From Stentor roeselii (lineage: Eukaryota; Ciliophora; Heterotrichea; Heterotrichida; Stentoridae), in NCBI GenBank assembly GCA_006503475.1, contig RSEH01000335.1, positions 1-43,906 on the forward strand: a DNA stretch of 43,906 nt. Reading direction: 5' to 3'. Made by a program: the position numbers and the translations under genes. The notes beneath the pieces are model-generated. The model was given only the letters and a program-made list of their open reading frames with translations. It did not search any database and was not told the origin of the DNA. Numbering within the stretch: position 1 is the stretch's first letter; the number at the start of each line of letters is the position of its first letter. Below, piece after piece: positions 1-43,906 of the stretch.

Positions 1-413
1 TTAAGATTGAAACTGGATGATGAAGGGTTTTATTAAAGAAGGACTTTAGGATCGTGAAAGGTTTTCGTTCAGGGTGTTATAAGTGAGGATTGATGGAAAT
101 AAGGGAAAAAGTTTTATAAATCAACGTGAATGAATTAAGATTAAATGTTGAATTATATTGAAAATTGTCTGTAATCGTTTTTATTCATAGAAATCAGAAA
201 ATTTCTCATAAATAACTAATTTTCAGCATCACCCTAAAGTAACCTCCTGAAAACACAAGCCTGAATCCCAAAAATGAAAAATCCTCTAAATCCCATCATT
301 CCTCTCAATCCTAAAATCCCAATCTAAACCATTCCCTTATCCTCTATGAAAAACCCTCAAGGATAATCAAATGACTATTTCATTTTCTTATCCAATTCAA
401 CATGCGGATATAA
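1..413. other. Intergenic region with composition switch
   Basis: No supported gene is seen. Roughly the first 180 bases are G-rich and C-poor on the plus strand, while about 230-400 is C-rich and G-poor. Flanks upstream of several starts here are C-rich/G-poor on the coding strand, so the right half fits the 5' flank of the LRR gene. The left half would fit the 5' flank of a minus-strand gene lying just outside the window. That last point is inference. Confidence 0.5.
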
Positions 414-1187
414 ATGGGATCATCATGCATGCACATGAAAGCTACTAAAACCATTCCACTAATCCAAAAAACAAAAGCAGACCCTCGCCGCGAACTTGAA
501 GAAGTAAAGCTTTACTTCGATTCAAACAAATCTTCAATTCACCGCAAGTTGCACCCAATCTACGAAGAAATCTTAAGCACCGGTCAGTACAAGTCCGAAA
601 CTGCAAACTTGAACTTCGTGAACCTTCAGAAGACGAAATCGGGCATGTTACAACAAGTGATGCCTTATTTTCAAAGTGTCAAAATTCTGAAACTATGGAA
701 GTCATCTTTGGGCAGCGAGGGTTTAAAAATAATTTCACAAGAACTGTCTTCAATGGCACTTTTAGAAGTTTTATCTCTTGAAGATAACTCAATCGGCCCG
801 GACGGTTGCATGTATTTGTCGATATCTCTAAGAAAACTTATTAATTTAAGAGAACTTTGGCTTCATATCAATGAAATCGGACCAGTTGGCGCTTCTTGCT
901 TAGCTGATGTTTTGGGAAACCTGAAAAATCTGGAAAAACTGAATCTTGATGAAAACGCGATGGAAAATAAAGGAACTCTTAAAGTGGTTTCAAAACTTAA
1001 AACTATGAAAACGATAAAAACCTTGGGTCTTGCTTTCAACGGGTTGTCAGAAGATGCAGTTTTAAATATCGCCGTGATTCTCGGGTCTCTTTCTTTAGAA
1101 AAACTTGTTCTTACGGGGAATTCCATTTCAGAAGACTCTCATTCTAGGATCTTGACTTTACTTCCTCGGACTTTAATAATATTTTAA
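414..1187 (+). CDS. Leucine-rich-repeat protein (RNI-like)
   Basis: 257 residues. From about residue 85 to the end it is built of leucine-rich repeats of the ribonuclease-inhibitor type, about 28 residues each, with units such as LEVLSLEDNSIG, LRELWLHINEIG, LEKLNLDENAM and LEKLVLTGNSI. The first ~80 residues are basic and charged and match no domain I know. No signal peptide or membrane segment is seen. Such short LRR proteins are protein-binding scaffolds and are common in ciliates, but the partner cannot be told from sequence. The next gene, a DRC12 homolog, starts 21 bp after this stop, so a ciliary role is possible but unproven. The ATG follows TATAA; a second ATG four codons later could also be used. 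Confidence 0.8.
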   Translation: MGSSCMHMKATKTIPLIQKTKADPRRELEEVKLYFDSNKSSIHRKLHPIYEEILSTGQYKSETANLNFVNLQKTKSGMLQQVMPYFQSVKILKLWKSSLGSEGLKIISQELSSMALLEVLSLEDNSIGPDGCMYLSISLRKLINLRELWLHINEIGPVGASCLADVLGNLKNLEKLNLDENAMENKGTLKVVSKLKTMKTIKTLGLAFNGLSEDAVLNIAVILGSLSLEKLVLTGNSISEDSHSRILTLLPRTLIIF

Positions 1188-1208
1188 CACACATTTGATT
1201 GTAATAAC

Positions 1209-1745
1209 ATGTCGGGTAAAAAGAAAGACTCAGGGAAAAAAGACGGTGATGATAAAGCCTTGAAAGATATGAATGACATGTTGTCAGGGCAGATTAGTGT
1301 CTTGAAGTGGAGAATAGGTAAGGGTTACTCAGCAATGGAACAAGAAAAGTCTGACAGGTCAAGAGCCGGTCAGAATGAATGTCGCATGAAACTCAATGAA
1401 ATCACTTTAATGGTCGAGGATGAAGAAAAAAAAGCACTTCAAGTCAATCTTGACATGAAAGAAAGGTATAGGCAGATGATGGATGATAAGGAAGGGAAAA
1501 TTGGAACCTTGGAAGATGAACTGAGAAATGGACAGAAAGAGTTGTCTGATAAGGAAAAGTATATCAGGGACTTTACTAGAAGTAAGGATAAGGAAATTGA
1601 GGATAAAGATAATGAAATCAGGGAACTTAGAAAGAAAATTGATGATATGAGTCAGGAGTTTGCTAGTATGCTTAAGGCTACACTTGATAAGATGCAGGAA
1701 AGGATTGAACTCGCTAATACTCAGTGGGACTCGGATTTAGTTTAG
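1209..1745 (+). CDS. DRC12: DRC12 (CCDC153), nexin-dynein regulatory complex subunit
   Basis: 178 residues, almost entirely coiled coil after a Lys/Gly/Asp-rich start (MSGKKKDSGKKDG). The architecture follows animal CCDC153/DRC12: a basic PPKxKxxGKK-type N-terminus, one long helix, and a C-terminal segment of the form M..(E/K)(F/Y)..(M/I)L...LD.(M/L)......QWD, here MSQEFASMLKATLDKMQERI followed by the terminal QWD. DRC12 is a small coiled-coil subunit of the nexin-dynein regulatory complex, which links outer doublets and controls dynein in motile cilia. Length is close to animal homologs (about 200 residues). It sits 21 bp after the LRR gene and 34 bp before the importin gene. Identification is from memory of the family; coiled-coil similarity can mislead, but the terminal block is specific. 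Confidence 0.75.
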   Translation: MSGKKKDSGKKDGDDKALKDMNDMLSGQISVLKWRIGKGYSAMEQEKSDRSRAGQNECRMKLNEITLMVEDEEKKALQVNLDMKERYRQMMDDKEGKIGTLEDELRNGQKELSDKEKYIRDFTRSKDKEIEDKDNEIRELRKKIDDMSQEFASMLKATLDKMQERIELANTQWDSDLV

Positions 1746-1779
1746 CAAGTTAACATTATTAGCTGTATCTGATAAATCC

Positions 1780-3282
1780 ATGTTCTACGATACGAATCCT
1801 TTCAAACCACCCGGGAACCACTTCCTTTCACCATCAATCTTACAACCCACCGAAGACCAAAACTCGATCCGCTACACAGCAAAAGTTTCACTACGAAGAT
1901 CCAAAAGAAACGAAATAATCCAAAACAAGCGCCGTCAACAAGACCCTTCATCAGCTCCAAAAAAATCATTAGAAACAACTCTTCAAGAGCTCTGCTTGAA
2001 AAGCTTAGACTCCATAAAAACCCTTCGAAGAAAGACTTGTGAAGCGACATTTAACTACTACGATCTTCTAAAATTGTGTCCTAAGATAATCCAGCTTCTT
2101 TCAGCAGGTTTTTCCTTCGCCTCTGAAGAATTAACCTATGAGTTGCTTTGGATTTTCTCTAATCTTGCCCTGGGGCCGCCGATGTTGGTGAATGAAATCA
2201 GTTGCTTTATTCCTCAGTTGGCTCAGTTTGTGTTCAGTGGGAAAAAAACTCTTGCTGAGCAGGCTTGCTGGGTAATTGGAAATCTTTCTTGTGAAAGTAA
2301 TGAAATTAAGAACAGGATTAAAAATGTGCCTTTGTTGTTGCAGGGAATTGTTAATCTGTTGAGCTTGAATGATATTAGTTTGGCTAGTGTGTCGTGTTGG
2401 ACACTGTGTAATTTGATTCGAGGTAACCCTCCTGATTGTTATGAAATTTTAAGGGCTGGAGTTCTATTACCTGCCATCAAAATCTTAAAAAAACCTTTTT
2501 CTACTCAAATAGTTGAATGTCTCTGGCTAGTTTCCTTTTTATCAAACGAGCCAAAAGATGAAGTTCTTTCCCAGCTTTTCTCAGAAGAAAAGCAAGAAAT
2601 CTACAAAAACTACTTAGAATTCGACGATGATAAAATCGTTTTACCAACAGTAAGAATCCTAGGAAACGGTTTCTTACATCAATATAATCTTAATTTCCTA
2701 TTCAAAGATTCAAGTTTTATCATAAGAGTTCTAAAAATCCTAAAAGATCAGGAAAATCAAGTAAAAATCGAATCACTTTGGATGCTTTCAAACATTTTTG
2801 CCAGTGATTACGTCAATATCGCGATGAACTTCGCAGGTGAAGACATAATAAAATCCTTGATTTTTATGTTGAAAGACGAGTCTGATGATTTCAAGTCCGA
2901 AGCAGGAATCGCGATTTATAACTTGTGTGAAGTTTCGGATTCTGCTTATTTTTTACCTGTTGTTGAACTGGGAAAAAGGTTCCTGGTTGAACGCTATTAT
3001 CAAAATATCAACAATATACCAACTTGGGTAGGGTTTAAATTAAGTGGAACTATTGATGTTAATCTTTTGCAGGTTTCACTTGGATTTATTGCACTTTGTT
3101 TGGAAGTTGATTACTTGTCTTTTGATATTAGACAGTTTTTGTTTGATGGAAGTGTGAAAGATGCTGTGGAAGACTGCTGCGTTTCTTTTAGAAAAGCTGG
3201 AGCGAGGACTGAAGATGATTTTACTATTCTCAAGCTTTGTGAGTATATTTTGAACTTGTTTGGGCAGGGGTTATTTTCTTAA
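1780..3282 (+). CDS. Importin-alpha-like armadillo-repeat protein
   Basis: 500 residues. Residues about 30-55 form a basic importin-beta-binding-like segment (RRSKRNEIIQNKRRQQ). Armadillo repeats follow through most of the rest, with importin-alpha blocks such as AEQACWVIGNLSCES, SVSCWTLCNLIRG and IESLWMLSNIFAS. Importin alpha binds classical nuclear localisation signals and hands cargo to importin beta at nuclear pores. The Trp and Asn residues that form the NLS-binding grooves are present in several repeats, though divergent, and the C-terminal third is weakly conserved. It may therefore be a specialised ciliate paralog rather than the general receptor. Strand composition switches several times along the gene (see findings). 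Confidence 0.8.
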   Translation: MFYDTNPFKPPGNHFLSPSILQPTEDQNSIRYTAKVSLRRSKRNEIIQNKRRQQDPSSAPKKSLETTLQELCLKSLDSIKTLRRKTCEATFNYYDLLKLCPKIIQLLSAGFSFASEELTYELLWIFSNLALGPPMLVNEISCFIPQLAQFVFSGKKTLAEQACWVIGNLSCESNEIKNRIKNVPLLLQGIVNLLSLNDISLASVSCWTLCNLIRGNPPDCYEILRAGVLLPAIKILKKPFSTQIVECLWLVSFLSNEPKDEVLSQLFSEEKQEIYKNYLEFDDDKIVLPTVRILGNGFLHQYNLNFLFKDSSFIIRVLKILKDQENQVKIESLWMLSNIFASDYVNIAMNFAGEDIIKSLIFMLKDESDDFKSEAGIAIYNLCEVSDSAYFLPVVELGKRFLVERYYQNINNIPTWVGFKLSGTIDVNLLQVSLGFIALCLEVDYLSFDIRQFLFDGSVKDAVEDCCVSFRKAGARTEDDFTILKLCEYILNLFGQGLFS

Positions 3283-3429
3283 TATGATCAGTTGTTTGGT
3301 AGTGATTAGAGTGGCATAGTTTAATATGTTGATTTGGGTTTGAATATTTACACCCATTAAATAACATCACTTTATGCCTCAAGAATTATTTAAATTTAAA
3401 TTAAGCTACTAGTGTGTAGAACTTATAAA

Positions 3430-4569
3430 ATGGATAAAAAAAAGCTAAAAAGAATCAAGAACATTTCAATCGTATTATTAATTATATGTGGATCGGGTAT
3501 TTCCTTCACATTAAAGAGCTTATTCATAAAAAATTTTTACTTTCCATTCTTTCAAGTTTTTCTGATGTTTTTAGGTGAATCTCTAAGTACCCTGGTATAT
3601 TTAATAGAATGTCTCATAAGAAAACCGAAAACAGCTCAATCATCTTTAACCCCTCTTCCTAGAAATTATTTAATTCTAAAGAAAATCCTAATTTTTTCTT
3701 TGATTTCTATTCTCGACTCTGCAAACGCTTTCCTCGAAGATATTTGTTTAAACAACATGATCGCTTCAGACTTTTTATCCTTAAAAATGACAATAAACTA
3801 TTACATTTTGCTATACAGAGTTGGAATAATAAAGAGAAAAACCTACAAACACCAATATCTGGGTATTTTTATTTTTTCATTAGGAATCATTTGCTTTGTC
3901 CTGTCAAATGCCCTGACTTCAGACAATCAAGGCCGTAAACAACTAGGAATAAGTATCGGTTTAATGTTATTAGCTGAGTTTTTCGGAGCTCTTCACATTC
4001 TCTTCATTGAATATTTCGCTTGGAAGCTAGATTCATCATCTGCTGAAATTTTAACAATAAAATCGGCAGGAGGTTTAATTTTATGTGGAATTCTTTACTA
4101 TCCCCTCTCAGAAACCTTAGGAAAAACCAACGAAAACTTCAGTCTTTCTATCCCTTTACTTCTTTTATTTTCAAAAAGCAACTTAATCATTTTTGTGATG
4201 ATTCTGATATTTTTAATCGGAGTTTATAACTTTATTTTTATTTACCTGCTGAAAGTTTCTGAATCTTTAGCTGTTTGCACAGTGGATTCAGGTAGAATTG
4301 TGATTGTTTCTATAATTCTCGCTATTTTAAATAGCACTGAGTTGATAGCAGTACAGATAATTGCAGCTCTTTGCATTTTTCTAGGACTTAGCATTTATAA
4401 CGAGATACTCATCCTGCCTTTTTGTGGACTTAAACAGTCAGCAAAGACAAGTTTAAAGGAAAACAAGCTGATCAGAAGAAAACGCGAAGAAGGCCGAATG
4501 TGGATCCATCGACTAGTCTTTTTCGCAGAAAGTCAAAACAAAATTTCTGATTTCACATTAAATGACTGA
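3430..4569 (+). CDS. SLC35F6-like multi-pass transporter (DMT superfamily)
   Basis: 379 residues with about ten hydrophobic segments, the drug/metabolite or nucleotide-sugar transporter fold. The segment around ILDSANAFLEDICLNNMIAS, then LKMTINYYILLYRV and YLGIFIFSLGIICFVLSN, has the spacing of the SLC35F6-type motif (a small-residue helix, a conserved gating helix, then QxLGI). The substrate is not predictable; relatives sit in lysosomal, Golgi or mitochondrial membranes. The reading frame is open from a GTG at 3412, but the first ATG is at 3430 in the usual ATAAAATGGA context and is chosen here. The stop is TGA. The next gene starts only 12 bp downstream. Confidence 0.75.
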   Translation: MDKKKLKRIKNISIVLLIICGSGISFTLKSLFIKNFYFPFFQVFLMFLGESLSTLVYLIECLIRKPKTAQSSLTPLPRNYLILKKILIFSLISILDSANAFLEDICLNNMIASDFLSLKMTINYYILLYRVGIIKRKTYKHQYLGIFIFSLGIICFVLSNALTSDNQGRKQLGISIGLMLLAEFFGALHILFIEYFAWKLDSSSAEILTIKSAGGLILCGILYYPLSETLGKTNENFSLSIPLLLLFSKSNLIIFVMILIFLIGVYNFIFIYLLKVSESLAVCTVDSGRIVIVSIILAILNSTELIAVQIIAALCIFLGLSIYNEILILPFCGLKQSAKTSLKENKLIRRKREEGRMWIHRLVFFAESQNKISDFTLND

Positions 4570-4581
4570 TTATTATAATAA

Positions 4582-5109
4582 ATGGATTTCTACTTCACCA
4601 AAGCGAAACCCAAACTACTTGACTACAACCCAATCACACATACAAGTTTTTACAATCAGCCTTCATCTCCCCAGCTGAAAAAAACTCCTGAATCAAAACT
4701 GCAAATTGTCTCTTATCATAATACTTCTCCACATGCCCAGAGACCCACTTCAATAGTCGCGAAAAACCTGTTCTCAAGTCCGAATCCTCCAAAAAGATCT
4801 CCTTCTTTACTGATGACAACTGAAGATAACCCCAGGTACTACAAGACTCGTGCGAAGAGTAAAATTGTCGACCCGATATCTGGAGAGGTGAAAGTTTTCA
4901 GTGTTGAAAGACCGAAAATCGATGGACTTGACGTGAATTCTTTAAGAGACAGGCTGAGGAATGACCTTGATTTTGACTCTTTTCAGAAGTTTAGTGAATT
5001 GAGAAGTAAAAATAAGTCGACTGATAACATTGCTGGGTCTTTAAGGAAAGAAGTGCCTTTTGTTTCTTATGTGAATCCTTTTGTACTGAAGAAAAGTATA
5101 AATAGTTAA
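4582..5109 (+). CDS. Hypothetical protein, Ser/Pro-rich
   Basis: 175 residues, not recognised. The N-terminal 90 residues are low in hydrophobics and rich in Ser, Pro, Asn and Lys, with several SP sites, so probably disordered. The C-terminal half has a more ordered look (LRDRLRNDLDFDSFQKFSEL). No membrane segment or known domain is seen. The start is the first ATG after TATAATAA, 12 bp behind the transporter stop. It converges on the coiled-coil gene at 5188 with a 78-bp gap. The frame is uninterrupted with coding-like composition, so a real gene is likely. Confidence 0.65.
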   Translation: MDFYFTKAKPKLLDYNPITHTSFYNQPSSPQLKKTPESKLQIVSYHNTSPHAQRPTSIVAKNLFSSPNPPKRSPSLLMTTEDNPRYYKTRAKSKIVDPISGEVKVFSVERPKIDGLDVNSLRDRLRNDLDFDSFQKFSELRSKNKSTDNIAGSLRKEVPFVSYVNPFVLKKSINS

Positions 5110-5187
5110 GCATCGCTTAGAGGATGTCTTTAAATAGTAAATATTCTAGAATAATGATTTTAGTTTAGGAGTATCTAGGTACAAGGA

Positions 5188-5922
5188 TTATCTTAATTTC
5201 TTCATATTTAAGAGGATGTTTGAACTTGATCTTGAATGAGTTGGTTTGAGTTTTTCTGGGGAAGAGACTGTTGAGTTCATGTTTTTCTTCTTTCGCATCG
5301 GTTTGAGCTTGGTGATGATTTTTTTTACATTCGAAGGAAAATACTCAAATTTCACTGATTTAATCACATTGCATTTATTCCTTGTTTTCTCTGTCTGGAT
5401 GATTTCACTGTTCACCCTGGAATGAAAGACTTCCTGAGTGGCTTTCAAGTCCTTCTCAGATTCTTCTATTTTCGCTAAAGACGGTTGTTCACTATAACTC
5501 GACTTTCTCAATAAATTGATTTCTGAGTCTTTGACCCTCATCAAGTCTTCTTTCGTTTTAAGTTTTTCTTCTAAGTCAAGTATCTTGCTCTGTAAGTTAA
5601 TGACTTCTCTTTTGAGTTGTTCATTTATTTCATTAAAATTTTTAATTGCTTGATATTGCTGAGTCTCTTCTGGAGCTGGAGTAGAGATGTTGCTGGATTC
5701 GACTTCAGTGTAGTTATTTTCTTCGGAATTTCTTATGAATCTTTTGAACTCAATCAAATTTTTGACCAAGTCTTTGAAATTTTCGAATACTTCATCGGGT
5801 TCGAGCTCTTTCAGCACTTTTGAGTTTTCTTCTGTCATTTCTTCGTTTTCGAGCTCGATGTTTTCTTGGAAGCATTCTGAGAAAAGAGTTTTATATAAAG
5901 AAAGAATAGGTGAATCTCCCAT
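5188..5922 (-). CDS. Coiled-coil protein, unknown function
   Basis: 244 residues, not recognised. An acidic N-terminal part (about 1-70) contains short helical segments. A strong coiled coil lies at about 85-145 (NEINEQLKREVINLQSKILD and following EEKLKTKEDL heptads). A basic, Ser-rich tail with many Lys/Arg (KLKPMRKKKNMN) follows. No membrane segment is seen. The basic tail plus coiled coil would fit a cytoskeletal or basal-body protein, but that is a guess. The start ATG is the first in the frame. Confidence 0.65.
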   Translation of the reverse strand: MGDSPILSLYKTLFSECFQENIELENEEMTEENSKVLKELEPDEVFENFKDLVKNLIEFKRFIRNSEENNYTEVESSNISTPAPEETQQYQAIKNFNEINEQLKREVINLQSKILDLEEKLKTKEDLMRVKDSEINLLRKSSYSEQPSLAKIEESEKDLKATQEVFHSRVNSEIIQTEKTRNKCNVIKSVKFEYFPSNVKKIITKLKPMRKKKNMNSTVSSPEKLKPTHSRSSSNILLNMKKLR

Positions 5923-6356
5923 ATTTTAAATTTTTATTAGAGATTTAAGATGATTAAAACACTTTTTGTACCAGAGGTGATGGGATTAGACTTTTGCATT
6001 AAGAGTTAAAAATTATTGAATCGGTTTAGAAAAAAAAATTCGATTTATTATTCAGGAAATATTTGAAAAGGAGATATTTGAACTAATTGGCTATTTTATA
6101 TAACTTTGAACTTAACACCCTAGCCATAAATGAAAAAAATCTAATCATTCTATTAAACTCATTAAATTAGATTTGAAATTCTACCCTAATCATCAAATAA
6201 CAAAAAAATTTTGGTTTAAATCTAAAAAATCAATAAAATTTATATCTAAACCTCCATTCCTCCTAAAAACTCAAATCTCTACTCAACAACTTTCTAATAA
6301 TTAAAATAATTTCAATATCCATCTAGTCATTCCCAATTCCAACACCTCTCAAATAA
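5923..6356. promoter_or_regulatory. Divergent intergenic region
   Basis: 434 bp between opposed start codons. The left part (to about 6100) is relatively G-rich and C-poor on the plus strand. The right part, especially 6240-6356, is C-rich and G-poor (runs such as CCTCCATTCCTCC). No open frame or RNA gene is recognised. It must carry the promoters of both flanking genes. Confidence 0.5.
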
Positions 6357-7220
6357 ATGGAAACTTGGCAAAAGGTCCTTCTCGGGGGTGGAGTCGTTGC
6401 AGGTTTAGGTTTAATAATCTACAAACTATCAGACGACGGTAAAGACTCTCCGAGCGCCGGAAACCTCTTGCGTGTGGACCAGACAATCACTATTCTGAAA
6501 GACCTGAAAAAGGAGCTGGGGTCTGTTTACATAACAATTTCGACTTTCGCCAATAGTATCATTGAAAGGTCTCAGGGCAGGATCCCGGTGGAAGCTTTGA
6601 AAGAGATTCTGACGACCCAAACTCCCATCCAGTCTTTTATTACGAAGGCAGAGACTAAAGTTTATGAGCTCCATGGAATCACTGAAAGAGACTTGAAAAA
6701 TGCTGTTGATGTTTATGCTAAATCGAATGAAGAAGTGAAAAAACTTATTGAGGAAATGAAACAAAACCTTGAATTTGCGTATAAAGGGATCACTGCTCCT
6801 GATGATACACCTTTGCCTAGCTCGCTGACTCCTGATATGATATTGAAAGTCCTTTTTGAGATTTATGATAGTGGAAAGTACACTACTTATAAACATCTCA
6901 CTGCTATCAAGTCACGTGGAGTAGCTCCAAACCCAAACAATCCTGAGTTTTTAATGGCAATTCAAAACATGGAAACCGAGGCAGAAGAAGAAAAAAGTCA
7001 GATTTTCACCCGACTCGGCCTTGACCAGTTCGAAGATGCTCCAATGGCCTTGCTGAAAAAGGCTCAAACGCGTTTTTCACAGCAAGACCCAGCCTTTAAA
7101 CAAAAGCTTGCAATGATCGAGGAAGAGTACAGTTACTCCATGGGTCTGATAATGGAAGACAAGTTTCCACAGACCGAAGTGCAAAGACTCATAAATAAAT
7201 TCGGCCCGATTGATTTTTAG
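6357..7220 (+). CDS. N-terminally membrane-anchored protein, unknown function
   Basis: 287 residues, not recognised. Residues about 6-23 form one glycine-rich hydrophobic segment (VLLGGGVVAGLGLIIYKL), a signal anchor of the kind seen in proteins tethered to mitochondrial or ER membranes. The rest is soluble, mainly helical and charged. No catalytic motif is seen. The following gene, 21 bp away, encodes PTRH2, which also begins with a short membrane anchor and in animals is an outer-mitochondrial-membrane protein. A shared location is possible but only suggested by position. The start ATG follows CAAATAA. Confidence 0.7.
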   Translation: METWQKVLLGGGVVAGLGLIIYKLSDDGKDSPSAGNLLRVDQTITILKDLKKELGSVYITISTFANSIIERSQGRIPVEALKEILTTQTPIQSFITKAETKVYELHGITERDLKNAVDVYAKSNEEVKKLIEEMKQNLEFAYKGITAPDDTPLPSSLTPDMILKVLFEIYDSGKYTTYKHLTAIKSRGVAPNPNNPEFLMAIQNMETEAEEEKSQIFTRLGLDQFEDAPMALLKKAQTRFSQQDPAFKQKLAMIEEEYSYSMGLIMEDKFPQTEVQRLINKFGPIDF

Positions 7221-7241
7221 TTAGTTAAGAATAGTTTAATA

Positions 7242-7694
7242 ATGATTGAAATCATCTCTCTCGTTATCTTGATTTTATCTGTCGCGTTTATTTATAAGAA
7301 AAAGACTGCAAATCGAGTTGTTCAGCATGTTCAGTTCACTAATGACCTCAAAATGGTCATGGTTGTCAGGACTGACCTCAAAATGGGACATGGAAAAGTC
7401 GCCGCTCAGTGTTGTCATGCTTGTCTTGGACTTTATAAAATCTTACTCAAGAATGACTTGCCTAGGCTTCAGGCATGGGAAGGATCTAATTATAAAAAAG
7501 TTGTTGTTAAGTGTACTACGGAAGATGATATGCTCAGTATTGCTGCTAGTGCAAAAGCCAAGGGTCTAAATTATTACATTGTCCGAGATGCTGGAAAAAC
7601 CCAAATAGCCCCAGGGTCGAAAACGGTTCTAAGTATCGGCCCTGCGATGGAAAGTGAGCTGAAAGAGGTGACGAATCATTTAAAACTCTTATAA
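7242..7694 (+). CDS. PTRH2: Peptidyl-tRNA hydrolase 2 (PTH2 family)
   Basis: 150 residues. An N-terminal hydrophobic anchor (about 3-18) is followed by a complete PTH2 domain: LKMVMVVRTDLKMGHGKVAA (conserved K, R.DL.M..GK.AAQ), QCCHACLGLY, the central KKVVVKC strand, NYYIVRDAGKTQIAPGS (conserved D.G.T...GS) and TVLSIGPA. The enzyme releases peptides from peptidyl-tRNA that dropped off the ribosome. The anchored form corresponds to eukaryotic PTRH2/Bit1 of the outer mitochondrial membrane. Length is typical. The TAA stop ends one base before the stop of the opposing TOM7 gene begins, so the two 3' UTRs must overlap. Confidence 0.95.
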   Translation: MIEIISLVILILSVAFIYKKKTANRVVQHVQFTNDLKMVMVVRTDLKMGHGKVAAQCCHACLGLYKILLKNDLPRLQAWEGSNYKKVVVKCTTEDDMLSIAASAKAKGLNYYIVRDAGKTQIAPGSKTVLSIGPAMESELKEVTNHLKLL

Positions 7695-7859
7695 CTAAAA
7701 TCCTAATAAAGCTCGAAGGTTCGGTTTGGGTTCTGTTGTTAAGCCTAAATATACCAAAGCAGGAATAAAGCCATAGTAAATAGCTCGCTTGGCAATTTCC
7801 CCAGTGCTCTCAAGTTTGCTGGTCAGGTTCTTTTTGAATGCAGCAAAGCTTCTAGCCAT
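7695..7859 (-). CDS. TOMM7: TOM7, mitochondrial import receptor small subunit
   Basis: A 54-residue protein beginning MARSFAAFKKN. It has one tail-side membrane helix with the family signature: human TOM7 reads ..RWGFIPLVIYLG.., and here the segment is RAIYYGFIPALVYLGL, preceded by a short basic amphipathic helix and followed by a Pro-containing tail. TOM7 is a small helix of the outer-membrane TOM complex that modulates assembly around Tom40. The GFIP...YLG core and the length of about 55 residues make the call firm despite the size. The ATG is the first in the frame and the stop is TAG. It is convergent with PTRH2 with no intergenic base. Confidence 0.88.
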   Translation of the reverse strand: MARSFAAFKKNLTSKLESTGEIAKRAIYYGFIPALVYLGLTTEPKPNLRALLGF

Positions 7860-8130
7860 ACTTATTTATTACGATATTCTCTAAACTACACAGATTGAAT
7901 CACTGAGAATTAGAAAAGATTTAATAATGCTTCAAGGTATTGAAAGTTTTTATATTAAATCTCAAGTTGACCTTTAAAAGGTTTAAATTTTTTTTACTGA
8001 GGTTTGAAGGGTAATTTTTATTTTTACTTCAGATGTTTTGAGCTGAAGGAGATAAGAATGTCTTTTGAAGTTTTTAGAATATTTTTCAGTAGGTTTTTCA
8101 TTTTCAAGATTAACGATTAATAATTGTTAA

Positions 8131-10335
8131 ATGGCTTCAGAATTCGAAATCGAAATTTTAGGTTTGAAGGTATTTCCTGATGCATCATTCCAGGTACTGT
8201 TAAGCCAGGAGCCCTTGGAATGTGGAAGTTCATTTTTTGCGGTCTCTCCAGTTCATCTGGAATTCAGATCCAACGACTACCAAGAATGCCTGACTCTGCA
8301 CCTAGAGCAAGGGCAATCTCAATACGACTTCAAAATCGAGCCATTATCCTTATCCCTAGTGCTATCACTAAACCTAATCCCAGTCCTCGAGCCAGCCGTT
8401 CCAAGTCCAATCGCTCCATTTTCCTGCCGTTATTTAAACAACATCTCATCATTCGAGTCCCATTTCGAGAACACAAAGAACATCCTAATAAACCTTGAAG
8501 AAATGATGGGCGAGAACTACCAGAAAATGCTAGACGACGTTGTAAAAGCCCCAAGTCCCTCAAGATCTCCAATTCGAAAAATGCCGACAAAGACAGGAAT
8601 GAAGACTCCAGGAAAGACGCCTGCCGGTCAAAGTCCTTTAAAAAAGACCTTCTCAATCATTTCTCAGGACCAAGGAGGTGTTGTTGAAATTCCTTGCGAC
8701 GAAGAGATTTTCATGGACAAAGTCTCAGGAAAAGACGGTCACTCCCTGATGCTGGTCGTTGCAGGACTCCTCGCCAAGAAAAGGTTCTTAAAAGTAAATG
8801 ACGATGAATCAGCTGTCATTCAAAGTATCATGGAAAACAACTCAAAAGCCTCAGCTGCGATGCTCGCAGCCTTTGACGAGACCAAAGCGCAGATTCAAGC
8901 AGAAAGAGAAGAAATTTCAAAGAAAATCGAAGAAATGAGCCAAGTTGTCAGTGATCTGAAAAAACAACTTTCAGTCGTGAATGGTGAAAATGAAGAATTA
9001 AGAAGAAAAAAGGAAGGTTTTCAAGACCTTGTCAGGGAAAATAATGAAAGTGTCGGGCATCTGAAGCAACTTGATGTGAGTCAAAGCGAAAATATCTTGG
9101 CCGAGATTTTAAATGTAAGAAGTCAAAGTGAACTCGTTGAAAATCAGAGAAAACAACTACAAAGCGACTATGCCCTCTTCATGAAGCAGTTCCGAGAAGA
9201 CATGGCAGAGAAGGACCGGGAAGTCTCCCGAAAGCAAGACCTTCTAAACCGTGCCATTGCAGACCACAACCAAAAAGACGTCTTTTTAACTCACCTGGTC
9301 CAGGACAACTCGAAGCTCCAAGCTTCTGTCCTTGAAACCACCAGCAAGTTAATCGTGAAAATGAGCCAAAATGACAGAGTTCAACTCTTGTCAGAGCTGA
9401 TCAGCAAAGACGCTGAAGCCGTTCACAACTTATCAGAACGTCTTGAAGAACTCATCTTAAAATTCGAAGAAATCAAAAAGTCCACCGAGTCCAGCTTGGC
9501 CGAAATCCATTCCTCAAAAGTTTCTCTTGATCAAAAAACATTACAAGCGGAGAACAGGACCCAAGAACGTATTTCTGAGAATGAGTCTCTTCAGGTTTCG
9601 ATTAATGTCACAAAAGAAAACCTTCGAGAAATGAAAGAACTTTATGAGAGGACTTCTTCGATTGAGCAGTCTTTTTTGAATACGAAAAAGAGACTGTTGT
9701 TCGCTTATGAGAATAAAGAACATACTGTTCGAGAAATGAAGTATTTGTCTGATTTGATTCTTCATCTTACTTCTTGTTATACTTCTGCGCATAGGTCGTT
9801 TAATAAGGCGAATTCTTTACTTGAGCAGAAAACTTGTGAAGTCATCACCATTCACAACGCCCTTGAAGAACTAAAAAAGAAGTACCCTGTTTATTTCTCA
9901 GTCAAAGAAGACCCTTTGGACCTTGCACTTGGGAATTATTTGAATGGAAGAGATGTTGGACTTGCTGTTCCTTTTATTAGAGAAGGTGGAGGTGTTTATT
10001 TCTTTGGAACTAGAAAAGTTCTGGTTAATTATGAACGAGGAAAACTCACTGTTAAAGTAGGTGGAGGCTTTTTGCCTATTGAAGAGTTTATTCATGCTTA
10101 TTCTGATATTGAACTTGAAAAATTCACTAATAAATGTCAGGAACTCAGCCCGAAGACTAAAAAGTTTTTGGGAAAGTGGGCTGGTGGACTTGTTGATTGT
10201 CCGGAGAACCAGGGGAAAGTTAAGGATATTTTGAAACAAGCTGCTGAGGATCATAAATATGCCATTTCTTTCGCAGTTAGGTCTCCTGAAAGAAGTCCTT
10301 CACCTGTTAGGAAAGCTCGTACGTCGATTATTTAG
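8131..10335 (+). CDS. Coiled-coil protein with C-terminal GAS2-related (GAR) domain
   Basis: 734 residues. The first ~100 are beta-rich and may form a C2-like fold, but this is weak. About 145-185 is a Ser/Pro/Thr-rich basic linker with many proline-directed sites (SPSRSPIRK, TPGKTPAGQSPLKK). Long coiled coil runs about 235-590. Near 600-665 lies a GAS2-related domain, with the strand KVLVNYERGKLTVKVGGGF followed by LPIEEFI, matching the GAR pattern V.VGGGW..L.E(F/Y)L. GAR domains bind microtubules. The tail is basic with SP sites (SPERSPSPVRK). A role on cortical or ciliary microtubules is expected, with phosphorylation of the SP sites a plausible control. AATAATT lies five bases before the ATG. 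The frame is intact. Confidence 0.75.
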   Translation: MASEFEIEILGLKVFPDASFQVLLSQEPLECGSSFFAVSPVHLEFRSNDYQECLTLHLEQGQSQYDFKIEPLSLSLVLSLNLIPVLEPAVPSPIAPFSCRYLNNISSFESHFENTKNILINLEEMMGENYQKMLDDVVKAPSPSRSPIRKMPTKTGMKTPGKTPAGQSPLKKTFSIISQDQGGVVEIPCDEEIFMDKVSGKDGHSLMLVVAGLLAKKRFLKVNDDESAVIQSIMENNSKASAAMLAAFDETKAQIQAEREEISKKIEEMSQVVSDLKKQLSVVNGENEELRRKKEGFQDLVRENNESVGHLKQLDVSQSENILAEILNVRSQSELVENQRKQLQSDYALFMKQFREDMAEKDREVSRKQDLLNRAIADHNQKDVFLTHLVQDNSKLQASVLETTSKLIVKMSQNDRVQLLSELISKDAEAVHNLSERLEELILKFEEIKKSTESSLAEIHSSKVSLDQKTLQAENRTQERISENESLQVSINVTKENLREMKELYERTSSIEQSFLNTKKRLLFAYENKEHTVREMKYLSDLILHLTSCYTSAHRSFNKANSLLEQKTCEVITIHNALEELKKKYPVYFSVKEDPLDLALGNYLNGRDVGLAVPFIREGGGVYFFGTRKVLVNYERGKLTVKVGGGFLPIEEFIHAYSDIELEKFTNKCQELSPKTKKFLGKWAGGLVDCPENQGKVKDILKQAAEDHKYAISFAVRSPERSPSPVRKARTSII

Positions 10336-10510
10336 ATTTATTAATTTATGGATTATTCTTAAAGGTTTTTAGATGGAAGTGGGATTTTAAAAGTTTATAT
10401 GTGAATTTATTTTTTTTAGAAATTTTAGAAAAATGACGATTGAAACCACAAAACATTCCAAAATGCTAAAAGCTGACTTCAATCCATTACTTATTATTCT
10501 TAAAACCTAT

Positions 10511-13474
10511 TCAAGCCTCATCCTCATCAACTTCAATGATCTGACTTTCGCCCTCCAACTGTTCATCCTGAATTTCTTCAAATCCAAGAATTTTTTCCAA
10601 GAAGAAGTCAGGACTAATATCAGCAGGAAGCAAGTCATAAACATCATCACTAGGTCCAAGAAGACTAATAAGACAACTCTTAAGTTCTCCCTCATTCATG
10701 CATTCACCTCGAGTTAACAACAACTCAATAAGCCTTTCCCTAGAAAGAGCCGGTGAATGTTCAAGTGATCCTCCTAAAATGACTTTAAAAGCAGTTTTTA
10801 TTTCATTTCTATCAACTCCATAAACAGGGCGATGATTGACAAAGACCCTTAAAAGAGTATCCATATCAAGATAATTAACAACTTTTCCAGTATCCGTGAA
10901 TTTGCTATACTTGACCTCATTAATCATATTATCAATTTCCTGTTGACTAGGGTAATACCCCATAGCACGCATTAAAAATCCAATTTCACTAAGAGGTACA
11001 CTTCCCTCAAGTTTCCTAGCTTTCGTAGTATTTTCCTTCTTGCTTCTAATCTGAGAATAATAAAAAAAATCCTTCATATCCTTATACGGCTTGCCAAACT
11101 TTCCCCCTTCAATCATATTTTCAAAAGGTTCTTCTCCAGTTCCTCCTAAAGCGATTTGCCTTTCAATAGCCTGATGGTCAATGAACCACATATTGACACA
11201 AAGGTCTCTTCCTCCAGAAGTAAACAAGAACTTATTATCTCCAGACACAGCAATATCAGTGATTTTTCCAGGGTGACCAATAAGACCAATGTGCTTGTTA
11301 GGGTTGCCGTCGACAGGGAGTTTGATGAGTCCAATCACTTTTTCATCAGTTGAGTAGACCAGGTAATAATCAGGAGCGTCAATGGCAGTGCGGGCGTCTT
11401 TATACTTGGCGATGAGCCGAAGCTTCGTGATAGGCCCGCCTGAAGTAGGCCCGAGACAAGTGAGTCGACAGTCCTTGTTGTTCGCGTTCCAAAGCTTGAT
11501 CTTGTAGGCGTCGTTCATGGTCAGCAGCAGGTCCTCGCCGGTGCTGACCGGGTACCAAAGACAACAGGTCGGCTTGTGCTCTTGCTCGATCTTGTTGTTG
11601 CTTAAGATCAGCAACTGGGTAGTGTCGGTCGAGTTCGTGTCGTATTCGATTAACTTTCGGTCATCGCCAACTGAAAAAAGTCTTAAAACTGTTTTTTCCT
11701 TCTCGTCGATACTCTCGCCGAAGGTAAGTCCGTTGATTTGCTTGTAATGTGACTCGTGTTGACCACAGAAGATCCATTCCATCTTTTCTGTGTTACCACG
11801 ACGAAGGTCGTATTTGAATAATGCGACTCGGTTTAACTTGTTAGCTACTGCCATTGCTTTTCCATCTCTTGAAAATATGATTCTAGTGATTCTTGAAAGC
11901 TTTTCGGTGTATTTTATTGGAGCTTGTTTATTAGTGTAGAAGTTTTCGCTGTCTAGAAGTAAAAAGACACCGTTTTTTAAACCTACGACTAAAGTGTCGC
12001 CGTTGGGGGTGTATTCCATGCAAGTTGGAAGGGACTTCTGGTCTTGAAGGACTTTAGTGGTGACTGCATCTTTATTGTCTTTACTGTCTTTATTCGGTTT
12101 GATCCTTCTTCTTTCTTTATAATTCCAGACATGCAGATAAGACTCAACAGGTTCATTCGAAGTGACTTTTCTCCTTTCATCTCTTTTTTCTTCTTCATCA
12201 TCTTCATCATTTTTCTCGTCTCTTTCAAAGTTTTCACCTCCAGCGACAGCGATTTGTGGTTTTTTTGGGTGGACAGCAACAGCACTAACGAAGTACTTAA
12301 AGCCCTTTACTAAAGTTTCTCCTTGAACAAACTCTTCAGCCTTATCAATAGGCGGGATTCTGTCAAAATCAGCAGACTTGAGTTTAATAATATTCGCATT
12401 ATCCGAGGCAATAATAAAGTCAGGACAGACGAAAGAGCCTTTAAGGTCCGTCTGACTGTTCTGCCCTTGAAAGTCTTCTTTAGCGAAAGAAATACTCAGA
12501 ATGTCCCCTGCTTTGATTTTTTCATACCAGGCTTCGACTATGAACCTCTGGTCGTAGAACCGCACGGCGCCGTCTTTGAAGCCGACGACAAGGTACAGTC
12601 CTTGGGCGATTAAAAAACTTGCCTCGTGGTTTACAAGCTGGACAAGTTTCATCGGCTTGCGTTGTGCTGGGCTGCTGTCAGCTTCCATTATGATGCTCAT
12701 GTCCCAGACTATTATTTGACCGTTTTTTGTACCTGTCACTGCCTGGTTACCCCCTGGGATGAAAATTGTTTGGGTGTAGCTTCCTGTTGATTGCTTGATT
12801 AAAGATTTTAACTCTTTTTTGTTTACGTCGGATGTTAAAGCTCCTTCACTTTCACTCCACTTCCAAAAGATTACAGAGTCTTCGTTGTTTGTTGCTATTT
12901 CAAGCATCTCGCCTGTTATGACTTGACCGTCGAGTTCTTCGTCGTTGTAGGTTCGGAATCGGATGCTGTAGTGTCTTGAACCTGGAATTTCTGTCGCTGC
13001 TACTATGTAGTCGTCTTGGTTTTCAGAGTCTTTTCGCCATTCCCATACTGCGATTTCTTGAGGCTCGGTTGCAGAAAGGGTGCAGATGAAATTGCCGTCT
13101 TGAGATATGTCCATAAAACTTACCCCTCTTCCATGAGGACTGAAAATGGTCTTCAATGGAGTGGCAGTTTCTGAGTCCCAAACAACCATCAAAGAATCAT
13201 CTCCAGAGTCAGCCGTGACAATCAGGTCCTTTTCTTTAGACACTGCACAACATGAGATCTGGTTGCAGTGGCCTTGCAACAGCTTCTGAGCTCCAGTCAT
13301 GTAGTTGTAAATCACGCCTGTATGAGCTGAAGTGTAAAAAATGTCTGTACGGTCTTCTGACGTCAGGTTATGCACCCCATTTCGAATGTCTTTGTTGAAA
13401 CCGATGACCCATTTTAGATTCATTGCATCTAGACCGTCTGACTGCTCGTCTTCGACAAATACCCGGGTTGCCAT
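10511..13474 (-). CDS. CFAP251: CFAP251 (WDR66), radial-spoke 3 base / CSC subunit
   Basis: 987 residues. WD40 repeats fill about 20-800, forming two propellers, for example ISQDGNFICTLSATEPQEIAVWEW and a late repeat with KFLFTSGGRDLCVNMW. An acidic Lys/Glu-rich insert lies near 420 (DEKNDEDDEEEKRDERRK). The last ~170 residues form an EF-hand-like pair (SEIGFLMRAMGYYPSQQEID, then YLDMDTLLRVFVNHRP) and an acidic tail. WD40 plus terminal EF-hand is the CFAP251/WDR66 layout; in cilia this protein belongs to the calmodulin- and spoke-associated complex at the base of radial spoke 3. The calcium loops are degenerate by eye. The stop is TGA. AATAATT (read on the minus strand) lies five bases upstream of the ATG. 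Confidence 0.82.
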   Translation of the reverse strand: MATRVFVEDEQSDGLDAMNLKWVIGFNKDIRNGVHNLTSEDRTDIFYTSAHTGVIYNYMTGAQKLLQGHCNQISCCAVSKEKDLIVTADSGDDSLMVVWDSETATPLKTIFSPHGRGVSFMDISQDGNFICTLSATEPQEIAVWEWRKDSENQDDYIVAATEIPGSRHYSIRFRTYNDEELDGQVITGEMLEIATNNEDSVIFWKWSESEGALTSDVNKKELKSLIKQSTGSYTQTIFIPGGNQAVTGTKNGQIIVWDMSIIMEADSSPAQRKPMKLVQLVNHEASFLIAQGLYLVVGFKDGAVRFYDQRFIVEAWYEKIKAGDILSISFAKEDFQGQNSQTDLKGSFVCPDFIIASDNANIIKLKSADFDRIPPIDKAEEFVQGETLVKGFKYFVSAVAVHPKKPQIAVAGGENFERDEKNDEDDEEEKRDERRKVTSNEPVESYLHVWNYKERRRIKPNKDSKDNKDAVTTKVLQDQKSLPTCMEYTPNGDTLVVGLKNGVFLLLDSENFYTNKQAPIKYTEKLSRITRIIFSRDGKAMAVANKLNRVALFKYDLRRGNTEKMEWIFCGQHESHYKQINGLTFGESIDEKEKTVLRLFSVGDDRKLIEYDTNSTDTTQLLILSNNKIEQEHKPTCCLWYPVSTGEDLLLTMNDAYKIKLWNANNKDCRLTCLGPTSGGPITKLRLIAKYKDARTAIDAPDYYLVYSTDEKVIGLIKLPVDGNPNKHIGLIGHPGKITDIAVSGDNKFLFTSGGRDLCVNMWFIDHQAIERQIALGGTGEEPFENMIEGGKFGKPYKDMKDFFYYSQIRSKKENTTKARKLEGSVPLSEIGFLMRAMGYYPSQQEIDNMINEVKYSKFTDTGKVVNYLDMDTLLRVFVNHRPVYGVDRNEIKTAFKVILGGSLEHSPALSRERLIELLLTRGECMNEGELKSCLISLLGPSDDVYDLLPADISPDFFLEKILGFEEIQDEQLEGESQIIEVDEDEA

Positions 13475-13859
13475 TTTAGAATTATTGACTGAAGCTGAGA
13501 GAGGAATGTTTAGGTTGTGATGGTTTCGAGGGTTTTAGAGAACTTTTAAAGAATTTTAGTGATTGTTTCGTGATTTATGATTGAAGAAGAATAGATATTA
13601 GAACTATAATATTACTTAATAATTCAATTAGTGTTAAAGATTAATAATAAGAGAATTGCTGGAATCTAGAAAGTTTTATATTCTTTTTTATTATAGTTAA
13701 GGAGGATGAATCTAATGATTCATATATTTGTGAGATTTTAATCAATAAGGTTTATAAGTGTGCTATTTCTATTGAATTTTTATAATACTCTGAATATGAC
13801 ATGAATCTGACCGCTTTTCTCTTTAAGCATATATTTATTCAAGTTAATGATTAATACTT
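13475..13859. other. Intergenic region upstream of CFAP251
   Basis: 385 bp between the CFAP251 start and the SSNA1 stop; both genes are on the minus strand. No open frame is seen. About 13490-13560 is G-rich and C-poor on the plus strand, as for other minus-strand 5' flanks here. A short palindrome, GAATC-taat-GATTC, lies near 13710. Confidence 0.4.
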
Positions 13860-14222
13860 CTATAAAAGTTTCGATTTCTTAGCCAGATTCATTGATTCTC
13901 TTTTCATGACATGTAAAAGAGTTTGCGAGCTTTCTAAAATCTTTATATAAGCCCCTTCTGTCTCTTGAATAGTCCTGTCATATCCATTTCTAGATTCAAC
14001 TTTCTTGCTAAGACTTTCTTTTTAATCCTTACCATTAACCAATGAGAGTTTTTCCGTCAAAATAGCGATTTGCCTTTCGATTTTGCTTTTTTCCATCATT
14101 TGTTCTTGTATTTCTTTATCTATTGCACTTCTCTGTTCCTTCAAATTTTCAAGATAAGCGACAAGTTGATTGTTATAGTTCTGCAATGAAGCTCCCTACC
14201 TATACCTTACCTGAGCAGCCAT
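13860..14222 (-). CDS. SSNA1: SSNA1 / DIP13 (NA14), three exons
   Basis: A 110-residue coiled-coil protein, visible only after removing two 15-nt introns (14196-14210 and 14018-14032). Exon 1 encodes MAAQ, exon 2 continues [18 protein letters not shown], and the second junction restores LVNESLSKKV. Signature blocks match animal SSNA1 nearly word for word: QG(A)(S/A)LQNYNN.LV, LTEKL..VNE.L..K, SRN.(Y/F)DRTI.ETE.AY and [18 protein letters not shown]1/DIP13 is a microtubule-remodelling fibril protein of centrosomes and basal bodies; its Chlamydomonas form lies at basal bodies and axonemes. The gene is divergent to the STPGR gene, with 74 bp between starts. Length is close to human (119 residues). 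Confidence 0.93.
14018..14032 (-). other. 15-nt intron 2 of SSNA1
   Basis: Reads GTAAGGATTAAAAAG on the minus strand. It is phase 1; removing it joins N-E-S-L as in the family. Left in, it brings a TAA in frame. Confidence 0.92.
14196..14210 (-). other. 15-nt intron 1 of SSNA1
   Basis: Reads GTAAGGTATAGGTAG on the minus strand. It is phase 0, after codon 4. Unspliced, its last triplet would be an in-frame TAG. Confidence 0.92.
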
Positions 14223-14296
14223 ACTTCAAATAATAGCCTTATTTGTTAAAGCCCACCTCAAGTAACTTCCAAAAGAATTTAGAATAATTTTCAAAT

Positions 14297-15163
14297 ATGG
14301 AAGAAGAAGCCCAGAAGCCCAAGACAGTTCAGCTGACCAGCTTCATGATAGCAAAAGCATTAGACTCGCCATTAGCCCACACCTCCTTCGGCAAACTTCC
14401 TCTAGCTGACGAGTCCTCAGCTCCAGTATGGACTTTCGGCCACGAGACTCGTGATAAGATCAGCAAACAATACTTAGGTGAGTTGAACATGCCTCCAGCA
14501 ATAGGTCCTGGTCCAAAATACGAAGTAAAAGTAGAAAATAAATTCGACTCAGCACCTTCATTTTCTTTCGGCAACGACAAAAGAATCACATTAGGCAAGA
14601 AAGTAACTTACGACCATTTCGAGATCCAAGACACCTTCACCGACCCGATAAAGGCGAAGATTTACACGAAGCCGAACTACGGAAACACTAAATTCGGAAC
14701 AGAGTCAAGGATGCCGCCACCTGACATCCAAGGCACGCCAGGGCCTCAGTACTACCCAGGGATAAAGCCGGAGGTACCTTCCGCTCCAAAGTACACTTTA
14801 GGAGCACGAAGAACAAACCAAGGAGGTTCAGCAATCGAGAACAAAGTAAGCACTCCGGCCTTGGTAGGTCCAGGCAGGTACGTTCCAGAGTCCTGCAGTT
14901 ATCCCAGTAAACATAAAAACTCTTCAAAGTGGACATTCGGAGGAGGTGACAAAATTGGAAAAATGCCGAAAAGTGTAACGAAAAATCAAACTTATGATAC
15001 GAAAAGTGTCTCATGTGGCCCTCAGATCGCTTCAACTAAGAAATCCGAGCCGAATGTGAAAATAGGAACTGCGACTCGTGACCAGGTCTCGAAATTAGGA
15101 ATGTTTAAAGACACCATGGCTTATGTGCCTCCTAAGGTCCGACTGCCTCATCCGACGTTTTAA
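14297..15163 (+). CDS. STPGR-repeat protein (ODF3/CIMAP-like)
   Basis: 288 residues with several SHIPPO-type (STPGR) repeats: IGPGPKYEVK, GTPGPQYYPG and VGPGRYVPES, each followed after about 15-25 residues by a (F/Y)(S/T)(F/L)G block (PSFSFGNDKR, PKYTLGARR, SKWTFGGGDK). This is the ODF3/CIMAP architecture found in sperm outer dense fibres and in inner-microtubule or axonemal proteins of protists. No membrane segment is seen. The ATG lies seven bases after AATAATT. The neighbour across a 74-bp divergent promoter is SSNA1, another ciliary or basal-body protein. Confidence 0.85.
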   Translation: MEEEAQKPKTVQLTSFMIAKALDSPLAHTSFGKLPLADESSAPVWTFGHETRDKISKQYLGELNMPPAIGPGPKYEVKVENKFDSAPSFSFGNDKRITLGKKVTYDHFEIQDTFTDPIKAKIYTKPNYGNTKFGTESRMPPPDIQGTPGPQYYPGIKPEVPSAPKYTLGARRTNQGGSAIENKVSTPALVGPGRYVPESCSYPSKHKNSSKWTFGGGDKIGKMPKSVTKNQTYDTKSVSCGPQIASTKKSEPNVKIGTATRDQVSKLGMFKDTMAYVPPKVRLPHPTF

Positions 15164-15206
15164 TTATAGAATAATAGTTTAATCTATTGATATGGAAGAA
15201 TCCACT

Positions 15207-16280
15207 TCAAGTGTCTTGCTCTTCATCAGTCTCGTCAACTGAGTTGCTGTTGTCCAGGTCCTGGCTGTTCAAGTTGAAGACCAGCAGAGTTCTTCCAACT
15301 TGAATGCAAGCTGAAGGGTTTGACTTGTTGATGAAGATTTCTTTGTTCCCAATCAAAGTCCCGAACTTGGAGCTGTTGTCTTGCAAGACGAACTCTCCGT
15401 CATTTAACTTGAGAAGTGCATGACAACGAGAGACTGAAATGTCAGAAATCCGAATGTCGCTGTCATGTCCTCTTCCTAGTTTCACTTCAGCTTTATTTTT
15501 TAAAGAGATTTGATGAAGGCTGTACTCGTTCTTATCACTCGGGCTCGACTCCAACACGATGAAAGGCGCGGGCACTGCTCGGGTGTCGAGCAAGTCGATG
15601 TTTTGCCCGTGGACGTCAAGTCTCGGCAGGACAGGACATCGAGAAATTTCACAGGTCAAGGTTTTTACCGAGTAGGAAACAGAAGAGTCACTGATTTTTT
15701 TAGTGGTTCTTGAATCTATCCACTTTTTAAAACAACTCAAATGGATGAACTTCATTGTTCCACCACAGTTGCAAGGAGAGATAAGAGGATCGTCTCGTTC
15801 TTCCTCGACTAAACAGATCCTGCAAAGGTGGTTCTCAGCAGTGACTGGAACATCACAAACCAACGCCTCTCTTTTCACAGGAGTTTCCTTGTCAACCATC
15901 GACATTTCTCTTATTGTGTACCTGACCCTTCCTAGTTTGACGGTATCATTAATTCTAAGTTTATAACCTTTGCTTAGACTTTTCCCTTTGTTGCAGTCAA
16001 TAACGCTCCACATATCTCCGTTGTTTTCAGGTCTTAGGATAAACCCGGTGTCAGTTTTGATGACAGTGAGCAGCGGAGGCTGCTCCAGGTAAGAAGAAGT
16101 GACAGGCGAGGAAATGATTGAATGTTCGTTTCTGAATAAGGAACTCGAGTCTTGAACTAAAATTCGGTTTTTATTGATGTGGTCAGATTCGTAGTCGAAT
16201 AAACCGTGAGAGTCTCTGTTCCAAGTAAGTGCTTTGATGAGCAGGCTGTTTAGGTGATACATTGGTTCACTTGTCTTCAT
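15207..16280 (-). CDS. RING-CH (RINGv) and FHA domain protein, putative E3 ubiquitin ligase
   Basis: 357 residues. A degenerate FHA-like segment lies at about 75-125 (KLRINDTVKLGRVRYTI). The RING-CH finger is at 153-215: C153, C156, C170, C172, H180, C183, then C210 and C215. A canonical FHA domain is at about 265-330, with LGRGHDSDIRISD and SVSRCHA (the SxxH core), then NSSKFGT. FHA domains bind phosphothreonine peptides and RING-CH fingers recruit E2 enzymes, so this is probably a phosphorylation-dependent ubiquitin ligase; similar fusions occur in ciliates. The last cysteine pair is spaced C-x4-C rather than C-x2-C, which is odd. There is no membrane helix, unlike MARCH proteins. Stop TGA. 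Confidence 0.85.
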   Translation of the reverse strand: MKTSEPMYHLNSLLIKALTWNRDSHGLFDYESDHINKNRILVQDSSSLFRNEHSIISSPVTSSYLEQPPLLTVIKTDTGFILRPENNGDMWSVIDCNKGKSLSKGYKLRINDTVKLGRVRYTIREMSMVDKETPVKREALVCDVPVTAENHLCRICLVEEERDDPLISPCNCGGTMKFIHLSCFKKWIDSRTTKKISDSSVSYSVKTLTCEISRCPVLPRLDVHGQNIDLLDTRAVPAPFIVLESSPSDKNEYSLHQISLKNKAEVKLGRGHDSDIRISDISVSRCHALLKLNDGEFVLQDNSSKFGTLIGNKEIFINKSNPSACIQVGRTLLVFNLNSQDLDNSNSVDETDEEQDT

Positions 16281-16337
16281 ATTGATTATTAGATCAGATC
16301 CATTTTTGAATCAGGTTTAAGTGGTTAGAGGACTACT

Positions 16338-16928
16338 TTAGTTATAAGTCGCCAAAAGACCGTTTATCTTCCTCACGTCACGCAGGAAGACAGTGAAACT
16401 CTGGTAGTCAAGGCTTAGAGTGTTTGAAGATGATAGACCGGTCTGAGGGTTGACAAATGAAAGTTTCAGCTGAACGTATGGAGAATTTAATGATTTGCAG
16501 TCATCTGTCGCCATTGTTATTCCTGCTCGCCAGTCTACATCGACTAGTTGAAGACCTGCCTTTAAGATCGATTTTCCTGGATAGGTTCGGAGAAGTTCGT
16601 CGTAAAGAGACTCAAGCTCGTTTAAAGAATCTTCTGAGATGCTGCTGTGTGTTGACAGGATGTTGATAAATGTAAACTTTCCTGTATTTTCTCGGTTGTT
16701 TTGAATCAGCCATGATGTCAACTCTTGAACTGCTTTGCAAGAACCTTGAAAATCTTTCATTTTTAGACTGCAGCCGATGTTTTGGCTTTGCTCGTAAAGT
16801 TCTCGCCAGTCAAATGACATGTCGTAGTGAGTCTCGTAGAAGTAAGCTTCTTTTAAGATGATTTTTAGAAGGTCGACTGGAATTTGATGGAGATGTTTGA
16901 ATTGGTTTTCTTTTGAGATGAAATCCAT
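16338..16928 (-). CDS. COMMD6: COMM-domain protein, COMMD6-like
   Basis: 196 residues. The last ~70 form a COMM domain: LVDVDWRAGITMATDDCKSL, then PYVQLKLSF, and a terminal LDYQSFTVFLRDVRKI helix. The block D.CKSL..PYV is closest to what I recall of COMMD6. The N-terminal ~120 residues are the helical HN domain, which short human COMMD6 lacks but many other COMMDs keep. COMMD proteins form the Commander complex with CCDC22/CCDC93 and retriever, recycling endosomal membrane proteins. COMM membership is secure; the number 6 is likely but not certain. The start overlaps AATAATG. Confidence 0.8.
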   Translation of the reverse strand: MDFISKENQFKHLHQIPVDLLKIILKEAYFYETHYDMSFDWRELYEQSQNIGCSLKMKDFQGSCKAVQELTSWLIQNNRENTGKFTFINILSTHSSISEDSLNELESLYDELLRTYPGKSILKAGLQLVDVDWRAGITMATDDCKSLNSPYVQLKLSFVNPQTGLSSSNTLSLDYQSFTVFLRDVRKINGLLATYN

Positions 16929-17173
16929 TATTTCAACATTTTGAATGTAGAGGAGGTTTTAGTTGGGAATTGATTTGATGGAGATTTTTGGGGAGATTGA
17001 GGAGGTGATGTGGGTGGAATTGGAATTTTTAGTGTTTTTTAGGGTTTTTAGGTTAGTGAGTTTTTTTTAGTTTGTTTTGAATGCAGATTTAATTATTCTT
17101 TGTTTTGAATGAAGATTTAATTATTCGCTTATGATTAAGATTGGCTTTTGAAACTTTATTGTTGTTGATATAA
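16929..17173. promoter_or_regulatory. Divergent 5' region with C-free tract
   Basis: 245 bp between opposed starts. From 16938 to 17083 the plus strand has no C at all and is rich in G and T, with runs such as GGGG and GGAGGTGATGTGGG. This is the upstream flank of the minus-strand COMMD gene. A 28-bp tandem duplication follows. Confidence 0.6.
17071..17126 (+). repeat. Tandem duplication, 2 x 28 bp
   Basis: Unit TTTGTTTTGAATGCAGATTT plus AATTATTC occurs at 17071-17098 and again at 17099-17126 with one difference (GCAG to GAAG). It lies upstream of the first tandem paralog. Confidence 0.9.
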
Positions 17174-17984
17174 ATGGATAAGAAGACTAAGAATTTTTTG
17201 AATGATTCTGTGATTCGCCCAAATGAAGAAGACAAAGAGCCAAATTATCAGGAAATCTCAAAAGTCTCTAGTGAAATTGTAGAAGAGAAATTCAGTAATG
17301 ATAACAACTTTAGAAAACAAAATTTATTTGATCGTGGTACTCAAACTGAAAAACTTACTGATCATGAAAATTTCTTAATGAAAAATAAATTTTCAATATT
17401 ATTTATCTTCTTCGTTTTTATATTGATTCAATACTTAGCATTTTATTACTTTTCAACCATGCCGAAAAAATTTTGGATAGATTCAGAATTATCTAAAAAT
17501 GATCAAAATCTGTTTGAGGATATCTTCCAGGATAATGAATCATTGAATAATAAGTGTGAATCTATTCAAAATAGTACAATTTCTGAAAATTTGATTGAAA
17601 CAGTTCAAGTCTTAAACGAATTAGACGAAAGAAAATTCCTTTCCCAGGAAGAGTGTTTTAAATTCAATAATATTTCAAATATCACAGAAAAGATCAACTT
17701 TTTAAATAAAACTCTCAGATGGACGCCAATGCACGATGGGCAATATTAATCAAATTTTAGTTTACAAAACTATAAATTTGCAATCTGTCATTACTTTAGA
17801 AGTTAGTTCAAAAGTTTCTATAATGGTACCAAGCCAAAATTTGCACCATTTAATAGTAAAAGATGTGAATAACTATATAAAAATCTTTACTATAAAATTA
17901 TCCAATTATATACATCTTATTGTGGACAAAGAAGCAAAAGACAGGCTTCAAAATCACTTTTCAGAGCTTAATGAGTTTAGTTAA
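17174..17984 (+). pseudogene. Broken copy of the tandem membrane-protein family (paralog A)
   Basis: Two frames belong together. The first (17174-17749) has the family N-terminus: a cytosolic-type tail with RGTQTEKL, one membrane segment (about residues 73-97), a linker, and the SQEECFKFNN and RWTPMHDG blocks, then stops. The second frame (open at 17736, ends 17984) picks up with the family C-terminus (SQNLHHLIVKDV). Relative to paralogs B and C about 310 nt, encoding most of the beta-propeller-like middle, are missing, and the frame changes at the junction. There is no GT..AG 15-nt intron at the break. The first half alone could still give a membrane protein lacking its outer domain. Confidence 0.75.
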
Positions 17985-18459
17985 AAAAATAAGTAGTTTA
18001 TTAATTTCTTGATCATCTTAATTGTTTTACTATGCATACACTCTGTTGAAAGGTATTTTCTACTAATGTAATAATTAATTTTTCTTTTGTGAATGGTAGA
18101 AAAATAATGATTCAGAAGATAAAGCATGCAACAATTTGAAGAATGATTTTTTTTCATAAATAGCAGATGAAAATGATTGAATGATATTATAAAATTTGTC
18201 TTTGTAGCCTATCTATATTCAAAGATTACTTGACAAATATAATTTACAACCTGGGAAATATATTCACATAATATTCCTTTGTATAATTAAGAACTTAATA
18301 TTTGGATTTAAATATCAAACAAGAATTATTTAATGAGTCTCAAACAAGAATTATTCAATGAGTTTACAAAAAAACTTCAAATTCTAAGAACTGCATGATT
18401 TAGTTAAATGCTATTTAATATTTTTATTATAATAGGGGGCCTAAATATAGACATTATAA
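17985..18459. other. AT-rich intergenic region
   Basis: 475 bp, strongly AT-rich, between paralogs A and B. It holds a 25-bp tandem duplication at 18316-18365 and otherwise nothing recognisable. Confidence 0.4.
18316..18365 (+). repeat. Tandem duplication, 2 x 25 bp
   Basis: Unit CAAACAAGAATTATTTAATG plus AGTCT at 18316-18340, repeated at 18341-18365 with two substitutions. It lies about 95 bp before the start of paralog B. Confidence 0.9.
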
Positions 18460-19842
18460 ATGAAAGAACACAAAAACTTTAAGTCTAATTGTACAGCATC
18501 AACTAGAACTGAAGAAGCCTATGAAAATAAAATATCTAAAACTTCATCAGAAGTCATTGGATCGAAAAAAATGAAAGTGAACAATGATGAAAATTCTAAT
18601 TCAAAATCAATAAATAATTATTCAGATCAGACAACAAATACAGAAGAACTCTACTTCAATGAAGCCAATATTTTTAAAAGGAATAAGATTTTAATACTTT
18701 ACTTACTTTCATTTTTGATTTTCATTCAGTTTGCTGTTATATATTATTTAGTAGAACTTAAAGAGGATCGTAATGTTTTATTTAACATTCAAAGTCATGA
18801 ATGCAGTATTCAAGAAATTTCCTCAGATATAAATGAAGATTTAACTGAATTAAACAACAATTTAATCGAAATCAATAAAAATTTAACAAAAATAAACAAT
18901 AATTTGATTGAAGTCAACCAAAATTTGAAATATGAAAACCAAAATCTAACTCTATTAATCAGAAACTCTACAACCCACATCAAAAATTTAACTGAAAATA
19001 TAAGAATATTAATGCAAAATAATCAAAATCATACAGATATCAACAAAAATTTAACAGAAACGAATAAAATATTGGAGTCTATCAATAAAAATTTGACTCA
19101 AATAAACAAAAATTTAACCGAAACCAACAAAATCAAAGAAAATGAATTATCAGCATTCATGCCTATTAAAAAATTTTCCGATTTTAAGTACTTTTCTCAA
19201 GAAGAATGTATAAAGTTTAATGGATTTTACTATTTTTCAACGAAAATAGAATATTTAATAAAAACAATCGGTTGGATTCCCATGCACAATGGAAAAAAAT
19301 TACAGCTAAAAGATATTTTCGCCTATAATAATTGCGAATACTTTATTGGATACACAGATTCGAACTTTTTCAAATTTACTCTATTTAAGGACTATTCAAA
19401 TTCTTTAGACTTTTTCGATATCGGTAAAATTGTTTTTTCTCCAAACAATGAATTTGTAGCTATCTCTGAAGGTAAATTTCAATTCTCAATAATTAAATTA
19501 AAAAATTTTGAAAAGGTTACTCTTGATAGTACAATTTTCGGGTCTCAATCTTTAGTTGTCTTTTCACCAGATTCATCATATCTTTTTTACACAAAAATAA
19601 ATTATAATACAATAAACGCTTATTCAACCACTGATTTTAAATTAGTTAAGAAATTTGATCTTCAAGGAAAAAGTCCAGTCCGAATAACTTCCAGTCAAAA
19701 TTTATATCATTTAATCGTGAAGGATGAGGAGCAGCAAATAAAAATCTTTTCATTGCGAAGTCAATACTATTTATATCTGTGTACAGAAAAAGAAATCAGA
19801 GAGAAACTTCAAGATGAGTTTCCAGAACTGAGTGGTTTTTAG
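18460..19842 (+). CDS. Single-pass membrane protein with sequon-rich stalk (paralog B)
   Basis: 460 residues, family not recognised. In order: a polar N-terminal tail (1-72) containing a diverged TNTEE where the relatives have TQT; one hydrophobic segment (about 75-95, ILILYLLSFLIFIQFAVIYY); a stalk (about 121-227) made of a short repeat close to INKNLTETNK, carrying eight N-x-S/T sequons; then SQEECIKFN, GWIPMHNGK, NCEYFIGY, and two WD-like strands (VFSPNNEFVAI, VFSPDSSYLFYT) ending with LYHLIVKDE. With the tail inside, the stalk and head would be outside or luminal and could be N-glycosylated. The head resembles part of a beta propeller. Two Cys conserved between paralogs may pair. Confidence 0.75.
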   Translation: MKEHKNFKSNCTASTRTEEAYENKISKTSSEVIGSKKMKVNNDENSNSKSINNYSDQTTNTEELYFNEANIFKRNKILILYLLSFLIFIQFAVIYYLVELKEDRNVLFNIQSHECSIQEISSDINEDLTELNNNLIEINKNLTKINNNLIEVNQNLKYENQNLTLLIRNSTTHIKNLTENIRILMQNNQNHTDINKNLTETNKILESINKNLTQINKNLTETNKIKENELSAFMPIKKFSDFKYFSQEECIKFNGFYYFSTKIEYLIKTIGWIPMHNGKKLQLKDIFAYNNCEYFIGYTDSNFFKFTLFKDYSNSLDFFDIGKIVFSPNNEFVAISEGKFQFSIIKLKNFEKVTLDSTIFGSQSLVVFSPDSSYLFYTKINYNTINAYSTTDFKLVKKFDLQGKSPVRITSSQNLYHLIVKDEEQQIKIFSLRSQYYLYLCTEKEIREKLQDEFPELSGF

Positions 19843-21125
19843 TTATAATTAAGGTTTTTAGATATAATTTTTTGTAAAATATCAAGAATTTTGTGGATTA
19901 TCTGAGGAAAGATTAATTTATATCATTTTATATCGAAATGATTTATTCCTTGATTAAATTATAAATTATTTTTCAATAGTCAATTTTGGAATAAATTAAA
20001 GTTTCTATCATAACATTTTATGCTTGATATGCTATTTTGGAGGTTACTCAAACTTTTGATGGCAATTTTAAAGGGTATCTTTGATACTTGAAATAGTAAA
20101 ATTATATTTGTTTTTATATATATCTGTATTTATATCCTTATGCATAGTCTGAAGTTTAATTAATTTAACAATATGATAAAAGTATTACAAAACTCAACTT
20201 CTCACATTTTAGGTTGCTAAAAATTCAGTTGAATAAATTGTTGTTTTAAAAACTATACCAACTGTATTTAAAATTCAATAAACTATCAAAAAGCATCAAA
20301 GTCTCCTTTATTTTCAAATAAAGAACAAGATAGAATGCAAAGTATCTGAAAAATTAAACAGCCAAAATAATTAATAAAAAAGTTTGAAAACTTTAACTTG
20401 TGAACCTAATTCAAAAAATTCATAACTATCTAATGATTTTTTTACAGCAGTAATTTAATATAAAAAAATAATCTTAATGAAGAATAAGATTTGAAATATT
20501 CAACATAATCTCTTCAGCACAACTTAATGTAAGGCTAGAATAGAAAAGACAAATAAATTTAGATATGCCAAGGGTCATAAAATTGAAAAAAAACATAACC
20601 ATATGAGAATTAGTTTAAAATTTAAATCGAGAAGAAAGATTCAAAATGAAGCTGAGATCTAAAATCTCCTAATTCTGAAACTTGTTACTAATCAAGAATG
20701 CTCTCGATAGAGAATCATTAACTAAAGAAAGTTAGGAATTAGAAAAAAATTATCAAAACTTTTAATATTGGAGTTCAAACTCTAGCAAAATAATTCATAA
20801 GCATTTTAAATAATATTAAATTATCAGATAATGTATCAGGAATTATATGTTTATTAACCAATAATTTTCAAAAATTTAGAATAATTAATTTCTAATTTTT
20901 ACTAACAACCTTCAAAAAGTCTAAATATGACAACTTCCATTATAAATTATACTTTTTAGCCTATAAGTTCACTACATAATCTGAAAAATTATTCAAAATC
21001 AAAAGTTTTAAGTAATCTTTGAATTAATTATATTAATACAATAAATATCGACTGGACTTATTCATTATTCTTTTATTATCCATCTAGATAATTCATCATT
21101 CCTAAATAAATTCCCTTAGAATAAA
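19843..21125. other. Long AT-rich intergenic region
   Basis: 1283 bp with frequent stops in all frames read and very low GC. No family motif (TQT, EEC, HLIVK) is seen, so I find no support for a fourth paralog. One plus-strand frame near 20290-20850 reads protein-like between stops, but stop density is what random AT-rich DNA would give. Confidence 0.5.
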
Positions 21126-22328
21126 ATGAATAGAAATTTCGACATGAAGAAGTCTAATGATTATATGATCAAATCAACTGAAGAAGACAAGGAAGCCTTC
21201 AATCTAGACCTCAACTACGAGCCTAAAAGTTTAAAGTCGTCTAAAATCTTCAACGAAAACTTCGAAAACACCAAAAATGACTATTTCAATCACAAACATT
21301 CTCAAACAGAAAACAATATTTTGAACTTTGCTGATGAAGGAACTCAAACAGATGAAATCATAAACAATGATCTAATAGTCCTTAAAAACGACTACATCAG
21401 ACGCACAAAAGCTTTAGTTATCATTTTCTTGACTATTCTCTGCATCCTGATCTACTTATTCCCAGGAGATCCCATCAAACTTACTAAAAACTCGCAGGAT
21501 CTTCAAATCTTTTCAAACCTTTCAGATTGCGAAGTGAAAAAACCTGAAACATTGATAACAGAATGTATCTATTCCCAAAGTCCCATAAATCCTGAAAAAT
21601 CAATTCAACTAAAAGAAAACATTTCATCAACAACAGAAAAACAAAAATTTACAGAAATAAATTATCTTTCAAAAGAAGAATGTGAAAGATTCGAAGAATA
21701 CCCAGATACATTAGAAAAGCTAAATTATTTAGAAACAAAAATCAACTGGAAGCCATCAAATGAAGGAAAAAATTTAACCTTAATCGACATCATTTCCTAT
21801 AAAAACTGTGAATTTTTCATCGGATACTCGAATACACAGATATTAAAATTCACTCTTTACCAGGACTTCAGCAAATCCTTATACTTCTCAAACATCGACA
21901 ACATAATAATCTCACCAAACAAAGAATTCATAGCGCTTTCTGAAAACTTCAGAGGATTTTCCATAATCAGAACAAGTGATTTCAAGTCCTTTACTCTAGA
22001 TTCAAGTCTCAAGCTTTTCGAGTCACGGCCAATGATGGATTTTTCTCCAGACTCTTCTTACCTCTTCTACACCCGAGAAAATCAATTAAAAATCTCAGTC
22101 TTTTCAACCCAGGATGCTAAAAACTACCTAGAACTTGATACTAAAAATGAAAAAACCATTCAAATCAAAGCAACTAAAACCCTTTACCATTTAATAGTAA
22201 AAACCGAAAACATACCTCTAAAGATTTATTCAATTTTCAGTCCAAACTACCTCCACCTAGTTCCAAACGAAGAAACTCTAAAAAAGCTCGAAAATGATTT
22301 CCCTGAACTTTCAGATCTATTCAAATGA
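21126..22328 (+). CDS. Single-pass membrane protein (paralog C)
   Basis: 400 residues, same family as the two preceding genes. The N-terminal tail carries EGTQTDEI, a canonical-looking TQT motif. A hydrophobic segment (about 98-116, ALVIIFLTILCILIYLF) is followed by a short linker without the sequon-rich stalk of paralog B. The conserved head has SKEECERFEE, NWKPSNEGKN, NCEFFIGYS, ISPNKEFIALS, FSPDSSYLFYT and LYHLIVK, ending in a short acidic tail. Function is unknown; topology suggests a cytosolic tail binding a partner and an outer or luminal propeller-like head. Composition is less AT-extreme than in A and B. Stop TGA, convergent with the PDE gene, 19 bp apart. Confidence 0.75.
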   Translation: MNRNFDMKKSNDYMIKSTEEDKEAFNLDLNYEPKSLKSSKIFNENFENTKNDYFNHKHSQTENNILNFADEGTQTDEIINNDLIVLKNDYIRRTKALVIIFLTILCILIYLFPGDPIKLTKNSQDLQIFSNLSDCEVKKPETLITECIYSQSPINPEKSIQLKENISSTTEKQKFTEINYLSKEECERFEEYPDTLEKLNYLETKINWKPSNEGKNLTLIDIISYKNCEFFIGYSNTQILKFTLYQDFSKSLYFSNIDNIIISPNKEFIALSENFRGFSIIRTSDFKSFTLDSSLKLFESRPMMDFSPDSSYLFYTRENQLKISVFSTQDAKNYLELDTKNEKTIQIKATKTLYHLIVKTENIPLKIYSIFSPNYLHLVPNEETLKKLENDFPELSDLFK

Positions 22329-22347
22329 TAAAAATAATTTAGATATA

Positions 22348-24504
22348 TTACTCATTCGATAATAAGTTTTTATAAGATCTGTTCTTTGCTACAATCGTTT
22401 CAGTTCTTTGCTTTAAATTATGTTCTGGAGACTGTTCAACCGAAAGTGTCTGTACCCTTTTCTTGAATACAGAAGTTTCCCACATCCTAACATTTTCCTC
22501 CAGTTGCTCCACACAGCATTTCTTGATATCCTCACTTAAAAAGCAGAGATAAAGCGACTCATAAATCGGCATCACAATATTCTTAATAAATCCAATCTGC
22601 GACTTCGCCAAGTCAGTTTTTTCTCTATCACAGTACATCGACACTGCAAGTCCTAATTTTTTTTCCTGTTCGCCTTGTCTGAAGAACTCTTCACAAACGA
22701 GTTCAGTCCACTTGGAGTGTAAAGCTGCACATTTCGCAGCATGTCCGACATCTGAGGCTTTAGTGATAATCTTAAGGACTTCATTGCGATGTTCAGGTAA
22801 AGTCAAGTTGACTCCAGACATGCTGAGTTTAGACTTGAACTTTCCGATAAGGTCGAAGTGTTTTGCCATGTCAGTTGCGAGGATCATGTCGATGATGAGT
22901 CCTCTGACGACTTGCAGGGTGTCCTTCGGAAGACTTTTGAGTAAGTTTTTATCAGGGTGGTGCATGGCTTCGAAGGTAGTCGCACAGTGCATCATTTCTA
23001 ACACTGAGTAGTCATTGTCTGCATTTTACTTACAAGTTATAGAAAGAGGGTGGCCTGTGTTGATAAGAAAACGATTTGTGACGCCAGGGTGGCCAACGTC
23101 GTGACCCAGCATCGCGATAACCCCTGCGAGGATCTCGTAGTCTTGGATGAAATCGTTGAAAGAGCTTTGATTTACCAGGAACATGAAAGAACACAACACG
23201 TCTGCTGCATGAGCTGAGTTGTGATAAGGGTTTAACTTGTAAAGAGACTCTAAACCTGTGAAGTACTCGCTGTATGAGGAAGGCTCCATCTGGAAGACAG
23301 AGTCAAGGTGGAACTTCTGAATGCAATAACTGCCGATTGTGAAAAGTGGCTTGTTTTTCGTGCAGTCTCGCAAGAAAAACATGTCGAAGTTCCATTCTTT
23401 TCCTACTCTTTTTAAAATTCCTACAAGTTCTTCTATTTGGTAGTTTTTTATCACGTCGATTGTCTTCCGGATCAGGTATTTTGAAGGTTTTTTTGTTAGT
23501 CTTCGAACTGGGTTCTGAAGACAGGTTTCTTCAATGAAGATTTTGTCGTCGTCGTCTAAGTTTTTTTCAAGTCCTTCAATGTCGATGGAGTAGATGCTGC
23601 TTCTTTTTCCTATCAAGTTCATCACTTTTGTTAAGTTTTCAAAGATTTTTTCAGCGTAGATCATTTTTCGGTCTTTTGACTGAGTTATCAGAGGGATGAG
23701 CTTTATGGAGTCTTTTAAGGTTGAGGCGATTTCTTCGATGTCGGTTCTGGGAGTTGGGTCTTCGAGTTTCAGCTCTGGGTTTAGAAAGTTGTGAAGAGAA
23801 ATGAATTTTTCACGGATTAGAAACTCTTGGTGGTAAAAATCGTTGCTTTCGATTAGAGTCACAGTTATGAGAAATAGAAATTCGATTACTGCACTTTGGA
23901 TACTTTCTTCGGATATTAGGGTTATTATCAGGTGGATTACGCTTATCAGCAGGTTGATTATTAGGTACTTGCTGAAATTGTTAAAGATTGTGAACTTTGA
24001 TACGTATAACAATGGAAGAATTCCCAGAACTGTTGAAAAACCGTGCTTTTCGTTGCCTGGGAAGATTTTAGATCTAGTCAAAGGACCGTTTACTGAAATC
24101 GTGACCAGAGTCACCAGGTAGGTACAAATGAGCAAAGTACTTTTAAACTTCGACTTTCTATCACGGATTAAATAATTGTAAAGAATTAGCGAAGAAAAAG
24201 CTGTTAAAGACGTGAGTAAAACGCATTGGAACAGAACCATTTCCAAAGATGAGTGATCTTCTAAATGGGTTGAGATATATGAAGAGTCGTATAGAAGGAC
24301 TATAATGAAGTAGATCATCATAAATCTTTTACACTTTTCTCTGTGGTTTATTCCTAAAGTGTGTGCAACATCTGAAAGAACAACATTTTGATAGTCTTTT
24401 TCGTATTTCTGGTTGTTGAATTTTAGACTGAATCTTGACTTCGAAGGTGCATCGTTCTGCCTTTCATTTGATGTAGGATGTATTGAACTGTCGGAAACTT
24501 TCAT
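22348..24504 (-). CDS. Six-TM 3',5'-cyclic-nucleotide phosphodiesterase
   Basis: 713 residues after removal of one 15-nt intron (23019-23033). The N-terminal ~240 residues contain about six hydrophobic segments. A helical linker follows (about 240-400), then the class I PDE catalytic domain: YHNSAHAADV (HNxxHA, from 427), MLGHDVGHPG (metal H468 D469), across the splice NDYSVLEMMHCATTFE, the DVGHAAK metal/His block, EEFFRQGEQE, and the invariant glutamine in SQIGFIKNIV. All metal ligands appear intact. It hydrolyses cAMP and/or cGMP at a membrane; specificity is not evident. The PKG gene two genes away is a candidate partner pathway. AATAATT directly abuts the ATG. Confidence 0.93.
23019..23033 (-). 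other. 15-nt intron in the PDE gene
   Basis: Reads GTAAGTAAAATGCAG on the minus strand. It is phase 1, with the split codon giving Tyr in ..SIT-Y-NDYS... Unspliced it creates an in-frame TAA inside the catalytic domain. Confidence 0.95.
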
Positions 24505-24843
24505 AATTATTAGATATGTATTTATTTTGGCATTTAATTAACATGGACAACCTTTCCTAGAACCTTCAAAGTTACCAACCAAAGTCGCTAAGACTAAGTA
24601 ATTGAAAAATGGAATTAATGATTCAAAATTAAAACTCTCAGGAAATTGGCAGAAAGAAAATCTTTTGTTTTAATTGATAATAAAGATTATCTCTTGATAA
24701 TCATTGAATAATTTATCATTACTTTTCACCAATTTTGAATATTAATGATTTGAATAAGATTTCAAGATTTAATCATTTTCAAAATTTTTCATTTTGATGA
24801 AAATATTAGAAAAAGTTCAGAATTTTTCCTATATTAACTTAAC
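24505..24843. other. Intergenic region upstream of the PDE gene
   Basis: 339 bp, AT-rich. The PDE start lies at one end, with AATAATT adjacent. No open frame or RNA gene is seen. Confidence 0.4.
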
Positions 24844-26193
24844 TTAAATTTCAGTCAAGAAGGCCGGGTTCAAAATTTTGATTTTTTGTCTAACAGCCAG
24901 GCTCAAACCACTAAACAACTCTTTCAAAGAAGAATCCTTTTCTTTAATTACACAAGAAAAGCTTTTCAGTTGTTTTTTTGTCCAAAGTCTGATACTTTCC
25001 CTTGAACTTTTGAGTTTCATCAGATTTTTTTTTGCCTCATCACATTTCAAAAAAGTTGCAAGTCGTTTGGCCTTGATATGTTCTTCAGGTTCAATGGAAG
25101 GTTTCTGTGCCATGGCAAGTTCATCGATTTTATTTTCCATGGCGTCATTTTTTCTAAGAAAGTCTAAACATTTTCCCTTATTTTGGTTTAAAGTGATCAT
25201 CAGTTCTCGCAGACGATTTTCTCTCATTAGGAACCTGGTGACAATATCCCCAATATTACTTATAAGAGTTTCTGATTTGATTCTACTAAATGCGACTTCA
25301 ATATTTGAGTACTTTTTTTTCTCAAAGTTGTATTTGAAGTTGAGAAACTTCGCCCAAAAGGCATGACTTAAGACATCTTCTCTCATACTATTATTTTTCC
25401 CTTCTCGTTCCTCATTCGCAGCAGTTTCTGCAATTTCTTCATATTTTTTTATTCTCACCTGACGCAATTCATGTATTTTTTCCCTTGCATAGTTATCTTC
25501 TTCTAATAGTGCAAGGTCTGCTTTTCGGTCCTTCATGTCGAGGTCGACAGTTTTTCTCATTTGTTTAAAGGTCTGGACCTTAGTGAATTTATTTTCCAAA
25601 GTTTTTATTTTCTTGCGATGTTCACTTTCAATTAAAAAATCTCGAAGTCTTATCTGACTACTAAGATACTGATTTTTTACTTCAAGATACATAAGAGTTT
25701 GTCTCATTCTCTCTCGAACATGTTTATAAATGTTGTTATTGTTGAACTCGTCTCTGATTTTATTCAACATCTGGTCTTCTTCCTGTTCCAAACACGTGAT
25801 GTGAAGTTTAAGCTGCTCCAAGTCATTTTCACCCACTGTCCTCAAAGCATTGATTTTTATTGCTTCTGATTTTAAGATAGCTAAAGACCGATCAACTGAA
25901 TTAAACCTTTGGTACATCGTGTTAAAAGTCTTTTTCAGTAGTTTTACTTGAGTTGATGCTTCTTTTTTCTCAAATTCACTTCGAGGCTCACGGACTGACA
26001 TGAACTTTGGAGGGTTTCTTGGGTAATCAGGAGGTTTTAACAAAGCGCCAATTTTTTGCTTATAAAGTGGATAAGGAGTGCACTGCCTGCTTCGCATTGA
26101 AATTGGAAGTTCGTTTGGCGTCGCACTTCTGGAGATCACGTGACGTGAACTTGATGAAAGGTGACCGAAGGATGACTTGGATTCTTTTTTCAT
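24844..26193 (-). CDS. Coiled-coil protein, possibly axonemal
   Basis: 449 residues. A Ser/Arg/Pro-rich N-terminal ~80 is followed by coiled coil over most of the length (about 85-250 and 300-420), with a charged middle. The layout (YKHVRERMRQTLMYLEVKN, then a KKIKTLENKF helix) loosely recalls outer-dynein-arm docking proteins such as ODAD3/CCDC151, but no block is diagnostic, so I leave it unnamed. There is no membrane segment. The start is 45 bp from the opposed start of the SH3 gene, so the two share a very small promoter. Alternative: any cytoskeletal coiled-coil protein. Confidence 0.6.
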   Translation of the reverse strand: MKKESKSSFGHLSSSSRHVISRSATPNELPISMRSRQCTPYPLYKQKIGALLKPPDYPRNPPKFMSVREPRSEFEKKEASTQVKLLKKTFNTMYQRFNSVDRSLAILKSEAIKINALRTVGENDLEQLKLHITCLEQEEDQMLNKIRDEFNNNNIYKHVRERMRQTLMYLEVKNQYLSSQIRLRDFLIESEHRKKIKTLENKFTKVQTFKQMRKTVDLDMKDRKADLALLEEDNYAREKIHELRQVRIKKYEEIAETAANEEREGKNNSMREDVLSHAFWAKFLNFKYNFEKKKYSNIEVAFSRIKSETLISNIGDIVTRFLMRENRLRELMITLNQNKGKCLDFLRKNDAMENKIDELAMAQKPSIEPEEHIKAKRLATFLKCDEAKKNLMKLKSSRESIRLWTKKQLKSFSCVIKEKDSSLKELFSGLSLAVRQKIKILNPAFLTEI

Positions 26194-26238
26194 AATGCTT
26201 GAATTATACTTTCAAAGATCCCTAACTGTAATAATTAA
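26194..26238. promoter_or_regulatory. 45-bp bidirectional promoter
   Basis: Only 45 bases separate two opposed ATGs. It contains TATAATT oriented to the minus gene and AATAATT (26230-26236) two bases before the plus gene. Both 5' UTRs and core promoters must fit here or extend into the neighbouring coding sequence. Confidence 0.6.
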
Positions 26239-27696
26239 ATGGACTTCGGCTCGCTATTAGAGAAAAAAGGCATTCCTGAGTACTTGTTTAAACCTGCTGG
26301 TCAGACCCAGTCGCAAGAACTCAAAACTGCTGCTATGATGATTTCCAAGATTTGCCAGATTTACCCAGCTCATGAAAAATCTCCTCCTTCACTAGGAGAA
26401 TTCTTTATCTCAACCACAGTATTCCCCAAATAGTGCAAAAGTTTCCAATCCCTTCCAGAAGTAGCCCAACAAGCCTGGGGCCTTCACCACATGTTAAAAT
26501 CTCACATGAAGTCCTCAAAAGAACTTCTAATTTTCTACAACTTTCTAAACGAGATCTGGCCACTTGACTTATTCTTATTTTACCTTCGATGTCGCAAGAC
26601 GATAATGCAAATAAAATTAGGAGACAACATAAAAGGCGAGAGCGATTTGCAAAGTCTGAAGCTTTCTCAAACAGAATGGGTAAGCGTTGCTTCCAAGATG
26701 TTCACTGGTGTCTTGAAGCCGACGTCGATAGTCCCAAAGATAACAAAGCGCCTTTTGGACTCTGACTTTACCGACGAGGTTCCAGGGAATGTTCTATTAG
26801 TGCATATAGTTGAGGAGTATTCAGAAAATCTAAAAAAACCTGCAGTGAACGGCAACAAAGCCCCTACTGCCCGACCCAAGCCGCCTCCTCGCAAAGAAAT
26901 CAACGGCTTTGACCTGATGAAATACGGTAAACACGTGACAGGACCTAAAAAAACAAGTACCAGAGAAACCAGTTTTTACGTCGATGAAGAACTTCACAGT
27001 GCCACTGTTGAAGCTTCTCCACCTTCAACAGAAAAACCTGTTTTTTACCGAATTTCAAGTACTTTTGAAAGTCACTCTGAAGAACTGCATCATTTAAGAG
27101 ACGACCTGGAAAGAACAGTGATTGAAAAAGACAGGCTTAAAGAAGCCTTGGAAGAAACTGTAGAGTTTTGTGATAGTCTTTCATATGAACATGACCTGCT
27201 CCTCATTCAGAACTCGAAGCTCAAGAAACTTTTAAGCATTGTGACTGATAAACTCATTCGCATCGACCAGGACTCCATCAATGAAATCGACTTCACTGAT
27301 GTCCTTGACGACCCTTGTGTTGACTTTAAACCTACAGGCATTCTAAAAGAGAAAAAAAACGTAAAAGGCGATAAAAACAGGCAGTACCTCGACCTTCCCT
27401 TTTCTGAAAGCGCTGGAAAAGACGTCGGAAAAAAGAAAGTCCCTGCAACTCCAAAGTTTTCAGCAAATTCCGCAGAAGTCGATGTTGATGTCCTTGTTTG
27501 TTGTGAAGATTACCTTCCTTCGCAGGCAGGCCTGCTCAATATGAACAAAGGAGATAAAATTAAAAAGATCTCTGAACTTGATGACTGGTTTTTTGGAGAA
27601 AATCTAGAAAACGGCACAAGAGGCTTCTTCCCGCCTGCCAGCATCAGTTTTCAGGAGAATGGGACAAGAGGGTTCTTTGCTGCAAGGGTTAGTTAA
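26239..27696 (+). CDS. Coiled-coil protein with C-terminal SH3 domain
   Basis: 480 residues from two exons; removal of the 15-nt intron at 26419-26433 joins EFFISTT to CKSFQSLPEV. The N-terminal ~220 residues are helical and not recognised. A basic Pro-rich stretch (APTARPKPPPRKE, about 215-230) could itself bind SH3 domains. A coiled coil lies near 285-340. The last ~75 residues are an SH3 domain: VLVCCEDYLPSQAGLLNMNK, then GDKIKKIS, DDWFFGE and GTRGFFPPASI (ALYDY..DELSF..GD.I....DWW.G...G..G.FP..Y pattern). The ENGTRGFF end is duplicated. SH3 proteins assemble membrane and cytoskeleton complexes; the partner is unknown. Confidence 0.82.
26419..26433 (+). other. 15-nt intron in the SH3 gene
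   Basis: Reads GTATTCCCCAAATAG. It is phase 0, after codon 60. Its terminal TAG is an in-frame stop if unspliced, which is why the frame appears broken here. Confidence 0.9.
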
Positions 27697-27785
27697 GTAA
27701 GACTCTTTTGTATTTTAAGATTCTTTATAATTGAGTTTAATCCAGTCGTGAAGAAGTTGATTGAAAGATTCTTTTAAATTAAAAT

Positions 27786-30452
27786 ATGGGCTCTTGTGCT
27801 ACTAAATCTCAAGTACGTCAAATCGTTTATAACTCGTCTTCTCATAATGTAAAGGAAAGTCCTCATGGGCTAGAACTGCAAGGCCGAGGACAAAACAAAA
27901 AGAAAAATGCAGTAATGGACTCAAGGATATTAGTTGATTCAGTTCAAGAAGCCATCACTGCCGAGATCCATGAAGCCAGTAAAAGTGCGAAGGACTTCGA
28001 AATCATTAAACATTCTTTGTCAAAGCACTTCATCTTCAAAAACCTTCGTGAAAACTACATAACAGTGATAATCCACCACATGAGATTATTTACAATGAAA
28101 CCGGCTGAAGTAGTCTTCATGCAAGGAAGCGCCGCAAGTAACTTTTACGTGGTTTGCAAGGGAAGACTGGAAGTCCTGATAAATTCAAAGCGTATTAAAA
28201 CACTTAACCCTGGAGATAGTTTCGGAGAAATGGCCTTGCTGCATAACACCCCAAGAACAGCGACAGTCCAGACTATGACCAGTTGCAACTTGTGGGTACT
28301 TGACAGGAAAACATTTCGTTCAACTTTAGAACTTCTTGAACAGGCGAATTATGAAGAAAATAAAGCTTTCATTGAAAGCATTCCAGTTTTTGAAGTATTG
28401 ACAAAGGGTCAAAAAGATACCCTGGTGCATTCTTTAACGAATCATAATTTTGTACCGGGAAGTGTCATCGTTAACGAAGGAGACCCGGGGGACTTGCTGT
28501 ATATAATAAAGCAAGGGATTGTCTTGGTCACTAAAAATAACCAGGAAGTCAGAAGGATGGGAAAAGGATTTTACTTCGGAGAACAGGCCTTGCTTTATGC
28601 TAGTCCAAGAACTGCTACTGTCACTGCCGTCGATCATGTCAAGTGTGTCGCTATTTCTGGAGGAGAACTCACGGAATTACTTGGAAATAAACTTCAGGAT
28701 ATTATTTATCGCAATTCTATTACTATTAGTGTTGAAAAAAATGAAGTACTTAGAAAACTTACTAAAGGTCAAATTGAAGTTGTTGTTCAGAATATGAGGG
28801 TTTTAAGCTTTGAGGAGCAGGATCAGGTTGTTGCTACTGGAACAAGGTTTAATGAGTTTTTTTTAATTGTTGTCAAAGGGGAACTTGTTTTGAAGGATAG
28901 TAAAGTTGTTGTTGGGAAGGTATTTGATGCTGTTAATGCGGAAAATATGTTGAGGGGCGTATCTGGAGAGTATTTCGAACCTGTTGTTTCGAGTTGTGAA
29001 TCAACTGTTGCCATGATGGACCGGTTGACTTTTGAGAAATGTCTCGGAGGCTCCTTCGACCAGATCACCGCAAACAACGATGCTTTAAAAATCCTATCCA
29101 GGATCCAAATTCTCCGAGGAATATCAGTAGAAGCTTTAGAAAGCCTAATAAAAGCTTTAAAAGTCCAAGAGTACCCTCCAGACTCAATAGTTGTAAGCCA
29201 AAACGACCCAGGAGATGGTTTTTTCATAGTAAAGTCAGGAAAAGCAGAGGTAAGTAAAGACGGAGTAACATTAAGAACAATAACAAAACACGACTATTTC
29301 GGTGAAAGGTCTCTTCTTTTTAACAATTTTCGATCAGCCACTGTGAAAGCGAAGGGTCATCTGGTATGCTGGATAATTTTCAAGTCTCAATTCGCAGCTT
29401 TGTTGGAAGACTCGATAAGAAGACAGCTGCTGGCAAGGATCGAACTCCAGGACGACACAGTTCATTTTGAAGACTTGTCTCTTATCAAGCAGCTGGGGTC
29501 TGGAATGTTCGGCAACGTGTTTCTAGCTGTGCATAAAAAGAACCGCACTTTATATGCGGTTAAAACTGTTGATCGTCGAAAAGTAGCTGCTTATGATATT
29601 CATGAAAATATTGTCTTGGAAAGAAAGATTTTACTTGAACTGGATCATGTTTTTATTATGAAGATGGTAAGGACTTTTAAAGATAGTAGTCGCCTTTACT
29701 TCTTGCTTGAGTTTATTCAGGGAATGGATCTTTTTGATGTTCTTAGGGAACTTGGACTTTTAAATGATTTGGATACAAGGTTTTATACGGCTTGTATTTT
29801 AGTTATTATTGAACATTTGCATGAACGAGATATTATTTATAGGGACTTGAAACCTGAAAATATTGTTGTTGATGAGGAAGGGTACCCGAAACTTATTGAT
29901 TTTGGAACAGCGAAGTTTATTAAGGGAAGGACTTTTACGATAGTGGGAACTCCGCATTATATGGCTCCGGAAGTAGTCACTGGCCATGGGTATTCAACTT
30001 CAGCTGATTTCTGGAGTATCGGTGTAATGATTTACGAGTTTTTATTTGGTAAGGTCCCTTTCGGAGAAGAAGAAAGCGACCCATATGTAATATACGAGAA
30101 AATCCAACAAAGAAATCTTGAGTTTCCTAAATGGAGTGACAAAAAAAGCAGGTCAAAAGACTTCATCAGTCAAATGTTGAGTCAAAATCCAGGAAAAAGA
30201 CTTTGTGGAGGGTTTGAAAACACAAAATCACATCCTTGGTTTTCAGGCCTTGACTGGGACCAGCTACTAAGTAAAAAGATCAAAGCGCCATATGTTCCAA
30301 AGGTCACAAATTTAAGAAGCGATATCGATGCAGCAATCAGGAATCCTAAAAACACTCTTGAGGTGATTTTAAAAGTTGAAAACAAAACAGATGTACCTCC
30401 TCCAAGGAAGAGAAAAGTAAAAATTCCTGAATCTTGGGACCAAGATTTTTAG
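27786..30452 (+). CDS. PKG: cGMP-dependent protein kinase (PKG), four cNMP-binding modules
   Basis: 888 residues. MGSCATKS at the N-terminus fits myristoylation at Gly2 and palmitoylation at Cys4. Cyclic-nucleotide modules: first with FGEMALLHNTPRTA (146-159), second with FGEQALLYASPRTA (264-277), third (about 318-430) degenerate without FGE or the Arg, fourth with FGERSLLFNNFRSA (505-518). Thr or Ser after the Arg is typical of cGMP sites. Kinase from about 567: glycine loop GSGMFGNV (571), YAVKTV lysine, YRDLKPEN with D687, DFG at 705, T722 in GTPHYMAPE, and an AGC-type tail. Everything needed for activity is present. The four-module layout with a dead third site is that of apicomplexan and ciliate PKG rather than animal PKG. 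It likely acts at membranes. Confidence 0.95.
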   Translation: MGSCATKSQVRQIVYNSSSHNVKESPHGLELQGRGQNKKKNAVMDSRILVDSVQEAITAEIHEASKSAKDFEIIKHSLSKHFIFKNLRENYITVIIHHMRLFTMKPAEVVFMQGSAASNFYVVCKGRLEVLINSKRIKTLNPGDSFGEMALLHNTPRTATVQTMTSCNLWVLDRKTFRSTLELLEQANYEENKAFIESIPVFEVLTKGQKDTLVHSLTNHNFVPGSVIVNEGDPGDLLYIIKQGIVLVTKNNQEVRRMGKGFYFGEQALLYASPRTATVTAVDHVKCVAISGGELTELLGNKLQDIIYRNSITISVEKNEVLRKLTKGQIEVVVQNMRVLSFEEQDQVVATGTRFNEFFLIVVKGELVLKDSKVVVGKVFDAVNAENMLRGVSGEYFEPVVSSCESTVAMMDRLTFEKCLGGSFDQITANNDALKILSRIQILRGISVEALESLIKALKVQEYPPDSIVVSQNDPGDGFFIVKSGKAEVSKDGVTLRTITKHDYFGERSLLFNNFRSATVKAKGHLVCWIIFKSQFAALLEDSIRRQLLARIELQDDTVHFEDLSLIKQLGSGMFGNVFLAVHKKNRTLYAVKTVDRRKVAAYDIHENIVLERKILLELDHVFIMKMVRTFKDSSRLYFLLEFIQGMDLFDVLRELGLLNDLDTRFYTACILVIIEHLHERDIIYRDLKPENIVVDEEGYPKLIDFGTAKFIKGRTFTIVGTPHYMAPEVVTGHGYSTSADFWSIGVMIYEFLFGKVPFGEEESDPYVIYEKIQQRNLEFPKWSDKKSRSKDFISQMLSQNPGKRLCGGFENTKSHPWFSGLDWDQLLSKKIKAPYVPKVTNLRSDIDAAIRNPKNTLEVILKVENKTDVPPPRKRKVKIPESWDQDF

Positions 30453-30588
30453 TACCAAAGTTAATAAATCATTAATCATAAGGAAATATGAAACCATAAA
30501 TATTTTAAGTCTTAAAAATCATTAAATATTGATAATTAAAGATTTTTTGAGAGAATTTAAAGTGCTAAGTACAAATATTAACAAAACA

Positions 30589-31584
30589 CTAATTAAACTC
30601 CTCGATATTCACTCGCAATTCAATCTGCTTCTGCATTCGAAGCTGATTTCTCTCCAATATTTCTTTAATCTTCTTTTTATAAATTTTCTTAACTCGAACC
30701 CTGAGCTGTTCATTCTTAAGATACAAAAACTCTTGATCCAAAGACTGTCTTAAATTCCAAACAAACTTCTTTTCATTATCCAAAGCGACTCTTTCCTCTT
30801 CCATATCAACTTTCTGCTGAATAATACTTTCTTCCTTCATCCTAAGTTCTTCCTTGCGAGTCTTCAACTCATCTTTTTCTCTTTTAACAGCCTGAGTTTC
30901 CTGTTTAAGTTTTTCAAAAATAACCCGAAAACTATTTTCCTGGTTTCGAATTCTTTCATTTTCCCTGATCAAGTCCTCTTTCAACGTTTCCAAATCACTG
31001 ATCTCATCAGGTTCCGTGCTGCAGTGAGTGATTTTCAGGTCAGGAGTCCTCGTCGCTGTAAGTGTCAGGTGCTTGAAATGTCCTCTGGGAACACAAACAG
31101 GACTTTCAGGAGTCGGCATTTTTGAGTCCCAGGAACTTGTTGGTGTATGTCTTGGAGTGCTTTGAGTGAATTCAAAATTTACAAGCACCTCGCCCACGAC
31201 GAGGCCGTTGGAGTTGAGCAGCTTCCACCAGCTGCTCAGTCGTCCGTGAATCACTTCGGCCAAGTCGATCAAACATCTTCCGATTTCAGTCTCACCGAAA
31301 AAAAGAGACTTGTCGAAGGTCGATATTGTTAATTTTCGCTCGTTTCCTAATGTGAAGGAAAAAAATTGGTTCCATTTCGGATGAAGGCCGCCGATATCGG
31401 AAGGCAAGGATAAAAATTCTTGCTTTCCTAGGGAAAGACGGCTGGAAACGTACATGGTTCCTAATCGGGCTACGTTTATGAATAGACGGGCTTCTTGAAG
31501 ATGGAGGATTACTTGGGCTTGCGACTTTTTTATGAAGTTGTAGTCTGAGATCGCCCTTTGTCTTGAGGTGGACTTGGTTATCAT
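30589..31584 (-). CDS. C2 domain and coiled-coil protein
   Basis: 331 residues. About 20-140 is a C2-like beta sandwich (AQVILHLQEARLFINVARLG, then HPKWNQFFSFTL, LTISTFDKS and GEVLVNFEF), matching the C2 order including the P.WN..F.F motif. The acidic Ca2+ loops are poor, so binding is probably Ca2+-independent. A Thr/Pro/Ser-rich linker with TPTSS and TPESP follows, then a long coiled coil (about 195-331). C2 plus coiled coil is common among ciliary and membrane-trafficking proteins; the specific role is unknown. Confidence 0.72.
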   Translation of the reverse strand: MITKSTSRQRAISDYNFIKKSQAQVILHLQEARLFINVARLGTMYVSSRLSLGKQEFLSLPSDIGGLHPKWNQFFSFTLGNERKLTISTFDKSLFFGETEIGRCLIDLAEVIHGRLSSWWKLLNSNGLVVGEVLVNFEFTQSTPRHTPTSSWDSKMPTPESPVCVPRGHFKHLTLTATRTPDLKITHCSTEPDEISDLETLKEDLIRENERIRNQENSFRVIFEKLKQETQAVKREKDELKTRKEELRMKEESIIQQKVDMEEERVALDNEKKFVWNLRQSLDQEFLYLKNEQLRVRVKKIYKKKIKEILERNQLRMQKQIELRVNIEEFN

Positions 31585-31653
31585 ATTTTTCGATATTTAA
31601 AAGCTACTGTTATAGAGAGCGATGTTTTGATGATAAAGAAAAATAGAAAAGTT

Positions 31654-32481
31654 TTAAATATTGTTCTTTATTAAATTCGTGTCAGTTAAAAAGCTGCTAA
31701 GGGAAGACTCAGCTGACAATTCATTAGAAAATTCAACAAATACTGACCCTTGAGAACGTTCCTTAGCATTAATCACCTCCAGCAGCTCTTTCGTTTGCTT
31801 GATCTCTTCTTGCAATGAATTCCTTCTCATTTTAGCCAAAGCTTTTTCTTCTATCGAGTCATCCAGCTGCTGATTTAAATTCGATTCTTTTTTCTGCAAA
31901 AGTTTGATATTTTCCCTTAACTCACGATTATTTATATCCAAAGCGTCTCTTTTATCTTGATTCGATCTGAGATTCTTCTTGATTTTCTCGATTTTCTGAG
32001 AAATCATAATCAAGTCTCGCTGATACCCTGAGAGAGGTACTCGAAATTTCGAAGTTTCTGAACTTGTTGAGTTATTTTGAATAAACATCAAAATTTCCTC
32101 TGATTGACTTGGAGTAAGGCTTAAATTTTCACATCCAGGGTCAAAAATTTTCTCGATTAATTCATAGGTATCAGGAATAATGCAACTTTTTCTATAATTT
32201 CTCAAAGAAGCGACACTTTGGTTCGTTAAAGCTGAATCTCTCTTCGACTTTGCATTAGCCAGAAGGTCTGATAAGTCTCTTGCAAGCTGAAGTCTTTGTG
32301 TCAAGTCGCAGTCGATCAAGCTAGGCGCACAGAAAAGTTCTTCATCATTTGATCCAGAGTTTTTATTGAATTCTAAGTTGATGCAGTTGCTTAAAGTTTG
32401 AATGATGTTCTCGACTCTAAGTTCTAAATTTTCATCGGCGTTGAAAGCTTCTCGATTTGATAGTTTTCTTACTAGATCCAT
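31654..32481 (-). CDS. Coiled-coil protein, unknown function
   Basis: 275 residues, not recognised. The N-terminal half is mixed helix (QTLSNCINLEF, LTQRLQLARDLSDLL). A coiled coil occupies about 155-245 (QKIEKIKKNLRSNQDKRDAL and following heptads). A Ser-rich acidic tail ends the protein. There is no membrane segment. It lies 69 bp downstream of the C2 gene start, within a run of minus-strand genes. Confidence 0.65.
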   Translation of the reverse strand: MDLVRKLSNREAFNADENLELRVENIIQTLSNCINLEFNKNSGSNDEELFCAPSLIDCDLTQRLQLARDLSDLLANAKSKRDSALTNQSVASLRNYRKSCIIPDTYELIEKIFDPGCENLSLTPSQSEEILMFIQNNSTSSETSKFRVPLSGYQRDLIMISQKIEKIKKNLRSNQDKRDALDINNRELRENIKLLQKKESNLNQQLDDSIEEKALAKMRRNSLQEEIKQTKELLEVINAKERSQGSVFVEFSNELSAESSLSSFLTDTNLIKNNI

Positions 32482-32536
32482 TAGATACTAATGAATTATC
32501 GAAATAATGAAATACAAAAGAATTAAATTAGAGTTT

Positions 32537-33031
32537 TTAAGGATTGTTTAAAAATCCTTCTTGTGACTGAGGAATACTGCTGGTTTCTTGTGTTCTGTTT
32601 GAATCAGGTTTAATTGATGGCTTTAAGTTTAAATTTGAAGATGGGTTAGTTTCTTGGTAGAGTCTTTTACAAGACTTCCAACTATCTTCTGGAGTGATGA
32701 TGCAGTTTTTGTTATCTTCATCGTCGAGGTCCTTTGATAAGTACCTGAGGTTTCTTTTAACTTTACTCAAGTCAAATCTTATAGCAGGTAATTTCACTTT
32801 AAAAAAATCACAAGACTTGGTTTTATGTCGTAATCTTGAAGGATTTATTAACGGTGTCTTGATAAAATTCTTTCTACTTTGCAATCGAGAGGTTTTATCA
32901 GTATAACTCAAGATAAGTTTGTTAATTTTCTCTAACTTGTCAACCATCATCAACTTTGGAGGTCTTTTCTGATTAAAAAACCTGTTTTTAATGATCTTGC
33001 TTTTGATATCTAACTTTGCAAGTTTTTCCAT
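32537..33031 (-). CDS. Small basic protein, unknown function
   Basis: 164 residues, basic, Lys/Arg/Asn-rich, probably largely disordered, with a helical stretch at about 30-60. Not recognised. The frame is open one codon further to a TTG, but the first ATG (33031) is the sensible start, and AATAATT (minus orientation, 33042-33048) lies ten bases upstream, overlapping the end of the POLD3-like gene. Only 12 bp separate it from that gene. Confidence 0.55.
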   Translation of the reverse strand: MEKLAKLDIKSKIIKNRFFNQKRPPKLMMVDKLEKINKLILSYTDKTSRLQSRKNFIKTPLINPSRLRHKTKSCDFFKVKLPAIRFDLSKVKRNLRYLSKDLDDEDNKNCIITPEDSWKSCKRLYQETNPSSNLNLKPSIKPDSNRTQETSSIPQSQEGFLNNP

Positions 33032-33043
33032 CAAATAAGAAAA

Positions 33044-33907
33044 TTATTTATTCTTAAAGAAAGCTCCTAAAGAAGGTTGAATCATTTTATTGTTTTTGAT
33101 TCCTGTGATCGGTATGATACTTTCTCTTAAGACTTTCTTTTCAAGACTTTCATTGAATTTCTTCTTTCTTTTCTTAGGAAAGATCTTAGGCTGTTCGATG
33201 ACTTTCACTTCACTTTTGTTTTTTTCAAAAGTTTCTTCTTCTTCACTGCTTTCCTTGACAGTGACTCTTTTGACTTCCTGGACGATGCTGACTTCAGGGA
33301 TTTCGCTAGTCATGATATCATCCAAGTCATCAATTTCAATATCAATGATTCTTTTGAAAGGCATCACAGCAGGTTCCACTGGGCAACGAATAATTCCTTC
33401 TTCTTCCAATTCAAAGTCCTTTTCCTTCACATCTTCAACTTTTTCTTTAATTTCCTTATTTTTCGACTCAGGAACAACTTTCTTGGGCCTAAAATTAAGT
33501 TTTTTTTGGTTGTTGTACTCGCGACGTTCCTGCGAAAACCCTCCCGACGAGCTGAACCTGGGAAGGAAAAGTCCTCCATTTTTGATTTCCTCTGAAATGA
33601 GCTGTTCTCTGTGATGCAGTTCGGAATTGTAAAGGTTTTTAATATCTTCAGTCACCCGTTGTATCGCAGAAATCTTCGCCTTTCTATTGTGCTGGTCTTC
33701 CAAGGCCTTTTTGTGCTTTTCAGTGAAAGTTATGACCTTATTCCCCGTGTTAAGCGCGTAGATAAGTCTGTAATTGGACTGGCCTAAGTCATTCAAAGCG
33801 CTTTCGAGAATAGAGAAGATGTTGTCGAAGGGAATTTCGAGTTTACTGCACATGACAGTCACTGATGAACTTGAGTTGCTTTTCAGGTAATTTTTCACGA
33901 GTTCCAT
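33044..33907 (-). CDS. POLD3: POLD3-like subunit of DNA polymerase delta
   Basis: 287 residues. The N-terminal ~105 fit the POLD3 winged-helix domain: a short first helix (ELVKNYLKSN), a helical pair, YRLIYALNTGNKV, and ISAIQRVTEDIKNLYNSEL, which lines up with the V(Y/F)SIQ.......LF..D block of animal POLD3. The middle is acidic/basic and disordered. The extreme C-terminus is a full PIP box, QPSLGAFFKNK (Q-x-x-L-x-x-F-F), the position where POLD3/Cdc27 carries its PCNA-binding motif. The subunit tethers polymerase delta to PCNA. Human POLD3 is longer (about 466), with a longer disordered middle. Another PIP-box protein with a winged helix is the main alternative. Confidence 0.65.
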   Translation of the reverse strand: MELVKNYLKSNSSSSVTVMCSKLEIPFDNIFSILESALNDLGQSNYRLIYALNTGNKVITFTEKHKKALEDQHNRKAKISAIQRVTEDIKNLYNSELHHREQLISEEIKNGGLFLPRFSSSGGFSQERREYNNQKKLNFRPKKVVPESKNKEIKEKVEDVKEKDFELEEEGIIRCPVEPAVMPFKRIIDIEIDDLDDIMTSEIPEVSIVQEVKRVTVKESSEEEETFEKNKSEVKVIEQPKIFPKKRKKKFNESLEKKVLRESIIPITGIKNNKMIQPSLGAFFKNK

Positions 33908-33952
33908 AGCCCCCTGATTATTAGAGCAAAATATAGTCTTTTCTAGGATTAA

Positions 33953-36070
33953 CTATTTGAAAAAGTTTCCTTTCTTCTCCCCTGCAGGTGCTCCGAACAT
34001 TCCTCCCATTTGACGCGCTTGAGGTGCAGGGTCCGGCTTCCCTGAAGGTCTCTGGTCGACTCTAGGAGGCTCTGGCTGTCTTTCAACTGGCGGTTCAACA
34101 AGTTCTTCTCTTGCAGAAGGCTTTCCACCTCTTTTCGACTCTTGTTCTCTCTTAAAGGCTTCTTCTTGTTCTTCAATTTCCTTAGAAATATTATCAGATT
34201 GTCTTGCGAACTCAGGATTATGCTTCAAGATTTTTTCTGCTTTTTTCAAAGTTTCAAGTTGTTTTTTCAGTGATTCTCTTTCAGAAGTGATATGAGCAGG
34301 TTCACTTAGTTGGTTGATGATAGCTTCGGACCTGTTGATCTGGTCATAAAGTTCGAGTTGCATCTTGTCCATGATAGTTCTGACCAAAAAGTACCCGACG
34401 ACTTTAGGGACAGTGTCTCTGATGCTTCGAATAACAAGTTTAAAGTAACTGTCAATTCTTGTTCGTATTTCTTGAACGAAGAGGTTTTCAGGGCTCAAAG
34501 CCTTGTTAGGTGCTCGGGGGTCTGCCTTGGGGATGATGTCAGTTCTTTGAGTGAGGTATTCATAGTCATTAGTAAAGATGTAGCCTTCCTCTGCAGTGAT
34601 GATGCTTTCAACGATTTCCCGGGTGTTGTCTCGTTCTCTTGCAAGGACGTACGACGCGATATTTGAGATCTCAGAAACAAGAGTGGGGAACCTGTAAAAG
34701 AGCTTTCGAATGATTGAATGTGCAAGACCTTCTAAGTATGAATGAACTTCTGTTATGCAGTCGATGACAGGACCTCGCAGCTTGTCAAGCTGCGACTGCA
34801 TCAGGTACATGAACACGTCAACTGAAGGGAAGCCTGGCATGCTGTCGCCTTCGTGCATTGCAATTGCTTTTTGAATATCTTCGTCGGTGTATTCTTTAGT
34901 CGCTTGATAACCTGGATCTGCGAAGTCTTGAAGTAAACTGTTAAAAGAAAGTTTTATTGTTGCACCACCTACTAAATCTCGAGTTATTCTCGTGTTTGCT
35001 CTTTTGTCGTATTTTCCTCTGATGGTGTTTTTGAAGAGTTCAATGAAATCTGTGCAGAGATTCCATAAAAGTTGAAGTTTTGACTTCATATCTGCAGGTG
35101 CACTTGGACCGAGATCTTTAAGTCTTTCTTCACAGTCCTTGATCCTAAGCATTGTTTCTCTTATAATATCTGGCAAGAAGTTCTTAATATGGGTAAAAAG
35201 AACTTTTGTTAGTTTCTGAGTCAAAACTTCAGTTCCCAAGTACCCAGCGGGCATAGTGCAGTAAACTTCATGCCTTGCGAAGTACTCTCTTTCATCCTTC
35301 AAAGCAGCTTCGACCCTCATTAAATTATTGATGTCTTCCTGTGACCTGTTCTTGACTCCAACGAATCCTAACTTCAAAGAAACCTCTTTTCCCAGAAGTA
35401 CATTTTTCGCATTGGTTCCTCTGTCCATGATGTCGATTTTAGTGATGACTCCAAGAGTCCTAATGCCTGCCTTGTCAACTCTCTGCGCCATGAGCAGGCC
35501 ATCTGAGGTGGTGACGTCGACATTGGCAGCGCAAACACATAAAATAATAGTCCTGGGGTCAGAGATATATCTATGGCACATTTCTTTTGTAATCTCGTAA
35601 ATGTTTTTTGGTTGGTCGCCCACAGGGATCCTGGTGATCCCCGGCAAGTCGATAAGTGTCAGGTCAGGACAAGTAGATGAAAAAATCGTTAAAATAATCG
35701 GGTCGTCAATGATGTTCTTCGTTCTTCCTGCCTTGTCTTCAGTCAATTTTATGATCATTTCTCTTACGTCGTCAAAGTTAGTGAATTTTGAGTCAAGTCC
35801 TTCGAATATTGCGTAAGGTTTGGTTGACTCAGCAACGTGAACCAGTCGAAGCTCCAAAGGTCGTCTTGTGCAGACTCCTTCATTTCGAGGTAAGAAGTTC
35901 AGTCCGACGATGGACTCTAAAACTGAGCTTTTGCCTGAACTTTGAACTCCTAATGTGACTATTCGGGGAAGTCTGATGTACTTTTGAAGACCGGCATCTC
36001 TTAGATGATCGATAAGTGTCACAAGTGATCTGAGGTTACTGTAAAAACTTCCTGCGAAATCGTCTTCCAT
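33953..36070 (-). CDS. Dynamin-family GTPase
   Basis: 705 residues. The dynamin GTPase domain has G1 GVQSSGKSS (41-49), G2 Thr68 in GVCTRRP, G3 DLPG (141-144) and G4 TKID (210-213). The middle/stalk follows (about 300-490), then a GED-type helical region (about 520-640). A short tail is rich in Pro, Arg and Gln (EPPVERQPEPPRVDQRPSG) and ends GGMFGAPAGEKKGNFFK. There is no PH domain and no membrane segment, so it resembles dynamin-related proteins (Drp1-like) that sever mitochondria, peroxisomes or vesicles. The Pro-rich tail could bind SH3 proteins. All GTP-binding motifs are intact. AATAATT lies 13 bases upstream of the ATG. Confidence 0.93.
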   Translation of the reverse strand: MEDDFAGSFYSNLRSLVTLIDHLRDAGLQKYIRLPRIVTLGVQSSGKSSVLESIVGLNFLPRNEGVCTRRPLELRLVHVAESTKPYAIFEGLDSKFTNFDDVREMIIKLTEDKAGRTKNIIDDPIILTIFSSTCPDLTLIDLPGITRIPVGDQPKNIYEITKEMCHRYISDPRTIILCVCAANVDVTTSDGLLMAQRVDKAGIRTLGVITKIDIMDRGTNAKNVLLGKEVSLKLGFVGVKNRSQEDINNLMRVEAALKDEREYFARHEVYCTMPAGYLGTEVLTQKLTKVLFTHIKNFLPDIIRETMLRIKDCEERLKDLGPSAPADMKSKLQLLWNLCTDFIELFKNTIRGKYDKRANTRITRDLVGGATIKLSFNSLLQDFADPGYQATKEYTDEDIQKAIAMHEGDSMPGFPSVDVFMYLMQSQLDKLRGPVIDCITEVHSYLEGLAHSIIRKLFYRFPTLVSEISNIASYVLARERDNTREIVESIITAEEGYIFTNDYEYLTQRTDIIPKADPRAPNKALSPENLFVQEIRTRIDSYFKLVIRSIRDTVPKVVGYFLVRTIMDKMQLELYDQINRSEAIINQLSEPAHITSERESLKKQLETLKKAEKILKHNPEFARQSDNISKEIEEQEEAFKREQESKRGGKPSAREELVEPPVERQPEPPRVDQRPSGKPDPAPQARQMGGMFGAPAGEKKGNFFK

Positions 36071-36139
36071 TTATATCCGGTTTAATTATTCTACAGGTTT
36101 TGAATGTTTATAAAGATGAAGTTAGAGCTTTTGAGGTCC

Positions 36140-36955
36140 TTATAGATTCAGTGAAATTGTTAGAAGGTCTTTCACGTCGGCTAGGAATGATAGTCCTCGG
36201 CCTTCAGTCGCTTTTTGCATGAAGAAGTCGGTCAGGTTGTCGAGCTTGAAATTATTTTGACGTTCTGCGAAATCGATCGCTTTTTTTATGTTTTCTCTGT
36301 CGAGAAGAGAACCTTTTTCGAAAGCGATTAATGAGAAAAAAACTGTTTAAGGCTTACAGAGGAGTTTTTGTTTTTGGATGTTTCGATTTTCGAGTTTTTT
36401 TATCTTTCGGGAAGCGAAAAATTTCCACCTGTAACCCATGTGTAGCTCTTCTATGCACTTCAAAAAGTCTTCACTGGTCATCCAGAGCTTGTTTTTAACT
36501 GGTTCTAAGATACATTGAAACAATTTCTGGTCCGACATGTAACAGTCGAGTAAGAACTGCTTCAACAGAACTGTGTGAATTTCTAGCCTGTTACTGTTTC
36601 TAACCCAGGCAGTTTCTTGATAAAAACTGCCCAGTTGCTGAAAAACGTTCGTCAAAGTTAAGACCTGGTCGAGTGAATAAGGACTTGAGTTATTTCTCGG
36701 GCTTGCTTTTAGTGAAACTCTTCTGTAGCCTTCAACAGGTGAGTACTGTGAAATATGCTTAGTCGTCTGTGCATGAAGAAGTTTTAATGAGCTGCTGCTC
36801 GTCAATTTGCGAGTCGTTTTCCTTCTTCCAGCTTGTCTAGGCTGAAAAGACCTGAGTTTTTTAATGATTTCAAAAAGTACTGTAGCCAGTTCATGATCAT
36901 TGAGCAAAGCCAGTTTAGGTAAGTTTAAGTTTCTTGAACTTAGAGTTTTTATCAT
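36140..36955 (-). CDS. Two-exon protein, unknown function
   Basis: 266 residues after removing the 15-nt intron at 36343-36357. The frame is also open upstream to a TTG, but the ATG at 36955 (MIKTLSSRN) is the first true start. The N-terminal ~90 residues are basic; the rest is helical (SLDQVLTLTNVFQQLGSFYQ, VLLKQFLLDCYMSDQKLFQC). Exon 2 continues FFFSLIAFEKGSLLDRENIK and AIDFAERQNNFKLDNL before a TAA. There is some EF-hand-like helix spacing but no calcium loop. Not recognised. Its first codons and promoter are part of the 70-bp repeat array shared with ANAPC11. The intron was judged from the clean restoration of frame and coding composition beyond it. Confidence 0.72.
36343..36357 (-). other. 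15-nt intron in the two-exon unknown gene
   Basis: Reads GTAAGCCTTAAACAG on the minus strand, phase 1. Left in, the frame ends at TAA within it; removed, about 66 further codons follow. Confidence 0.85.
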
Positions 36956-37278
36956 TAGATTTATATCTTTTAAAGAAATGTTATAAATGAAAGTCAAATT
37001 TTTGAACTTAGAGATATCATCATGAGCTTAATATCTTTAAAAGAAAAATGTTATAAATGAAAGTAAAAATTCTTGTACTTAGAGTTTTTATCATCAGATT
37101 TATATGTTTCAAAGAAAAATGTTATAAAGGAAAGTAAAAATTCTTGAACTTAGTGTTTTAATCATCGAATTTATATCTTATAAACCAAAATGTTGAAAAT
37201 GAAAGTCAAGTTTCTTGAACTTTTTTATCATCGAATTTATATCTTTAAACAAAAATGTTATAAATGAAAGTAAAAATC
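36931..37278. repeat. Five tandem ~70-bp copies of a divergent promoter/start cassette
   Basis: Units start at 36931, 37001, 37071, 37141 and 37212. Each contains, on the minus strand, an ATGAT(A/T)A start like that of the unknown gene. About 31 bp away on the plus strand each contains TTATAAATGAAAGT, the start of ANAPC11 (the ATG is lost in unit 3). Only the outermost starts lead into long frames; the inner ones stop within about 10-28 codons. The spacer of each unit holds TTATATCTTT and GTTATAA. Confidence 0.92.
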
Positions 37279-37539
37279 AACAACTGGCTCGGAGTCGCTT
37301 CTTGGGCCTGGGACGTTCCTGACCCACAGTGCGTTATTTGTTTATTGCCTTTCGAATCGCCTTGTCCCAACTGCAAAAACCCTGGAGACGACTGCGCCCC
37401 GGTTGAAAGTGAATGTTCTCATTATTACCATCTTCACTGCATCAGCAGGTGGACGGCCGAAGGCAAAGAAAACTGTCCTTGCTGCAGAAAGCCTTTCAGG
37501 ATCAAGACTGTCAGCACTTTACAAAGAGTTAATAAATAA
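37264..37539 (+). CDS. ANAPC11: APC11, RING-H2 subunit of the anaphase-promoting complex
   Basis: 91 residues. It opens MKVKINNWLGVASWAW, matching MKVKI..W.GVA.W.W of ANAPC11, then the RING-H2 finger: C23, C26, C34, C37, C44 (GDDC), C51, H53, H56, C59, C71 and C74, with SRW after the finger helix. APC11 is the catalytic RING of the APC/C, recruiting E2 enzymes to ubiquitinate cyclins and securin. Length and all zinc ligands are normal. The promoter lies in the five-copy array upstream. UNG starts 50 bp downstream on the same strand. Confidence 0.96.
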   Translation: MKVKINNWLGVASWAWDVPDPQCVICLLPFESPCPNCKNPGDDCAPVESECSHYYHLHCISRWTAEGKENCPCCRKPFRIKTVSTLQRVNK

Positions 37540-37589
37540 TAACTACCTACTCACTAAGATTCAAGTCAAATTTAACCGGCTTCATATAA

Positions 37590-38432
37590 ATGGATAAATT
37601 TGTGACTCGGAAATCAAAAGAACCTGCCAAACCCAAGACCAAAAAGCAAAAAGACCAGCCAGAAGAGGTCAAAATCGAAAAAGCCCCTTCAAAAAAAACG
37701 AAAACTCCTCAAATCTCTTCAGGATCAGGAGGTGACTATTCATATGAAATTTGGCAGGACCAACTCGACGACTCTTGGAAAAGGGTCTTGAAGTCTTTCT
37801 TAGACGCAGGTAGACTTCAGACAATCCATTCTTGGGTAAGTCGCGAGTATCAAGAAAGCACTTGTCGACCAATTTTCTCTGAAGTCTTCACAGCTTTCAA
37901 CCTGACTCCCTTTGACAACATCAAAGTAGTCGTCGTCGGCCAAGACCCATATCCAGGTCCAGTCGAAGCGATGGGTCTCAGCTTTTCAGTGCATCGGGGA
38001 GTCGCTGTGCCTGGTAGTTTGAGAAATATTTATAAATGCATGCAACAAGATAAAAATCTGACTTTTAGTCCTCCGAAACATGGAGATTTGTCTGCTTGGG
38101 CAAGACAAGGAGTTTTTATGTTGAATGCGGTTTTGACGGTTAGACAAGGGGCTGCGAATTCTCATGCGAAAAAAGGATGGGAAAGCTTTACTGATGAAGT
38201 CATCAAAGTTATCAACAGGGATAATAATCATGTTGTTTTTATGTTGTGGGGAGCTTATGCGCAAGAAAAGGCTAGGGCTGTTGATAAAAGTAAACATTTG
38301 GTACTTGAAGCTTGCCATCCTTCACCTTTGTCTGCTTCTAAAGGAGGGTTTTATAGTTGTCAGCACTTTTCCAAAGCGAATGATTATTTGAAGAAACATG
38401 GAAGAGGAGAAATTGATTGGAAATTAGATTAG
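37590..38432 (+). CDS. UNG: Uracil-DNA glycosylase (UNG family)
   Basis: 280 residues. A Lys-rich N-terminus (about 1-45) looks like a nuclear localisation region; no PIP box is seen there. Catalytic domain: VVVGQDPYPGP with the water-activating Asp119, a proline-rich loop at VAVPGSLRNIYK, GVFMLNAVLTVRQGAANSH, and the His243 motif HPSPLSASKGGFYSCQHFSK. All active-site residues appear present. The enzyme excises uracil from DNA at the start of base excision repair. Codon endings change midway from C/A-rich to T/G-rich without breaking the protein. Confidence 0.97.
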   Translation: MDKFVTRKSKEPAKPKTKKQKDQPEEVKIEKAPSKKTKTPQISSGSGGDYSYEIWQDQLDDSWKRVLKSFLDAGRLQTIHSWVSREYQESTCRPIFSEVFTAFNLTPFDNIKVVVVGQDPYPGPVEAMGLSFSVHRGVAVPGSLRNIYKCMQQDKNLTFSPPKHGDLSAWARQGVFMLNAVLTVRQGAANSHAKKGWESFTDEVIKVINRDNNHVVFMLWGAYAQEKARAVDKSKHLVLEACHPSPLSASKGGFYSCQHFSKANDYLKKHGRGEIDWKLD

Positions 38433-38848
38433 ATTATTATGATTAGGTAGTGGGTCATTTACGGATGAATTTTAATTACTATTGAGATAATGACTATTTA
38501 TGATTTATTATAATTATGAATTTAATTTCGATGAACTTATCTGTTTAAGATAAGTAATGATTTAAAACAATTTTTTCAAAAAACACTTCATATTATTTTC
38601 ATAATACTTGATATGGAATTTTTTTCAGAATGTTTGAATAAAGAATGCTTCATGCATATCGTAAAATTATCATTAGATTTTAAAGAGGATATAAATCTTG
38701 GTTTTATAATTACCCTTGGGAAAGGATTAATAAATTATACTTATTACTTTGTTGATTCACTAATCTGTGATATTCTTTGTTATCATAATTAGACTTATCT
38801 TATAGTATCAACTAATTCTCTAATAAAAATACTACTTAAATATTACTC
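38433..38848. other. AT-rich intergenic region with one short open frame
   Basis: 416 bp between UNG and the GPCR remnant. Apart from a 59-codon frame at 38613-38792, nothing is recognised. Confidence 0.4.
38613..38792 (+). CDS. Possible small ORF (59 residues), doubtful
   Basis: Starts MEFFSECLNKECFMHIVK and ends with TAG. It has hydrophobic patches but no family match. It lies in low-GC non-coding DNA next to a gene remnant, so it may be a relic or chance. An ATG after TTGAT is the only support. Confidence 0.2.
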   Translation: MEFFSECLNKECFMHIVKLSLDFKEDINLGFIITLGKGLINYTYYFVDSLICDILCYHN

Positions 38849-39196
38849 TTAATTTATAAAATTTCCATAGCTATAGCGATAAAATCTATCTTTTATTCTT
38901 CGAAATATGAACCTTATATCTTTATGATTGATAAAAACAAGAAAATCAAAAAAACCCTCAAGATAATGAAAAATATATGCAATAAGATCAACTCCAAGTA
39001 AACTTTCATCAAATTCTTGTATAACTCTGCATATAGAGATAGGTAAATAAGTAATTATTAGTATAATCGGATAATATTTTACTCTCTTAACAAGATTGTT
39101 ATTAGCCCCTCCGAGTAAACTTACTAGCTTCCTTGATAAAATTACTGAAATAAATAAATTATCCACTATTAAGATACAAATCAGAGAATAAAAAAG
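38849..39196 (-). pseudogene. GPCR C-terminal remnant (TM5-TM7)
   Basis: A 115-codon open stretch on the minus strand with no ATG at its beginning; it is preceded by a stop at 39197-39199. It reads like the end of a cAMP-receptor-type seven-helix receptor: TM5 (LFYSLICILIVDNLFISVIL), loop, KRVKYYPIILIITYLPISIC as TM6, LIAYIFHYLEGFFDFLVFI as TM7, then a basic helix 8 (KDIRFIFRRIKDRFY). TM1-4 are not found upstream, where all frames carry stops, and no 15-nt intron joins them. Most likely a decayed receptor gene. The match is by pattern, not by alignment. Confidence 0.5.
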
Positions 39197-39199
39197 TTA

Positions 39200-39788
39200 G
39201 GTATAATCCCTTAGTTATATGAGATTCACATTTTTCTATCATATGGATTTATTTCATACAAATATCTATCATGTAAGAATTTTGATAAAATTGAATATTT
39301 CTTTAATTATGATTTTATATATTTGGAGAGATTAATAGTGAAATAGTATAATGGCTCATTGATTATCCGATTTAAGAATTCACATCCCGAAATTTTTTGA
39401 ATTAGCTAAGACCATCTTTTAAAATTCTGGAGAGAAATATTAAAATCCAAGACTCTTTGGCCTCCTATCCAAGAAACAATAAAAGATAATCGTAGATCTT
39501 AATAGTATTCAACTCTGAACCTTTCTGGAATTTTCATGCAAATGCTGCTGAATTTGAAGAAATAACATTACTTATAAATTCATCATTACAATATGTATAC
39601 ATTCTTTGGAGAGTTACAATTGAACAACTAATGATCCCTGACAAATAATATCCACTCTATCATCATAATCTCTTAAAAGAAATTTTAAAGTAAATTTGGT
39701 CTTCCAAATTTCCAAAGCCCTAAATTTACCTAGAAAAACTTTACCTAAAAATTTAGATTTTAAAATTTTTCAATGGCTTAATTTATAA
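39200..39788. other. AT-rich intergenic region, possibly decayed coding DNA
   Basis: About 590 bp upstream of the giant WD gene. Short minus-strand open stretches exist (for example 40 codons near 39540-39650) but stops interrupt all frames and no motif is recognisable. The WD gene start follows TTTATAA. Confidence 0.4.
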
Positions 39789-42700
39789 ATGAGTGGTTCA
39801 AATATTACAACTCTAGCACTGGGGCAAAAAAGTCTTCAGAAGGCTTTACTGCCGAAGGTGCAACCGAATTCGAACCAAGAGCCTCAAGTAATCTCTTTAA
39901 CACCTGAAGAAGTTCTAGAGATTCAAATAAAGACCATCACCGGAGAGATCGAAGCTCATGATGATTCTGTGACAGCCTTAGAAATGACTCAAGATTCAAA
40001 ATACATCATCTCTGCCTCAGAAGACAAGAAAATCAAAGTCTGGGACACTTTGTTAAAGAAAACAGAGTCAATCTTTATCGGCCATATTGGAGGAATCACA
40101 TGCTTGTCACTTTCTTCTGATAATAAGTATCTATTGAGTGGAGCCAAGGGTAGTAAGGCTGGATCTGAAGACAGTGAGGCCAAACTCTGGGACTTTGAGA
40201 ATAGAATTGAATTAGCAACTTTTAGAGGACATTCAGGGCAAATTAATGGTGTCGCTTTTGCTGAAGATTTGAAATATGTTCTGACCTGCTCTGATGATAA
40301 AATCGTTAAAGTTTGGGACTATAAGGGAAACTTGATGAAGGACTTGATTGAACACACTGATAGGGTTACTTGTTGTATTGCTGTGAACTCTTATGCAATC
40401 AGCGGGTCGAGTGATGGAAGGATTTTAGCTTGGGATTTAAAATCATTTTGCTTTTATAAAGAGATAACACAAGCTTCTCAAGATATTGTCTCTCTTTGTT
40501 CATGCTCCGATGGACATTTGTTTGCAAGTGCTGAAAAGAATGAAAATATTCAAGTTTGGGATGCAGAATCTTTGGAGTTGAAATTTGAACTTAATGAAAC
40601 AAATGTAATAAAGATGATAAGGTTTAGTGGAAATTCTGAGTTTCTTGTTGTTGTTACAGATAATTATTGTGCAAATATTTGGAAGATTGAATCAAGGAAA
40701 CGAGATTTTTTAATATGGTATTTTCCTAAATTGCCGATTTCTCTATGTGTAAACAATGACTGCAGTATTGTTGTTAATGGATTCACTGAAAAATTTTTTG
40801 AAATATGGAATTCATGTGAGAGACGGGATGAGTCAACTATCTACATACATGATGATGAAATAAAAAGCATTGCTTGTACATCTGATGAAAGATATTTAAT
40901 CAGTGGTTCTTTAGACAAGACCCTGAAATTTTATGATTTAGAAACTAAAACTATTGACTGGGAGCTTAAAATATCTGAACCAAATACTAACAAAGTATAC
41001 AGTTTAAATCGATTTAAAAACATCCTTTTATCATCACACGAAGAAGGATCTGTAAAATTCTGGGACTTAAACACAAGAAACCAGTTAAAAAGTGTGAAAT
41101 CACATGATAATATTGTTTGGAGTATAGCTATCAGTGAAGAGTATAATCTTGCATCAAGTGGCTCTGATGATAAAAAAATTGTAATATGGGACTTAAATTC
41201 ACTGGATCAAGCATTTATTTTATCAGAATCAACCCATTGTGCTCTATGTTTAATCTTCTTAAAAAAGTCTCTCAAATTATTAAGCGGAGGAGATGATTTT
41301 TGCATAAAAAAATGGGACATAGATCAAAGAGTTTTAGAAACAACAATTTCTGGCCATACAAGCTATGTTTGGAGCCTAACTTTAAGTCCTGAAGAAGATT
41401 ATTTATACAGTAGTTCATATGATAAAACAATAAAGTTGTGGGATATGAATAATTTCTCTATTTTGCACTCATTTGAAGGTCATCAAGATGGGGTTCGAAA
41501 AATTATATTAATGTCAACTGAAAAAACTTTAATTAGTGCAGCTTACGATAAACTAATTAAGTTTTGGAATATAAATGAAAAGAAATTGAATTTTACACTG
41601 GAAGGTCATACAGACTCTATTATAACCATGATATTAAATAAAAATGAAACAAAATTGATAAGTGGTGGTGATGCTAGTATTATAATTATCTGGAATATTA
41701 GTACAAAATCGATTTATTTTAAACTGTCAGGCCATTCTAACATTATAAGAGATTTAATTTTAGTTAATGATAACTACTTGATCAGTTGCTCAGAAGATAA
41801 GTTGATTATAACTTGGAATTTAGAATTAAAGAAACAAAAAGGACTTTTATATTATGAATTTGGACAAATTTACACACTTGCTCTTTCAAGAAATGACAGT
41901 TTTGCAGTATTTGGTGATAGTTTAGGAGGAGTTTTTATTTTAGATTTGATTACAAAGTCAATAGTATCAGCCGCTAGACACACAGATAGTGTTATGTGTC
42001 TTGCAAGTTCAAATGACTCAAAGTTAATTGCAAGTGGGTCATCAGATAAAAGTATCAAGATTTGGAACATTGAAAACTCTAAAGAAGAGATGTCCTTGAC
42101 TGGCCATTCAGATTCAGTGTTATCAGTTGCGTTTAATCATGATTCTAAACTTCTTATCAGTGGGTCCTCTGACAATTCTTTCAAAATTTGGAACATTCAA
42201 ACAAAGAAAGTCGAGCAAACTTTCAGCTATTCCAATCCAATATTTTGTATTGTATCAAGTAAAAAACAGAACATAGCATACTTCGGCTGTAATGATCGTA
42301 ATGTGAGAGCAGTTAACTTAAGTCAAAGAAAAATTGAATACTCTATAAGTCTAGTATTTAGTTTTGAAGTATATTCGATTATTTTAGACCCCTCGGAGAG
42401 GATGCTTATCTATAATGATTTCAACATTATTACTGTTTTTGATACTCTGGTGAAGAAAGTTCTTTATAAACTTCAAGGCCATTCAGAAAATTATATATTT
42501 GGACTAGTTTATATACCTATCAGTAAAAAGATTATATCTTACTCAGGAGACAAATCAATGAAAATCTGGAAATTAACACATAATAGAGAGATGAAAACAG
42601 TGAAATTCGAGAATGATATTGTTTTTATCATGGACATAACTACTGATAAAGAGCTGTTAATTTGTGGGCTGGAAAATGGAGAAATAAAAATATGGAAAAT

Positions 42701-43906
42701 CGCAGATAGGTCTTTGTATTTTAGAGCAAAAGAACATAATGGTTCAATCAGGTCTATTAAGATTTCTTCAAACAACAAAATATTTGCAAGTGGTTCAGAT
42801 GATAACCTGATAAAAGTTTGGAGTATTTTTGAAAAAAAACTTTTATTTTCATTAGCAGGACATTCAAATTCGATATATGGGATACTATTTATTGAAAATG
42901 ATAATATGCTTGTATCATGTTCTCTTGATAAAACTATTCGATTTTGGAATCTTTTTACACAAAAAGAAGAAACTAAACTAGAGGAGCACCCTTCAAGTTT
43001 TGTGTGTCTACACCTATATAATGATTTAATTTTTAGTGGCTCGCAAGATTCGAAGATTGTTGTTTGGGAGTGTAAAAAAAAGAAAAATGAACTGGTTGGG
43101 CATAATGGAGATGTTAATTGCATTACCTCTGCAGGAGAAAGACTTATTTCAGGCTCAGAAGACAAAACTATAAAAGTTTGGAAAATAAATGACAATAGTC
43201 TAATTTTCACCCTATCATCTCATACAGACTCAGTATGTGCTTTACTACTTATGAATGATAGAACTTTAGTTAGTTCTTCATATGATAACACTATTATTTC
43301 ATGGGATATTGAAAACCAAAAGCAAATTAATACTTACAAAGGCCATAATAGTTTTATTTACAACTTGGTTAAATTAAACGAAAATAAGTTTATGAGTACT
43401 TCTTGGGATAAAACTTTGAAAGTCTGGGATATTGAAGACAAAGAAAAAACTTCAATTTTCAAGGGAGTTACTTCAAGTTGTACGACTTTATACAATACTT
43501 CGGATTTTTTGTTTATAGGTTCAGAAGATGGTTTAATTACTGTTTTTGACTTAAATGAGGAAAAAGAATGCAAAATACTTTGGGGTCATACAAATAGAGT
43601 TACCTCAATTGAATTATATGAAAATCAGTCAATTTTAATATCAGGATCTTGGGATTGTACAATTAAATTTTGGGATTTAAAAACTGAAACATTAATTGAC
43701 ATCAAAACAGCTCATAGTAATTGGGTGAGGTGCTTAAGGGTTTCTCCTAATCAAAAGTATTTAATAAGTTCATCTGGAGATACTAGTATTATTATTTGGC
43801 TGCTTCCAGAACGAAATATTTATAAAATTATACGAGGTCATAAAAATGGAGTTTTGGATATTAGAATAAGTAAGGATAGCACTTGTTTCTTTAGTTCATC
43901 TGAAGA
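39789..43906 (+). CDS. Giant WD-repeat protein, partial (3' end outside window)
   Basis: Open for 1372 codons from ATG (after TTTATAA) to the window end with no stop. After ~55 residues without a known domain, WD40 repeats follow without a break. I count 31 strand-d ends of the KVWD type (KVWDT, KLWDF, KFWDL, KIWNI, VVWEC, ISWDI and so on), with a further repeat starting at the edge. No NACHT, kinase or membrane segment precedes them. 31 repeats would make at least four seven-blade propellers. Repeats keep the (S/A)GS.D..IK.W pattern, many with a GH dipeptide. Function is unknown; such proteins are scaffolds. It is AT-rich and uses T/A-ending codons, unlike the UNG-POLD3 region. Confidence 0.9.
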   Translation, partial: MSGSNITTLALGQKSLQKALLPKVQPNSNQEPQVISLTPEEVLEIQIKTITGEIEAHDDSVTALEMTQDSKYIISASEDKKIKVWDTLLKKTESIFIGHIGGITCLSLSSDNKYLLSGAKGSKAGSEDSEAKLWDFENRIELATFRGHSGQINGVAFAEDLKYVLTCSDDKIVKVWDYKGNLMKDLIEHTDRVTCCIAVNSYAISGSSDGRILAWDLKSFCFYKEITQASQDIVSLCSCSDGHLFASAEKNENIQVWDAESLELKFELNETNVIKMIRFSGNSEFLVVVTDNYCANIWKIESRKRDFLIWYFPKLPISLCVNNDCSIVVNGFTEKFFEIWNSCERRDESTIYIHDDEIKSIACTSDERYLISGSLDKTLKFYDLETKTIDWELKISEPNTNKVYSLNRFKNILLSSHEEGSVKFWDLNTRNQLKSVKSHDNIVWSIAISEEYNLASSGSDDKKIVIWDLNSLDQAFILSESTHCALCLIFLKKSLKLLSGGDDFCIKKWDIDQRVLETTISGHTSYVWSLTLSPEEDYLYSSSYDKTIKLWDMNNFSILHSFEGHQDGVRKIILMSTEKTLISAAYDKLIKFWNINEKKLNFTLEGHTDSIITMILNKNETKLISGGDASIIIIWNISTKSIYFKLSGHSNIIRDLILVNDNYLISCSEDKLIITWNLELKKQKGLLYYEFGQIYTLALSRNDSFAVFGDSLGGVFILDLITKSIVSAARHTDSVMCLASSNDSKLIASGSSDKSIKIWNIENSKEEMSLTGHSDSVLSVAFNHDSKLLISGSSDNSFKIWNIQTKKVEQTFSYSNPIFCIVSSKKQNIAYFGCNDRNVRAVNLSQRKIEYSISLVFSFEVYSIILDPSERMLIYNDFNIITVFDTLVKKVLYKLQGHSENYIFGLVYIPISKKIISYSGDKSMKIWKLTHNREMKTVKFENDIVFIMDITTDKELLICGLENGEIKIWKIADRSLYFRAKEHNGSIRSIKISSNNKIFASGSDDNLIKVWSIFEKKLLFSLAGHSNSIYGILFIENDNMLVSCSLDKTIRFWNLFTQKEETKLEEHPSSFVCLHLYNDLIFSGSQDSKIVVWECKKKKNELVGHNGDVNCITSAGERLISGSEDKTIKVWKINDNSLIFTLSSHTDSVCALLLMNDRTLVSSSYDNTIISWDIENQKQINTYKGHNSFIYNLVKLNENKFMSTSWDKTLKVWDIEDKEKTSIFKGVTSSCTTLYNTSDFLFIGSEDGLITVFDLNEEKECKILWGHTNRVTSIELYENQSILISGSWDCTIKFWDLKTETLIDIKTAHSNWVRCLRVSPNQKYLISSSGDTSIIIWLLPERNIYKIIRGHKNGVLDIRISKDSTCFFSSSE

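Follow-up and report, generated by a model that had tools for sequence, protein, structure and literature searches.

A diverged tandem array bearing two start codons fills the gap between ANAPC11 and a divergent gene in Stentor roeselii

The window, by which is meant the whole stretch of 43,906 nt analyzed here, contains two genes arranged head to head, with a tandem array between their start codons. The features of the locus are:

36140..36955, minus strand: divergent gene, function unassigned, predicted at 266 aa and interrupted by a single 15-nt intron; left unspliced, the frame is 202 aa (36347-36955)
36343..36357, minus strand: candidate 15-nt intron GTAAGCCTTAAACAG of the divergent gene; once it is removed, the frame of 202 codons becomes one of 266
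36931..37277, no strand assigned: tandem array of five units of 66-71 bp
37264..37539, plus strand: ANAPC11, 91 aa, the RING-H2 subunit of the anaphase-promoting complex (PF12861, 64.8 bits against a cut-off of 25)

The product of the plus-strand gene carries an ANAPC11-type RING-H2 domain, its best match among solved structures being APC11 (E 2.4e-21, residues 1-81). The N-terminus, MKVKI, aligns with residue 1 of the solved APC11 chain 5g04_B, which we take to be the human protein. Since the alignment begins at residue 1, the start codon in the last unit of the array is the conserved one and has genuinely been copied by the repeat. Searches with ANAPC11 for relatives in collections of prokaryote and viral contigs gave 40 and 2 pattern matches, respectively, none of which was confirmed; collections without eukaryotes say little on this matter. 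The divergent gene probably extends beyond its 202-aa frame. Of the four relatives examined, two align with the part that the extension to 266 aa adds, and the frames of the other two stop there. A Pfam search with the 202-aa frame found no match at E <= 0.1. The gene belongs to a family with nine further matches in its own genome at E <= 10, eight of them below 1e-3. Its protein possesses five to nine residues ahead of the point at which the four relatives begin in the alignment. This is approximately the length contributed by the repeat, from which it follows that the present start of the gene may itself be derived from the repeat, in a family too diverged for certainty.

Two genes with 15-nt introns were found, and removal of the intron restores a long frame in both. 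The stop codons of the ORFs of at least 120 aa (n = 32) are TAA in 17, TAG in 8, and TGA in 7. The use of all three stops together with 15-nt introns is consistent with Stentor, for which an excerpt of PMC9505925 gives the standard genetic code and introns of 15-16 nt. On the minus strand at 22348-24504 of the window, two ORFs fuse to a 713-codon frame when a GT..AG stretch of 15 nt is cut out at 23033. Three adjacent plus-strand ORFs (191, 460, and 400 aa) at 17174-22328 have similar stretches by eye and apparently represent a local gene family.

Tandem Repeats Finder reports the array with a period of 71, 5.0 copies, 81% matches, and a score of 428, the highest of any array in the window. 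With the unit cuts placed at 36931, 36999, 37070, 37141, and 37212, the units measure 68, 71, 71, 71, and 66 bp, and their contents are:

36931..36998: unit 1, true start of the divergent gene at 36955 (minus strand); inner ANAPC11-type start at 36987 (12 codons, ATAA-ATG)
36999..37069: unit 2, inner minus-strand starts at 37020 and 37023 (8 and 9 codons); inner ANAPC11-type start at 37057 (26 codons, ATAA-ATG)
37070..37140: unit 3, inner minus-strand start at 37094 (24 codons); ANAPC11-type start lost, with AGG instead
37141..37211: unit 4, inner minus-strand start at 37165 (18 codons); inner ANAPC11-type start at 37199 (22 codons)
37212..37277: unit 5, inner minus-strand start at 37231 (17 codons); true ANAPC11 start at 37264

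Read along the plus strand, each unit presents roughly the first eight codons of the minus-strand gene as their reverse complement, followed by a spacer and then by the opening codons of ANAPC11. The earlier note on this DNA had described a tandem multiplication of the divergent gap in which the opening codons of either gene were included, a description that is borne out; the best score among 500 first-order resamples of the array was 108, and an origin of the array by chance is very unlikely. The spacer that separates the start codons, put at about 31 bp in the earlier note, measures 31, 36, 33, 33, and 32 bp in units 1 to 5. That both starts occur in all five units of about 70 bp is true of the minus-strand gene (5/5) but not of ANAPC11 (4/5), as a listing of all ATGs of 36925-37285 reveals. 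The same listing upholds the claim that only the outermost starts lead into full genes. The inner frames are short, as had been said, and close after 8-26 codons.

Several smaller features complete the picture. The ANAPC11-type start in unit 4 has an alternative in-frame ATG at 37190, giving 25 codons. An extra plus-strand ATG lies nine bases upstream of the plus start in each unit; in units 1, 2, 3, and 5 the resulting frame is two codons long (ATG-TTA-TAA), and the one in unit 4 leads in frame to the inner start. Further plus-strand ATGs are located at 37022 and 37104. On the minus strand, TATAAAT stands shortly before the ATG in four of the five units and is lost in unit 2, and unit 5 has a 5-bp deletion within the part that holds the minus-strand codons. 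The possibility that inner units extend either protein in frame at its N-terminus was rejected, there being no inner frame that reaches either gene. Splicing across the inner units was likewise discarded: the sole GT..AG stretch of 15/16 nt in 36900-37310 (36929, plus strand) joins no frame.

The array occupies the entire gap between the two genes, and any control sequence there must therefore sit in or between units. The true starts, 36955 on the minus and 37264 on the plus strand, are 308 bp apart, so that the pair shows the divergent orientation and short shared gap by which bidirectional promoters are recognized. With similar units of more than 10 bp placed head to tail beyond chance expectation, the array is a minisatellite. 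Its five units are 73-86% identical in pairwise comparison, that is, 14-27% of aligned positions differ with gaps counted. Assemblers are known to have difficulty with tandem repeats (PMC6868369), and the array could be imagined as a single unit multiplied by the assembler. Duplicates made in this manner would be near identical, whereas these units differ to the extent just given and by small gaps, and such an artefact is barely credible; it is possible that further copies were collapsed in assembly. The same divergence makes a recent turnover or change in copy number of the array unlikely. As a rule, copy number changes less readily in diverged arrays than in uniform arrays.

The array most likely arose long ago as a minisatellite-like tandem duplication of the compact spacer of a head-to-head gene pair, with outer copies that serve the genes and inner starts that are relics. 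The ancestor would have been a single unit with two start codons some 31-36 bp apart. Slippage or unequal exchange would then have copied a segment that ended inside the first codons of both genes, and for this reason both starts would have been carried in every copy. Similar short words may have seeded the first duplication: the left edge of the array (AAGTTTAAGT before TTCTTGAAC) resembles the junction of units 4 and 5 (AAGTCAAGT before TTCTTGAAC), as is expected if short shared words played this role. The copies would later have diverged through point changes and small deletions. The outermost ones presumably still serve ANAPC11 and the divergent gene, with transcription starting in or near the outer units, and the inner copies would be inert, their starts being relics with short, closing frames. 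The main physical effect would have been to move the true start codons from about 31 bp to their present distance. Decay in three units supports the relic reading, namely the missing plus start in unit 3, the missing minus-strand TATAAAT in unit 2, and the deletion in the minus-strand codons of unit 5. Against it stand the retention of ATAA-ATG in units 1, 2, and 5 and of the minus-strand ATG in every unit, and some function of the inner starts is conceivable.

Minisatellites occur in promoter and intergenic regions, for instance in yeast promoters (excerpt of PMC3899988), and likewise consist of head-to-tail units of more than 10 bp in non-coding DNA beside gene starts; the units described here differ in holding the opening codons of the genes on either side and in being old and diverged. 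The array also resembles the architecture of compact divergent gene pairs with a bidirectional promoter, the genes being head to head with an ancestral gap of about 31-36 bp, but here the gap has grown to 308 bp by tandem copies and the shared promoter is putative. A third parallel is the bidirectional promoter of hifA and hifB in Haemophilus influenzae, described in the same excerpt (PMC3899988), where a tandem repeat also lies between two divergent genes. That repeat is a dinucleotide, the number of which varies and alters the -10/-35 spacing, whereas the present unit is eukaryotic, measures 71 bp, and carries both start codons, as known from one assembly.

The sequence context of the starts was examined with a set of ORF starts (ORFs of at least 150 aa) from 34 loci of the same genome, including the window; ANAPC11, at 91 aa, is outside this set. 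ATAAAT occurs at -20 to -3 of 50 of 161 starts, against a column-shuffle mean of 20.3 (32/81 and 18/80 in the two halves of the set), and is not enriched at -60 to -21 of the same starts (11 versus 11.0). Most of the signal falls at -4 (37 matches), which is to say that ATAA directly precedes the ATG. This ATAA-ATG context is found at 38 of 163 ORF starts, where 14.5 are expected from column frequencies, compared with 42 of 2,892 non-start ATGs in non-coding sequence. The two totals differ because the ATAAAT counts exclude the divergent minus-strand gene and starts fewer than 60 bases from a locus end. A reading as TATA box was considered and set aside; TATAAA is enriched near the ATG, but the sharper signal is ATAA immediately before it. 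The context may be a mark of translation initiation; alternatively, it may mark where transcription begins, leaders then being very short. Out-of-frame ATGs within 15 nt of starts number 8 in 1,300 positions (6.2 per 1000, against 8.6-13.1 in upstream bins), and this thinning, confined to about 15 nt, weakly hints at short leaders. Were leaders short, the inner starts might be absent from the mRNAs. A literature search over titles and the openings of abstracts retrieved no description there of this array or of start contexts in Stentor.

The ANAPC11-type start has the exact ATAA-ATG context in units 1, 2, and 5. Inner units thus retain some ingredients of a start, and this is the strongest point for viewing the array as a multiplied bidirectional promoter, in which a start-proximal element in each unit would fire both ways from several initiation sites, the inner starts would act as upstream ORFs damping both genes, and unit number would tune dose. 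The idea draws further on the array spanning the whole divergent gap, on the presence of ATAA-ATG on the plus strand of three and of TATAAAT before the minus-strand ATG of four of the five units, on the enrichment of ATAA-ATG at ORF starts, and on the changes in expression caused by promoter repeats in yeast (excerpt of PMC3899988). It is weakened by the age and divergence of the copies, by the decay of elements in units 2, 3, and 4, and by the position of the minus-strand TATAAAT at -10, where ATAAAT is hardly enriched.

Nor do the starts display clear extra conservation. Invariant columns were counted in six rule-set windows around both ATGs and compared with 70 circular shifts. The counts were 31/48 (29.7 expected), 25/36 (22.3), 20/30 (18.6), 14/18 (11.2), 16/24 (14.9), and 16/24 (14.9), and they were matched by 24, 6, 22, 10, 26, and 31 of the 70 shifts, respectively, the second of these being the -9 to +9 window. 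There is at most a weak lean to constraint near the start codons. Selection on the start codons had also been considered on account of a block with 21 of 24 columns invariant; this was dropped, the block having been picked post hoc and being biased for that reason, while the rule-set windows yield at most a weak excess.

The window and 24 stretches taken from other contigs, each 10 kb long, formed a comparison set (283,906 bases) and were subjected to the identical repeat search. At a period of at least 40 and a score of at least 150, eleven rows merged into eight arrays, seven of them in the 240,000 bases outside the window, a frequency of about one per 35 kb; ten resampled versions of the 283,906 bases contained zero arrays of period at least 40. 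The eight arrays (period x copies) are:

L017: 72 x 9.0, between two minus-strand genes
L033, 3486-3879: 66 x 5.9, outside ORFs
L020, 5681-6047: 77 x 4.8, overlapping the stop end of a gene
Window, 36931-37277: 71 x 5.0, divergent gap
L016: 81 x 3.3, within an ORF
L011, 8529-8785: 54 x 4.8, outside ORFs
L013: 88 x 2.0, outside ORFs
L002, 1353-1496: 49 x 2.7, convergent gap

Seven of the eight lie outside ORFs, in gaps of divergent, tandem, and convergent type, L016 alone being inside an ORF, and no array but that of the window occupies a divergent gap. The unit of L002 covers the ends of two convergent genes, namely the stop-codon end of the plus-strand one and the final codons of the minus-strand one, making it the mirror image of the window array; the plus-strand gene, the frame of which opens at the edge of the stretch, was missed by the ORF filter and seen in a separate ORF listing. 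Since arrays recur at this rate, and do so in gaps of tandem and convergent type and within an ORF as well, the copying of short spacers, sometimes including gene ends, is a general habit of this genome and is not bound to promoters. The window array is real and neat, but ordinary for its genome. Comparable arrays at non-promoter sites also speak against the multiplied bidirectional promoter, which on the whole of this evidence is decidedly unlikely. Still more improbable is a promoter multiplier at work today, with several units firing both ways, the inner ATAA-ATG starts serving as decoys, and unit number setting the dose of the APC/C subunit and its partner.

The array might instead matter solely by separating starts once about 31 bp apart, affording each gene some 150 bp of promoter space. 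Among 25 divergent ORF pairs (ORFs of at least 90 aa in 243,906 bases), the median distance is 157 bp and six pairs lie within 25 bp. The present gap of 308 bp exceeds this median, and about 31 bp belongs to the lower part of the distribution, both of which agree with a spacing role. The six pairs that manage with 25 bp or less argue that separation is not generally needed, however, and the other arrays sit in gaps that are not divergent, so that spacing as the sole significance of the array is unlikely. For the old duplication of a compact spacer, which we favor, the frequency of such close divergent ORFs makes an ancestral gap of about 31 bp unremarkable.

The array illustrates one route by which the compact intergenic regions of this genome can grow, in that short spacers are copied along with gene ends, and what remains is intact genes with diverged start or stop codons next to them. 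Copies of this kind are pitfalls for gene prediction. They are also natural experiments on what sequence before an ATG suffices to start a gene, and the ATAA-ATG context gives a point from which initiation in this organism can be tested.

Membership in a dispersed repeat family was considered and rejected, the array DNA having matched only itself in its own genome in a search that leaves out simple repeats and highly frequent words. With up to two mismatches allowed, a 20-base core pattern occurs at 13 places, including the five units of the array itself, against four for the reversed control. The intergenic arrays of L020, L011, and L033 also score at double their period (77/155, 54/107, and 66/133, respectively), which suggests that these three grew by dimers.
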